Positions 1 through 51,632 of a stretch of DNA of 51,632 nucleotides are shown here, one piece after another. The stretch covers positions 1 to 51,632 of the forward strand of contig JAHEKR010000001.1 of the NCBI GenBank assembly GCA_024638225.1, read 5' to 3'. This DNA comes from Flavobacteriaceae bacterium (lineage in GTDB: Bacteria > Bacteroidota > Bacteroidia > Flavobacteriales > Flavobacteriaceae). The position numbers and the translations under genes were made by a program. The notes beneath the pieces were generated by a model. It ran no database searches. It was not told where the DNA came from and saw only the letters and a list, made by a program, of their open reading frames with translations. Each line of letters opens with the position of its first letter. The first letter of the stretch is position 1.

Positions 1-2219
1 ATTGTAATACTTGCCGATGCTGGATTTGGATACAGGAAGAAAGAATTATTTACCTCAATATCGGCTATACTCAGTCCTGCTTTTTGAAACTCATAAGCAC
101 CAATATCGATAGTATCGCCAAAATTTGAAAAATCAACTTCTTGACTGTTTTCTGTTACTAGCGAAAAGTCGTCGATATAAAAATCACCAGAATGCGACGA
201 ATCGATTGCTGGGCCTTTGACATATACAAATGTATCATCTGCCGCTGTATGCGTGAAATTTCCAGTCAAGCGAACCCAATTGGAGCTAGATGCAGAAATA
301 GCTGAACTCAAATTTGTATAGCTTGCAGTACCGGCGTTGGTTTGTTTGATTGTCAATTGTGCTGTACCACTAACACCATCAGCCAACTTTACCCATACAT
401 AAAAGGTGTAAGTCTCTCCTACAGTTAAGATGCCGTCCAAATCAAGTTTGGCACTATGCCAATTTTCTGTTCGATTTATGACTTTAAGGCTAACACTTCC
501 AGTTTTAGTAGTAGAACTACTCGTTTGTGTGGTTGCGCCAAAATTGGACCAGCCATCTGTACTTAACTCAAAGCTTGTTGATGATATCACATTTGCATCT
601 GGTACCGGACGTGAATTCCCGTCAATATCTACATTAGGAGCGTAATTTTGGTTCCCTGCATCAATTGCCGGTGAATTTTCCAGTAAAGAAAAGTCTGTGC
701 CCTCTAGGTATCCAGCCCAGCCCGAAATGGTAGAAGCATCATCGGAAATAGACGGAGCATTTACAAATTGAGGAGACACATCAATCATATTTGCTGGAGT
801 CTGATTTCCAGGGTAAGCGACTGTTCCAGTAACAAAAATATTGTTCAGCGCTATTTTTTCTCCGTCGTTGAAATTTTCAACAACATCTACTGTATTCGGA
901 TCATCTACAGTAAATGGATCGTCAACATTATTTAACTTCAAAGCAGAATAATCTGAATAACGTGTGACTACTATATTGTTTACGACTGTGATATTTTTAA
1001 CGTAATTAGAAATAATTCCGGCTACCTTTTGACCTCCGTGTCTAGGGTTACCTTCGGCAACTGACTGGTCTTGAATAATGTCATGCACTCCGTTAAAATA
1101 GATTGTGTTATTTCTAATTATCGCAGAGCTGTAATTGGATCTGTCAAAATTAATTCCATTCTTTCCATTGTTGACACAAAGGTTGTTTTCAAACAAAAAA
1201 GTACCCAAGTATCCAGGACGAGGATTATTATCACTTGGAGAGTGGCTTCTAGTTACATAAAGCCCTTGCCCGTCTAAAATTGTGGAGTAACCCGCATTCC
1301 CGTAATTACCGCTTGGTGGCTGCCCATTGTCTGGAAAACTCGCCATATAAAATGGAATACGGTTCCAGTTGTTGTAAACAATATTTCCACGTAGAATCAT
1401 TTTAATATCCGTCGTATTATCAGTATCATCTACAGCAATTGTCTCAGCAAACACAACAGCACTTGAGGCTGAGGAAGTCCACCAAGTAGTGTTGTAAACA
1501 GTATTGTTTTCTACGGTTACATAATCACTATCATTAAACCGAATTCCTGATCCGGGCGTGTCATGAACTATATTGTTTCTTATGATAATATGATGGTGGG
1601 CATCATATCCTCCCCATATTCCTTTTCCCGAAAAGTAACTGTGGTTATTGTTGTTTATGGCTTGTGATTCCTTTAACGTAATTCGATTTCTTCTGTTGAG
1701 TATGGCTTGGTCATATGTTATTGATTGTGACGGGCCCTCAACTTCAAAACCCTCAACAATTACGTAATTAGCATTTGCACCAAGCTTTATGCCTCCTTGC
1801 CCATCAAAAATAATTTTAGGTCGGTGATTTTGATAATTCTTAAGTGTGATATAACCCTGTGTTTCATTCCCCGCCTTATTAATGGTTACCACATGGGGGT
1901 TATTTACATTCTGGCAAGAACTATATACATAAAGATTTCCAGCTGAATCTGTTTGGCCATTTGTGTCTTCAGAAAATGAAATCACGGGCGTACCCGCATT
2001 TTCATCGCGGTATTCACCTTCCATTACGTAAACAGTGCCGCCTGGTCCTACTTCTGCTATTCCTTTGTTTATGGTTTTAAACGGAGCGGCTTTTGTTCCT
2101 AGGTTTGTATCAGCACCAATAGATGATGAGACATAATAGTCCTGTGCAATTACTGCACTAGAAATCATGCAATTTAAAAGTATAAAAATGAGTGCTTGTA
2201 TACTTGTTTTGCAATTCAC
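1..2219 (-). CDS. Secreted beta-helix protein with nested CBM and T9SS sorting signal (3' end missing)
   Basis: I read this frame codon by codon from 2219 to 1 without meeting a stop; the C-terminus lies outside the window. The GTG at 2219 gives a hydrophobic signal sequence ending near SSAVIAQ; ATG at 2168 is in frame but would leave a very short signal, and a TTG at 2240 overlapping the GH43 stop is also possible. The middle carries repeated right-handed beta-helix turns (NNIVHDT, ENNTVYN, RGNIVYN, RNNTIYF, VNNIVV), as in polysaccharide lyases of the PL6/chondroitinase-B fold. Residues encoded near 590-160 look like a CBM22/CBM4-type module (NRTENW, WVRLTGNF, FYIDDFSL) lying between DIDGNSRPV and DTIDIGAYEFQ. 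The last visible residues, SFFLYPNPAS, open a type IX secretion C-terminal domain. It lies 17 bp downstream of GH43, probably in one operon. Catalytic activity cannot be assigned. Confidence 0.88.
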   Translation of the reverse strand, partial: MNCKTSIQALIFILLNCMISSAVIAQDYYVSSSIGADTNLGTKAAPFKTINKGIAEVGPGGTVYVMEGEYRDENAGTPVISFSEDTNGQTDSAGNLYVYSSCQNVNNPHVVTINKAGNETQGYITLKNYQNHRPKIIFDGQGGIKLGANANYVIVEGFEVEGPSQSITYDQAILNRRNRITLKESQAINNNNHSYFSGKGIWGGYDAHHHIIIRNNIVHDTPGSGIRFNDSDYVTVENNTVYNTTWWTSSASSAVVFAETIAVDDTDNTTDIKMILRGNIVYNNWNRIPFYMASFPDNGQPPSGNYGNAGYSTILDGQGLYVTRSHSPSDNNPRPGYLGTFLFENNLCVNNGKNGINFDRSNYSSAIIRNNTIYFNGVHDIIQDQSVAEGNPRHGGQKVAGIISNYVKNITVVNNIVVTRYSDYSALKLNNVDDPFTVDDPNTVDVVENFNDGEKIALNNIFVTGTVAYPGNQTPANMIDVSPQFVNAPSISDDASTISGWAGYLEGTDFSLLENSPAIDAGNQNYAPNVDIDGNSRPVPDANVISSTSFELSTDGWSNFGATTQTSSSTTKTGSVSLKVINRTENWHSAKLDLDGILTVGETYTFYVWVKLADGVSGTAQLTIKQTNAGTASYTNLSSAISASSSNWVRLTGNFTHTAADDTFVYVKGPAIDSSHSGDFYIDDFSLVTENSQEVDFSNFGDTIDIGAYEFQKAGLSIADIEVNNSFFLYPNPASASIT

Positions 2220-2236
2220 TGTTGCGGTCTTAAAAA

Positions 2237-3346
2237 TCAAAACCTAAAGTCGGTTCCGAAGTACGTTTTGATGGGAAGGATCTGTCCATCAGCTTCGTGG
2301 TTGAACTTGGTAAACTTAACATTTCTAAGGTGTGTTTTCCCTGAAAGTTCAACATCGTGATAAAACAAGTACCACTGCTCGCCCACTTTTAGGGTAGAAT
2401 GGTGGTTTGTCCAGCCTTGTACAGGCTCTTTTAATATTCCTTGATAGACAAAGGGACCGTAAGGGTTATCGCTAGTGGCGTAAGCTAAATTATGTGTATC
2501 ACCAGTAGAATAACTTAAGTAATACATTCCATTATATTTGTGCACCCAAGGTGCCTCAAAGAATCTGCGCTCCAAATCTTTGGTAAGCATCGGGCCACCA
2601 TCTTTTTCGATCAATTCAATGCGCAGGACGTCCTCGGCAAACTCGAGCATATCATCCTTAAGTTTTGCCATGCGAGGAGCAATAGCTGGTGCGTCTGGCA
2701 CACCCAAATCTTTTAACGAACCATTAGCGTCATAGGTTTCATTTTCCCAACGTTGCAATTGTCCGCCCCAGATACCACCAAAATAAATGTATGCACTCCC
2801 ATCGTCATCAATAAAAACGGCAGGGTCAATACTGTAGCTACCCTTCATTGGTTCGGGTTGTGCTATAAACGGCCCATATGGCGTCGACGAAGTAGCCACA
2901 CCCAAACGGAAGATATCGTCCTTGTCTTTTGCAGGAAAGTATAAATAATAAGTACCGTCTTTTTCGGCAGCATCAGGTGCCCAAAACTTACTTTTTGCCC
3001 ATGCTACATCGTTTACGGAAAGACCTACTGGATGAACGGTTACATCGCTACCATCTAAACTCATCGACAATACATGATAGTCAATCATATTGAAGTGGTT
3101 TCCAGAATCGTCTTCTATCCCTCCAGATTCGATATCATGTGAAGCGTATATGTATATTCTATCTTCAAAAATATGTGCTGAAGGGTCAGCAGTATAAATT
3201 TCAGATACTAGGGGAAGGTTTTTAAAATCTGACTTTGGATTGAGCTTTTCTTCTAGTTGTGCGCAAGAAGTGAAAAAACAAAGTGCTGTTAGGACATATA
3301 TAAATTGTGAAAATTTAAATTTAGTGATCATGTATGCTGTGTTCAT
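2237..3346 (-). CDS. Lipoprotein glycoside hydrolase family 43 (beta-xylosidase/arabinofuranosidase-like)
   Basis: A 369-residue five-bladed propeller enzyme of family GH43, members of which remove xylose or arabinose from xylan-type chains. The signal peptide ends in a lipobox (LCFFTSC, Cys28), so it is probably membrane-anchored. The three GH43 carboxylates are visible: base Asp54 in ADPSAHIFE, pKa modulator Asp174 in SIDPAVFIDDDG, and acid Glu264 in FFEAPWVHKYNGMYYLSYSTG. The length is normal for a single-domain GH43. ATG at 3346 is used; an in-frame ATG five codons later would also leave an intact signal. It precedes the beta-helix protein and has a copy of the shared upstream element 54 bp before its start. 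The family is well supported; substrate (xyloside or arabinoside) is inferred from the two GH10 neighbours. Confidence 0.92.
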   Translation of the reverse strand: MNTAYMITKFKFSQFIYVLTALCFFTSCAQLEEKLNPKSDFKNLPLVSEIYTADPSAHIFEDRIYIYASHDIESGGIEDDSGNHFNMIDYHVLSMSLDGSDVTVHPVGLSVNDVAWAKSKFWAPDAAEKDGTYYLYFPAKDKDDIFRLGVATSSTPYGPFIAQPEPMKGSYSIDPAVFIDDDGSAYIYFGGIWGGQLQRWENETYDANGSLKDLGVPDAPAIAPRMAKLKDDMLEFAEDVLRIELIEKDGGPMLTKDLERRFFEAPWVHKYNGMYYLSYSTGDTHNLAYATSDNPYGPFVYQGILKEPVQGWTNHHSTLKVGEQWYLFYHDVELSGKTHLRNVKFTKFNHEADGQILPIKTYFGTDFRF

Positions 3347-3399
3347 TTTGGTGTTTCGTTAACTATTTGGGTAAATGTATAAGCACACCTTCTTTTTGT

Positions 3400-3427
3400 T
3401 TAACATTTTTTCGTCAAAAAATATTAC
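3400..3427 (-). promoter_or_regulatory. Copy C of a shared 28-bp element upstream of GH43
   Basis: Read on the plus strand, this follows the pattern TAnnATTTTTnnnTCAA followed by nnnnTAnnAC. It shares 16 fixed positions with the copies before the two GH10 genes, and 21 of 28 with the copy at 10637. Its near edge is 54 bp upstream of the GH43 start. Operator or promoter role is inference; the sensor/regulator at 4993 is the obvious candidate binder. Confidence 0.4.
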
Positions 3428-3478
3428 TTCTAAACCAAAAGAGCGAACTGGCAATGAAATAGAGGCAATGAAATAGAT

Positions 3479-4888
3479 CTATTCGTAATGTACCGTCATA
3501 TAATCCGTTTCATCAATGGTACCTAACATATCGGAAGCCACTTTGTTCCATTTAGAATTTCGGTCCAACGGATGTAGTGTAGGTTTAATCAACGGCATTT
3601 TGTGGGCAAGTAAAAAATCACCCTGTTCGTTCATCCAATGCTCAAGTGTACTTGCCAATTCGCTTTTTACTTGCGCATAGGCAGCATCCTTTGCTAAATT
3701 ATTATGTTCAAATGGGTCGTTTTCTAAATCGTATAACTCCTCGTAAGGCACATGTTTAAACGCTTCTGCTCCTTTGCGAATAAATTTATTTATGTTGGGA
3801 TTATCACCTAAATTATTGTCAACAACTTCAATAGAGTTAAAATTTTTGATGTACTTATATCGAGTGTTTCGAACCGAGCGCGAAGGAAAGATATAGCATT
3901 GCTGTATGTTTTGCCGTGTTGCCACACCAAACACATGATCGTGTATCCCAACCTCATTACCTTCAAGTATAGGTAAGAAACTGGCGCCATCCATAGGTTG
4001 TTTTGAACCATGAGCAATGTCAATAATAGTGGGGAGTATATCGATAACGGAAACCATCTGGTTTGAAACAGAACCTGGGTTAACAACTCTAGGCCAGCGA
4101 ACAACCATAGGTATTTTGAGCCCCGTTTCCTTAACACCCCATTTGCCTTTTATTCCATGATCGGATAAATAGATAAAAATAGTATTGTCATCCAAAGACA
4201 AACGCTCCATCATACGCAATACACGTTCAAGTTGATTGTTGTCTTTTTCTATATTTTGATAATAGCCAGCTTTAGATCGTGCGATTCGTTTGTTGGGTGG
4301 TTTTCGCGATGGGTCATAATCCAAGGGCTTGGCTTCGTACTTTGAGTCCTTTGGGTAGGGACCATGGGGGAAATCAGAAGCGAAAACAACACAAAAGGGT
4401 TTCTTGGTTTGCTGCATATACTTTTCGGCTTGTTTAATAGGAAGTCCTCTGTATTTTTCGGTTTGAAAATGATGTGTCCAGTTAAAAACACGATTAGGTT
4501 TAATGTGTCCTTTTCCAGCCAGGACAACCTCATATCCTAAATCGCCTAAGTAGTCATTGATATCAGGCACATCTTTGACAGGGAGATGATTCGCCATACA
4601 GCCGTTCTTCATTGGGTACAAGCCCGTATATATTTGAGAACGGCTTGGTGAGCAAATAGCTTGAGCCGTATAAGCATTCGAAAAAGTCATGCCCTCTGTA
4701 ACTAATCGGTTTACTGCACTGGTAACTACCTGCGGATTCCCAAAAGTTTCATAGTCCCAATAATTTTGATCATCTGCAATATAAATAATGACATTTGGGG
4801 GTTGATTTGTGGTATTTGCTTCATTTTGTGCGTGCACAAAAGCTGCGGTAACACAAATTGACCATAAAAAAAGCTGGGAAAATTTCAT
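3479..4888 (-). CDS. Secreted formylglycine-dependent sulfatase (family S1, N-sulfoglucosamine sulfohydrolase-like)
   Basis: A 469-residue arylsulfatase-type enzyme that removes sulfate esters from glycans. It has a signal peptide (cleavage near Ala20), the metal-binding IIYIADDQ at about residues 34-41, and the sulfatase signature AICSPSRSQIYTG, in which Cys79 would be converted to formylglycine. The second signature reads AGKGHIKP instead of the more usual GKWHLG, which, with the spacing of the DHG motif (YLSDHGIKGKWG), resembles the heparan N-sulfatase-like branch of S1; that subfamily call is a guess. Cys-type sulfatases need an anaerobic or FGE-type maturase, not seen here. It is divergent from the hybrid regulator and upstream of GH43 by 132 bp. 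It indicates that the target polysaccharide is sulfated. Confidence 0.9.
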   Translation of the reverse strand: MKFSQLFLWSICVTAAFVHAQNEANTTNQPPNVIIYIADDQNYWDYETFGNPQVVTSAVNRLVTEGMTFSNAYTAQAICSPSRSQIYTGLYPMKNGCMANHLPVKDVPDINDYLGDLGYEVVLAGKGHIKPNRVFNWTHHFQTEKYRGLPIKQAEKYMQQTKKPFCVVFASDFPHGPYPKDSKYEAKPLDYDPSRKPPNKRIARSKAGYYQNIEKDNNQLERVLRMMERLSLDDNTIFIYLSDHGIKGKWGVKETGLKIPMVVRWPRVVNPGSVSNQMVSVIDILPTIIDIAHGSKQPMDGASFLPILEGNEVGIHDHVFGVATRQNIQQCYIFPSRSVRNTRYKYIKNFNSIEVVDNNLGDNPNINKFIRKGAEAFKHVPYEELYDLENDPFEHNNLAKDAAYAQVKSELASTLEHWMNEQGDFLLAHKMPLIKPTLHPLDRNSKWNKVASDMLGTIDETDYMTVHYE

Positions 4889-4961
4889 ATTAGTAGTACA
4901 TTTGGTTCAATATTACAATTAAAAGTGTTTATATGAAGCAACGGATGATGAAATTGATGTA

Positions 4962-4974
4962 ATTTTTATTTCAA
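4962..4974. promoter_or_regulatory. Weak match to the shared CAZyme upstream element
   Basis: ATTTTTATTTCAA matches the core ATTTTTnnnTCAA of the element found before GH43 and both GH10 genes, but the flanking TAnnAC is missing. It lies in the divergent sulfatase/regulator intergenic region, 74 bp before the sulfatase and 19 bp before the regulator. The sequence is AT-rich, so a chance match is possible. Confidence 0.2.
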
Positions 4975-4992
4975 ATCGCTTTATTTGTTTCA

Positions 4993-7900
4993 ATGAGCCA
5001 TGAAATTGACCATGAAATGTTACAAAAATACACCTTGCGCGCTTATTTTTATTTAGGCTTCTGGATCGCATTATTTTTGGGCGCAAACCAAGTGCTGGCA
5101 AAAGATAATCCTTTCCTATTTATTCGCACGAGCGATCAATTTGGCCAACGTCCTATAACATGTATCCAAAAAGACAGTCAGGATTATTTATGGGTGGGCA
5201 CTTATGGTGGTGGTTTAAAGAAATACGACGGTAACAGTGTAAAAACATATCGGCACAACTTCAACTCAACAGAAGCACTTGCCAGCTCAATCATCAACAA
5301 TTTGCATATTGACCAGAACGACCAGTTATGGATTGGTACCAGTAATGGTTTACACGCCTACAATGTAACTGATGATACGTTTCGTCACTATACCTACAAC
5401 GGAGATTCTTTCTCGGTAAATGCGCTGGCGTCTTTGGATCAGCGAACGCTCATTGTGGGTACCCATCAAAGGGGCTTGTACTTTTTTGATATTCAGAATA
5501 AAAATTTTACAAAAATTACAATTCCTAAGCACCTAGAAGAGAGTAGTTTTTTAATAAATGATATTGTTCTAGATATGTCGCAACGAATCTGGGTAGGAAC
5601 CAACAACGGCCTAATGCTCTTGGATGCATCAAATATGACTTTGTCCGAAGTTATAACCAATAGCAAAAGGGCTAGAGCGCTGCTGCAAAAAGATATATTA
5701 AGCCTTATGGTGGATGCATCAAATACTATTTGGGTAGGCACTGTGCAATCGGGTGTACTGAAAATACCGCCTGCGAACACGACAAACCTAGAAGTAATTC
5801 AATACAAAGCAACTCAAAAAAGAGTTTTTGATATCACAGCTTATACAGATGGGAACATTCTGTTTGGAACAGAGAATGACGGCTTGTTTTTACTTAATGG
5901 TGATGACGGTTCACTCATGGCGAATTACACCAAAAACTTTGACGACAGCTTTAGCATACAATCCAATTCGATTTGGTCGCTTTACACTGATAATGAAAGT
6001 AGAATATGGCTGGGCTATTACGATCAAGGAGTTGATACCTATAACCCAAAACATTTTAAATTCAATTTTTTATCCAATAAGTCTAAAAAGGAAATTAAGC
6101 CGTTCCCAAGTTCGGTTTCGGCAATAAGTAAAGACGCGCAAGGTCGAATTTGGTTTAGTAGTGTAGATAGAGGTGTTTTTGTTTATGATTCAAAAAAGGA
6201 AACTTATACTGATTTAAACGATCCAAAAAACAAACTAGCAAAAGGATTAAATAGCCTTGACACTCCTTCAATATATATTGATAAAAAAGAAAATGTATGG
6301 ATCGCATCCTGGTATTCAGGAGTGTATTTGCTCAAAAAAGGAAGCAAGCAATTTCTCAATTTTAACGCCACAACAAATCCAGATATTTTTCTATCTGATC
6401 GAATTGCAAGCTTCTCTGAAGACACAAATGGTACTATATGGATAAGTTCATTTTTTGGAGGGTTAATTTCATACAATCAAAAAACAGAAAAATTCAAACA
6501 TCACGCAAGTGAACTGTTTGCAGAATTTGGGCTTACTAGAGGAAATATCCGAAAAGTACTTGCTGATAGTGGAGACAATATATGGATGGGCAGCAGAAAA
6601 GGGCTGTATATGTATTCACCAAAGACTGAAACTATTCGGTCGTTTAATGAACAAATACAATTGCTGACTAATAACACCACAACGGATATCGTTATTTTTT
6701 CTATATATGAAGATTTAAACAAAACCATTTGGATAGGCACCGATGGGCTTGGTGTATTTAGCTATTCGCCTACCAAAGACAACATGGAATACCACGATGC
6801 GCTAGAAAATGTCGATGTGCTTTCGGTCAATGCAATTACGCAAACCAATGATGGCTTGTATTGGTTTGGTAGTGACAATGGTCTGGTACGATACAACAGC
6901 AGTACAAAATCAACACGTAAATTTGAGTCTTCGGACGGATTGTTGGGTAACCGCATAAATAGAAATGCTTTTTTTAATGATAAACAAATGCTTTATGTCG
7001 GGACAACTGCTGGTATTAACTATTTTGATTATTCAGAATTACAGTCCAATGAACTAGTACCTAGCCTCAGATTGTCAAGACTTAAAATTGCAAATAAAAT
7101 TGTTCCCATCGAAAAAGAAGGCCCCTTGCCACGCGTGATTAACGAGTTGGATACCCTTGTACTGTCGCATGATCAATCTTCTTTTTCCATAGACTATATC
7201 GGTATAAACTACACACGTGGGGACAACAACAACTACGCCTATATGCTTGAAAACTTTGAGCAAGAATGGAATTATGTCAACAGTAGTTTGTCGGCTACAT
7301 ACACCAACATAAAACCTGGGTTTTATACGTTTAAACTTATCGGATCCAATAATGATGGCGTTTGGACAAGCGAAGCCAAAAAACTGTACATAAAAATAAC
7401 GCCTCCCTGGTGGAATACGCTCTTGTTCCGTTTGAGTTATGTGCTAGCAACAATATTTATTGGACTGTATATCTACCGTTTAATCTACCTGAAAACTAAA
7501 GAGAAAAGAAAAGCCATTTTGGAGCGTGAAAAACGCAAACAAACAGAGGAATTAAATGCAAATAAAATTCAATTCTTTACCAATATTTCACACGAGTTCA
7601 GAACACCACTTACGCTGATTCTGAATCCACTGGAATCGGTAATATCCGGATCTGGCTCATTTGATTTAACATCTGAAACAAAAAATAAACTTTCCATTGT
7701 TCATAAAAACGCACAGCGAATGAAACGTCTTATTGATGAACTCATGGACTTTAGGAAAATCCAATTCAGCAACATTAATGTACAGGCCCAACGCTTTATG
7801 ATTCATGAAAATCTTGAAAGTATCTTATCAAACTTCAAGCAAGAGGCCAACGATCGAAACATTACACTTAAAACGAATTACAAACTAAAAAAAGATATTT

Positions 7901-9201
7901 TATGGGCGGACCCTTCTATGTTTGAAAAAATCATTTTTAATCTCTTATCTAATGCATTTAAAGCTACTCCTGACTTTGGCTCAATTTCGATAGAAGCCGA
8001 CTTTAAAGAGAAAGGCGTATTGCTCCCGCTGATTGATCCAATACAGCCAACTGCTGCTTTTGAAGTAATCGTTCGTGACAGTGGCTTTGGAATAAAGAAA
8101 GAAAACTTAAAAAAGATTTTTAGTCGTTTTTATCAAGACAAAGACAACAACAAGCAGTATTATGGAGGAACGGGAATTGGGCTTGAAGTGGTGAGTACCT
8201 TTGTGGAATACCACAAGGGAAAAATAGAAGTAGAGAGTGTCGAAAAAGAAGGTTCTAGGTTTAAAGTTTATTTCCCTGCTGGTAAAAATCACTTCGAAGA
8301 AAATCAAATAAAGCACATTAAAAAAGGCCTAGTGCAACAAACTGTAGCGGTTGCTACTGAAGCAGATGCATACGATAGCAAAGAGGATATTGTAGGCGAA
8401 AAAAGTAAAAAAAGCATTCTTATTGTGGAGGATAATGTGGAGTTAAGAGACTACCTGAAAAAGGAACTTAATTCTAGTTTTACAGTATATGAAGCGGGTA
8501 ACGGAAAAATAGGTTTGGAAATGAGTAAACTCAGAGCTCCAGATGTTATCATAACAGATGTTATGATGCCAGAAATGGACGGTATTGAGATGTGTAATGC
8601 GCTTAAATCATCGAACAAAACTAGTACCATACCTGTCATTATGCTTACCGCTAAGGTTGCAGAACAAGAACGCATTTCTGGGATAGAATCTGGAGCAGAT
8701 GTTTACCTTAAAAAGCCCTTTAGCCTCGAGCTGCTAAAGTCACATTTAAAACATCTTATGCGTTCAAAAGATTATTTTTACGATGCGTATTTTAATAGCT
8801 TAGAACTCGATATAGATGGAAACAGCTCAGACAAAAAATTAGTATCCGATGCAATCAATGTGATTGGAGAACAGTTGTCAAGCGAGAGTCTGAGTGTCCA
8901 AGAAATTGCTGAGCACCTCAACCTAAGCCGAAGTAAGCTTTACCGTAAAATAAAGAGCTTGACCAATATGTCCGCCAATGAATTAATTCGAAAAATTCGC
9001 CTTGAAAAATCCAAAGAATTATTGGAGCAAACAGATTTGTCGGTTGCTGAAATTTGTTTCCGAGTTGGTTTCTCAAGTCCCTCTTATTTCACAAAACGTT
9101 TTAAAAGCTTCACAGGTTTAGTACCAAAAGAATACAGACTTCAAAACAAAAAAATGGAAGACGACATTCAGGAACCAATACTGAACCTGACCGGCGAATA
9201 G
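4993..9201 (+). CDS. Hybrid two-component system sensor/AraC regulator (HTCS)
   Basis: A single protein of 1402 residues that senses a glycan fragment in the periplasm and regulates transcription in the cytoplasm. An N-terminal signal/anchor (residues 9-36) is followed by many Reg_prop blades (recurring WVGT, WIGT, IWISS) that form two beta-propellers up to about residue 700. Next come a Y_Y_Y domain (about 731-804), a membrane helix (about 808-830), a histidine kinase with His867 in NISHEFRTPL, an ATPase domain with Asn987 in NLLSNA and GGTGIGLEVV, a receiver domain with acidic pair Glu1146/Asp1147 and phosphoacceptor Asp1189 in IITDVMMPEMDG, and an AraC helix-turn-helix (about 1297-1392). 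All catalytic residues are present. It sits between sulfatase and GH10 and ends 2 bp from the convergent GH10, so it very likely controls this glycan cluster. Confidence 0.96.
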   Translation: MSHEIDHEMLQKYTLRAYFYLGFWIALFLGANQVLAKDNPFLFIRTSDQFGQRPITCIQKDSQDYLWVGTYGGGLKKYDGNSVKTYRHNFNSTEALASSIINNLHIDQNDQLWIGTSNGLHAYNVTDDTFRHYTYNGDSFSVNALASLDQRTLIVGTHQRGLYFFDIQNKNFTKITIPKHLEESSFLINDIVLDMSQRIWVGTNNGLMLLDASNMTLSEVITNSKRARALLQKDILSLMVDASNTIWVGTVQSGVLKIPPANTTNLEVIQYKATQKRVFDITAYTDGNILFGTENDGLFLLNGDDGSLMANYTKNFDDSFSIQSNSIWSLYTDNESRIWLGYYDQGVDTYNPKHFKFNFLSNKSKKEIKPFPSSVSAISKDAQGRIWFSSVDRGVFVYDSKKETYTDLNDPKNKLAKGLNSLDTPSIYIDKKENVWIASWYSGVYLLKKGSKQFLNFNATTNPDIFLSDRIASFSEDTNGTIWISSFFGGLISYNQKTEKFKHHASELFAEFGLTRGNIRKVLADSGDNIWMGSRKGLYMYSPKTETIRSFNEQIQLLTNNTTTDIVIFSIYEDLNKTIWIGTDGLGVFSYSPTKDNMEYHDALENVDVLSVNAITQTNDGLYWFGSDNGLVRYNSSTKSTRKFESSDGLLGNRINRNAFFNDKQMLYVGTTAGINYFDYSELQSNELVPSLRLSRLKIANKIVPIEKEGPLPRVINELDTLVLSHDQSSFSIDYIGINYTRGDNNNYAYMLENFEQEWNYVNSSLSATYTNIKPGFYTFKLIGSNNDGVWTSEAKKLYIKITPPWWNTLLFRLSYVLATIFIGLYIYRLIYLKTKEKRKAILEREKRKQTEELNANKIQFFTNISHEFRTPLTLILNPLESVISGSGSFDLTSETKNKLSIVHKNAQRMKRLIDELMDFRKIQFSNINVQAQRFMIHENLESILSNFKQEANDRNITLKTNYKLKKDILWADPSMFEKIIFNLLSNAFKATPDFGSISIEADFKEKGVLLPLIDPIQPTAAFEVIVRDSGFGIKKENLKKIFSRFYQDKDNNKQYYGGTGIGLEVVSTFVEYHKGKIEVESVEKEGSRFKVYFPAGKNHFEENQIKHIKKGLVQQTVAVATEADAYDSKEDIVGEKSKKSILIVEDNVELRDYLKKELNSSFTVYEAGNGKIGLEMSKLRAPDVIITDVMMPEMDGIEMCNALKSSNKTSTIPVIMLTAKVAEQERISGIESGADVYLKKPFSLELLKSHLKHLMRSKDYFYDAYFNSLELDIDGNSSDKKLVSDAINVIGEQLSSESLSVQEIAEHLNLSRSKLYRKIKSLTNMSANELIRKIRLEKSKELLEQTDLSVAEICFRVGFSSPSYFTKRFKSFTGLVPKEYRLQNKKMEDDIQEPILNLTGE

Positions 9202-9203
9202 GA

Positions 9204-10586
9204 TTACTCGCTTAAAGGAATAACTACTGTTTCTGAATTTCCTTTTTTGTGATCAAAACTTATTGGATAGCTTTTACCATCAACACTCAGGGTACCCGTG
9301 TAGGACCCATAAAAACCGTTAAAGGAAAAGGCTTCTTCAAGATTTACAGAGGCGTCAATCGCCGTATGCCAAGTTTGCTTAATTAGCCTTTTTAGTGTGT
9401 TGTAGGCCTTTTTGGGGGCCATATTTTTATCTAATAATCCGCCTGCATGGCCACGCCAAGCATTCTTATCGCTAAGATTCCAAAATGTAATGGAGGTAAC
9501 TTGAGGGTGACTGAAAACTAACGTATAAAAATCTTTTACATAGGCTGCTTGATAGTCCTCATATTCGGACAAACTAGGGAGTGTTAGGTTTTCCCCGAGT
9601 TTTCGAGCTTCAGCCTTTTTGGCTAAAAAAACTTGATGCTCACGCCAATCCTTAAATCGCTTGGAGCTGGTAACGGTCAACTCCGTGAATTGGATGTCTT
9701 TACCCAATGTTGCATAGCGATCCATCATGTCCCAAAGAGTTTGCTCGTCCAAGACCCCATCATGAGTTTGCATATGTGCTTGCATGCCAATCGCACTGTA
9801 TTGAACATTATTCTCAACAAAGTGTTTGTTGATCTCAAAAAACGCATCCGATTTAGGATTGTAGTGGTTGTTGGTGTACACTTTGGTTGAATCAATGCCG
9901 TTAACAAAAGAATACAGGCTTTTCATTGCTGGATAAATTCCACCTTTGTCAGCAACCCAACGTGTTACCCCGTTTGGGGTAACGTGATCTTTAAAAACAG
10001 CTACTGGCTCATTGTATACATCCCAATATTGTATACTCGGATAACTTTCTAAAAGTGTACGTATACGACGGAAAATTAATTTATCTACCTTTTCCGTGTC
10101 TTCAAGTGCTGCCACCCATTTTGGTATGGACTCATGCCACATCAAGGGGTGTCCCTTGACCTCTATCCGATTTTCATTAGCCCAATCCAAGACATGGCGG
10201 ATATACTTTTTTGGGAAGCTCAAGTTTCGTTGTTCGTCAAATATGGTCCAGTAAAACCCAACTGTAGTAAAGTTAAAGAGTTCCGCAACTCGCTGTTTAT
10301 AGTGAACAAAGTCATGGCTACTGAAGCTTTGGTCAGCTTGCGCAAAGGATCTTGATTGGGTCATGGAAACGCCGAACTTAAACTCATGTCGGTCTAAGTC
10401 GAGTTGTATCTGACCTGTTTTACCAGTAAATTTTTGACCATTGAGCTCAAATTCAATTAGCGCATTTCCCTTGCGAATAGAATCGATCCGTTGTTTGGCC
10501 CCATCTAAATTCCAAGGAGTGTGTACATGATGATCTTGAGCACTCAATAAGAATCCAATGAACAAAAAGAAATAATACTTTTTCAT
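9204..10586 (-). CDS. Secreted GH10 xylanase-family protein, divergent type
   Basis: A 460-residue GH10 enzyme; the family cleaves internal beta-1,4-xylosyl (some members beta-1,3) bonds with retention. It has a short signal peptide (to about Ala16). A beta-rich N-terminal stretch (FELNGQKFTG, HEFKFGVSM) leads into the barrel. The acid/base is Glu193 in YWDVYNEPV and the nucleophile Glu302 in IQFTELTV; HPLMWH and FWNLSDKNAW are also present. In the strand-2 region, where classical xylanases have Glu-Asn and Met-Lys-Trp for binding sugar in subsite -2, this protein reads TVGFYWTIFDEQR, so those residues are absent. Its C-terminal tail after about residue 400 resembles a small beta domain. A copy of the shared element lies 51 bp upstream. 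The family is certain; the exact substrate is not. Confidence 0.92.
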   Translation of the reverse strand: MKKYYFFLFIGFLLSAQDHHVHTPWNLDGAKQRIDSIRKGNALIEFELNGQKFTGKTGQIQLDLDRHEFKFGVSMTQSRSFAQADQSFSSHDFVHYKQRVAELFNFTTVGFYWTIFDEQRNLSFPKKYIRHVLDWANENRIEVKGHPLMWHESIPKWVAALEDTEKVDKLIFRRIRTLLESYPSIQYWDVYNEPVAVFKDHVTPNGVTRWVADKGGIYPAMKSLYSFVNGIDSTKVYTNNHYNPKSDAFFEINKHFVENNVQYSAIGMQAHMQTHDGVLDEQTLWDMMDRYATLGKDIQFTELTVTSSKRFKDWREHQVFLAKKAEARKLGENLTLPSLSEYEDYQAAYVKDFYTLVFSHPQVTSITFWNLSDKNAWRGHAGGLLDKNMAPKKAYNTLKRLIKQTWHTAIDASVNLEEAFSFNGFYGSYTGTLSVDGKSYPISFDHKKGNSETVVIPLSE

Positions 10587-10636
10587 AAGTTATGTATATA
10601 AGGTATCGCAATATTATTTTAAGTTGAAAAACTTAT

Positions 10637-10664
10637 GTAACATTTTTGAATCAAAAACTAAAAC
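10637..10664 (-). promoter_or_regulatory. Copy A of the shared 28-bp element upstream of GH10
   Basis: The core TTTTTGAATCAAAAA is a perfect palindrome with 7-bp arms around one base. Flanks match copies B (14551) and C (3400) at TAnnA on one side and TAnnAC on the other. The near edge is 51 bp from the GH10 start. On the coding strand, TTG then 16 bases then TAAGTTTT could be a promoter embedded in it. The regulatory role is inferred. Confidence 0.42.
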
Positions 10665-10724
10665 AGCTTGGCAACACCAACTAAAAACAAAGCAAAATAG
10701 AGCTGTTTTTAGCAGAAGGGCGCA

Positions 10725-11759
10725 TCAACTGTTTATTTTCTTCAACTTGGGATGAATCACACGAAACCACAAAGGGGGAACTAGTGCCAATAGCATAGAC
10801 ATAGGATAACCAAAGGGTAACCGAGGGCTGGTTTTGTGGCTTTCCAAAATTTGGTATTTTTTGGATGCACGATAATGATGGTCGCTGTGGCGTGTTAATT
10901 CATAAAGTACTATCCGCCCCATAATATGATCCGAATTCCACGAATGTATGTTTTGCACTTTTTCGTATTTACCGTCAATTTTCTTTCGAACCAAACCGTA
11001 GTGCTCAATGTAATTGATGGTCTCTAAAAACAAAAAAGAAATAACACCAATAACGAACGCACATAAAAAAGGAAATAATCCAAATACCATATAGACAGTA
11101 GCTAAGTACAAAATTTGATAAATCGTAAAAAGCAAAATTTTGTTGTGTAGTGAAAAGAATCCTACTCCACTCTTTTTTAATGCGGTACGCTGAATACGCC
11201 AAGCATTGGTGTACTGACCCAATACCGAAGTAAGCCAAAAGTGATAAAGCACCTGTCCTCTTTTGGCAGTAGCTGGGTCTTCTGCCGTAGCTACAAATTT
11301 GTGGTGTCCACGGTTGTGCTCAATTGTAAAGTGCATGTACAAGCAAGGAAGCAACAACAGTCGAGTTAAGGTTTGTTCCAATTTACTTTTTCTATGTCCC
11401 AACTCGTGGGCGACATTCACTGCATTGGTCGCCAAAAGAATACCGAGCGATAGTATTAGACCGAAATACACATACGTATCAAACGAATAGGTTGCAAAAA
11501 CATAGAGCCCAAAAAAAAGCAAGGCATAAACAATGGGCACGTTTAGGTACAAAAGCCAATCAAACATCTTATTTTTTAGACGTGTATTTACCTGATTTTC
11601 AGAGAACATTACATCCTGTACAGGCAAGAGTAATTCTACCAGCGGTATAAATACAAAAACATATACCAGAGAGGTATAGGAAAAGACCCCGCCAAAATAA
11701 AAGCTAACAACAACGCTTAAAGGCACCGTGTATGCCATTAAATACTTTAGGTCTTTCAT
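10725..11759 (-). CDS. alkB: AlkB-type alkane 1-monooxygenase/integral membrane diiron hydroxylase
   Basis: A 344-residue membrane protein of the AlkB family, which hydroxylates terminal methyl groups of alkanes or related lipids using a diiron centre, O2 and electrons from rubredoxin. All family histidine motifs are visible: HELGH (118-122), EHNRGHHKF (147-155), NYIEHYGL (249-256) and LTRHSDHH (288-295). Hydrophobic segments near residues 8-45, 68-112 and 215-248 fit the usual six-helix topology. No rubredoxin or rubredoxin reductase gene lies in the window. The gene has its own intergenic spaces (about 138 bp to GH10 and 37 bp to GH29) on the same strand as the glycan enzymes, but a link to glycan breakdown is not obvious. 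Family call is strong; alkane as substrate is by homology only. Confidence 0.88.
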   Translation of the reverse strand: MKDLKYLMAYTVPLSVVVSFYFGGVFSYTSLVYVFVFIPLVELLLPVQDVMFSENQVNTRLKNKMFDWLLYLNVPIVYALLFFGLYVFATYSFDTYVYFGLILSLGILLATNAVNVAHELGHRKSKLEQTLTRLLLLPCLYMHFTIEHNRGHHKFVATAEDPATAKRGQVLYHFWLTSVLGQYTNAWRIQRTALKKSGVGFFSLHNKILLFTIYQILYLATVYMVFGLFPFLCAFVIGVISFLFLETINYIEHYGLVRKKIDGKYEKVQNIHSWNSDHIMGRIVLYELTRHSDHHYRASKKYQILESHKTSPRLPFGYPMSMLLALVPPLWFRVIHPKLKKINS

Positions 11760-11796
11760 GAATCAAATTTATGAAAATTTATATAGTATTGTTTTT

Positions 11797-13140
11797 TTAT
11801 AACTGAAGTACCAAAATCGTATCTATATCATCCATTTCTTCCTGATCCAAATTAATCTGTAAACCATCTTTTCTTAGCCTAAAGTTTACTTTATTACCGG
11901 AATTGAAATAGCTTAGGCTTTTAATCGTAGGGAGGTAACCATCAATAAAATAAGATTTCTTACTGTTGTTTAGCATATGAAGATAAACCGTATCGCCTGT
12001 TTGCGTAGATGCCAGTTCGTCAGTAGTTTTTACAGGACCACCTCTTGTGTTGTAAATGGTCTTTCCATAAATGTCAAGCCACGCTCCTACTTGCTGTAAA
12101 ACATCAATGTGTTCTTGCTGAATTCTTCCGTTAGGCATTGGACCTACATTTAATAAAAGATTGCTGTTATACCCTGCTGCTTTTACTAAGTATTGAACTA
12201 TTTTTTTCTTTGATTTGTGTTTTGTGTCTTTTAGGTTAAACCCCCAAGTACCGTTTATTGTTTCGCAGACCTCTAAGGGTAACTGGCCAATATCTTCTTT
12301 ATTTGTTGCAAAAGATTTGGTATCCCTACCGGGTAAATCTTTTTCAAACATTTGAAAATCCTCTCCAGGATTAGGAGCCAAATGATGATTACTCCCTATC
12401 AAGGCCTGTGGTTGCAACTCATGAATCAAACTATATATTTCATCAAGTTTAAAATCCATTTTTTTCTGGATAAGCGTTCGCTTGCCGTTTTCATTAACTG
12501 CAAATTCAAATTGATCCCACTCGCCATCAAACCAGATACCTGCAATTTTACCATAATTGGTCAAAAGTTCGGTTAACTGAGCTTTCATAAAATCGATGTA
12601 ATCGTCCCAATCACCTTCTTTTCTGCCTTTTATTCCAAGTCCTGTTTTCCCTCTAGGAAAATAATCGTCTCTATACCAATCCAGCTGAGAATAATAAAAA
12701 AAGATTTTTAGACCGTGTCTATTACAAGCATCCGTCAACAGCTTCAGTACATCTTTTCCGTATGGTGTCTTTTTAACAATATTAAAGTCAGAAGCCTCTG
12801 ATTCAAACATGGAAAATCCATCGTGGTGTCGGCTGGTTATCGTGATGTATTTCATCCCCGCATTTTTTGCCATCAAAACCCATTGATCTGCATCAAAAAA
12901 GGTGGGGTTAAAAAAAGAAGCTAGCTTATTGTATTGTCCTATAGAAATGTTTTGCTTATTCATTACCCATTCGCCATCTCCAAGTACACTGTATATGCCC
13001 CAGTGAATAAAAAGACCAAATTTGGCATCTTGGAACCATTCTCTTGCTTGTATATTCTCTTTTGATGGAATGTACTTATCTTGAGAAAAAGTATGGGTCG
13101 AAATCAATATAATCAGCGCATATACTATTCGTCGTGGCAT
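11797..13140 (-). CDS. Secreted GH29 alpha-L-fucosidase
   Basis: A 447-residue GH29 enzyme, which releases alpha-L-fucose with retention. The signal peptide ends near FSQ (residue 20). Family motifs are AKFGLFIHWGIYSVLGDGEW near residues 39-58, ITSRHHDGFSMF (101-112), and IAGIWFDGEWDQ, in which Asp205 is the predicted nucleophile. A short beta-sandwich follows after about residue 350. The acid/base residue of GH29 is poorly conserved and I do not assign it. Length is normal for the family. It lies between alkB and the tRNA gene, on the same strand as the other glycan enzymes, and implies that the degraded polysaccharide carries fucose or a similar L-sugar. Confidence 0.9.
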   Translation of the reverse strand: MPRRIVYALIILISTHTFSQDKYIPSKENIQAREWFQDAKFGLFIHWGIYSVLGDGEWVMNKQNISIGQYNKLASFFNPTFFDADQWVLMAKNAGMKYITITSRHHDGFSMFESEASDFNIVKKTPYGKDVLKLLTDACNRHGLKIFFYYSQLDWYRDDYFPRGKTGLGIKGRKEGDWDDYIDFMKAQLTELLTNYGKIAGIWFDGEWDQFEFAVNENGKRTLIQKKMDFKLDEIYSLIHELQPQALIGSNHHLAPNPGEDFQMFEKDLPGRDTKSFATNKEDIGQLPLEVCETINGTWGFNLKDTKHKSKKKIVQYLVKAAGYNSNLLLNVGPMPNGRIQQEHIDVLQQVGAWLDIYGKTIYNTRGGPVKTTDELASTQTGDTVYLHMLNNSKKSYFIDGYLPTIKSLSYFNSGNKVNFRLRKDGLQINLDQEEMDDIDTILVLQL

Positions 13141-13277
13141 CCTAGTGAAATTAATATTAGAGAACTATCAATTCAAATAGCAATTTAAGGAAAATTAATA
13201 GAGATAACAGAAAAGTGATCTGTTCCATCTGCCAAAATGAATCTCAAGCCAAAACATGGCTAAGAAAGTTTAGTTCG

Positions 13278-13351
13278 TGACCCAGGGAGGATTCGAACCC
13301 CCAACCCTCAGAGCCGAAATCTGATATTCTATCCAGTTGAACTACTGGGCC
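13278..13351 (-). tRNA. tRNA-Arg (anticodon UCG)
   Basis: A 74-base cloverleaf can be folded by eye. The acceptor arm is GGCCCAG with CTGGGTC (one G-U pair) and discriminator A; the anticodon stem TCAGA/TCTGA encloses loop TTTCGGC with anticodon TCG; the T arm contains GGTTCGAATCC. The anticodon reads CGA arginine codons. The 3' CCA is not encoded. It stands alone between GH29 and the second GH10 gene. Confidence 0.95.
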
Positions 13352-13434
13352 GCTTGAGGACAAAAATACGTTAATGCGTCTGTATGGAGCAAGAATTATA
13401 CAAACTATTCACCAAGCCACAAGCAAATAATAAA

Positions 13435-14502
13435 TCACGGTGCGTCAAGCGCGTTTAAAAATCCATAAAAGGCTGGCTTGGGATTAAGTTGTTCGTCATA
13501 AATGCAAGGCCAGTCGCGTAGCTTAAAAAAACGATTTATCCATGTATCCCGATCGTTAAACCCCCAAAAAGTAATTCCATACTGTTGTGACTTGGGAACT
13601 ATGTCTTGATACATATGCACAAGATCTGCATATTTTTGTGCTTGCTTTAAGCGCATCGATTCCGTAAGTCTATCGTACAGTTGAACACCTCCACCCTTGC
13701 TATCATCATGAGTGTTAAATATAATATCTACTTCAGATAAGTGAATTTGCAAGCCAGTATCTGCAGCTCTTTGCAAAGTATAGGCAATGACCTCATTCGG
13801 TATATCCATACGGATGTGCATCTGGAAACCTATACCCGAGATAGGAACCCCTCTTCGCTGAAAATCCGTGACCATTTTCATCATGGAATTAAACTTTAAG
13901 GTATCGCGCTCAATATTAAAATCATTGTAAAACAATACAGCGTCTGGGTCGGCCTCGTGCGCATAGCGAAAAGCCTTTTCAATATATTCCTCGCCCATAG
14001 CCTCATACCAAATACTCGCTGTTCTATATCCAGCCCCTTTTGTATTGAAGCCCTCATTCACAACATCCCAACCATCAACAATTCCCTTATAACGACCTAC
14101 ATATGTTTGGATATAGTGCTTCATAAACCCATCAAGCCACTTTGGATTTTTTTTCGCTTTTTTTTCAACCCATCTGGGGGTAGCGCTGTGCCAAATTAAT
14201 GTGTGCCCAAACAGACGTTGATTGTGTTTTTGTGTGTAAGCCACAATGCTGTCTACTCGAGCCCATTGAAGTACATCCTCTCTAGGTGCTATCTGATACA
14301 TTTTCATATCACTGCCAGCGGTATAACTATCAAAATGGTGTGCTTGGAGTTGCCTCAAGACATCATCCTGCATAAATGGAACAAAGCGTATTGAGGAACC
14401 TATTGAAAATCCTGCTGCCTCCTTTAATGACGGTACCTGAATTTGTTGAGCAGAACAAAAAAAATCGACTGCTAAAAAGAGTGTAAAAAATACCTTGCGC
14501 AT
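13435..14502 (-). CDS. Secreted GH10 endo-xylanase-like enzyme
   Basis: A compact single-domain GH10 enzyme of 355 residues that would cut the backbone of xylan or a related polymer. I choose ATG at 14502; a TTG one codon earlier gives no advantage. The signal peptide ends near CSAQ (residue 19). Catalytic residues are Glu150 in GWDVVNEGF (acid/base) and Glu257 in LQIHLSEVDI (nucleophile); HTLIWH and ITFWGFNDRDTW complete the active site. In the -2 subsite strand the protein reads FDSYTAGSDMKMYQ: Met-Lys is kept, but the usual Glu-Asn is Gly-Ser and the following Trp is Met. Loss of these contacts suggests a substituted or non-classical xylan as substrate. A copy of the shared element lies 49 bp upstream. 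Confidence 0.93.
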   Translation of the reverse strand: MRKVFFTLFLAVDFFCSAQQIQVPSLKEAAGFSIGSSIRFVPFMQDDVLRQLQAHHFDSYTAGSDMKMYQIAPREDVLQWARVDSIVAYTQKHNQRLFGHTLIWHSATPRWVEKKAKKNPKWLDGFMKHYIQTYVGRYKGIVDGWDVVNEGFNTKGAGYRTASIWYEAMGEEYIEKAFRYAHEADPDAVLFYNDFNIERDTLKFNSMMKMVTDFQRRGVPISGIGFQMHIRMDIPNEVIAYTLQRAADTGLQIHLSEVDIIFNTHDDSKGGGVQLYDRLTESMRLKQAQKYADLVHMYQDIVPKSQQYGITFWGFNDRDTWINRFFKLRDWPCIYDEQLNPKPAFYGFLNALDAP

Positions 14503-14550
14503 CAAACTGAATTATTCTCTTTCAAGAATAAATCGATATACATAAACTAC

Positions 14551-14578
14551 CTATGATTTTTGATTCAAGGTTTAGAAC
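14551..14578 (-). promoter_or_regulatory. Copy B of the shared 28-bp element upstream of GH10
   Basis: The pattern is ATTTTTGATTCAA with the conserved flanks TA (left) and TAGAAC (right); 19 of 28 positions match copy A. The near edge is 49 bp from the GH10 start. It overlaps a small inverted repeat (AAGGTT, 3-base loop, AACCTT, 14567-14581). On the coding strand TTG, 16 bases, TAGTTTAT has the same spacing as in copy A and may be a promoter. Confidence 0.4.
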
Positions 14579-14650
14579 CTTTTCGCTAAAATCCGTTTAC
14601 AAGCAATCAACAGAGCTAATTAAGTATTGAGCTAAAGTAAAAATGCAGCA

Positions 14651-15097
14651 TTACGACAATTTTTGACGAACTATTGATGAAATGGTTTTTCCGTCAGCTT
14701 TGCCGGCCATTTCCTTACTCGCCATACCCATTACCTTACCCATATCTTTCATTCCGGCTGCCCCTGTTTTGGTAATGATGATGTCAATTTGTGCTGCTAT
14801 AGCGTCTTCGTCTAATTGTTCGGGTAAGAATTGTTCAATTATCTTTATTTGTGCTTCTTCGGGTTCGGCTAAATCGACTCGTCCTTGCTGGCGAAAAATC
14901 TCGGCACTGTCTTTTCGTTGTTTGACCAACTTTTGAACCAGCTTAATTTCATCATCTGAATTCAGGTCTTTAGCACCGGCTTGGGTCTGTGCTAATAGAA
15001 TAGCTGATTTTATTGCTCGAAGTGATTCCAAAGCTACCGTATCCTTTGCTTTCATGGCAACTTTTAGTTGTTCGGTTATTTGATCTTGTAAAGACAT
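14651..15097 (-). CDS. GatB/YqeY domain-containing protein
   Basis: A 148-residue helical protein of the YqeY family, related to the tail domain of the GatB subunit of tRNA-dependent amidotransferase. The family is presumed to bind tRNA, but its role is not established. Typical features are the N-terminal LKVAMKAKDTVALESLRAIKSAI helix (abridged), the central EIFRQQGR, and the C-terminal segment with MGKVMG and GKADGKTIS. Its ATG lies 2 bp after the ftsZ stop codon, so it is cotranscribed as the last gene of the division cluster, a placement usual in Bacteroidota. Confidence 0.9.
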   Translation of the reverse strand: MSLQDQITEQLKVAMKAKDTVALESLRAIKSAILLAQTQAGAKDLNSDDEIKLVQKLVKQRKDSAEIFRQQGRVDLAEPEEAQIKIIEQFLPEQLDEDAIAAQIDIIITKTGAAGMKDMGKVMGMASKEMAGKADGKTISSIVRQKLS

Positions 15098-15099
15098 AA

Positions 15100-16902
15100 T
15101 TAATCTACGTTATCGTGTAAGAATGAATTGTTGGTTCTCAGCTGTAAGCCATCGTTACTATCTGTACTCAGACTTGTCCGTGATGTTTCCCCATCTTGCT
15201 CAGGACGCTCCAACGAAACGTCCTGACGCTTGTAAGCAGGCTCGCGTTCTAGATCGTCAACTCGTTTGTTTTGACTAAAGCGATAGTTAAATTGTTTCAA
15301 CTGTTGTTTGCGTTCTTCTGTTCGGCTCGATAGTCCTTCTTCAATAGTCCCATCAATAGGGGAAAATGGTTTTTCTGCCGTCTTTACAGGCGTCGCTTTG
15401 GGGCTGGTTTTTGTAACCGCAACGGGCTCCTCCTCATCCATTTCAAGAACAAATCGCGTAATCTCGTCTTCTCCCTTTGGCTGATTTTTTCCTTGAGCCA
15501 CAACGGGCTGGCTGTCGTCCTCTAACTCAAACAATACAGCGGACTCGAGGTTTGGCTGATTTGAACGAGATGCAATTGGCTGATCCACAACAGCTGTTTC
15601 TTTTTCTTCGGGTTTTACTACCTCAGCATCGATTACCTCAATATCCATTTCAGAAGGTGTAACGTCATGAATGGTAAATGAAGTTGGTTCAGCAGCAATC
15701 ATATCCTCTAAGGGAGCTGCTACTTCTTCTGCTTGTATGTCGATAGAACGAATAACATCCGAAGTGGGAACATAATCTTCATGAGTAGCCGTTTCTTTTG
15801 GTGCATTCGTACCCTCGGGTGCAAAAAGTGGAATTTGCCCAACATTTAAGTCGTGAGTGACACGCTGTTCATCATCGAGTGAGTGAATAATTTTTTGTGG
15901 ATCAGCATGCACAATTTCTTGCTGCATTTCTACGGCAAATCCAGTCGCAATAATGGTCACCGAAATAGCATTATCTAGTGATTCATCCTCGCCAATTCCC
16001 ATAATTATATTGGTATGGTTTCCTGCCTCTTTCTGAATAAACTCGTTAATGGCACTAATCTCATCAATAGTAACCTCATCATTTCCTGAGACAATAAGGA
16101 GCAATACATTTTTAGCACCAAGAATTTTGTTGTCATTTAATAACGGGGAGTCAAGTGCTTGCTCGATGGCTTCGTGTGCACGTTGGCTACCTGAGGCAGT
16201 TCCAGAGCCCATTATGGCCGTGCCACTATTGGCAAGCACTGTCTTGGCATCACGTAAATCGATGTTTTGCGTATAGTGATTGGTGATTACTTCAGCAATT
16301 CCTCTTGAGGCCTTGGCAAGTACCTCGTCTGCCTTGGCAAAACCCTGTTTAAAGCCTAGATCCCCATAGACTTCTCGAAGTTTATTGTTATTTATTACAA
16401 TAAGCGAATCGAGGTGCTTTCGCAAATTAGTTAGTCCTTGTTGGGCTTGTTCGTTTCTTGTCTTTCCCTCAAAATGAAAGGGCATGGTTACGATACCTAC
16501 CGTCAGGATGCCGAGTTCTTGCGCGAGCTTGGCAATCACAGGTGCTGCACCTGTTCCAGTACCGCCTCCCATTCCAGCAGTAATAAATACCATTTTTGTA
16601 TTCACGCTTAATGTCTCGGATATCTGATCTAAACTCTCCAGTGCAGATTGAGCACCTACCTGAGGATCTGCTCCAGCGCCCAAGCCTTCAGTTAGCGATA
16701 CTCCAAGCTGAATTTTATTGGGGATGGGACTGTTCTCAAGTGCCTGTGCGTCGGTATTGCAGACAACAAAATCCACCCCATTAATACCTTGTCGGTACAT
16801 ATAGTTTAGGGCGTTGCTACCGCCACCGCCTACACCAATGACTTTTATTACGTTACTTCTGTTTTTTGGTAAATCGAATGTTATGTTCTCAAATGGTTCC
16901 AT
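15100..16902 (-). CDS. ftsZ: Cell division GTPase FtsZ
   Basis: The tubulin-like protein that polymerises into the Z ring. It has 600 residues, much longer than the roughly 380-residue E. coli form, because of a long acidic linker after residue 320, as usual in Flavobacteriia. Visible motifs: nucleotide-binding [15 protein letters not shown] (21-35), the tubulin signature GGGTGTG (112-118), and the T7 loop NIDLRDAK (213-220) with catalytic acids Asp215 and Asp218. The C-terminal end is FLHDNVD, which I recognise from flavobacterial FtsZ. It follows ftsA by 11 bp. The N-terminal 340 residues carry the full GTPase; the linker is rich in Glu, Val and Pro and probably disordered. Confidence 0.98.
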
Positions 16903-16913
16903 AAAAAAAATAT

Positions 16914-18224
16914 TTATTCAGCGCTCTCTAAAAATGTTTTTAATCGTTCCGTAAATCGGTCAATCACAGAGACCCTTTTAGTAGGTTTATCTGCTATCGT
17001 TCCAGAAGTTTCAGCTTCTTTCTCCTCAGTTACTGCCTCAGTCTCTTCATCCAAATGCGCCAATTGCTTTTCAGCAGCATTCATAACCAATCCAACAGCA
17101 GTGGCATACAGTGGGCTGGCAGTAGCTTTATCTGTGTCGCCGGCCAGGTGCTCATTGGGATAGCCAATACGTGTGTCCATACCCGTGATGTATTCGACCA
17201 GTTGCTTGAGGTGCTTTAGTTGGCTACCGCCGCCTGTGAGCACTATACCAGCAATGAGCTTTTTCTTTTGCTCTTCATGTCCGTAATTTTTGATTTCGGC
17301 ATAAACCTGTTCAATAATTTCCTGAACACGTGCATGTATGATTTTAGACAAGTTCTTCAGCGTAATTTCTTTTGGATCACGACCGCGAAGCCCTGGGATA
17401 GAAACAATTTCATTGTCCTTATTTTCTCCAGGCCAAGCTGAACCAAATTTGATTTTGAGCAATTCCGCTTGCTTTTCAATAATCGAACATCCCTCTTTAA
17501 TATCTTCTGTAATAACATTGCCGCCAAATGGAATTACGGCTGTATGCCTGATGATACCGTCCTTAAAAATGGCTAAATCGGTTGTGCCACCACCAATATC
17601 GATTAAGGCAACACCTGCCTCTTTTTCCTCTTGACTCAGCACTGCATCAGCAGATGCCAAGGGTTCTAACGTAATGCCGCCAAAGTCTATTCCGGCAGAC
17701 TTAACACAGCGCATAATGTTTCGAATCGACGATACCTGACCAACCACTACGTGAAAGTTAGCCTCTAGCCTACCCCCATACATACCAATTGGCTCCTTAA
17801 TTTCGGCTTGTCCATCAACTTTATATTCTTGAGGTAACACATGAATGATTTCTTCACCTGGAAGCATCACAAGTTTGAACACCTGATTCTTTAGCCGTTC
17901 AATATCCGCTTCGTCAATTACCTCATCAGCATTGGTACGCGTGATGTAATCACTGTGTTGCAAGCTGCGGATGTGCTGCCCAGCTATTCCAACCACAACT
18001 CGGTCAATTTTCTTTCCAGAAATTGCCTCCGCTTCTTGTGCGGCTGCTTGAATAGACTGGATGGTCTGTGTTATGTTGTTGACCACACCACGGTGAACAC
18101 CCTGACTCTTGGATTTACCAATGCCAACAATTTCAAGTTTATCATATTCATTTTTAACGCCCAACATGGCCACAATCTTGGTGGTCCCAATATCTAATCC
18201 AACAGCTAATTTTTCGAGTTCCAT
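16914..18224 (-). CDS. ftsA: Cell division protein FtsA
   Basis: An actin-like ATPase of 436 residues that tethers FtsZ to the membrane. The phosphate-binding loop VGLDIGTTKIVAMLG is near residues 8-22, the second phosphate motif is LIDIGGGTTDLAIF, and the adenosine motif is IVLTGGGSQL. The C-terminal end IDRFTERLKTFLES can form an amphipathic helix for membrane binding. It starts 7 bp after the ftsQ stop and is followed closely by ftsZ, the standard order. Confidence 0.97.
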   Translation of the reverse strand: MELEKLAVGLDIGTTKIVAMLGVKNEYDKLEIVGIGKSKSQGVHRGVVNNITQTIQSIQAAAQEAEAISGKKIDRVVVGIAGQHIRSLQHSDYITRTNADEVIDEADIERLKNQVFKLVMLPGEEIIHVLPQEYKVDGQAEIKEPIGMYGGRLEANFHVVVGQVSSIRNIMRCVKSAGIDFGGITLEPLASADAVLSQEEKEAGVALIDIGGGTTDLAIFKDGIIRHTAVIPFGGNVITEDIKEGCSIIEKQAELLKIKFGSAWPGENKDNEIVSIPGLRGRDPKEITLKNLSKIIHARVQEIIEQVYAEIKNYGHEEQKKKLIAGIVLTGGGSQLKHLKQLVEYITGMDTRIGYPNEHLAGDTDKATASPLYATAVGLVMNAAEKQLAHLDEETEAVTEEKEAETSGTIADKPTKRVSVIDRFTERLKTFLESAE

Positions 18225-18231
18225 ATTATAT

Positions 18232-18936
18232 TTATTTTGAGCAAACTACTTGCCCGTGAAACGAAAGGTTTATTTTTTTATACGAATCCATAAGTACACT
18301 GTCCCGCATCTTGGCATAAAAAACCTTGTACTTAGTTAGTTTTTGACGCAATTGCTTTTCATCGCCAAGCACAATTGCATACTCGTGTGTTCTGGGTTCC
18401 ATTGCCAGTCCAGATGGAGTCCAATCATAAGAAACAATATGATCTTTCATAAATGGATCTTGTGCTATGTTTTGCACTACTGAAATAAGTGACTTTACTT
18501 GTTCGGCTGTTGGATTTCCATAAAAAAATGGAACAGATACAGACTGATATGGAGACAAGGGAAACGGATTCCCAGCTGCATCAAGATAATAATTCCTATC
18601 GCCTTTTATGCGCACTATTGGTAATTTGGTTGTTATTTGGACACCTAAGCCCCCGTCAATTAGCGTGTAACTCTGAGCTTGCGCTATCCAATCATTTTGG
18701 TTGAGTATCGCTTCAATGTTTCTCAAATTTAGACCACTTTTAAATGTATTTAAACTGTCGCGTAAAGCAAGTGTCAACAATTTATTAACGGAGTCTTGAG
18801 CAATTAACCGAGGGTGGTTTTCCTCCCAAACAATATGATCCAAACGGACCGTACGTTGTCCGTTTCGTTGCTGCATCACGCTAGCCAATACAACCATCAA
18901 TACAAACAAACTTCCAGCAAATAGGGTACTACGCAT
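18232..18936 (-). CDS. ftsQ: Cell division protein FtsQ/DivIB
   Basis: A 234-residue bitopic membrane protein linking the cytoplasmic Z ring to the septal wall machinery. It has one N-terminal membrane helix (residues 4-20) followed by a periplasmic domain; NLRNIEAILNQNDWIAQAQSYTL corresponds in part to the POTRA/beta region. Sequence similarity in this family is low, so the assignment rests mainly on size, topology and position between murC and ftsA. Its ATG overlaps the end of murC by 8 bp, indicating translational coupling. Confidence 0.88.
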   Translation of the reverse strand: MRSTLFAGSLFVLMVVLASVMQQRNGQRTVRLDHIVWEENHPRLIAQDSVNKLLTLALRDSLNTFKSGLNLRNIEAILNQNDWIAQAQSYTLIDGGLGVQITTKLPIVRIKGDRNYYLDAAGNPFPLSPYQSVSVPFFYGNPTAEQVKSLISVVQNIAQDPFMKDHIVSYDWTPSGLAMEPRTHEYAIVLGDEKQLRQKLTKYKVFYAKMRDSVLMDSYKKINLSFHGQVVCSK

Positions 18937-20266
18937 GTTGTTGTTTTTTAAGGGATTGCACTATATTTTCGACCTCAAAAGCTATATCACCAGCACCCAT
19001 TACAGCAATGATTTCTGCAGTTGATTCACATACTTTTTGGGTCAGCTCCTCTTTTGTTACCAACTGACCTAAACCATCCCTAGTGCTAAGCAATAGTTCA
19101 CTGTTTACCCCGGCTATAGGCAACTCTCTTGCAGGATAAATTTCCAGAAGTAATCGTTCATCAAAGCGAGCTAGTGCTTCTTTAAAGCTTGAAGCAAAAT
19201 CACGGGTGCGTGAAAATAGGTGTGGTTGGAATATCGCCAGTTTTCTTTTGTTTGGATAAAATGCGTCCAAAGCATCATAGACTGCATTAATTTCTGTTGG
19301 ATGATGTGCATAGTCATCAACCAAAATCTTCGGTTCGGTCATTCGAATACTAAACCGACGATCAACTCCGGCAAAGGATTGGAGTCCCTTGCGGATGGCT
19401 TTTTCAGAACAATCTAGCTCCATAGCCAAGGCAATAGCTGCTGCTGCATTCATTAGGTTGTGGTGTCCTGGATAGGGCAAGCGTAAATCATACAGACTTC
19501 CATTTGGTGTAATAAAGTCAAATGCATAACTGCCCAAAATAGTGCGGAGGTGTACAACTTGATAGGTGCCTTCTTCAAGACCAAACGAATTACCAGCAAC
19601 GTCCAATCCATGACGAATGAACCGCTTTTCTGCAGGAACCTTAGATGCAAAATCCATAAAGGTTTGGGTCAATTCGTCTGCAGTACCGTAGATATCCAAG
19701 TGATCGGCGTCGGTAGATGTCAAGGCCAAAGCTGTTGGCTGTAAGTGCATAAACGAACGATCAAATTCATCTGCTTCTACCACCAAAGCATCCTGTCCCT
19801 CCAATAAAAAATTACTGCCGATATTTTCGGCTATACCACCCAAAAATGCGGTTATTTTTTTACCACTCGAACGAAGTAAATGGGTCAGCAAAGCTGAGGT
19901 GGTCGTTTTACCGTGTGTACCCGCTACAGCCAAACAAGGCATGGTTTTGCTAATTTCACCAATTACAGCAGCTCGTTTTTGAAGTTGGAATCCATTTTCT
20001 TTAAAAAAAACAAGTAGTGGGGAATTATCGGGAATAGCAGGCGTGTAAACAATTTTTGTTTGGCTAGGGTCCGTAAATTCTACCGGAATTTGATCTACAA
20101 CATCGCAATCTGTTATAAGTGCCCCTAGAGCAGCTAATTTGGTTGTAAGCGGAGTTAGGGTACGATCGTATCCAGCTACGGGGTGACCCAATGCCAAGAA
20201 ATATTGTGCTACACCCGACATACCAATGCCGCCAATACCAATAAAATAAACGGGGTGTTTAGCCAT
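18929..20266 (-). CDS. murC: UDP-N-acetylmuramate--L-alanine ligase MurC
   Basis: The cytoplasmic ligase that adds the first amino acid (L-Ala) to UDP-MurNAc, using ATP. Its 445 residues include the N-terminal Rossmann motif YFIGIGGIGMSGVAQYFL, the ATP loop AVAGTHGKTTTSALL, the metal-site region VVEADEFDRSF, and VDDYAHHPTEI of the C-terminal domain. It overlaps murG by 8 bp and ftsQ by 8 bp, so the three are probably translated in concert. Confidence 0.97.
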   Translation of the reverse strand: MAKHPVYFIGIGGIGMSGVAQYFLALGHPVAGYDRTLTPLTTKLAALGALITDCDVVDQIPVEFTDPSQTKIVYTPAIPDNSPLLVFFKENGFQLQKRAAVIGEISKTMPCLAVAGTHGKTTTSALLTHLLRSSGKKITAFLGGIAENIGSNFLLEGQDALVVEADEFDRSFMHLQPTALALTSTDADHLDIYGTADELTQTFMDFASKVPAEKRFIRHGLDVAGNSFGLEEGTYQVVHLRTILGSYAFDFITPNGSLYDLRLPYPGHHNLMNAAAAIALAMELDCSEKAIRKGLQSFAGVDRRFSIRMTEPKILVDDYAHHPTEINAVYDALDAFYPNKRKLAIFQPHLFSRTRDFASSFKEALARFDERLLLEIYPARELPIAGVNSELLLSTRDGLGQLVTKEELTQKVCESTAEIIAVMGAGDIAFEVENIVQSLKKQQHA

Positions 20267-21350
20267 GTGCCACTATTTTTTTAAAGGTTTCTACTATTTC
20301 TTTTGTTGCATTAGGGTGCGCAAACTTTTTAATGTTGTTGCTCAATTGTTGGCACTTAGAACGATCATCAATGAGCTCACGTAAAACAGGCCAAAACGTA
20401 TTATCTGCAGCTGATTCACGTATCATCACTGCTGCAGCTTTATCGACCAAAGCCTGCGCATTTTTTTCTTGATGATTTTCAGCAACATTAGGGGAAGGAA
20501 TAAACAAGGTCGGTTTTCCCAGCATACACAATTCAGAAATTGCCAAAGCACCGGCACGTGAAACTACTAAGTCAGCAGCTGCATAGGTCGCTGGCATATC
20601 ATCGATAAATGGCTTTACGTAAATATTTTCGGTACCAAGTGAGCTATAATCAGCAGCGTATAATTGACCACACTGCCAGATTAGTTGAATACCAAGCGCT
20701 TGAATATCGACAAGGTGGTGGCTGATAAGTTGATTTAGCTTTCGCGCACCCAAACTCCCACCCATAACCAGAAGAGTAAATTTTGTAGCGTCATAGCCTA
20801 GCCGAGTACAGGCCGCTTCTTTAGTGATAGACTGATGCAAGGCGGCACGTACTGGATTGCCTGTTATCGTTACCTTATCTTTTGGAAAATACTTCTGAGC
20901 TGCTTCACTCCCCAAACATATAGCCTGAACTCTTTTGGCAAGTGCTTTATTTGTTACTCCAGGAAAAGCATTTTGTTCTTGTAACATAGATGGAATTCCG
21001 AGCAAGGAAGCGATATACAGCAAAGGGCCACTAGCGAAACCACCCGTTCCAATTACAGCATTTGGACGAAAACGCTTCAGTGTAACAAAAGCTTGTAACA
21101 TACTCCACATCAGCTTTAGCGGGAATACGCTATTTCGGAGCATATTTTTTCGATCAAATCCTGAGATCCAGAGCCCTTTGATAGGATATCCTGCTTTGGG
21201 AACGCGCTGCATTTCCATGCGGTTATAGGAACCTACAAAAAGAATTGATCCATGAGGAAATTGTGCCTTTAGCTCATCGGCAATCGCTAGTGCTGGGAAA
21301 ATATGTCCCCCAGTACCTCCTCCAGAAATAATTACTCTAGGCTTGCTCAC
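20259..21350 (-). CDS. murG: Lipid II synthase MurG
   Basis: A peripheral membrane glycosyltransferase that adds GlcNAc to lipid I to make lipid II. It has 363 residues. The N-terminal loop ISGGGTGGHIFPALAIA and the donor-binding segment LVVSRAGALAISE are diagnostic. The start is GTG at 21350, inside the last codons of ftsW (14-bp overlap); the next in-frame Met lies past the glycine loop, so no ATG alternative exists. Confidence 0.97.
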   Translation of the reverse strand: MSKPRVIISGGGTGGHIFPALAIADELKAQFPHGSILFVGSYNRMEMQRVPKAGYPIKGLWISGFDRKNMLRNSVFPLKLMWSMLQAFVTLKRFRPNAVIGTGGFASGPLLYIASLLGIPSMLQEQNAFPGVTNKALAKRVQAICLGSEAAQKYFPKDKVTITGNPVRAALHQSITKEAACTRLGYDATKFTLLVMGGSLGARKLNQLISHHLVDIQALGIQLIWQCGQLYAADYSSLGTENIYVKPFIDDMPATYAAADLVVSRAGALAISELCMLGKPTLFIPSPNVAENHQEKNAQALVDKAAAVMIRESAADNTFWPVLRELIDDRSKCQQLSNNIKKFAHPNATKEIVETFKKIVAHG

Positions 21351-22521
21351 TTAATTCAGCTAAAGGGTTAGACAATGATTCGCTTGAAACTGCTTGACGA
21401 TTTGCGGTGACACTTAATATAATACCTACAGCCAGAAAGGTCATCCAAAGCGAAGTACCCCCGCTGCTAATCAATGGCAAAGGTTGACCTGTTACGGGAA
21501 GTATCGCCACGGCCACACCCATATTGATAAACGCCTGAGTGACAATCGGCAAGCCCATCGCCAAAATAAGCAGTTGACCAAAAAAACTTTCCGACTTATT
21601 GGCATTAATCAAAACCCGAAAAAGCAATAGCAGAAATAGGAACAATAAGGACAATGAACCTAGCATTCCATATTCTTCAGCAATAATGGCGTAAATAAAA
21701 TCTGAAGAACTTTGTGGCAATACATTTTTCATCATGCTTTTCCCAGCACCAATACCAACGACACCTCCAACGGCAACAGCCGCCTTTGCACGCTCTATTT
21801 GGTAATTGGTGTTATTATCTCCTTCACCCGAGAAACTCTCAATTCGACTCATCCAAGTATCCACTCGGTTAGGAAACGATTCTGGATACGCTTTTGCCAG
21901 TAAGACAAAAAGAGTAAGAAGCACTAAGGATGCCCCTAACATACCCAACAAATATTTTATTGGATAACCACCCAAAAAGGCAACTACAGCCACAATAAAA
22001 AGGAGTAAAACAGCTGTTGAAAGGTTGGCAGGCAAAATAAGTCCAACGACCAAAAAAACAGGAAGCCATAGCGTGAGTAAACTCTCGCCAAAAGCAATGG
22101 ACTGTTCCTTTTTAATAGCAAAATAGTCCGCTACATAGGCTAATAGTACAACAGTAGCCAAAGTAGAGGTTTGAAAAGATACGCCCAAGATTGGGATGTT
22201 TATCCAACGACTCGCATTTGCCCCATCTATAGTTGTTCCTTGCAGTGCAGTAACTACCAACAAAACTACTACTATGGGCAAACCAATCTTGGACAGCCCA
22301 GAAAAATATCGAAAAGGAATAAGGTGTACTGCATACATAATCACCCAGCCAACGCACACAATGGCTACATGCTTGAGTAAATGACCAAATACAGAACCCG
22401 AACCAACTACATAAACCAAGTTGGAACTCGCGCTATAAACAGGAAGAAAAGAAAAGATGGAGAGAAGTACGACTATCCCCCAAATAGATTTATCACCCTG
22501 TAAGTACTGGCTAATTTTCAT
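21337..22521 (-). CDS. ftsW: Septal peptidoglycan polymerase FtsW
   Basis: A SEDS-family glycosyltransferase that polymerises lipid II at the septum with the cognate transpeptidase. It has about ten membrane helices and the SEDS signatures GEGDNNTNYQIERAKAAV and LPLISSGGTSLW. I place the start at ATG 22521 (MKISQYLQGDKS, 394 residues), one base after the murD stop. An upstream start at 22596 would read through the end of murD and add 25 residues without membrane character. It overlaps murG by 14 bp. Confidence 0.95.
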   Translation of the reverse strand: MKISQYLQGDKSIWGIVVLLSIFSFLPVYSASSNLVYVVGSGSVFGHLLKHVAIVCVGWVIMYAVHLIPFRYFSGLSKIGLPIVVVLLVVTALQGTTIDGANASRWINIPILGVSFQTSTLATVVLLAYVADYFAIKKEQSIAFGESLLTLWLPVFLVVGLILPANLSTAVLLLFIVAVVAFLGGYPIKYLLGMLGASLVLLTLFVLLAKAYPESFPNRVDTWMSRIESFSGEGDNNTNYQIERAKAAVAVGGVVGIGAGKSMMKNVLPQSSSDFIYAIIAEEYGMLGSLSLLFLFLLLLFRVLINANKSESFFGQLLILAMGLPIVTQAFINMGVAVAILPVTGQPLPLISSGGTSLWMTFLAVGIILSVTANRQAVSSESLSNPLAELSEQA

Positions 22522-22522
22522 C

Positions 22523-23800
22523 CTATAATGTTCTAACTGCTGCTTTAAATTGATTTCCCCTATCCTCGTAATTTTTAAATAAATCAAAGCTGGCACAAGC
22601 TGGAGAAAGCAATACTGCGTCTCCCTTATCGCTTAAGCTGTAGGCTGCCTTGACAGCAATTTTCATGTCCTTGGCTTCGACCAATACATCTACAACTGAC
22701 GAAAAAATATCGATGATTTTTTGATTATCCACTCCCAAACAAACAATGGCTTTTACTTTCTCGTGGACCAAAGGAAGTAAGCTCGTATAATCATTTCCTT
22801 TGTCTACACCACCTACAATCCATACCGTGGGTTGATTCATACTATCCAATGCATAAAATGTTGCATTCACATTAGTTGCTTTTGAATCATTGATGTAAGC
22901 AACTTTCAAAATGGAAACCACTGGCTCCAGGCGATGTGCCGCTCCTTGAAAGGTCTGTAAACTTGATTGTATTGTTTGATCGCTTAATTCAAAAAGCTGA
23001 GCAATGGTGGCTGCTGCCATGGCATTTTTGGCGTTATGGCGGCCCCGTAGTGATGGGTTATTAATGGCAAACATAGTTGTGGAATTAGTATTTGAATAAG
23101 GGTGCTGTTGTGCGACAGGATTGAGGCGTGAAATATGCGAAACAATGGTTTGGTCATCAGCATCATAAATAAAATGATCTTCATTCGTTTGGTTTTGCAG
23201 CAACTTAAATTTTGTGGTGCAATAGGTTTCAAACGAATTGTTGTAACGGTCTAAATGGTCTGGTGTTAAATTGGTAATTACCGCTATTTGAGGGTGGAAT
23301 TTTTTAATGTGCTCCAATTGAAAACTACTTATTTCTAAGACGTAAACTTCACGTTTGTCTTCAATGAGTGCTTTGGCAAAACTATTGCCAATATTACCAG
23401 CCAATCCAACGTCAACACCTCCTTCGGTAAGTAAGTGATGGGTCAGCATGGCTGTAGTGGTTTTGCCATTGCTCCCAGTAATGCCTATTATGGTTGCATC
23501 TGTATAATTGCTTGCAAACTCAATTTCAGAAATTATGGTAATGCCTGCTCCTTCAATGGTTTTGATCACTGCTGCATGGTTTGGAATTCCTGGGCTTTTA
23601 ACAACCAGTTCGGCTTGAATGATACGCTCCACTGAATGAGTTCCATCCTCCCACTGGATTTTATTTTTTTTAAAAATTTCTTTCGCACTTGGGGATAGAG
23701 AGCCCATATCGGACACAAAAACATCCCAATGGTTGCGTTGTGCCAACAGTGCGGCTCCAACGCCACTTTCACCTCCGCCAAGTACAACTAATTTTTTCAT
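22523..23800 (-). CDS. murD: UDP-N-acetylmuramoylalanine--D-glutamate ligase MurD
   Basis: An ATP-dependent ligase that adds D-Glu to UDP-MurNAc-L-Ala. It has 425 residues. The N-terminal LVVLGGGESGVGAALLA binds the UDP moiety; ITGSNGKTTTAMLTHHLL is the ATP loop; TPDHLDRY and HRLEPV are Mur-ligase signatures, and LLSPACASFDLF near the C-terminus is typical of MurD. Its ATG shares one base with the mraY stop (TAATG), implying coupled translation. Confidence 0.97.
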   Translation of the reverse strand: MKKLVVLGGGESGVGAALLAQRNHWDVFVSDMGSLSPSAKEIFKKNKIQWEDGTHSVERIIQAELVVKSPGIPNHAAVIKTIEGAGITIISEIEFASNYTDATIIGITGSNGKTTTAMLTHHLLTEGGVDVGLAGNIGNSFAKALIEDKREVYVLEISSFQLEHIKKFHPQIAVITNLTPDHLDRYNNSFETYCTTKFKLLQNQTNEDHFIYDADDQTIVSHISRLNPVAQQHPYSNTNSTTMFAINNPSLRGRHNAKNAMAAATIAQLFELSDQTIQSSLQTFQGAAHRLEPVVSILKVAYINDSKATNVNATFYALDSMNQPTVWIVGGVDKGNDYTSLLPLVHEKVKAIVCLGVDNQKIIDIFSSVVDVLVEAKDMKIAVKAAYSLSDKGDAVLLSPACASFDLFKNYEDRGNQFKAAVRTL

Positions 23801-24996
23801 TATCTAATTTTTAGCGTTACAAGGCTTACAATGGCCAGCATAATGGCTATTATCCAAAAACGACTAACGATCTTACTTTCGTGATAACCTAGCTTTTGGT
23901 AATGATGATGTAGTGGCGCCATTTTAAAAATGCGCTTACCAATACCCCATTTCTTTTTGGTGTATTTGAAGTAGCCCACCTGAAGAATTACCGATAGATT
24001 TTCGATCAAAAACACACCACACAAAATGGGAATGAGTAATTCTTTACGAACAGCGAGCGCTAAAACGGCAATAATTCCACCGATAGTAAGGCTGCCCGTA
24101 TCGCCCATAAAAACTTGTGCTGGATAGGCATTGTACCACAAAAACCCAACAAGGGCTCCAACAAAAGCCGCAACAAAAACAACTACCTCACTTACCTCGG
24201 GTATATACATAACATTGAGGTAGTCAGCAAAAATAATATTGCCAGAAACCCAAGCAAAAAGCCCTAGGGTTAAGACGGAGATGGAAGCTGTACCTGCAGC
24301 TAATCCATCAATCCCATCGGTGAGATTTGCTCCATTAGAAACAGCAGTAACAATAAAAATGACGGCAGGAATAAAAATAAGCCAAGCGTAATCAGCTGCA
24401 CTGTCTCCTGCCCAAAATATAAAATCACTGTATTCAAGTTCGTTGTTTTTTAGCAAAGGGATGGTTGTCTTGGTCGATTTTTCCTCCAAGCCAAAAACAG
24501 TGGCGCCTTCAATTTGATTACGCATGGTTACTTCTGGATGGAAATACAATACTGAGCCGACAATTAGTCCTAGACTTATTTGTCCTATCAACTTAAACTT
24601 CCCCTTAAGTCCATCTTTATCTTTCTTTTTAATTTTTAAGTAATCGTCTACAAATCCAATAAAACCCATCCATAAGGTGGTAACCACCAATAAAATGATG
24701 TAGATATTATTGAGCTTTGTAAAGAGAAACACGGGGATAAGCGTACCGAGAATGATCATCAATCCACCCATAGTTGGCGTACCTGCTTTTTCTTTTTGCC
24801 CTTCCAATCCTAAGTCACGAATGGTCTCACCCATCTGTTTTTGTTGCAGCAATTGGATAATGCGTTTACCAAAAAAAGCAGTAATCAATAGTGACGATAA
24901 AATAGCTATTGCCGATCGAAAGGATAAATACCCAAACAGAGACGCACCAGGAAGTTGGTAGGCACGTTCTAAATATTCAAACAAGTAATACAACAT
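23800..24996 (-). CDS. mraY: Phospho-MurNAc-pentapeptide transferase MraY
   Basis: An integral membrane enzyme that transfers phospho-MurNAc-pentapeptide to undecaprenyl phosphate, forming lipid I. The 398 residues contain about ten membrane segments and the family motifs [26 protein letters not shown] and the triple-His loop [20 protein letters not shown]. It carries an insertion of roughly 40 residues after VLYFHPEV that is longer than in E. coli, as is usual in Bacteroidota. Its start shares one base with the murE stop. Confidence 0.98.
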
Positions 24997-26456
24997 TAGT
25001 TAATCGTTTTTAGATTCTGTTTTAATTCTGCTTGGTCATCAAACGGTAGCCGTTTTCCGTTTTGTTCTTGATAGGTTTCATGCCCCTTGCCCGCAACCAA
25101 AATGATATCTGCTGCCTGTGCCATTGTACATGCAGTTTTGATGGCTTGTGCCCTGTCGGCGACCGTCAAGTATTTTTGTGTAGCCTCAGCTGGAACTCCA
25201 TCAACCATATCGTTGATTATTGCAGTTGGATCTTCCATGCGAGGATTATCAGATGTGAAAATGGTTAAATCGCTGTGTGCGACAGCAATTTTGGCCATAA
25301 GCGGTCGTTTGGCCTTGTCACGGTTCCCCCCACAGCCCACCACTGTAATGAGCTTTTCGTTTCGGGTACGCAAACTAGTAATGGTATCCAACACTTGCTT
25401 AAGTGCATCTGGTGTATGTGCATAATCAACAATTGCTATAGTGCCGTTTTCGGTAAGCATAGACTGAAATCTTCCCGGGGCGCCTTTTAGTGTGCTCAAT
25501 ACAGGCAATAACTCTGTTTTGTCCTGATCAAGTAACAAACCAATAGCATAAACACAAGCAAAATTGGACGCATTAAAACCACCAACTAAGGGAGTCCAAA
25601 CCTCTTCGTGTTGTAATTTAAGCAACATACCCTCAAAGCTTTTTTCGAGCACTTTAACCTGAATATCAGCCAATCGTTTTGTTCCATAGAATCTCTTTGT
25701 AGCGAGGGTGTTTTGCAGCATATAGGCCCCGTTTTTGTCATCTGCGTTGGATAGGGCAAATGCTGATTTTGGCAACAAGTCAAAAAATGATTTTTTGGTA
25801 TCGCGGTACGATTTAAAATCTTTGTGGTAATCGAGATGGTCGTGAGAAAGATTGGTAAATACAGCACCTGAAAAATGAATAGCTGCTATTCGGTCTTGAT
25901 CTATCCCATGTGAAGAAACTTCCATAAAGCAATGCGTAACGCCAGCATCCACCATATCGCGTAAAACTTGATTGAGGAGCAAAGGGTTTGGAGTAGTATG
26001 TGTACTAGGCCGTATCTCTTTACCAATTCGTATATCCACCGTAGACAACAAGCCAGTAGTATAGCCCATATGGTGAAATAGTTGATACGCCATGGTCGCT
26101 ACAGAAGTTTTTCCGTTTGTTCCCGTAATTCCTACCAACTTTAATGATTTACTTGGCCTGTCAAACCAGTTTGCAGCCACAGTTGCTAAAGCATTGCGTG
26201 TATTCATACAGCTGATGTAACTCACTCCTGGCCTCAAATTTTCTGGAGCAACTTGGCAAAGAATGGCTACCGCGCCTGCATCCACTGCCCTATCGATATG
26301 CGCATGCCCGTCGTGTGTGGATCCTTTTATTGTCACAAATAAAGTACCTGAAACTACTTCTCTAGAGTCAAACACTACCTTATGAATAGGTACACTTGTA
26401 CTTCCTGCAACTGTTTGCAAGGACACACCAAACAAGATGTCTTTTAGTATCTTCAT
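24996..26456 (-). CDS. murE: UDP-MurNAc-L-Ala-D-Glu--meso-diaminopimelate ligase MurE
   Basis: A 486-residue Mur ligase that adds the third stem residue. The ATP loop is [26 protein letters not shown] and SSHGIDQDR follow. The motif SDNPRMEDP near residue 405 contains DNPR, the signature of enzymes specific for meso-diaminopimelate rather than lysine, so the wall is predicted to be of the DAP type. It is followed directly by mraY with no murF between them, unlike E. coli. It overlaps the ftsI end by 4 bp. Confidence 0.97.
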
Positions 26457-28447
26457 GATAGCGTTAGTAAAACTGTTTGGTTCTTTTTCAATGAATCGCC
26501 AGGTCGTTTGGACTGTCGTTTGACCTTTCCTTTTCCCCTGATTTTAACTTCCATTCCTAAATTCTCCAGTGCCGTAACAGCTTCCATGGCTGGCCATCCT
26601 CTGACATCAGGCATCTGTGCTGTTTCTAAGAACTCATGTACATCTGGTTTAGTTTGGTCTGCACGAAGTGCTGCTATTTCATGTAGATTTAATAAAGTCC
26701 TTTGTGGAATGTCATGAATAACCGATTCAGCAATTTTTTTAAATACTGGAGCCGCTACAATATTCCCGTAATAGCCTTTTGATTTGTTGGGTTTGTGCAC
26801 CACTACAATACATGAGTAAGTTGGGTTATCAGCAGGGAAATAGCCAACAAAACTGGAAACGTATTTTACATTGTCTGTGGTGTAATCTACCTGACAGGTT
26901 CCTGTTTTACCAGCCATAGAAAGTTTTTTATCATAAATATTGTGCGCGGTACCCCATTTATTTTTGACCACTCCTTCCATAAGTTGCTGAAGCTTTCCAA
27001 CAGTTTCCATCGAGCAGATTGCTGGGTTGATTACCTTTTTTGGATAATCTTCAACTAAAGCTCCGTCAAGCGTACGTACAGCAGAAACAAAACGCGGCAT
27101 AACCAACTCGCCATTATTGGCAATTGCATTGTAATAACTAAGTGTTTGTAAGGGAGTTAAAGACACTCCGTAACCAAAGGCCATCCAAGGCAAATCCAAG
27201 CCATCCCAGTCAGCATCTTTAGGATGCGGGATTTTAGGAGCACCCTCACCAGTAATCGAAATGCCCAATGGCTTATCTAAGCCAAAGGACAACAGTCTGT
27301 CGGTAAACTGACTTGGGTTTTCTTTGTAGTTTTCGTGAATTAACTTTACTATGCCCGTGTTAGATGAGCGTTCAAAGACTTGACTTACGGGGATCACGCC
27401 ATAGCCGCCTCGTTTTGAATCGCGAACATGATATTTTCCGTAAAAAGTAAGCTTCCCTTTTTCGGTATCAACCATAGTAGTCGTATCGATAACCTTGTCT
27501 TCCAATGCTGCCATAAGCGCAAACAACTTAAAGGTAGAGCCCGGTTCGTGCGCTTCACCAACCGCATAATTTAGCTTTTCGAAGTATTTGTTTTCTCCTG
27601 TCCTCCCTAGGTTGGCTATAGCCTTAATTGCTCCCGTTTTGGTTTCCATGACAACAACCGTTCCGTGTTCGGCTTCGTATGTTTCCAAAGCGTCAAGCAA
27701 GGCATGATGAGCAACATCTTGAATGTTGGTATCCAATGTCGTCCACAGATTTAAACCATCTATTGGCTCTTGCTGGTAATCATTTGTAATGGGCTTCCAT
27801 TCTCCATTAGCGATACGTTGCCGAAGTTGTAAGCCAGACTGTCCGCGAAGAGGAACCCCGTAAGCTCCTTCTAAGCCAACTTTCAAATAACTTCCATTTG
27901 GTTTTCGCTGCTCGTAGCCTATGGTACGTTCTGCCATTTTCCCAAGGGGAAGATCGCGAACAAATTGTCTATCGACGATAAAACCACCACGAACACCACC
28001 AAGACGAAACATGGGAAACTGCTTGATACGCTGAAATTCGGGGTAAGACAACCGACGAGCGATTAGACTATACCGACTTTGCTTCGCACGTGCATTTTTT
28101 AAAATACGCTCGTAAACATGACTCGGTTTACCAAACATAGCCGACAGCGAATCGCTAAGCGGTCCCAATTGCTGCCTAAAAATGCGCTCGCGAACAGTAA
28201 CAGCATCGAAGTGAATGCTGTATTTAGCAACAGAAGTAGCCAACAAACTTCCGTCCTGAGCGTAAATATTGCCCCGAAGTGGCGCAATTTCAAAGTTTTT
28301 GATACTGTTCTTTTCTGCTAGCTGACGGTATTCCTCACCTCCAGTTAACTGTAATGAAACCAATCGATAACCAATAGTAGTGCCCAATAAAAAGAGGACA
28401 AAAACAACCAAATAGCTGCGGGCGATAATGTGCTTCTGTTTATTCAT
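26453..28447 (-). CDS. ftsI: Septal transpeptidase FtsI/PBP3 with C-terminal PASTA domain
   Basis: A class B penicillin-binding protein that cross-links septal peptidoglycan. I place the start at ATG 28447 (MNKQKHIIAR, 664 residues), overlapping the ftsL stop by 8 bp; a TTG at 28459 is less likely. After one membrane helix (about 11-30) come the dimerisation domain and the transpeptidase domain with Ser304 in STFK, SSN (361-363) and KTG (514-516). A single PASTA repeat (MPDVRGWPAMEAVTALENLG) ends the protein, which is absent in E. coli but common in this phylum. Confidence 0.96.
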   Translation of the reverse strand: MNKQKHIIARSYLVVFVLFLLGTTIGYRLVSLQLTGGEEYRQLAEKNSIKNFEIAPLRGNIYAQDGSLLATSVAKYSIHFDAVTVRERIFRQQLGPLSDSLSAMFGKPSHVYERILKNARAKQSRYSLIARRLSYPEFQRIKQFPMFRLGGVRGGFIVDRQFVRDLPLGKMAERTIGYEQRKPNGSYLKVGLEGAYGVPLRGQSGLQLRQRIANGEWKPITNDYQQEPIDGLNLWTTLDTNIQDVAHHALLDALETYEAEHGTVVVMETKTGAIKAIANLGRTGENKYFEKLNYAVGEAHEPGSTFKLFALMAALEDKVIDTTTMVDTEKGKLTFYGKYHVRDSKRGGYGVIPVSQVFERSSNTGIVKLIHENYKENPSQFTDRLLSFGLDKPLGISITGEGAPKIPHPKDADWDGLDLPWMAFGYGVSLTPLQTLSYYNAIANNGELVMPRFVSAVRTLDGALVEDYPKKVINPAICSMETVGKLQQLMEGVVKNKWGTAHNIYDKKLSMAGKTGTCQVDYTTDNVKYVSSFVGYFPADNPTYSCIVVVHKPNKSKGYYGNIVAAPVFKKIAESVIHDIPQRTLLNLHEIAALRADQTKPDVHEFLETAQMPDVRGWPAMEAVTALENLGMEVKIRGKGKVKRQSKRPGDSLKKNQTVLLTLS

Positions 28448-28757
28448 CCGCTTGAACAATTATTTTGATTGGTGCCTTGTCGGGCGGATAAATACCATAT
28501 TCCTGCAATTGAATCGCAAGTTGCGTTTCCATGCGTTTGTGCATCACCTGCTCGCGAACAGAGACAAACTCACTGCGGACCGCTTGTAATTCTTTAGTTG
28601 CTTTGGCAATTTGCACTACTTTCAAATCAACTTGATGTGATGCGGTAATCATTAAGCCTGCAAGAAGAAAAACAAATAGAATAAATCGCCAGTTTTTCGA
28701 TGCTCCTTCTTGCACCAAGAAAGTCCCTTTTAGCAGATTTAAAAGTCCTGTTTTCAT
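28440..28757 (-). CDS. ftsL: FtsL-like cell division protein
   Basis: A 105-residue bitopic protein: a short basic cytoplasmic part with KNWRF, one membrane helix (about residues 25-43, ILFVFLLAGLMITAS), and a coiled-coil-prone periplasmic part (KATKELQAVRSEFVSVREQV). This topology, with its position between rsmH and ftsI, matches FtsL, which partners FtsQ and activates FtsW/FtsI. Sequence conservation is low, so the name relies on context. It overlaps both neighbours by a few bases. Confidence 0.85.
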   Translation of the reverse strand: MKTGLLNLLKGTFLVQEGASKNWRFILFVFLLAGLMITASHQVDLKVVQIAKATKELQAVRSEFVSVREQVMHKRMETQLAIQLQEYGIYPPDKAPIKIIVQADE

Positions 28758-29644
28758 ATACGTTCTGCGACGCGCAACTTGGCGCTTCGTGCTCGGTTAT
28801 TTAGGTTAATTTCATCTTCCGATGGTGTTTGTAATCCACCGCATTTTTTAAAATAGCGTGTAGGGTTACCAAAATTGTCTTTGGCAGGTTCGTTGCTAAA
28901 GTTCCCATTCTGAATAAAGCGTTTGATAAGCCTGTCCTCAATAGAGTGATAACTAATAACACTTAGCCTACCTCCTATGCGCAGAACATCTTTGCATTGC
29001 TCAAGAAACTGCTTCAAAACACGCACCTCTTGATTTACTTCCATGCGGAGTGCTTGATATATTTTTGCCAATATTTTATGCTCGTTCCCTTTAGGTAAAA
29101 AATCAGCAAGAAGGTCATTGAGTGCCACAGTAGAGTTAATTCGCTTTTTTCTTGCTCCTACTATATGTTTGGCCATTCTGCGTGCATGACGCAACTCTCC
29201 GTAGGTAAACAAAATATCGGCAAGCGCTCCCTCGTCGTAATCGTTAATCACTTCCTCGGCTGTAAGCTTTTGATGTTGATTCATTCGCATATCTAAGGGC
29301 CCTTCAAAACGAATGGAAAAACCTCGTGAAGGAGTGTCAAATTGATAAGACGAAACCCCTAAATCGGCAAGAATTCCGTCCACAGAATCGATTTTGTGAA
29401 AGCGTAAAAAGCGTTTTAAATGACAAAAGTTATGCGGGATTAAGGTAAAGCGTGCGTCATCAATAGCGTTTTGTTGCGCATCTTCGTCCTGATCAAAGGC
29501 ATACAGTTTGTTTGACGAATTCATCTGTTGAAGTATTTCCTTAGCATGCCCGCCTCCTCCAAAAGTAGCATCGACATAAACAGCGTTAGGCTTGATGTTT
29601 AGCCCAGAAACAGAGGAATCAAGTAATACAGGTTTATGATACAT
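28754..29644 (-). CDS. rsmH: 16S rRNA (cytosine1402-N4)-methyltransferase RsmH
   Basis: An SAM-dependent methyltransferase (formerly MraW) acting on C1402 of 16S rRNA. The start at 29644 (MYHKPVLLDSSVSGLNI, 296 residues) overlaps the last codons of mraZ; upstream in-frame starts would extend into mraZ without family similarity. Motifs: VDATFGGGGHAKEIL (SAM loop), FDQDEDA, DGILADLGVSSYQFD, and RLSVISYHSIEDRLIKRFI. It is the second gene of the dcw cluster. Confidence 0.97.
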   Translation of the reverse strand: MYHKPVLLDSSVSGLNIKPNAVYVDATFGGGGHAKEILQQMNSSNKLYAFDQDEDAQQNAIDDARFTLIPHNFCHLKRFLRFHKIDSVDGILADLGVSSYQFDTPSRGFSIRFEGPLDMRMNQHQKLTAEEVINDYDEGALADILFTYGELRHARRMAKHIVGARKKRINSTVALNDLLADFLPKGNEHKILAKIYQALRMEVNQEVRVLKQFLEQCKDVLRIGGRLSVISYHSIEDRLIKRFIQNGNFSNEPAKDNFGNPTRYFKKCGGLQTPSEDEINLNNRARSAKLRVAERI

Positions 29645-30098
29645 CGTCTCCATCATCCCCCATAACTTCTTCGGCCAAGGCAGCAAAGTCTACTGAGGCT
29701 TCGTCGATAGCCTTTTCATAATGCTGCTTGTCCCATATTTCTACAATATTCACGGCAGCCGACAACACCACTTCTTTGCTGATGTGCGCAATACGCGCCA
29801 AGTCGCGCGGCACCAATAGACGATCTGTGGCATCCAATTCAACAACCTTGACACCAGCAGTAAAACGACGAATGAAGTCGTTGTTTTTCTTTTTAAATCG
29901 ATTGAGCTTGTTCACCTTTTCCATCAGCGCATTCCACTCAGAAAGAGAGTATAGCTCCAAACACGGCTGAAAAACAGCACGTTTGACCACAAATGGCTGT
30001 TGACGCGTTGTAGCCATTTGCTTGGATAAAGCTGCAGGGATTTTAACCCTCCCTTTCGGATCTACTTTACATTGATATGTTCCGATTAAATGTGACAC
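29634..30098 (-). CDS. mraZ: Transcriptional regulator MraZ
   Basis: A 154-residue protein with two SpoVT/AbrB-like DNA-binding repeats: LIGTYQCKVDPKGRVKIPA (N-terminal) and VELDATDRLLVPRDLARIA (second half). MraZ forms rings and binds tandem short repeats before its own operon, controlling the dcw genes. The start is GTG at 30098; no in-frame ATG lies nearby. Predicted binding boxes are at 30141-30170, directly upstream of a -7 promoter element. It is the first gene of the cluster. Confidence 0.96.
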   Translation of the reverse strand: MSHLIGTYQCKVDPKGRVKIPAALSKQMATTRQQPFVVKRAVFQPCLELYSLSEWNALMEKVNKLNRFKKKNNDFIRRFTAGVKVVELDATDRLLVPRDLARIAHISKEVVLSAAVNIVEIWDKQHYEKAIDEASVDFAALAEEVMGDDGDDVS

Positions 30099-30123
30099 TC
30101 GTTTATTTTCGAAGGCTTTGATT

Positions 30124-30131
30124 CAAAACTA
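30124..30131 (-). promoter_or_regulatory. -7 promoter element of the mraZ/dcw operon
   Basis: TAGTTTTG on the minus strand fits the Bacteroidota -7 consensus TAnnTTTG and would start transcription around 30118, giving a leader of about 20 bases before the mraZ GTG. No TTTG is seen at -33; that position is occupied by the MraZ boxes instead. Confidence 0.6.
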
Positions 30132-30140
30132 AGAAATATT

Positions 30141-30170
30141 TCCCACTTTTTACCACTTTTTACCACTTTG
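30141..30170 (-). promoter_or_regulatory. Three tandem MraZ-type boxes
   Basis: On the minus strand the motif AAAGTGGTAA occurs twice and then AAAGTGGGAA, in perfect 10-bp register. A fourth GTGG core lies near 30182-30187, two turns upstream. MraZ is known to bind repeated GTGG/TGGG-like boxes in register with the DNA helix. They overlap the -33 region of the promoter, which suggests autoregulation. Confidence 0.8.
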
Positions 30171-30298
30171 TTGATAAGTTTTACCACCCCAAGCACCCTT
30201 CATTTCTAGGGATAATAAAATACTCAGCGTTAAGCGGATATATTTTATCATGTATCAGCTGTTGTAAAAAATTAACTGCTGCTGCAGCTATTATTACC

Positions 30299-30306
30299 TA
30301 TATTTG
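30299..30306 (+). promoter_or_regulatory. -7 promoter element for the alpha/beta hydrolase gene
   Basis: TATATTTG matches TAnnTTTG 18 bp before the start codon at 30324. No convincing -33 TTTG at the expected spacing was found. It would diverge from the dcw promoter. Confidence 0.4.
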
Positions 30307-30323
30307 TTGCTCATAACATTCGC

Positions 30324-31088
30324 ATGCAAGATTCACTTAAGGAGTCAGGTCATTATACATATTTTGAGCGTGGAGCTGGCACGCCATTGATTATCCTACA
30401 TGGGCTAATGGGTGGCTTGAGCAACTTTGACGGTGTCGCTAATTACTTCCCATCAAAAGGGTATAGAGTAATTATACCTATGCTTCCTTTATACGACTTG
30501 CCATTACTTAAAACCAATGTGAAACAATTTGCGCACTACCTGCGTGATTTCATAACCCATCTTGGCGAAGATCAAGTGGTGTTGATTGGAAACTCACTTG
30601 GTGGGCATATTGGATTACTCCACTCGAAGCTTTTTCCAGAAAAAGTAAAGGGGCTAATTCTAACGGGGAGCTCTGGTCTATATGAGAATGCTATGGGCGA
30701 AAGCTATCCCAAGCGAGAAGATTACGCTTATATCAAGAAAAAAACGGAGGATGTATTTTATGATCCGGAAATTGCCACCAAAGAAGTGGTTGACGATATT
30801 TTTGAAACAGTAAACGACAGAAGAAAGCTCATTAAAATCCTCACCATTGCCAAAAGTGCCATTCGACACAATATGGCAAAAGACTTACCTAACATTAAAA
30901 TTCCAACTGGTATAATCTGGGGGAAACAAGATGCTGTTACACCGCCAAATGTCGGTGTAGAGTTTAATAAACTGTTGCCCAATTCTACACTTTACTGGAT
31001 TGACAAATGCGGTCATGCACCCATGATGGAACATCCCGAAAAATTCAACGCCATACTTTCAGGCTGGCTGGAAGAAAATAATATGTAG
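30324..31088 (+). CDS. Alpha/beta hydrolase
   Basis: A 254-residue cytoplasmic hydrolase with no signal peptide. The oxyanion region is LIILHGLMGG, the nucleophile elbow is IGNSLGGHIGLL (Ser in G-N-S-L-G), an acid is expected near WGKQDAVTPP, and the catalytic His is in DKCGHAPMMEHPEKF. This resembles the esterase/2-hydroxy-6-oxo-dienoate hydrolase group, but substrate cannot be inferred. engB follows 2 bp later, so the two are cotranscribed. Confidence 0.9.
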   Translation: MQDSLKESGHYTYFERGAGTPLIILHGLMGGLSNFDGVANYFPSKGYRVIIPMLPLYDLPLLKTNVKQFAHYLRDFITHLGEDQVVLIGNSLGGHIGLLHSKLFPEKVKGLILTGSSGLYENAMGESYPKREDYAYIKKKTEDVFYDPEIATKEVVDDIFETVNDRRKLIKILTIAKSAIRHNMAKDLPNIKIPTGIIWGKQDAVTPPNVGVEFNKLLPNSTLYWIDKCGHAPMMEHPEKFNAILSGWLEENNM

Positions 31089-31090
31089 CC

Positions 31091-31681
31091 ATGCGCATCA
31101 AGGATGCTAGATTTGTGGTCAGTAATTCCAAGGTCGCACAGTGCCCTAAATCACCACTTCCTGAATTTGCCTTTATTGGCCGATCAAATGTTGGAAAATC
31201 TTCTTTAATTAATATGTTGTGTGCACGGAAGCGACTAGCCAAAACATCTGGTCGCCCTGGCAAGACGCAATTAATAAATCACTTTCTAATCAATCATAAT
31301 TGGCACTTGGTCGACCTGCCGGGATATGGATATGCACGTGTTTCCAAAAAAGAAAAAAAAGAATTTCAGCGCTACATCACCGACTATTTTTTGGAACGAA
31401 AACAAATGGTCAACGCTTTTGTTTTAATCGACATTCGCCATGAGCCGCAACCAATTGACCTCGCATTTATGGAGTGGATGGGCACTAAAGAACTTCCTTT
31501 TTCAATTGTCTTTACAAAAGCAGACAAGCTGTCTCAAAATAAGATTGAATCTACCGTTCAAAAATATCTCGATACACTACTGGCCGGTGTTTGGGAGGAA
31601 GTACCACCGAACTTTATTACTTCTTCGTCCTCAGGATTGGGGAGAGATGAATTGCTTGGTTATATTGAAAAGCTTCTCTAA
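31091..31681 (+). CDS. engB: Ribosome biogenesis GTPase EngB (YihA/YsxC)
   Basis: A 196-residue GTPase needed for maturation of the large ribosomal subunit. It shows the P-loop GRSNVGKSSLIN, the switch regions with GRPGKTQLIN, the G3 motif DLPGYGYA, the G4 motif TKADKL, and a G5-like TSSSSG. It is preceded by the hydrolase by 2 bp. Its TAA overlaps the TAG of the convergent gldC in the tetranucleotide CTAA. Confidence 0.97.
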   Translation: MRIKDARFVVSNSKVAQCPKSPLPEFAFIGRSNVGKSSLINMLCARKRLAKTSGRPGKTQLINHFLINHNWHLVDLPGYGYARVSKKEKKEFQRYITDYFLERKQMVNAFVLIDIRHEPQPIDLAFMEWMGTKELPFSIVFTKADKLSQNKIESTVQKYLDTLLAGVWEEVPPNFITSSSSGLGRDELLGYIEKLL

Positions 31682-32022
31682 TTTCCCTTTTTGACAGCTT
31701 TTAAATTACGCTCGGAAGCAAAAAAATCACAAAATTGCTGCATGGCCTCTGCCATTTGGGTGTCGTCCGTTGCCTTTAAATAAGACGCTCGAATTCCAAC
31801 AAGAGTTTGGTGGACAAACACCTGCATTTGATCAACCGGCATTTCCTTTGTCCACAAATCAATACGTGCGCTTTCTTGTTGTTTTTTGTTCCAAGAACTA
31901 AAGAAAAAGGCATCCATTTCTTGTTGGTCTACTCCACCGTCAGGAGCCGACCATTTCATCTGTTCTGGTGTTTGATTTTCGTCTAATACGACATCTAGCG
32001 TAATGGTTGTTTTTCGTTGCAT
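31678..32022 (-). CDS. gldC: Gliding motility protein GldC
   Basis: A 114-residue soluble protein of the GldC family, recognisable by MKWSAPDGGV, RIDLWTKEMPVDQM, FVHQTLVGI and FCDFFASE. In Flavobacterium johnsoniae gldC lies next to gldB and its loss impairs gliding; it is thought to support the GldB lipoprotein or the motility/type IX secretion apparatus, though its molecular role is unclear. It begins 1 base after the gldB stop codon, so the two form an operon. Confidence 0.93.
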   Translation of the reverse strand: MQRKTTITLDVVLDENQTPEQMKWSAPDGGVDQQEMDAFFFSSWNKKQQESARIDLWTKEMPVDQMQVFVHQTLVGIRASYLKATDDTQMAEAMQQFCDFFASERNLKAVKKGN

Positions 32023-32023
32023 T

Positions 32024-33007
32024 TTATGGATTATATCGTGATTTTTTTAATATTTCTTGGGCATCTGCTTCAAGCACTTCATGCAATGATGCCCCTGTTC
32101 TTTTTTGATAGGCGTGTACAATTCGATAACCAATCCACTGTCCTATTCGACCCGGTGATCCTACATCAAGGTAGGTGTAAAATTTGGAATACGGAGCAGG
32201 TGTTAAAAATCGAAAAATCAACTTATCACTAGTCGAAAACAAAAGTTCGTTTGCAATAAAATAATCCCATACTTCTTCTTCATGTGCCATTGCCCAATCC
32301 CACTGTTCTGTCGTGTATTGCAGGTGATTTTTTTGTGCTAAATGGGGTAAAAAATAATCGTGCAGCAGCAAGCGCTTACCATGCGCAATCATTTGCGCTA
32401 AAAAACTGCGCCCGGGTGACTTGGGCACAAAACGTGGCGCCAAAGCATCTACTAGCTCAGATTCGATGTATGCTGACTGAAGCGTTTGCTTGATATACAA
32501 AGGAATTCCTTCGTAAAGCTGGTGCGTGCTACCAAGATACGTATCTATGGACAATAACAATAAGCTATCGGCATCAACAGCACGAAGAGAATAGTCTACA
32601 TCCGTAAGCAAGGTAATTGCCTTTTTTGGCATAGGAGTTTCTGGAAAATAAAACTTAACGTGTTGCAATACAGCAGTTATACGTTGACGCAAATCATCGC
32701 TCTTCAAAGTCTGAGTCGCTTGAAACAGCGCTAACTGAAGTGAATCCTTGCGTTTGTTGTGCCAAATAGAATCGGGTGTAGCTTCTGGAAAAAAATAAGG
32801 ATATGTCTTTTTTAAATGCTGTAATGGGATATTTTCTTTACCAAAAAAAAGCTGCTCAAAACGAATAAAGCGTAAGTTGACCTCGGGCAAATCACTTGGT
32901 TTGGGATGTGTATTCTTGGCGCAACCACTTAGCAGCAAAAACAATAAAACAAGCGCTTTTAGTTGAGCGAAAAATGACTTAATTTTACCGTAAATATCCT
33001 TGTCCAT
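32024..33007 (-). CDS. gldB: Gliding motility lipoprotein GldB
   Basis: A 327-residue lipoprotein of the GldB family, essential for gliding in flavobacteria. The signal sequence ends in the lipobox LLLLSGC after a hydrophobic stretch, then AKNTHPKPSDL. Characteristic segments are VNLRFIRFEQLFFG, YPYFFPEATPDSIW, IDTYLGSTHQLYEGIPLYIK and GSPGRIGQWIGYRIV. It is divergent from nadE with only 23 bp between start codons; the minus-strand TATCTTTA just upstream is a near match to the -7 consensus. Its presence agrees with the T9SS sorting signal in the first gene of the window. Confidence 0.93.
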   Translation of the reverse strand: MDKDIYGKIKSFFAQLKALVLLFLLLSGCAKNTHPKPSDLPEVNLRFIRFEQLFFGKENIPLQHLKKTYPYFFPEATPDSIWHNKRKDSLQLALFQATQTLKSDDLRQRITAVLQHVKFYFPETPMPKKAITLLTDVDYSLRAVDADSLLLLSIDTYLGSTHQLYEGIPLYIKQTLQSAYIESELVDALAPRFVPKSPGRSFLAQMIAHGKRLLLHDYFLPHLAQKNHLQYTTEQWDWAMAHEEEVWDYFIANELLFSTSDKLIFRFLTPAPYSKFYTYLDVGSPGRIGQWIGYRIVHAYQKRTGASLHEVLEADAQEILKKSRYNP

Positions 33008-33030
33008 AAAGGGATAAAGATACGAATGCT

Positions 33031-33819
33031 ATGAAAAACAATCAGGTAATTGAATATATAGTCGATTGGCTTAAAAATTATGCTGCCAAAAGCAATATGA
33101 AAGGGTTTGTTGTTGGTGTTTCTGGAGGCATAGACTCTGCGCTCACATCTACGCTATGTGCCAAAACAGGCTTACCAACAATTTGCTTGGAGATGCCCAT
33201 CAAACAGAAAAAAAATCAAGTAGCTCGGGCGCAAAATCACATCAAATGGCTTGAAGATAGTTACCCAAACGTTTCTGGCAAAAGGATTAATCTAGATCCA
33301 CTATTTGATGCCTTTTCATCTATAACCAGCCAGGGTGATGAAAGTGAAGCCGCCCAACTTTCGCTTGCCAACAGTCGGGCCAGAATGCGCATGCTTACGC
33401 TTTATTACTATGCAGCTCGACACCGTTATCTAGTGACAGGAACTGGAAATAAGGTTGAAGATTTTGGCGTAGGCTTTTACACCAAATACGGAGATGGAGG
33501 TGTTGATATTAGTCCTATTGCCGATTTAATGAAAACAGAAGTTTGGGCGCTTGCCGAAACCTTAGGAGTGTCCTCTGAAATTATTCTCGCACCTCCAACT
33601 GATGGACTATGGGATGACGATCGAAATGACGAAGACCAACTCGGCGCTTCCTATAAAGAGCTCGAATGGGCCATGAAGCAAAACGATATTGGCAAAACGG
33701 CTGATGACTTTGAAGGTAGACAAAAAACCGTGATGTCTATTTTCTTAAAACACCACCTAGCAAATAAGCATAAAATGGACCCTATTCCCGTTTGCATCAT
33801 CCACGATGAATTAAGATAA
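33031..33819 (+). CDS. nadE: NH3-dependent NAD synthetase NadE
   Basis: A 262-residue enzyme that amidates nicotinate adenine dinucleotide to NAD+, using ATP and ammonia. The pyrophosphatase loop is GVSGGIDSALTS; GTGNKVEDFGVGFYTKYGDGGVD (abridged) contains the second conserved region. The glutaminase domain of longer NadE proteins is lacking, so free ammonia is the nitrogen donor. The promoter must lie within the 23-bp gap or the 5' end of gldB; the arrangement next to gldBC is known from other flavobacteria. Confidence 0.96.
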   Translation: MKNNQVIEYIVDWLKNYAAKSNMKGFVVGVSGGIDSALTSTLCAKTGLPTICLEMPIKQKKNQVARAQNHIKWLEDSYPNVSGKRINLDPLFDAFSSITSQGDESEAAQLSLANSRARMRMLTLYYYAARHRYLVTGTGNKVEDFGVGFYTKYGDGGVDISPIADLMKTEVWALAETLGVSSEIILAPPTDGLWDDDRNDEDQLGASYKELEWAMKQNDIGKTADDFEGRQKTVMSIFLKHHLANKHKMDPIPVCIIHDELR

Positions 33820-33900
33820 ATAGGGCAAAGTTCGCTTCTTCAGCATCAATAGCTGGACTAAAGAGCATTTTTCATACTTTTAGCAAAGAGAAAATTGCCC

Positions 33901-34536
33901 ATGATTCGAGTATTTGTAGCCGATGCCCACCCAATTATATTTAAAGGTATAAAGGCTGTATTCCGCAATTCTACCGAAATCAGCATAGTTGCCAAAGGAA
34001 TACATTATACCGAATTAGTGAATTTCTTAAGAACTAAAAAAGTCTCAGTTGTCTTGCTTGAGTTGAATCTACCTGGTTTTGATTTTATACAGATGCTCGA
34101 AAAACTCAAAGAAAGATTCCCTAAAGTCAAATTCCTTGTTTTTAGTGCACTTGAAGAAGAATTGTATGCCGTAAGTGCGCTTAAAGCGGGTGCCTCTGGC
34201 TACCTATCCAAATCAAATCCACTTAGTCATCTTCGCGAAGCTATACTCAAAATAAGTAGCGGTGGAGTTTATATCACCAACGAGTTAGCTGCTACCATTG
34301 CGTTCAGTGAGACCAACCAGAACCCACGGGCGGTATTTGATAAACTTTCGCCTCGTGAAGTACAAGTACTTCGATTGATAAGTAAAGGAAAGCGAAATAA
34401 AGATATTGCGGCAACACTTGATATAAACGAAAAAACAGTAAGTACTTACCGGTTTAGATTAATGAAAAAGATGGGCGTTAAGAGCCTGGTTCAGTTGATT
34501 GAAAAAACACAACATATTGACTTAGACCTGTACTAA
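33901..34536 (+). CDS. LuxR-type response regulator with Glu at the phosphorylation site
   Basis: A 211-residue receiver/helix-turn-helix regulator. I use ATG at 33901; an in-frame TTG two codons earlier is weaker. The receiver contains the acidic residue Asp8 in VADAHP, Ser82, and Lys104 in YLSKSNP. Where the phosphoacceptor Asp is expected, the sequence is VVLLELNLPG, that is Glu54. The C-terminal LuxR domain is intact (LSPREVQVLRLISKGKRNKD, then DINEKTVSTYRFRLMKKMGV). Glu can mimic phospho-Asp, so the protein may be constitutively active or be controlled without a kinase; none is adjacent. Its stop codon overlaps that of convergent dnaG. Confidence 0.9.
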   Translation: MIRVFVADAHPIIFKGIKAVFRNSTEISIVAKGIHYTELVNFLRTKKVSVVLLELNLPGFDFIQMLEKLKERFPKVKFLVFSALEEELYAVSALKAGASGYLSKSNPLSHLREAILKISSGGVYITNELAATIAFSETNQNPRAVFDKLSPREVQVLRLISKGKRNKDIAATLDINEKTVSTYRFRLMKKMGVKSLVQLIEKTQHIDLDLY

Positions 34537-36488
34537 ATGACTCGGTTAAGTCGATTACTGAGCATGATTTTTAATTTGTGGTAATCCACAATTTCCTCTA
34601 ATAAGCCTGCGTGATGTGCTTCGTGATCTTCTTCCGTTTTGGTTTGAAGTTCTGATACTTTTTCATCGATAAGCTGGCACCTAAAACGCAAAATCACCTC
34701 GCGAACCCAATTGGGTAAAGCCGTTGATTTGTTTCGGACATAAATATTTTTGCGTTCCCAATCATGAAGAGCATATTGCTCGTCTTGCAAGAGCAAGTCT
34801 GAAGCTTGAGCTGCTAGTTCGGGAGGCAAACTAGCCATGAATGTATCCATTTTAATGACACCTTGCTCGTTTAGTGCAAGTAATATTTTGGGATATAGTG
34901 CCTTAAACGCAGTAGTGGAAAAATCAATTTCGTCTTGCTGAAGGTCTAAATATATCTTTTCAAAAACGCGTGCCTTCATTTTGGAGGTAACCATTTTCAA
35001 ATCCCCCGTTTTGTCATCTGTTTTGAGTATAGGCTCTTCAAAAACAACCTCTTCATGTCCGTGAATCAATAATATTTTAATGATGTTTTTCTCCAACTCA
35101 AAGCGTGAACTCACACGTGGCAATTGCTTTTCTTCAGGGACAACTGACATAGGCCTATCGGCAACCATTTGGTTCGGACGACTGTCCTTTTTCTGTGTAA
35201 CCTGAGCCAAAGTAGCAAACAAAACCTCCTCGCTGATATCCATTAAGGCAGCACAAGAGCGCACATAAACTTCCTGCTTAATTTGATCTGGAATTTTGGC
35301 AATACTTTGCACCATTTCACGAATGGTTTCCGCTTTTTTAATGGGGTCTTTTTCAGCCTCATCTACCAGCAAGGCTGCCTTAAACTGAATAAAATCTTTT
35401 GATTGATCCGAGAGAAAATTGGCGACCTCTTCCATAGAGTGGCCACGAGCAAAACTGTCAGGATCCTCACCTGCTGGAAATGTACAAACGCGTACATTCA
35501 TTCCAGCCTCCAATATAAGATCCACCCCTCTTAGCGAAGCGCGTAATCCGGCTGCATCACCATCAAAAAGGACCGTAATATTAGTAGTCAAGCGGCGAAT
35601 TAAACGGACTTGCTCTGGAGTCAGGGCGGTTCCCGAAGAAGAAACAACATTAGTAATTCCGCGTTGATGTAATTGAATAACATCTGTATAACCCTCAACC
35701 AAAAAACAATTATCCTCTTTAGCAATGGTTTTTTTAGCTTGGTACAATCCGTACAAGACTTTGCTCTTGTTGTAAATATCGCTTTCGGGCGAATTCATGT
35801 ACTTGGCTGCTTTTTTGTCTTGGGTAAGAATGCGTCCGCCAAAGCCCAAAACACGACCCGACATGCTGTGAATAGGAAACATCACACGCCCTTTAAAACG
35901 ATCAAATTGTCGTTCTTCCTTAACAATAGTTAAGCCTGTTTTTTCGAGAAAATCAATCTTATAGCCTGATTTTAAAGCCGCATCAGTAAGCGCACTCCAT
36001 TCGTCTGGAGAATAGCCCAACTGGAACTGCTTGATGGTTTCATCAGTAAACCCACGCTCTCTAAAATAGCTTAAGCCAATGGCCTTACCTTGCGTAGTTT
36101 CCCACATCGAATCCTGAAAAAAACCAAGTGCAAAAGAGGAAACCAGGTACATACTTTCTCGAGCACTAGCAGCAGCTTTTTGCGCGTCATTTTGCTCGGT
36201 CTCTTCAATCTCAATATTGTATTTTTTGGCCAAATACCGAATGGCCTCAGGATACGAAAAGTGTTCGTGTTCCATCAAAAAGGCAACAACATTACCTCCT
36301 TTGCCACTCGAGAAATCTTTCCAAATTTGTTTTACAGGAGACACCATAAAGCTAGGGGTACGTTCGTCCGTAAACGGACTGAGCCCTTTAAAATTAGAAC
36401 CTGATTTCTTTAGTTGCACAAAATCCCCGATAACCTCCTCTAAACGAGCGGTCTCAAAAACAACATCAATGGTGGATTTTTGAATCAC
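34533..36488 (-). CDS. dnaG: DNA primase DnaG lacking zinc-finger ligands
   Basis: The replicative primase, 651 residues, GTG start at 36488. The Toprim catalytic core is complete (LVEGYTDVIQL, SSGTALTPEQ, LFDGDAAG), and a DnaB-interacting C-terminal region follows. The N-terminal CHC2 domain keeps its fold signatures (FKGLSPF, RTPSFMVSPVKQIW, GKGGNVVAFLMEHE), but the four zinc ligands of the E. coli enzyme (Cys40, His43, Cys61, Cys64) correspond here to Ser37, Thr40, Asp58 and Ser61. I believe this is shared by many flavobacterial primases. Template recognition must therefore work without zinc. It is downstream of the polyprenyl synthase gene by 37 bp. Confidence 0.96.
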   Translation of the reverse strand: MIQKSTIDVVFETARLEEVIGDFVQLKKSGSNFKGLSPFTDERTPSFMVSPVKQIWKDFSSGKGGNVVAFLMEHEHFSYPEAIRYLAKKYNIEIEETEQNDAQKAAASARESMYLVSSFALGFFQDSMWETTQGKAIGLSYFRERGFTDETIKQFQLGYSPDEWSALTDAALKSGYKIDFLEKTGLTIVKEERQFDRFKGRVMFPIHSMSGRVLGFGGRILTQDKKAAKYMNSPESDIYNKSKVLYGLYQAKKTIAKEDNCFLVEGYTDVIQLHQRGITNVVSSSGTALTPEQVRLIRRLTTNITVLFDGDAAGLRASLRGVDLILEAGMNVRVCTFPAGEDPDSFARGHSMEEVANFLSDQSKDFIQFKAALLVDEAEKDPIKKAETIREMVQSIAKIPDQIKQEVYVRSCAALMDISEEVLFATLAQVTQKKDSRPNQMVADRPMSVVPEEKQLPRVSSRFELEKNIIKILLIHGHEEVVFEEPILKTDDKTGDLKMVTSKMKARVFEKIYLDLQQDEIDFSTTAFKALYPKILLALNEQGVIKMDTFMASLPPELAAQASDLLLQDEQYALHDWERKNIYVRNKSTALPNWVREVILRFRCQLIDEKVSELQTKTEEDHEAHHAGLLEEIVDYHKLKIMLSNRLNRVI

Positions 36489-36525
36489 AACTTAAAATAA
36501 GATCTAAAATACGGATTTAGTTACG

Positions 36526-37503
36526 TTATTTCTTTCGCTCAATGACATAACGTACCATTTCTTCTAGAGCGTCGCGAAATTCGTTCTTTGGAAAGCCGTG
36601 CAACTCCTTTATGGCTTTGTCTATATACGCATGCATCTGTGCCTGGGCATAGTCAAGACCTCCCTTTTCTTTCACAAATGAAATGATGGCTTTTACCCGT
36701 TTTTTGTTTTTGTTGTGGTGACGTACCGATTGCAACAACCACTTTTTATCCGAATCAGAAACGGAGTTGAGCACATGAATTAGCGGTAAGGTCATTTTCT
36801 TTTCACGGATATCAATTCCTGTCGGCTTTCCAATTTTGGTTTCCCCATAATCAAATAAGTCATCTTTAATTTGGAAAGCCATCCCAATATACTCACCAAA
36901 TAAACGCATTCTTGCCACCTCCTCGTCTGCAGCAAAAACTGACTTAGCACCCAAAGCGCAACAGGAAGCAATTAATGTAGCCGTCTTCTGTCGGATAATG
37001 TCTTTGTAAACTGATTCGTCTATATCCAAACGGCGCGCTTTTTCGATCTGTAACAATTCCCCCTGACTCATTTCACGAACAGCTACAGATATAATTTCAA
37101 GCAAATCAAAGTCCTTTTGGTCAATACACAACAGCAAGCCTTTCGACAGCAAATAATCGCCAACCAAAACCGCAATTTTATTTTTCCACAACGCATTAAT
37201 AGAGAAAAATCCGCGGCGCTCGTAACTTTCGTCCACTACATCGTCGTGAACCAAAGTAGCCGTATGAATAAGCTCAATGACGGAAGCAGCTCGATAGGTG
37301 CGATCGTTTATTTCACTTTTGCCAAGTAATTTGGCAACCAAAAAAACAAACATAGGGCGCATTTGCTTTCCCTTTCTGTTTACTATATAATAGGTAATTC
37401 TATTGAGTAAAGCCACGTTAGAACGCATAGATGAGGAAAATTTTTCCTCAAATAGCTCCATCTCTTTTGCAATGGGTTTTTTGAGCTGTTCTACGATTTT
37501 CAT
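36526..37503 (-). CDS. Trans-polyprenyl diphosphate synthase
   Basis: A 325-residue prenyl chain elongating enzyme that condenses isopentenyl diphosphate units, probably making the side chain of menaquinone. First aspartate-rich motif: LVHDDVVDESYERRG; second: FQIKDDLFDYGE; GKQMRP binds the diphosphate. ATG at 37503 (MKIVEQLKK) is chosen over a TTG at 37521. Chain length cannot be read reliably from the sequence. It follows rlmN by 59 bp and may be cotranscribed with the upstream genes. Confidence 0.93.
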   Translation of the reverse strand: MKIVEQLKKPIAKEMELFEEKFSSSMRSNVALLNRITYYIVNRKGKQMRPMFVFLVAKLLGKSEINDRTYRAASVIELIHTATLVHDDVVDESYERRGFFSINALWKNKIAVLVGDYLLSKGLLLCIDQKDFDLLEIISVAVREMSQGELLQIEKARRLDIDESVYKDIIRQKTATLIASCCALGAKSVFAADEEVARMRLFGEYIGMAFQIKDDLFDYGETKIGKPTGIDIREKKMTLPLIHVLNSVSDSDKKWLLQSVRHHNKNKKRVKAIISFVKEKGGLDYAQAQMHAYIDKAIKELHGFPKNEFRDALEEMVRYVIERKK

Positions 37504-37562
37504 TGGGACATAAAGATACAATAAAGCAATAATAACAGGACACTAAGTTGCTTCTTTTAAGA

Positions 37563-38609
37563 TTATGCGGTTGATTTATTTGCCAATTGTCCGCATGCAG
37601 CATCAATGTCCTTTCCACGTGAACGGCGTACGGTAACGGGAATTTGCTTACTGGTTAGCGCGTTGATGTACATATCTATGGAGGCGTTTGTAGCCTGCGC
37701 AAAAGCGTCATTCCCAACAGGGTTGTACTCGATAAGGTTGACTTTGGCAGGAGCACACGCACAAAAGCGCACCAATGCATCGGCGTCCTCAGCAGTATCG
37801 TTGATTCCTTTCCATACCACATACTCATAGGTAACGCGTGTTTTGGTTTTCGCATACCAGTATTGAATGGATTCCCGCAAACTAGCCAAGGGAAAATTTT
37901 CCGTAAAGGGCATGATGTTATTGCGGGTTTGTTCAACAGCACTGTGCAAAGAAACTGCAAGCTTAAACTTGGGGTATTCGTCGGCCATTTTTTTGATCAT
38001 TTTGGGAATACCCGATGTAGACACTGTAATGCGTTTTGGGGACATTCCCAAGCCTTCTGGGCTGGTGATTTTTTCGATCGCTTGCATCACATTGGAGTAA
38101 TTCATCATGGGCTCACCCATTCCCATAAAAACTATATTGGATAATGGGCGTTTGTAATGCTCTAGACTTTGGCTGTTTAGCATCGCTACTTGGTCAAAAA
38201 TCTCATCGGGATTTAAGTTGCGCATACGCTTGAGCTGAGCAGTAGCACAAAAGCTGCAATCAAGGCTGCAGCCTACCTGACTCGAAACACAAGCTGTAGA
38301 ACGCGTGTTGGTGGGTATCAATACAGACTCTACAATCTTACCATCGTGAAGCTGCACTGCGTTTTTCAGTGTTCCATCTTGGCTGCGTTGTACTTGAGCA
38401 TGGGCACTATGATTGATGGAAAAATGATTTGCCAACAAGACACGTAAATCTTTGGACAGATTGGTCATGTGGTCAAAGTCAACCACTGCTTTTTGCCACA
38501 ACCATTCGTATACTTGGTTGCCTCGAAATGCGGGCATCCCCTGGGAAACAAAAAAAGAGCGTAATTCTTCCTTAGTTAATCGACGAATATCTTGGCGATC
38601 GCCACTCAT
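37563..38609 (-). CDS. rlmN: Dual-specificity RNA methyltransferase RlmN
   Basis: A radical-SAM enzyme that methylates C2 of A2503 in 23S rRNA and of A37 in certain tRNAs. The 348 residues include the cluster-binding CSLDCSFCATAQ, the SAM-binding GMGEPMMNY, and the C-terminal conserved Cys in DIDAACGQL that carries the methylene intermediate. The N-terminal helical RNA-binding part begins LTKEELRSFFVSQG. It lies 6 bp after queA, consistent with an operon of RNA-modification genes. Confidence 0.97.
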   Translation of the reverse strand: MSGDRQDIRRLTKEELRSFFVSQGMPAFRGNQVYEWLWQKAVVDFDHMTNLSKDLRVLLANHFSINHSAHAQVQRSQDGTLKNAVQLHDGKIVESVLIPTNTRSTACVSSQVGCSLDCSFCATAQLKRMRNLNPDEIFDQVAMLNSQSLEHYKRPLSNIVFMGMGEPMMNYSNVMQAIEKITSPEGLGMSPKRITVSTSGIPKMIKKMADEYPKFKLAVSLHSAVEQTRNNIMPFTENFPLASLRESIQYWYAKTKTRVTYEYVVWKGINDTAEDADALVRFCACAPAKVNLIEYNPVGNDAFAQATNASIDMYINALTSKQIPVTVRRSRGKDIDAACGQLANKSTA

Positions 38610-38615
38610 CTGGAT

Positions 38616-39665
38616 TTATAAAATAAGCATCGCATCCCCGTAGGAGTAAAAGCGATACTTATGGCTAATTGCTTCTTCGTACGCCTGCTTGATAAAATCA
38701 TGTCCAGCAAAAGCAGATACCATCATCAATAATGTAGATTTTGGCAAGTGGAAGTTGGTGACCATCGCGTTTCCAATTTTAAAATCATAGGGTGGAAAGA
38801 TGAATTTATGTGTCCATCCTTGGTACGCATTTAATGTATCACTAGAGGAAACAGAGGATTCCAAAGCACGCATAGAGGTAGTACCTATGGCGCAAACACG
38901 GTTGCCGTTAGCCTTGGCGTTATTGACAATAGAAACTGCATGCTGTTCAATAGTTAGTTCTTCCGAATCCATCTTGTGCTTAGACAAATCTTCTACTTCG
39001 ACAGGGTTAAACGTACCTAAACCGACATGTAGAGTGATCTCAGCTAAGTCTACTCCCTTAATTTCTAAGCGCTTAAGTACATGTTTCGAAAAATGCAATC
39101 CAGCGGTTGGCGCAGCCACTGCACCCTCGTGTTTGGCATAAATGGTTTGGTAGCGTTCCCGATCAAATTCTTCTTCGGCACGTTTGATGTATTTTGGAAG
39201 CGGTGTTTGGCCGAGTTGTTTGAGCTTGTTCCGAAACTCATCGTAACTACCATCAAATAAAAAGCGAAGTGTTCTACCTCTTGATGTGGTATTGTCAATC
39301 ACTTCAGCAACCAGAGACTCGTCTTCTCCAAAATACAGTTTATTTCCAATTCTAATTTTACGGGCAGGGTCGACCAACACATCCCATAAGCGCTGTTCCT
39401 GGTTTAACTCGCGTAACAAAAACACTTCAATACGTGCTCCTGTTTTTTCTTTGTTTCCCATGAGTCGCGCAGGAAAAACCTTAGTGTTGTTTAACACCAT
39501 GACATCTCCTTCGTCAAAATAGCTTGTAATATCCTTAAATGTTTTGTGCTCAATGGTACCGGTTTCGCGGTGAAGGACCATGAGTTTTGACTCATCGCGG
39601 TGTTCGGCTGGGTGTTCGGCTAATAGATCTTCGGGAAGATCAAAGTTAAAGTGAGAGAGTTTCAT
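38616..39665 (-). CDS. queA: S-adenosylmethionine:tRNA ribosyltransferase-isomerase QueA
   Basis: A 349-residue enzyme that transfers the ribosyl group of SAM to 7-aminomethyl-7-deazaguanine in tRNA, forming epoxyqueuosine. Family segments: [50 protein letters not shown] and [19 protein letters not shown]. No other queuosine genes are in the window. A candidate promoter lies 20-50 bp upstream. Confidence 0.97.
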
Positions 39666-39685
39666 GTAAATTTTTTCAAGGCGCT

Positions 39686-39715
39686 AATATACTGCACCAG
39701 CATAGGGGTTGTCAA
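39686..39715 (-). promoter_or_regulatory. Candidate promoter of queA
   Basis: On the minus strand, TTGACA (39710-39715) and TATATT (39686-39691) are separated by 18 bases in the 62-bp gap between aroA and queA. This fits a generic primary-sigma promoter better than the Bacteroidota form (TATATTAG instead of TAnnTTTG). It would make queA-rlmN independently expressed from the aromatic operon. Confidence 0.4.
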
Positions 39716-39727
39716 GGATTTAGTCAA

Positions 39728-40957
39728 TTATTTATTATTCTCGACTAAAAAACCTAAAGATTCAAGATCTTCATAGAAGCTTGGGTATGATTTACTTACT
39801 ACATTGGCATCCTTAATGTGTATGGGAACACACAAAGCTAGTGGCGCAAATGCCATGGCCATTCGGTGGTCGTGGTAGGTATCTATGGCTACATCAGCAA
39901 CAATATCGCCTTTTCGAGCATCTAGATAAAGGCTGTCTTCCGTAACGCGAATAGACGCGCCTAGTTTGGTCAATTCATTGTCTAGAGCAACTAAGCGGTC
40001 TGTTTCTTTAATCTTGAGCGTGTGCAAACCAGTAAGCGTACAGGAAACACCTAACCCAAAGCAGGTAACTGCAATAGTTTGAGCAATATCGGGTGCTTTA
40101 ATTAAATCTAACGCAATATGCGATTGCACCTTGTCGGATTTCGTCAGTTTCAGCTTGTGTCCGTCAAAAGCAGCGGTCACACCCAATTGTGCATAAACAT
40201 CAACCAAAACACTGTCTCCCTGTAGGCTATCCACCATATAGCTGTTGATGGACACCTCTGCTTGAGCCGCTAGTGCGACCATACTAAAATGATAGGAAGC
40301 AGAGCTCCAATCCGACTCTACGGTTAGTGTTTTTGGTTCAATCTTATGTTGTGGAAAAATACGGATGCATTGACCTAAAAATGTTGTCTTAATACCAATG
40401 CGTTCTAGCAAAGCGCAGGTCATGTTGATGTAGGGTATAGATGTTATTTCCCCTTCAAGTTTAATCGACAATCCGTTTGGCAATTTTGGTGCAATCAACA
40501 TCAATGAAGTAATATACTGACTACTTACGTTTGCCGCCAGAGTAATTGTATCCGCGCTAATGGCTGTACCTGTAATTTTTAAAGGGGGATATCCCTCATT
40601 TTTGACATAGGAAATTTGAGCGCCCATAGCATTAAGAGCATCCACCAACAGTTTGATGGGACGCTCTTGCATCCTTTTCGAGCCGGTGAGCATTTTTTCC
40701 ACACCCGGAGTTGTGGCAAAATAAGAAGTCAAAAAGCGCATGGTGGTTCCTGCATGTCCAATATCAATCGTCTGGCCTTTAGAAGTAAGTCCACCTTGCA
40801 TGGCTTGCGTGTCATCTGAATTGGACAAGTTTTCCAACTTAAGTTCTGGGTATAGTGCTTGAAGAATTAACAGGCGATTGGATTCACTTTTAGAACCTGT
40901 TATTTGGCAGTTGCCCCAGAGCTCTTGGGTTGGATGTGTAAGACGAACTGTGCGCAT
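39728..40957 (-). CDS. aroA: 3-phosphoshikimate 1-carboxyvinyltransferase (EPSP synthase)
   Basis: The sixth step of the shikimate pathway, joining PEP to shikimate-3-phosphate. The 409 residues form the two-domain inside-out barrel fold. Motifs: ITGSKSESNRLLILQAL near the N-terminus, IDIGHAGTTMRFLTSYFA, the TGSKRMQERPI loop, LKIKETDRLVALDNEL, and DTYHDHRMAMAFAPLAL. The start shares one base with the stop of the MazG-like gene (TGATG). Location behind the DAHP synthase and prephenate genes puts it in the aromatic amino acid operon. Confidence 0.96.
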   Translation of the reverse strand: MRTVRLTHPTQELWGNCQITGSKSESNRLLILQALYPELKLENLSNSDDTQAMQGGLTSKGQTIDIGHAGTTMRFLTSYFATTPGVEKMLTGSKRMQERPIKLLVDALNAMGAQISYVKNEGYPPLKITGTAISADTITLAANVSSQYITSLMLIAPKLPNGLSIKLEGEITSIPYINMTCALLERIGIKTTFLGQCIRIFPQHKIEPKTLTVESDWSSASYHFSMVALAAQAEVSINSYMVDSLQGDSVLVDVYAQLGVTAAFDGHKLKLTKSDKVQSHIALDLIKAPDIAQTIAVTCFGLGVSCTLTGLHTLKIKETDRLVALDNELTKLGASIRVTEDSLYLDARKGDIVADVAIDTYHDHRMAMAFAPLALCVPIHIKDANVVSKSYPSFYEDLESLGFLVENNK

Positions 40958-41283
40958 CAGCGGAGCTTAGGATTGTTGTGGTGGCGGTCGTGGTCACGAG
41001 ATGCCTTTAGGTCTAGTTTTTTATCAAATGCTGCTTGCAAATCGGTATCGGTTTGATTGGCCAGACAAAGCAATACAAAAAGTACATCGGCCAATTCTTC
41101 GCCTAAGTCCTTGCCCTTGTCGCTTTCCTTTTCAGATTGCTCGCCATATCTACGTGCAATAATACGGGCTACTTCCCCTACCTCTTCAGTGAGTTGCGCC
41201 ATATTGGTCAACTCATTAAAGTAACGGACGCCGTGTTTCTCAATCCATGCATCAACGGCTTTTTGGGCATCTTGAATATTCAT
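40957..41283 (-). CDS. MazG-like nucleotide pyrophosphohydrolase
   Basis: A 108-residue all-alpha NTP pyrophosphatase of the MazG/dUTPase superfamily. It has the metal-binding pattern LTEEVGEVARIIARRYGE and DLGEELADVLFVLLCLAN, that is EExxE followed by ExxD. Members hydrolyse non-canonical or surplus nucleoside triphosphates; the actual substrate is unknown. It overlaps dtd (ATGA) upstream and aroA (one base) downstream, hence is tightly coupled to both. Confidence 0.9.
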   Translation of the reverse strand: MNIQDAQKAVDAWIEKHGVRYFNELTNMAQLTEEVGEVARIIARRYGEQSEKESDKGKDLGEELADVLFVLLCLANQTDTDLQAAFDKKLDLKASRDHDRHHNNPKLR

Positions 41284-41735
41284 AAGTCTTTGTTTTTTGA
41301 ATCGATGATAATCGTTACTGGACCATTGTTTGTCAAATCGATTTGCATATCAGCACCAAAAATACCGCTCTGTACGGGTTTTCCCATAAGCTGTTGGGCT
41401 TTTTCTAAAAATTGATTGTACAATGGGACGGCTGTTTCATGGTTTGCTGCCCGAATATAAGAAGGCCTGTTGCCTTTTTTGGTTTGCGCATAAAGCGTAA
41501 ACTGACTAACGACCAACAATTCGCCGGCAACATCCAGCACACTCTTGTTCATCACGGCGGCTTGGTCGTTGAATATACGCATATTGATGATTTTATTGAG
41601 TAGCCAATCAAGGTCTTCATTTGTATCGGACTGCGTAATGCCCAACAGCACCAGCAAACCGTGCCCAATGCTTGCCTCATGGGTTTTGTTAGCTGTTACT
41701 TTGGCTGACGATACACGTTGTAGGACGGCTCTCAT
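41280..41735 (-). CDS. dtd: D-aminoacyl-tRNA deacylase Dtd
   Basis: A 151-residue enzyme that removes D-amino acids, classically D-tyrosine, from mischarged tRNA. Start at ATG 41735 (MRAVLQRVSSAKV), which overlaps the rsgA stop as ATGA; the longer frame from 41744 is not needed. The active-site SQFTLYAQTKKGNRPSY and the cross-subunit NNGPVTIIIDS loop are both intact. It lies in the same transcription unit as Phe/Tyr biosynthesis genes. Confidence 0.96.
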   Translation of the reverse strand: MRAVLQRVSSAKVTANKTHEASIGHGLLVLLGITQSDTNEDLDWLLNKIINMRIFNDQAAVMNKSVLDVAGELLVVSQFTLYAQTKKGNRPSYIRAANHETAVPLYNQFLEKAQQLMGKPVQSGIFGADMQIDLTNNGPVTIIIDSKNKDL

Positions 41736-42679
41736 GAATCCCAAAAATCAGTTCGGTAATGCTGCTCATCGCCTTCAATCATCTGCACATAACTTTTGTA
41801 GCGCGATGCGGCTATTTCTCCTGTCTCAAGTGCAGCCTTGATGGCACATTTCGGCTCTTCAAGATGTAAGCAGTTGTTAAACTTACAGGCATCCTTCATG
41901 GAAAAAAATTCACGGAAGTAGTCACCCATTTCTTCCTTTTCCATGTGAACGACGCCAAACCCACGAATTCCAGGTGTATCGATGATACGTGCCCCAAAGT
42001 CCAAGTCATGCATTTCGGCAAATGTAGTGGTGTGTTGACCTTGTTGGTGCTGGGCAGAAATGTCTGCAGTCTTTATATTTAGTCCGGGTGCCAAAGCATT
42101 GACTAGAGTAGACTTGCCTACTCCACTGTGCCCAGAAAGCATACAGGTTTTGTCCTGCATCAATGTTTTTACTTTATCAAGATTTGTTTTGTGCAAAGCA
42201 GAAATTTCAAAACAAGTGTAGCTTATACTGCGGTACAGTTTCATCAAAGATTGCATTTGCTCTGTTTCAGCAGTTGTATAGCTGTCTTCTTTATTGAACA
42301 AAAGCAAAGTATCAATTTCGTAGGCTTCAGCGGTTGCTAAAAAACGATCGATAAAGGCTGGATAAGTAGGCGGATTGTTAATGGTAACCAACAAAAAAGC
42401 AGCGTCGATGTTAGCCGCGATTATGTGAATTTGCTTTGACAGATTCACCGACTTGCGCACGATGTAATTTTTACGGGCTTGGATATCGGTAATAACACCC
42501 TCTTGCCCGTCTTGAGTCTCTTTTAAAACAACCGCAACCACATCTCCAACAGCAACAGGATTGGTACTGGTTATTCCTTCTATTCGAAATTTACCCTTGA
42601 TACGACAGGGGATTAGATTCCCCTGAGCATCTTTTACGTGATACCAGCTTCCCGTTGATTTGTATACGACACCTGTCAT
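41732..42679 (-). CDS. rsgA: Ribosome small-subunit biogenesis GTPase RsgA
   Basis: A circularly permuted GTPase of 315 residues that helps mature the 30S subunit. An N-terminal OB fold (GVVYKSTGSWYHVKD) precedes the permuted G domain: G4 LLFNKED, G1 GHSGVGKSTLVNAL, and G3 IIDTPGIRGFG. The C-terminal zinc site reads CKFNNCLHLEEPKC. It sits 34 bp after the DAHP synthase gene and overlaps dtd, within the aromatic amino acid unit. Confidence 0.96.
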   Translation of the reverse strand: MTGVVYKSTGSWYHVKDAQGNLIPCRIKGKFRIEGITSTNPVAVGDVVAVVLKETQDGQEGVITDIQARKNYIVRKSVNLSKQIHIIAANIDAAFLLVTINNPPTYPAFIDRFLATAEAYEIDTLLLFNKEDSYTTAETEQMQSLMKLYRSISYTCFEISALHKTNLDKVKTLMQDKTCMLSGHSGVGKSTLVNALAPGLNIKTADISAQHQQGQHTTTFAEMHDLDFGARIIDTPGIRGFGVVHMEKEEMGDYFREFFSMKDACKFNNCLHLEEPKCAIKAALETGEIAASRYKSYVQMIEGDEQHYRTDFWDS

Positions 42680-42713
42680 GGAGCCAAATTAACGGATTTT
42701 TGGTTTACAGCCA

Positions 42714-43796
42714 TTAACCGTTTATAATCTCTTCTTGGTGATTGATAGATTCTTGATGGATGGCCTTAAAAATGCGAAGGATAAATTCCTCGCTTAAGCC
42801 TTTTTCGTCTCCATCCAAAATCATCTTGCCTAAGATCTCATTCCATCGCTTAGATTGCAAAACCGCCACATTGTGTGATTTTTTGAGTGCGCCAATTTCA
42901 TTGGCAACTTTCATACGCTTGCTAAGGCTCTCCAACAAGTTGGCGTCTATGACATCAATTTGTGTACGCATGGTATTGAGCTTGTTTTTGTATTCGGCAT
43001 CGTCGTCTGTTTCTTTACGAATTTTAAGATCTGACATCATCTGCACAAGGGTGTCGGGTGTGATTTGTTGGGCGGCATCACTCCAAGCATTGTCTGGATC
43101 CCAGTGGGACTCGACCATCAACCCATCGAAATTTAAATCCAGTGCGGTTTGGCAAATGTCTTGCAATATATCCCGACGTCCAGCAATGTGTGAAGGATCA
43201 CAAATCAGCGGCAGGTCAGGAAATCTATTTTGCAATTCAACAGCGATTTGCCACTCTGGATTGTTCCGGTACTTTGTTTTTTCATAAGTGGAAAATCCAC
43301 GGTGAATTACCCCTAAGTTTTTGATGTTGGCCGTGTACAAACGCTCAATACCACCAAGCCACAAAGACAAGTCTGGATTAACGGGGTTTTTGACCAATAC
43401 TATCTTTTCTGTTCCCTCTAGCGCATCCGCTATTTCCTGAACAATAAAAGGGCTAACGGTTGAGCGCGCACCAATCCATAAAATATCAATATCGTGCTCC
43501 AAAGCCAATTGAACATGGGCGCGATTGGCTACTTCTGTACAGGTCATTAAACCTGTTTCCTCTTTTACACGCTGCAACCATTTTAGACCAATAGCGCCAA
43601 CGCCTTCAAAATTTCCTGGGCGTGTACGGGGCTTCCATATTCCTGCTCGATAGGCAGTAACATCGGTGTCCTTGAGTTGATGAGCGATTTTAAGCACTTG
43701 TTCTTCGGTTTCAGCACTGCAAGGTCCTGCGATAACGAGTGGGTGGTCGAGCTCAAAATTATTGAGCCATTGACGCATGTTTGGATTGTTTTCCAT
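42714..43796 (-). CDS. Bifunctional DAHP synthase/chorismate mutase
   Basis: A 360-residue fusion. The N-terminal part (about 1-265) is a type I-beta 3-deoxy-7-phosphoheptulonate synthase, the entry step of aromatic biosynthesis: VIAGPCSAETEEQV, AYRAGIWKPRTRPGNFEG, LVKNPVNPD, CDPSHIAGRR. The C-terminal part (about 275-355) is an AroQ-type chorismate mutase helical bundle (MRTQIDVIDANLLESLSKRM, ...KRWNEILG). The mutase domain may give feedback control by prephenate, as described for related fusions. It lies 7 bp after tyrA. Confidence 0.95.
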   Translation of the reverse strand: MENNPNMRQWLNNFELDHPLVIAGPCSAETEEQVLKIAHQLKDTDVTAYRAGIWKPRTRPGNFEGVGAIGLKWLQRVKEETGLMTCTEVANRAHVQLALEHDIDILWIGARSTVSPFIVQEIADALEGTEKIVLVKNPVNPDLSLWLGGIERLYTANIKNLGVIHRGFSTYEKTKYRNNPEWQIAVELQNRFPDLPLICDPSHIAGRRDILQDICQTALDLNFDGLMVESHWDPDNAWSDAAQQITPDTLVQMMSDLKIRKETDDDAEYKNKLNTMRTQIDVIDANLLESLSKRMKVANEIGALKKSHNVAVLQSKRWNEILGKMILDGDEKGLSEEFILRIFKAIHQESINHQEEIING

Positions 43797-43803
43797 GGTT
43801 AAC

Positions 43804-44649
43804 TTATTTGTGTTCTAAAATTGTTTTTATTTTGTTTATTTCCTTCATTTCGGCCAGCAATTCCTCGTGAGCATCGGCAGCCAGTTTTTCTTTAAAAGCG
43901 TTCATATTCCTGATGTACTCATCTAGTGTTTCCAAAACGTTTTGTTTGTTTTGGGCAAAAATGGGCATCCACATTTCGGGTGAACTCTTGGCCAAGCGTA
44001 CCGTGGAGGCGAATCCACTACCGGCCATATCAAAGATGTTTTGTTCGTCGGTTTCTTTTTCCAACACGGTTTTGCCAAGCATAAAAGAGGTGATGTGCGA
44101 CAGGTGCGACACATAAGCAATGTGTTTGTCGTGCTCCACAGGATCCATCCTACGGATGATCATTCCCAACTGACCGAATAGCTTTTCTGCCCTGTCCAAC
44201 AGAGCATCATGGGTGAGTGCAGTCTCGCACAACATAATCGTTTTTCCTTTGTATAGCTCAGATACAGCAGCATCGGGGCCCGAGTGTTCGGTTCCTGCGA
44301 TTGGGTGTGCAGCCAAAAACTGATCGCGTTTTGGATGGTTTTTTACCGCTTGACAAATTGCCGATTTCGTAGAGCCAAAATCAATTACTAAGGTTTTTTC
44401 ACCCACAGCGTCTAAAATTTGGGGTAACAAATGCGCAATAGCTTCTACAGGTATAGAAACAAAAACCCAATCGGCATCTTGCAACTGGTGTAGATCACCT
44501 GTTTGGTGAATCAATCCCAAATCAAACGCACGCTTTAGGGTTGCTTCTTTTCGGCTGATGCCTTGCATCACTGCATCAGGGTACAAATGCTGTAGATCCA
44601 ACGAAAGAGAACCGTTCATCAAGCCAATACCAACAAAACTCACCTTCAT
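43804..44649 (-). CDS. tyrA: Prephenate dehydrogenase
   Basis: A 281-residue NAD(P)-dependent enzyme converting prephenate to 4-hydroxyphenylpyruvate, the tyrosine branch. Start at ATG 44649 (MKVSFVGIGLMNGSL), overlapping the aminotransferase stop as ATGA; the longer frame from 44697 runs inside the aminotransferase gene. The Rossmann loop is VGIGLMNGSLSL; FGSTKSAI, HPIAGTEHSGPDAA and HDKHIAYVSHLSH are family signatures, the last containing a catalytic-site His. Confidence 0.95.
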   Translation of the reverse strand: MKVSFVGIGLMNGSLSLDLQHLYPDAVMQGISRKEATLKRAFDLGLIHQTGDLHQLQDADWVFVSIPVEAIAHLLPQILDAVGEKTLVIDFGSTKSAICQAVKNHPKRDQFLAAHPIAGTEHSGPDAAVSELYKGKTIMLCETALTHDALLDRAEKLFGQLGMIIRRMDPVEHDKHIAYVSHLSHITSFMLGKTVLEKETDEQNIFDMAGSGFASTVRLAKSSPEMWMPIFAQNKQNVLETLDEYIRNMNAFKEKLAADAHEELLAEMKEINKIKTILEHK

Positions 44650-45794
44650 GATGCAATTCGTTTTAGCGCTTCGACAATTCGTTCTTCTGGCACGCATAGC
44701 GAAAAGCGGACATAGCCATTCCCTGCGCTTCCAAAAATAGTTCCGGGGGCAATAAAAATATGGTGTTCCTCTAACAAGTGGTCAATGTAGGCTTCACTGT
44801 CAAGTGCGTCTGTTGGAAGCTTCGCCCAAACAAACATTCCAGCCGTATCCCGTTCAAAGCTAGTCCCTAATGCTTCGGCAAGTTGCCAGACGCGTTTACG
44901 TCTTTTGCTATAGATTTGATTTATGGTGGAAAACCATGAGGGTCCTTGCTCAAGAGCAGCTATAGCTCCTTGTTGCAAACCATAGAACATACCCGAATCC
45001 ATGTTGCTTTTTACCTTTAACACGTCTTGTATGTGTGCTTGACTTCCACATACCATACCTACACGCCAACCAGCCATATTATAAGCCTTGCTTAGCGACT
45101 GTAACTCGAGGGCTACATCCTTAGCACCAAAGAACTGAAGTAGACTGAGCGGAGTTTTGTTAAGGATATGCGCATAAGGGTTGTCATTGACAAGTAAAAT
45201 ATCATGCGCTTTCGCAAAAGCAATCATTTCTTCTAGCGTCTTTTTGTCTGCTTTTGCACCTGTAGGCATATGCGGGTAATTGATCCACATCAATTTAACT
45301 CCTGATAAATCTTGCGCTTCAATTGCTGCTAAATCGGGTAGCCAGTCGGTATCCGCTGACAATGTATAGGGTACAGCACGTGCACCTACCAGTTCGGTAA
45401 CAGAAGCGTAGGTTGGGTATCCTGGATTGGGAATAAGCACACCGTCACCTTCGTTAAGAAATGCCATAGAAATGTGTATGATGCCTTCCTTGGATCCCAT
45501 TAATGGAAGTACTTCATGATCAGGATTAAGCGAAACCCCGAAAGCCGTCTGGTAATAATCGGAAATGCTTTGACGAAGCGCAGGTGTACCTTGGTAACTT
45601 TGGTATTTATGTGCGGTTGGATGCGTCACACTTTGGGTAAGCGCCTCCACCACGTTTTCAGGTGGAGCCAAATCGGGACTTCCAATACCCATGTTAATGA
45701 TGTCCTTTCCACTTGCGACAAGGTCACGCACTTCACGTAGCTTACGCGAAAAGTAGTATTCTTGGACGCTATTTAGTCGGTTTGCTGCTTTCAT
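44646..45794 (-). CDS. PLP-dependent aminotransferase, class I/II
   Basis: A 382-residue fold-type I aminotransferase. The PLP lysine lies in LQSLSKAYNMAGWRVGM (Lys in SLSKAY); NYPHMPTGA and VNDNPYAHI are the conserved cofactor-binding segments, and RFSLCVPEERI carries the C-terminal substrate-binding Arg. Its place between prephenate dehydratase and prephenate dehydrogenase suggests it transaminates phenylpyruvate and 4-hydroxyphenylpyruvate to Phe and Tyr; related sequences are often annotated as aspartate or LL-DAP aminotransferases. It overlaps pheA as ATGA. Confidence 0.9.
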   Translation of the reverse strand: MKAANRLNSVQEYYFSRKLREVRDLVASGKDIINMGIGSPDLAPPENVVEALTQSVTHPTAHKYQSYQGTPALRQSISDYYQTAFGVSLNPDHEVLPLMGSKEGIIHISMAFLNEGDGVLIPNPGYPTYASVTELVGARAVPYTLSADTDWLPDLAAIEAQDLSGVKLMWINYPHMPTGAKADKKTLEEMIAFAKAHDILLVNDNPYAHILNKTPLSLLQFFGAKDVALELQSLSKAYNMAGWRVGMVCGSQAHIQDVLKVKSNMDSGMFYGLQQGAIAALEQGPSWFSTINQIYSKRRKRVWQLAEALGTSFERDTAGMFVWAKLPTDALDSEAYIDHLLEEHHIFIAPGTIFGSAGNGYVRFSLCVPEERIVEALKRIAS

Positions 45795-46615
45795 CCGTCT
45801 AATTGGTTTTTGTAGGTACCCAAAACTTTTAGGGACTCCGTCATGATTTCCAAAAGCTGAATACTCTTGGAATAAAAGAATTGTTCAGCAAAGGTGATGT
45901 CCACAAAAAAGGAGTACTTCCAAGGGGTTTCCACCACGGGCATGGACTGAATTTTAGTCAAATTTATTTTACAATCACTCAGTACATTAAGTACTGTAGC
46001 CAAGCTACCGCGTTTGTGGTCTAAAATAAATTTGAGTGAAGCCTTGTTGCAGTCGGCTGCGTTATTGGCGTTGGTTTTGACCACCACAAAGCGGGTTGCG
46101 TTGTTGGCAATGCTATGGATATCGGCAGCAATAATATCGAGTCCATAAAGGTCGGCTGCTTTTTTGGAGGCGATGGCAGCTAGGCCAGTATTCTTGTTTT
46201 TGGCAATGCGCCGAGCTACTTCTGCCGTATCGGCATCTTCAATAAGTTTGATGTGTGGATGCAGAGCAAAGAAATCTTTACACTGTAACAGGGCCATGGG
46301 ATGCGATGCCACTTCATTGATATGTCCTATTTGCGTTCCGGGCAAAGCCATTAATTGATGTTCGATACGGATATACGCTTCATCAACGATGTGCAAGTTG
46401 TGCTTGTCGATTAGGGCGTAGTTTGGAATAATGGACCCCGCAATGGAATTCTCCAAAGCCATCACACCGGTTGATGCTGCACCAGACGTGACACTAGCCA
46501 CAAGCGCATCAAAAGAAAGGCATTCTTCCAACTGAATAGCTGAACCAAAAAGTTGCTCCGCTACCTCGTGGTGGTAGGAGCCTTTTATTCCTTGTATGGC
46601 AATTTTGTGTTCCAT
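45791..46615 (-). CDS. pheA: Prephenate dehydratase
   Basis: A 274-residue enzyme making phenylpyruvate from prephenate. Start at ATG 46615 (MEHKIAIQGIKGSYHHEVAE), because a longer frame would run into the terminator hairpin just upstream. The catalytic domain (to about 180) has GIKGSYH, VMALENSIAGSI, and TRFVVV; the C-terminal ACT domain reads ALKFILDHKRGSLATVLNVL-like (here SLKFILDHKRGSLATVL) with the Phe-binding ESMP-type region as QSMPV. It is the first structural gene of the aromatic operon and lies directly behind the Phe/Tyr leader peptide and attenuator. Confidence 0.95.
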   Translation of the reverse strand: MEHKIAIQGIKGSYHHEVAEQLFGSAIQLEECLSFDALVASVTSGAASTGVMALENSIAGSIIPNYALIDKHNLHIVDEAYIRIEHQLMALPGTQIGHINEVASHPMALLQCKDFFALHPHIKLIEDADTAEVARRIAKNKNTGLAAIASKKAADLYGLDIIAADIHSIANNATRFVVVKTNANNAADCNKASLKFILDHKRGSLATVLNVLSDCKINLTKIQSMPVVETPWKYSFFVDITFAEQFFYSKSIQLLEIMTESLKVLGTYKNQLDG

Positions 46616-46616
46616 A

Positions 46617-46650
46617 AAACAAAAAACCCCGAACATCAGCTCAGGGTTTT
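46617..46650 (-). terminator. Attenuator terminator before pheA
   Basis: On the minus strand AAAACCCTGA pairs with TTCGGGGTTTT around a loop of about seven bases, followed at once by TTTTTTGTTTT. The run ends two bases before the pheA start codon. This is an intrinsic terminator lying between a leader peptide and the first structural gene. Confidence 0.85.
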
Positions 46651-46684
46651 AAATTCGTTTGTAAAAACTATTATACACCCAGCT
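46638..46684 (-). promoter_or_regulatory. Antiterminator pairing of the pheA leader
   Basis: AGCTGGGT (46677-46684) just after the leader stop codon can pair with ACCC and AGCT of ACCCTGAGCT (46638-46647), eight base pairs with a two-base bulge. The second strand is the 5' arm of the terminator, so the two structures exclude each other. A competing pause hairpin joins CTACTT (46699-46704) with AAGTAG (46683-46688). Structures are predicted by eye. Confidence 0.65.
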
Positions 46685-46736
46685 ACTTTCCATTATAGAA
46701 GTAGTAGAAAGAGGTATAATATGCTTTTGTATTCAT
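46683..46736 (-). CDS. Phe/Tyr-rich leader peptide of the pheA operon
   Basis: ATG at 46736 to TAG at 46683 encodes MNTKAYYTSFYYFYNGK, 17 residues with five Tyr and two Phe, seven aromatic residues within nine positions. It begins only a few bases after the predicted transcription start, so translation would be nearly leaderless. The stop codon overlaps the strand shared by the pause hairpin and the antiterminator. Ribosomes stalling on uncharged tRNA-Tyr or tRNA-Phe would favour antitermination and expression of pheA and the genes behind it. The size and codon content are as expected of an attenuation leader; no independent function is likely. Confidence 0.88.
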   Translation of the reverse strand: MNTKAYYTSFYYFYNGK

Positions 46737-46744
46737 TTCGAGAA

Positions 46745-46775
46745 CAAAAGTACACGCAAAATTGAAATAAACAAA
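46745..46775 (-). promoter_or_regulatory. Promoter of the aromatic amino acid operon
   Basis: TTTG (46772-46775), exactly 19 bases, then TACTTTTG (46745-46752) match the Bacteroidota consensus TTTG-N19-TAnnTTTG. Transcription should start near 46739-46741, immediately before the leader peptide ATG at 46736. Confidence 0.8.
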
Positions 46776-47005
46776 TTTTTTTGTAGTTTTAAATAGTACG
46801 GACCCCAAATCTGTTCTACTGGCATGAAAAACCTACGGCTTATACCTGATTTTTTTTCGACCATTCGCTATGCGAAAAGTTTGGGTGTATCGTGCTGCGC
46901 TTTTTTTGATGAAGTGATAGGTATTATACCAAGAAGAACTAAATACAATATGTGGATATATACCAAGTCCATTCATCTACAGGTATCAGAAATAACTTAA
47001 AATAA
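46776..47005. other. Intergenic stretch without a convincing gene
   Basis: The 230 bases hold a 58-codon plus-strand open frame (46824-47000) with no recognisable domain and a small hairpin (TTCGC, TAT, GCGAA near 46865). I see no RNA gene or repeat family here. Confidence 0.5.
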
Positions 47006-47179
47006 ATGAAAAATTATTCAATAATCAAGCGAAGTACAATGTGGTCGACAAAAGGACTAAAAAATGACGTTGAAAGACTCTTAAATGAGAAAACTACAGA
47101 GGGATACGAAGTTGTATCAGTAGCATTTGGAGTGAATTTATGGTGGATGCCTACGGCTTTTGTAACTGTTTGCAAATAA
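47006..47179 (+). CDS. Small DUF4177-like protein
   Basis: A 57-residue frame starting MKNYSIIKRSTMWSTKGL. The central LLNEKTTEGYEVVSVAFGV resembles the core of DUF4177 proteins, in which a helix of the form LNxxxxEGWxxVSV is followed by a strand. The function of that family is unknown. The C-terminal WWMPTAFVTVCK supplies a final strand. No signal peptide or clear promoter. It stands 134 bp before the secreted hypothetical protein on the same strand and may be cotranscribed. Confidence 0.6.
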   Translation: MKNYSIIKRSTMWSTKGLKNDVERLLNEKTTEGYEVVSVAFGVNLWWMPTAFVTVCK

Positions 47180-47313
47180 TCATATCGACTAAAAAAATAC
47201 TTGGCCCTTATTAAATTATATGTAGGAATTACAAATCCTTTTGCAGATAGAGATATTGAGGAAAGAAATTTTAATTTCTGACAGAAGTAAAACTGAATAC
47301 AAAACTGCAAACC

Positions 47314-47799
47314 ATGAAAACAAAAAACCTTTTACTCGGAATTTTTTCTCTTGTGACTTTTGCTGCTTATGCACAGACTGAAAAGAGCAAAAAAGTGGCA
47401 TTAAGAACAGCCGTGATTGAATTAAAAGTGGAAGCGGAAAATATTGATGAATTGAAAAACTTTAACTGGAATATGGTTAAAGAAATGTTTCAAGGTAATG
47501 ATGCTGAACAAGAAATTACTCTTGCATTTGCATATGTTAACAAATCTGACCTAGACAAATCAAAAGTTAGCGTAGATAATATTGAAATGAAATTGACGGG
47601 GAAAACTGCTGATTTGGACAAACTGACATCAAAATTGAAAAAATTGTTTGATAAATTAGACGAAATTAACAGACAGAATATTAAAAAAGGATATAGACGT
47701 TTCGTTTGTGGGGCAGATACCATTTATTTTAAGGTAAACGCAAATACTGTTGCTATCATGACAATTATTGGCAGACAAGATATCGCCAACATCTTCTAG
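47314..47799 (+). CDS. Secreted protein of unknown function
   Basis: I do not recognise the family. The 161-residue protein has a signal peptide (NLLLGIFSLVTFAAYAQ, cleavage near residue 20) and a mature part rich in Lys and Asp with alternating strands and a central helix (TADLDKLTSKLKKLFDKLDE). One cysteine remains (RRFVCGADTIYF). There is no lipobox and no T9SS sorting signal, so a periplasmic location is likely. It is convergent with metF, 9 bp apart. Codon and base use are more AT-rich than the neighbouring housekeeping genes, in keeping with an accessory gene. Confidence 0.75.
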   Translation: MKTKNLLLGIFSLVTFAAYAQTEKSKKVALRTAVIELKVEAENIDELKNFNWNMVKEMFQGNDAEQEITLAFAYVNKSDLDKSKVSVDNIEMKLTGKTADLDKLTSKLKKLFDKLDEINRQNIKKGYRRFVCGADTIYFKVNANTVAIMTIIGRQDIANIF

Positions 47800-47808
47800 T
47801 AAAAACTA

Positions 47809-48765
47809 CTAAAACACCGCACTCGCTACTTTATGGATATTGTCCGATTTACCCATAGAGTAGTAATGTAAAAACGGCACCTTGGCTGCGATTAACTCTT
47901 GGCTTTGGGCGATGCACCAATCGATCCCCACTTGACGAACAGCATCTTTGGTTTTGGCTTTAAGCACTTCCCTAATAAGTGCTTCGGGCAAATCGACATG
48001 AAAGCGGTGTGGAATCAAATTGAGCTGCTTTTGGGTAGCAAGTGGTTTTAAGCCCGGGATAATAGGCACATTGATACCCGCAGCACGACATTGATCTACA
48101 AAAGCAAAATATTTGCTGTTATCAAAAAACATTTGGGTGACTACATAGTCGGCGCCGGCTTCTATTTTTTTCTTCAAAAAATGAATATCACTGTCCATAT
48201 TGGGTGCTTCCATATGCTTTTCGGGATAGCCTGCTACACCAATGCAAAAGTCCGTTTGCGCCGAGTTTTGCAGGTTTTCGTCTAGATAGGTTCCGTGGTT
48301 CATGTCGTTTATTTGACGAACCAAATCCACCGCATATGTATTTCCCTTTGGTTCAGGTTTAAAGTAGGTTTCCGACTTTACCGCATCGCCACGTAAGGCA
48401 ACCACATTATCAATACCCAAAAAACCCATATCGATCAGGAAGTTCTCGGTATCCTCACGATCAAAACCGCCGCAAAGCACATGCGGAATTGCGTCTACTT
48501 GATATTTGTTTTGAATGGCAGCACAAATACCTACCGTGCCCGGACGCTTGCGTACAATGCGCTTTTCCAAAAGTCCGTTAGGCAGCTCTTTATAATCGTA
48601 TTCTTCCCTGTGATAGGTCACATCTATAAATGGAGGATTAAACTCCATCAACGGATCAATATTGTCAAAAATAGTTTGGATGTTTTGTCCTTTTAGGGGC
48701 GGTAGAATCTCAAAGGAAAACAAGGTTTTATCGCCTGCGTTTTGAATGTGTTCGGTTACTTTCAT
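47809..48765 (-). CDS. metF: 5,10-methylenetetrahydrofolate reductase
   Basis: A 318-residue flavoprotein that reduces methylene-THF to methyl-THF, the methyl donor for methionine synthase. The barrel begins LFSFEILPPLKGQNIQ; DVTYH, NVVALRGDAV, GVAGYPEKH, and GADYVVTQMFFDN are family motifs. The start lies 1 bp after the metH stop codon, so both enzymes of the methyl transfer pathway are cotranscribed. Confidence 0.96.
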   Translation of the reverse strand: MKVTEHIQNAGDKTLFSFEILPPLKGQNIQTIFDNIDPLMEFNPPFIDVTYHREEYDYKELPNGLLEKRIVRKRPGTVGICAAIQNKYQVDAIPHVLCGGFDREDTENFLIDMGFLGIDNVVALRGDAVKSETYFKPEPKGNTYAVDLVRQINDMNHGTYLDENLQNSAQTDFCIGVAGYPEKHMEAPNMDSDIHFLKKKIEAGADYVVTQMFFDNSKYFAFVDQCRAAGINVPIIPGLKPLATQKQLNLIPHRFHVDLPEALIREVLKAKTKDAVRQVGIDWCIAQSQELIAAKVPFLHYYSMGKSDNIHKVASAVF

Positions 48766-48766
48766 C

Positions 48767-51433
48767 TTATTCGTTTAGGTTAGGTTGCAGCCATTTTGTG
48801 GCTTTTTCTAGGGGAATATTTTTTCGTTTGGCATAGTCCTGCAACTGGTCTGGATTTATTTTTCCAAGACCAAAATAGCTGGCTTCTGGATGTGCAAAAT
48901 AATATCCCGACACCGAGGCTGCAGGCCACATGGCCAAGCTTTCGGTCAGCTCCACGCCTATGCGTTCTTTTACCTTCAATAGTTCCCAAATGGTTTCTTT
49001 TTCCAAATGGTCAGGGCAGGCTGGATAACCAGGAGCTGGACGAATACCTGCGTATTTCTCGCCGATTAGTTCTTCGTTAGACAGCGCTTCGTTGGGTTGA
49101 TAGCCCCAATAGTTGGTGCGCACTTCTTGATGCAAATATTCTGCAAAAGCCTCAGCCAAACGATCGGCTAATGCCTTGACCATAATACTGTTATAGTCAT
49201 CGTTCCGTTCTTCAAACTCCTTGGCTAACTCAGCAGTTCCGAAGCCTGTGCTTACACAAAAGCAACCCATATAATCTTGTATTCCCGATTCTTTTGGTGC
49301 TATATAATCGGAAAGTGCACGATAGGGCTTGCCTTTACTTTTGAGCAATTGCTGCCGAAGCGTTCTAAAACGGTGCGTCTTATGTTCGTGTTTTACCTCA
49401 ATATCGTCTTGGTCATTACTGTTGGATTGAAACAATCCGAACACGGCTTTGGCTTGCAGCAGTTTACCGTCAATGATTTGTTGTAGCATCGCTTTGGCGT
49501 CGGCAAATAATTGCTTAGCCTCCTCGCCTACTACATCATCTGACAAAATTTCGGGATAGCGTCCGTGCAAATCCCAAGATCTAAAAAAGGGAGTCCAATC
49601 GATATAGTCCACCAAGGTCTCTAAATCTTGTTCCAGCTGATGAATTCCCAGTTGCTTGGGTATTGCAGGAGGCTGCTTAACAAAGTCTAGCTGCAAATGT
49701 TTTTCACGAGCTTCGGATAAGGGTACATAAGTCTTGTGCTCGCTACGCTGTTGAAAACGAGCACGCAGGTCGTCGTACTCCGATTTAATATCAGACTTAT
49801 ACTTTTTGTTACTGTCGGGCTTTAATAAGTTTCCCACAACGGTAACTGCCCTAGAAGCATCGTTTACATGCACTACCGTATGGTCGTATTGCGGCGCAAT
49901 CTTGACTGCCGTATGCGCCCTAGAAGTGGTTGCACCGCCAATCAATACAGGGATATTATGCCCTGTTTTGTTCAGTTCCTTGACCAAATAAACCATTTCG
50001 TCTAGTGAAGGCGTAATCAAGCCCGACAAACCTATGGCATCTACTTCCTCGGCAAGGGCTTTTTCAATGATGCGTTCCGGTGGAACCATTACACCCAAAT
50101 CGATAATATCGTAGTTGTTGCAACCCAAGACGACGCTGACTATGTTTTTGCCGATATCGTGCACATCTCCTTTGACAGTTGCCATCAAAATTTTTCCAGC
50201 AGCTTCGGGTTTTCCTTCTTGGGCTGCCTCTATGTAAGGAAGCAAATACGCAACCGCTTTTTTCATGACCCGTGCTGATTTTACAACTTGCGGCAGGAAC
50301 ATTTTTCCACTTCCAAACAAATCGCCAACTACATTCATTCCATCCATCAATGGTCCTTCAATAACCTCTATGGGTGCATGCGCCGTTTTTCGGGCTTCTT
50401 CGACATCTTCCTCAACAAACTGATCGATTCCTTTTACCAACGCATGCGTAATGCGTTGTTGTAGTGGTTTCGATCTCCATTCGAGGTCATTTTTGATCTT
50501 CGCTTTGCTGTCGCCTTTTACGCTTTCGGCAAAATCAAGCAAACGTTCTGTAGCATCGTCTCTTCGGTTGAGCAAGACATCTTCTACCCGCTCCAACAAA
50601 TCTTTTGGGACTTCGTCATAAACCTCCAACATGGTTGGGTTTACAATACCCATGGTCATACCGTGCTGAATGCCGTGGTACAAAAAAGCAGCGTGCATGG
50701 CTTCGCGCACTGTATTGTTTCCGCGAAACGAAAAAGACACATTACTTACACCTCCACTAACGTGCGCATGAGGCAAGTTTTCTCGAATCCATTTAGTAGC
50801 TTTAAAAAAATCGAGTGCATTGGTTTTGTGCTCCTCCATGCCAGTTGCTACAGGAAAGATGTTCGGATCGAAAATGATGTCCTGAGGTGGAAAATGCACT
50901 TGATGAACAAGGGTGTCATAGGACCGTTTACAGATTTCAATTCGTCTTTCAAACGAATCCGCCTGACCGTTTTCGTCAAAAGCCATGACGATGACTGCGG
51001 CACCGTAACGACGAATCAACTTGGCTTGCTTGACAAATGCATCTTCGCCTTCTTTTAAACTGATGGAGTTTACCACACATTTTCCTTGAACAACTTGCAA
51101 TCCCGCCTCGATGATTTCCCATTTCGAGCTATCAATCATAATGGGGATTCGGGCGATATCGGGCTCTGCTTGAATCAGGTTTAAAAAACGGCGCATGGTG
51201 GCAACGCCGTCAATCATTCCTTCATCCATATTGACATCCAGTATTTGCGCACCGCCCTCAACCTGCTCTCGTGCAATATCCAAGGCAGTCTCAAAGTCTT
51301 CTTGTTCAATAAGCCGTAAAAATTTGCGCGATCCTGTTACGTTGGTTCGCTCACCCACATTGACAAAGTTGGTATCAGGACGTACTACCAAAGGCTCCAA
51401 TCCAGAAAGCGTTAAAAACGTTGGATTAGGCAT
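48767..51433 (-). CDS. metH: Methionine synthase, cobalamin-dependent (folate, B12 and activation domains)
   Basis: An 888-residue protein corresponding to the C-terminal three quarters of full-length MetH. Start at ATG 51433 ([14 protein letters not shown]), overlapping the preceding gene by 8 bp; an upstream frame to 51523 would be antisense-like extension inside that gene. The pterin-binding domain starts [16 protein letters not shown]; the cobalamin domain carries [11 protein letters not shown] with the axial His; the C-terminal SAM-activation domain carries [12 protein letters not shown]. The homocysteine-binding domain is encoded separately just upstream. Together they transfer methyl from methyl-THF to homocysteine. 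Confidence 0.96.
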
Positions 51434-51632
51434 CTTGGAATATTTTTCTGGGCGTGTATTTTGTAGCTGCTTGAGCAAGCAATTGAATGTGTTCTGGTGT
51501 TGAACCACAGCACCCACCAACAATATTGACTAGTTCGTCAGCTAAGTACGACTCAATAAGCGTACACATCTGTTCTGGAGTCTGATCGTACTCACCAAAG
51601 GCATTGGGCAAGCCTGCATTCGGGTGTGCCGA
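51426..51632 (-). CDS. Homocysteine methyltransferase domain protein (MetH N-terminal part), 5' end missing
   Basis: The last 68 codons of a gene that continues beyond the window. The visible residues ([12 protein letters not shown], then [15 protein letters not shown]) are the end of the homocysteine-binding barrel of cobalamin-dependent methionine synthase; Cys-Cys in GGCCGS are two of the three zinc ligands. The frame ends with TAA 8 bp inside the following metH gene, so the two parts of the enzyme are separate polypeptides with coupled translation. Confidence 0.92.

Follow-up and report, generated by a model that had tools for sequence, protein, structure and literature searches.

A mixed aromatic leader peptide and a predicted transcription attenuator upstream of the pheA operon in Flavobacteriaceae and related bacteria

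The closest described systems are the leader-peptide attenuators of amino acid operons. In enterobacteria, the regulation of pheA involves pheL: the leader peptide is enriched in the amino acid that the pathway makes, a terminator stands before pheA, and there is an alternative pairing. The trp operon has its own attenuator, trpL, which we take to be RF00513, and in Escherichia coli the ilvGMEDA and thrABC operons carry multi-amino-acid leaders with branched-chain or Thr/Ile codons, respectively. A study of attenuators by Vitreschak and colleagues, from 2004, is said to mention Bacteroidetes/Chlorobi, and it may cover part of the pheA attenuator.

In the available text of a 2021 transcriptome study of Flavobacterium psychrophilum, a structured 5′ element is reported before pheA, conserved across Flavobacteriaceae genera and with no Rfam match, and leader-peptide attenuation is suggested for amino acid operons (PMC9723704). 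As far as the accessible portions of two other papers go, two candidate uORFs bearing Phe and Tyr were noted at shikimate genes in a study of five bacterial genomes (PMC6429828), and a Leu/Phe leader is listed in Lactococcus (PMC2864571). Our search of the open-licence literature, with subscription papers outside its scope, retrieved no description of a mixed aromatic attenuator in the Bacteroidota. A previous sequence-only reading of the locus considered here had called such a device little described, which is fair, although it is not undescribed, given that the available text of PMC9723704 flags both the pheA element and leader-peptide attenuation.

The leader and its conservation among relatives

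The window, i.e., the whole stretch of 51,632 nucleotides that was analysed, comes from a Flavobacteriaceae bacterium (GCA_024638225.1, contig JAHEKR010000001.1) and contains all the parts of an attenuator on its minus strand (Table 1). The promoter recognized in the sequence-only reading (TTTG, 19 bases, second box) is an exact match to the Bacteroidota consensus, and 8 bases separate the end of TACTTTTG from the leader ATG. The 17-codon frame is present as well, and its seven aromatic codons are five for Tyr and two for Phe. The fold predicted for the 121-nt leader has an energy of -35.8 kcal/mol (z = -5.24), equalled by none of 200 shuffles.

Table 1. Features of the pheA attenuator and of the operon core in the window
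Feature	Coordinates	Strand	Details
Bacteroidota-type promoter	46745..46775	-	TTTG 46775-46772, 19-nt spacer, TACTTTTG 46752-46745; zero mismatches
Leader ORF MNTKAYYTSFYYFYNGK	46683..46736	-	17 codons; ATG at 46736, stop TAG 46685-46683
1:2 hairpin (protector/pause) over leader codons	46663..46728	-	From predicted fold; contains CTACT/AGTAG
Segment 2, antiterminator 5′ strand AGCTGGGT	46677..46684	-	Overlaps leader stop codon
Segment 3 ACCCTGAGCT	46638..46647	-	Common to antiterminator and terminator
Intrinsic terminator	46616..46650	-	Hairpin 46650-46623 (12 pairs, -16.5 kcal/mol); T-rich tail TTGTTTT 46622-46616, directly adjoining the pheA ATG (46615)
pheA, prephenate dehydratase	45791..46615	-	PF00800, 187 bits; start picked by homology to relatives
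Class I/II aminotransferase	44646..45794	-	PF00155; 4-nt overlap with pheA
tyrA, prephenate dehydrogenase	43804..44649	-	PF02153, PF20463; start near 44649 is an assumption, the listed ORF extends to 44697
DAHP synthase-chorismate mutase fusion	42714..43796	-	PF00793, PF01817

The gene order pheA-aminotransferase-tyrA-DAHP synthase/chorismate mutase, also read from the sequence beforehand, is conserved in relatives, this core being kept in 76 of the 77 named loci that have at least 4 kb downstream. The frames that follow in the window are presumably rsgA, dtd, a MazG-type gene and aroA, which they resemble by inspection; the sequence-only reading had suggested that rsgA, dtd and aroA may share the control of the core.

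The comparison within the family was based on 149 genomes, one per genus, in which pheA was found in 131 and had no match in 18; 130 of these 131 places were taken, the excluded one being a 21-residue fragment (G116). Leaders were sought as ATG frames within 450 nt upstream of pheA, counting aromatic residues per nine. At least six aromatic residues in nine occur in 123/130 upstream regions as compared with 1/130 antisense controls, and at least five in 124/130 as compared with 12/130. Two further leaders were recognized by eye, one of them 457 nt upstream (L097) and the other with its start cut by the contig end (L130), so that an aromatic-rich leader precedes pheA in 126 of 130 family genes, each from another genus. 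No leader was seen before the other four (L080, L090, L121 and L108, the latter with just 373 nt upstream). The best named loci, which include Flavobacterium, Tenacibaculum, Polaribacter, Maribacter, Kordia and Aquimarina among others, show an aromatic-rich leader in 80/80 cases, six of which duplicate the stretch preceding pheA in a family genome. In the genus of the window, pheA was found in 15 of 17 genomes, and all 15 carry the leader. The conservation of aromatic codons in relatives, put forward beforehand as a check on the sequence-only reading, is thus found in all three samples, and comparison of the sequences establishes the leader, its reading frame and its conserved position.

Allowing one mismatch at most to TTG-18..20-TAnnTTTG, a promoter-like site precedes 93 of the 124 family leaders, while dinucleotide shuffles average 10.9. 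The gap from promoter to ATG is 10-19 in 73 of these 93, and therefore the term near-leaderless, used in the sequence-only reading, suits the window, with its gap of 8, more than most of its relatives. A scan for exact TAnnTTTG alone was too strict (26/124 leaders; shuffles 7.3) and was replaced by the two-box scan. According to the available text of the transcriptome study, TAnnTTTG is the consensus in F. psychrophilum, where leaderless mRNA is rare, amounting to 5.5% (PMC9723704).

Alternative pairings and the predicted switch

The terminator pairing claimed from the sequence is clear in the fold of the window, as a 12-bp hairpin followed by the expected U-run, which abuts the pheA ATG instead of ending two bases before it. 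A hairpin of -8 kcal/mol or lower, followed by T, was found after 124/124 family leaders and in 2/124 shuffled regions, the control being one mononucleotide shuffle per region; the hairpins picked for L021 and L082 are atypical.

The claimed antiterminator, formed by AGCTGGGT and ACCCTGAGCT, appears in the predicted stalled-state fold of the window. Taken alone, however, the duplex of the window does not exceed chance (13 of 60 shuffles do as well), and it is the relatives that carry the support; compared with arms swapped from other genera, the same duplex lies within the best 5%. Across the family, the terminator 5′ arm pairs with RNA at or just past the aromatic run, with a mean duplex energy of -11.4 kcal/mol vs -5.9 for shuffled sequences and z < -2 in 105/124 leaders. 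Since the pairing partner was picked as the best complement, a swap control was needed: the leader's own arm reaches 0.81 of perfect pairing vs 0.56 for arms swapped between genera, and it exceeds the mean swap in 113/124 cases, the kinship of the genomes being uncorrected. In 113/124 leaders, the distance from the first base of the last aromatic codon to that of segment 2 is 9-16 nt. Furthermore, segments 2, 3 and 4 co-vary at several arm positions (G-C-G in 52/123 and A-T-A in 36/123 rows), in a tally that covers 123 of the 124 rows and bears the same selection bias, the partner being again the best complement.

The alternative pairing is thus conserved between genera, as proposed beforehand, whereas the covariation expected in close relatives did not appear: none of 39 pairs within the genus, where sequences are very alike, is double-sided. 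In the predicted stalled-state fold, the arm is paired to upstream RNA in 16/16 aligned rows of the genus, weakly in two. In one locus (L299, genome G378) TAT replaces the TAG stop of the leader, so that the peptide is four codons longer and extends over segment 2; here the fold of the antiterminator is weaker.

The pause pairing, proposed as CTACTT with AAGTAG, was located as CTACT/AGTAG inside the leader hairpin of the predicted fold; a search of the genome itself for the pattern CTACTT-18N-AAGTAG gave no match, the assumed spacing being wrong. With no ribosome on the RNA of the window, this hairpin hides segment 2 and the terminator arm is predicted to be free, its probability of being held amounting to 0.04-0.09. 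The arm is also predicted to be free (P<0.3) in 10/16 rows of the genus, window included, and in 15/124 family leaders, and it would be held at 0.5 or more in 94/124, the mean over the family leaders being 0.63. Segment 2 is thus predicted not to be hidden in these 94 leaders, which would make the classical protector hairpin a lineage feature, and the mean arm holding suggests, on these predicted folds, that most relatives are devoid of the classical default-off state.

In order to model the switch, the transcript was cut just before the terminator 3′ arm and the holding of the 5′ arm was followed for each A-site codon, with a ribosome footprint of 15 nt downstream and with equilibrium folds, not kinetics. 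The mean predicted holding is 0.72-0.76 with the ribosome stalled in the run and 0.57 at the last codon of the run, then drops to 0.25 at the next codon, to 0.14 at the one after that and to 0.09 at the stop; part of this drop is bound to appear in the model, since a ribosome further along the leader covers more of the RNA. A footprint of 12 or 18 nt shifts the predicted switch by one codon. The stalled-state holding is 0.75 with the real upstream RNA vs 0.48 when it is shuffled, and the real value is higher in 124/124 leaders. The window shows a milder switch than the average: holding is 0.50-0.59 for stalls in the run and falls to 0.38 at the last Tyr and to 0.29 at the stop.

In the proposed mechanism, RNA polymerase would start a few bases before the leader of 17 codons. 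With both tRNAs in the charged state, translation would proceed past the aromatic codons to the stop, where the ribosome would cover segment 2 (AGCTGGGT), and segments 3:4 would then form the terminator directly before pheA. When Tyr or Phe is short, the ribosome would stall in the run (codons 6-14), segment 2 would be left free to pair with segment 3, and the polymerase would read through. In the window, the 1:2 hairpin of an untranslated leader would hide segment 2, and termination would therefore be the default in the absence of translation. While the terminator and the alternative pairing can be read from the sequence and its comparison, we infer the transcript start, the stalling, the termination and the readthrough in the cell. 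Comparison and predicted folds together support the Tyr/Phe ribosome-mediated attenuation of the sequence-only reading as the best explanation; it is very probable that the pheA-aminotransferase-tyrA-DAHP synthase/chorismate mutase operon is controlled by a ribosome-mediated transcription attenuator that reads the charging of tRNA-Tyr and tRNA-Phe.

Amino acids probably sensed and rival explanations

Sensing of two amino acids, Tyr and Phe, as first claimed, agrees with the codons of the window, while many relatives add a third one. Indeed, Phe and Tyr codons are both present in 124/124 family leaders, and Trp codons accompany them in 84/124, as well as in 39/80 leaders of the named loci; the pheA leaders of the window's genus have no Trp codon. 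The Trp codons are placed 4-5 or 9-10 codons before the end of the run in 76 of 85 cases, and in 84 of 85 the arm is predicted to be held (>0.4) when the ribosome stalls at this codon.

Other amino acid operons were also inspected. Upstream of trpE, the genome of the window has a leader-like frame, MKKRIFNTLWWNS, with Trp-Trp and a terminator-like structure seen by eye (L277:1342-1383, G000 contig C50). At least two Trp within nine residues occur in 22/22 trpE loci examined, which are those of the 31 places that span the whole domain, with terminators seen by eye in two. A His-rich frame, MKKTHFFHHNNIAFQTC, lies upstream of hisG in the same genome (L317:1226-1279, G000 contig C31), and frames with at least three His in nine precede hisG in 10/11 loci, own included. 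The places examined were 11 of 16 for hisG, 8 of 17 for ilvD and 7 of 20 for thrA. For ilvD, a branched-chain-rich candidate, MRVNNVILSIIILLCQL, stands about 237 nt before the domain in L339, and weaker ones in L345 and L349, among eight loci compared free of controls; none is evident in the genome of the window. Nothing convincing was seen at thrA in seven loci, where the anchor is an inner domain and the true upstream region probably lies outside the search. The match between codon and pathway (Trp for trpE, His for hisG) appears to provide a good internal control, in a comparison made free of shuffles.

In considering other readings of the pheA leader, the peptide itself might be the sensor. 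The TnaC peptide stalls the ribosome in response to Trp, and an aromatic nascent peptide could similarly arrest it on free Phe/Tyr, the tRNA charging not being the signal. The leader peptide is conserved in outline, with an aromatic run that is often followed by K/R. Nevertheless, each of the nine run positions tallied admits both Phe and Tyr, and some admit Trp too; none is invariant, the commonest residue reaching at most 104/124. At each of the last four positions, 123 or 124 of 124 leaders have an aromatic residue, the run end being aromatic by definition. Moreover, the residues past the run track the RNA pairing. We consider this arrest very improbable. Less probable still is an RNA sensor of a metabolite or protein (T-box, riboswitch or RNA-binding regulator), within which the small frame would be incidental. 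The strong leader fold and the conserved terminator would suit it, but no Rfam family reaches its gathering score at the leader, T-box and riboswitch families included, the sole gathering-score match in the window being a tRNA at 13278-13351. The best sub-threshold match is RF00512 Leu_leader, with 35.5 bits vs 50 (E 4.5e-06, 211 bases searched), and RF01859 Phe_leader scores 18.5 bits vs a cut-off of 55. The leader peptides of relatives have no match either, in NCBIfam for seven (one of them lengthened by hand) or in Pfam for five.

The aromatic code is, in addition, specific to the frame: among the 124 family leaders the aromatic fraction of the run is 0.86 in frame vs 0.23 and 0.30 out of frame, and the in-frame value is the highest of the three in every leader. 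Given this specificity and the lack of a gathering-score match in Rfam, the riboswitch reading was rejected; the frames of their own amino acids borne by trpE and hisG also argue against an RNA sensor. The same data bear on composition, i.e., on an intrinsic terminator together with a U-rich stretch in which Phe/Tyr codons arise by coincidence. The stretch is AT-rich and the window's own antiterminator is weak, yet the recurrence of the leader in relatives (126/130, 80/80 and 15/15), its frame specificity and the antisense and shuffle controls contradict a chance origin, which was rejected as vanishingly improbable.

Reach beyond the family and comparison with described attenuators

Two wider searches were evaluated on their 44 best-scoring loci, nine of the family and 35 from outside it, with the repeats L135, L136 and L146 excluded and with lower-scoring places, among them distant pheA types of family f5, outside the sample. 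The nine further family loci all carry the leader. In other families of the order, leader and terminator are found together in 8/16 loci; the misses comprise L141, L154 and six f16 genomes, of which five have no leader and one has a remnant. Both elements are found in 10/12 loci from other orders or families of the class, the misses being L158 and L159, where pheA, by eye, sits behind an aroA-like gene, and in 2/7 loci from other classes. In four of these 20 distant loci with leader and terminator (L162, L165, L168 and L172) the antiterminator is no better than in shuffles, and for five of the 20, with L164 at the upper end, 1 to 4 of 10 trials on shuffled regions yielded a terminator.

Two groups deserve separate mention. 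The f16 genomes (L151-L153, L155-L157), of 0.6 Mb and, we presume, possibly insect symbionts, are devoid of the attenuator, and L153 retains an aromatic frame, MNRTPYYYYFFIELV..., with no terminator. Conversely, the two loci outside the class that have both leader and terminator (L168 and L169) also have pheA scores of 214-215 bits vs at most 160 for other outside-class matches, and their pheA may have been acquired together with the leader by horizontal transfer.

There is an even chance, in our estimation, that a single attenuator, present across the Bacteroidia, to which this genome belongs, and in two loci beyond that class, combines the charging signals of tRNA-Phe, tRNA-Tyr and, in most genera, tRNA-Trp in order to set the supply of the whole aromatic pathway, beside the leaders of trpE and hisG, with many genera having no protector hairpin and an antiterminator strand located within the leader codons. 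If this is true, the supply of Phe, Tyr and often Trp would be tied to a single switch by one conserved leader. Ribosome-mediated attenuation would also be in regular use among bacteria that have no Shine-Dalgarno signals in their mRNAs, as stated for F. psychrophilum in the available text (PMC9723704). Furthermore, flavobacteria would possess a ready-made sensor of aromatic amino acids, and many short unannotated frames ahead of amino acid operons would find a rule for their annotation.

In view of the sequence evidence, the attenuator is very probably real and of the classical type, with a distinct mixed aromatic code and a wide distribution. It is similar to pheL/RF01859 in the gene controlled, in a leader rich in the end product, in the terminator before pheA and in the alternative pairing. 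Unlike pheL, the leader of the window has more Tyr than Phe codons (5:2), those of the relatives mix Phe, Tyr and often Trp, and tyrA and DAHP synthase belong to the same operon. With the trp attenuator it shares the logic of segments 1-4, including a protector hairpin, which is predicted for the window and, judged by the free arm, for 10/16 rows of the genus; it differs from it in the amino acids, in that the protector hairpin is not general, and in that the antiterminator strand of most relatives begins in the last codons of the leader and not past the stop. As in ilvGMEDA and thrABC, the charging of several tRNAs would be read by one leader, although aromatic codons have no part in those. 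The element reported in PMC9723704 concerns the same gene, and its description, in the available text, comes without a leader sequence, an amino acid code or a switch model. The proposed mechanism is classical and partly anticipated in print, and what is added to it is the mixed aromatic code, the switch model and the breadth.
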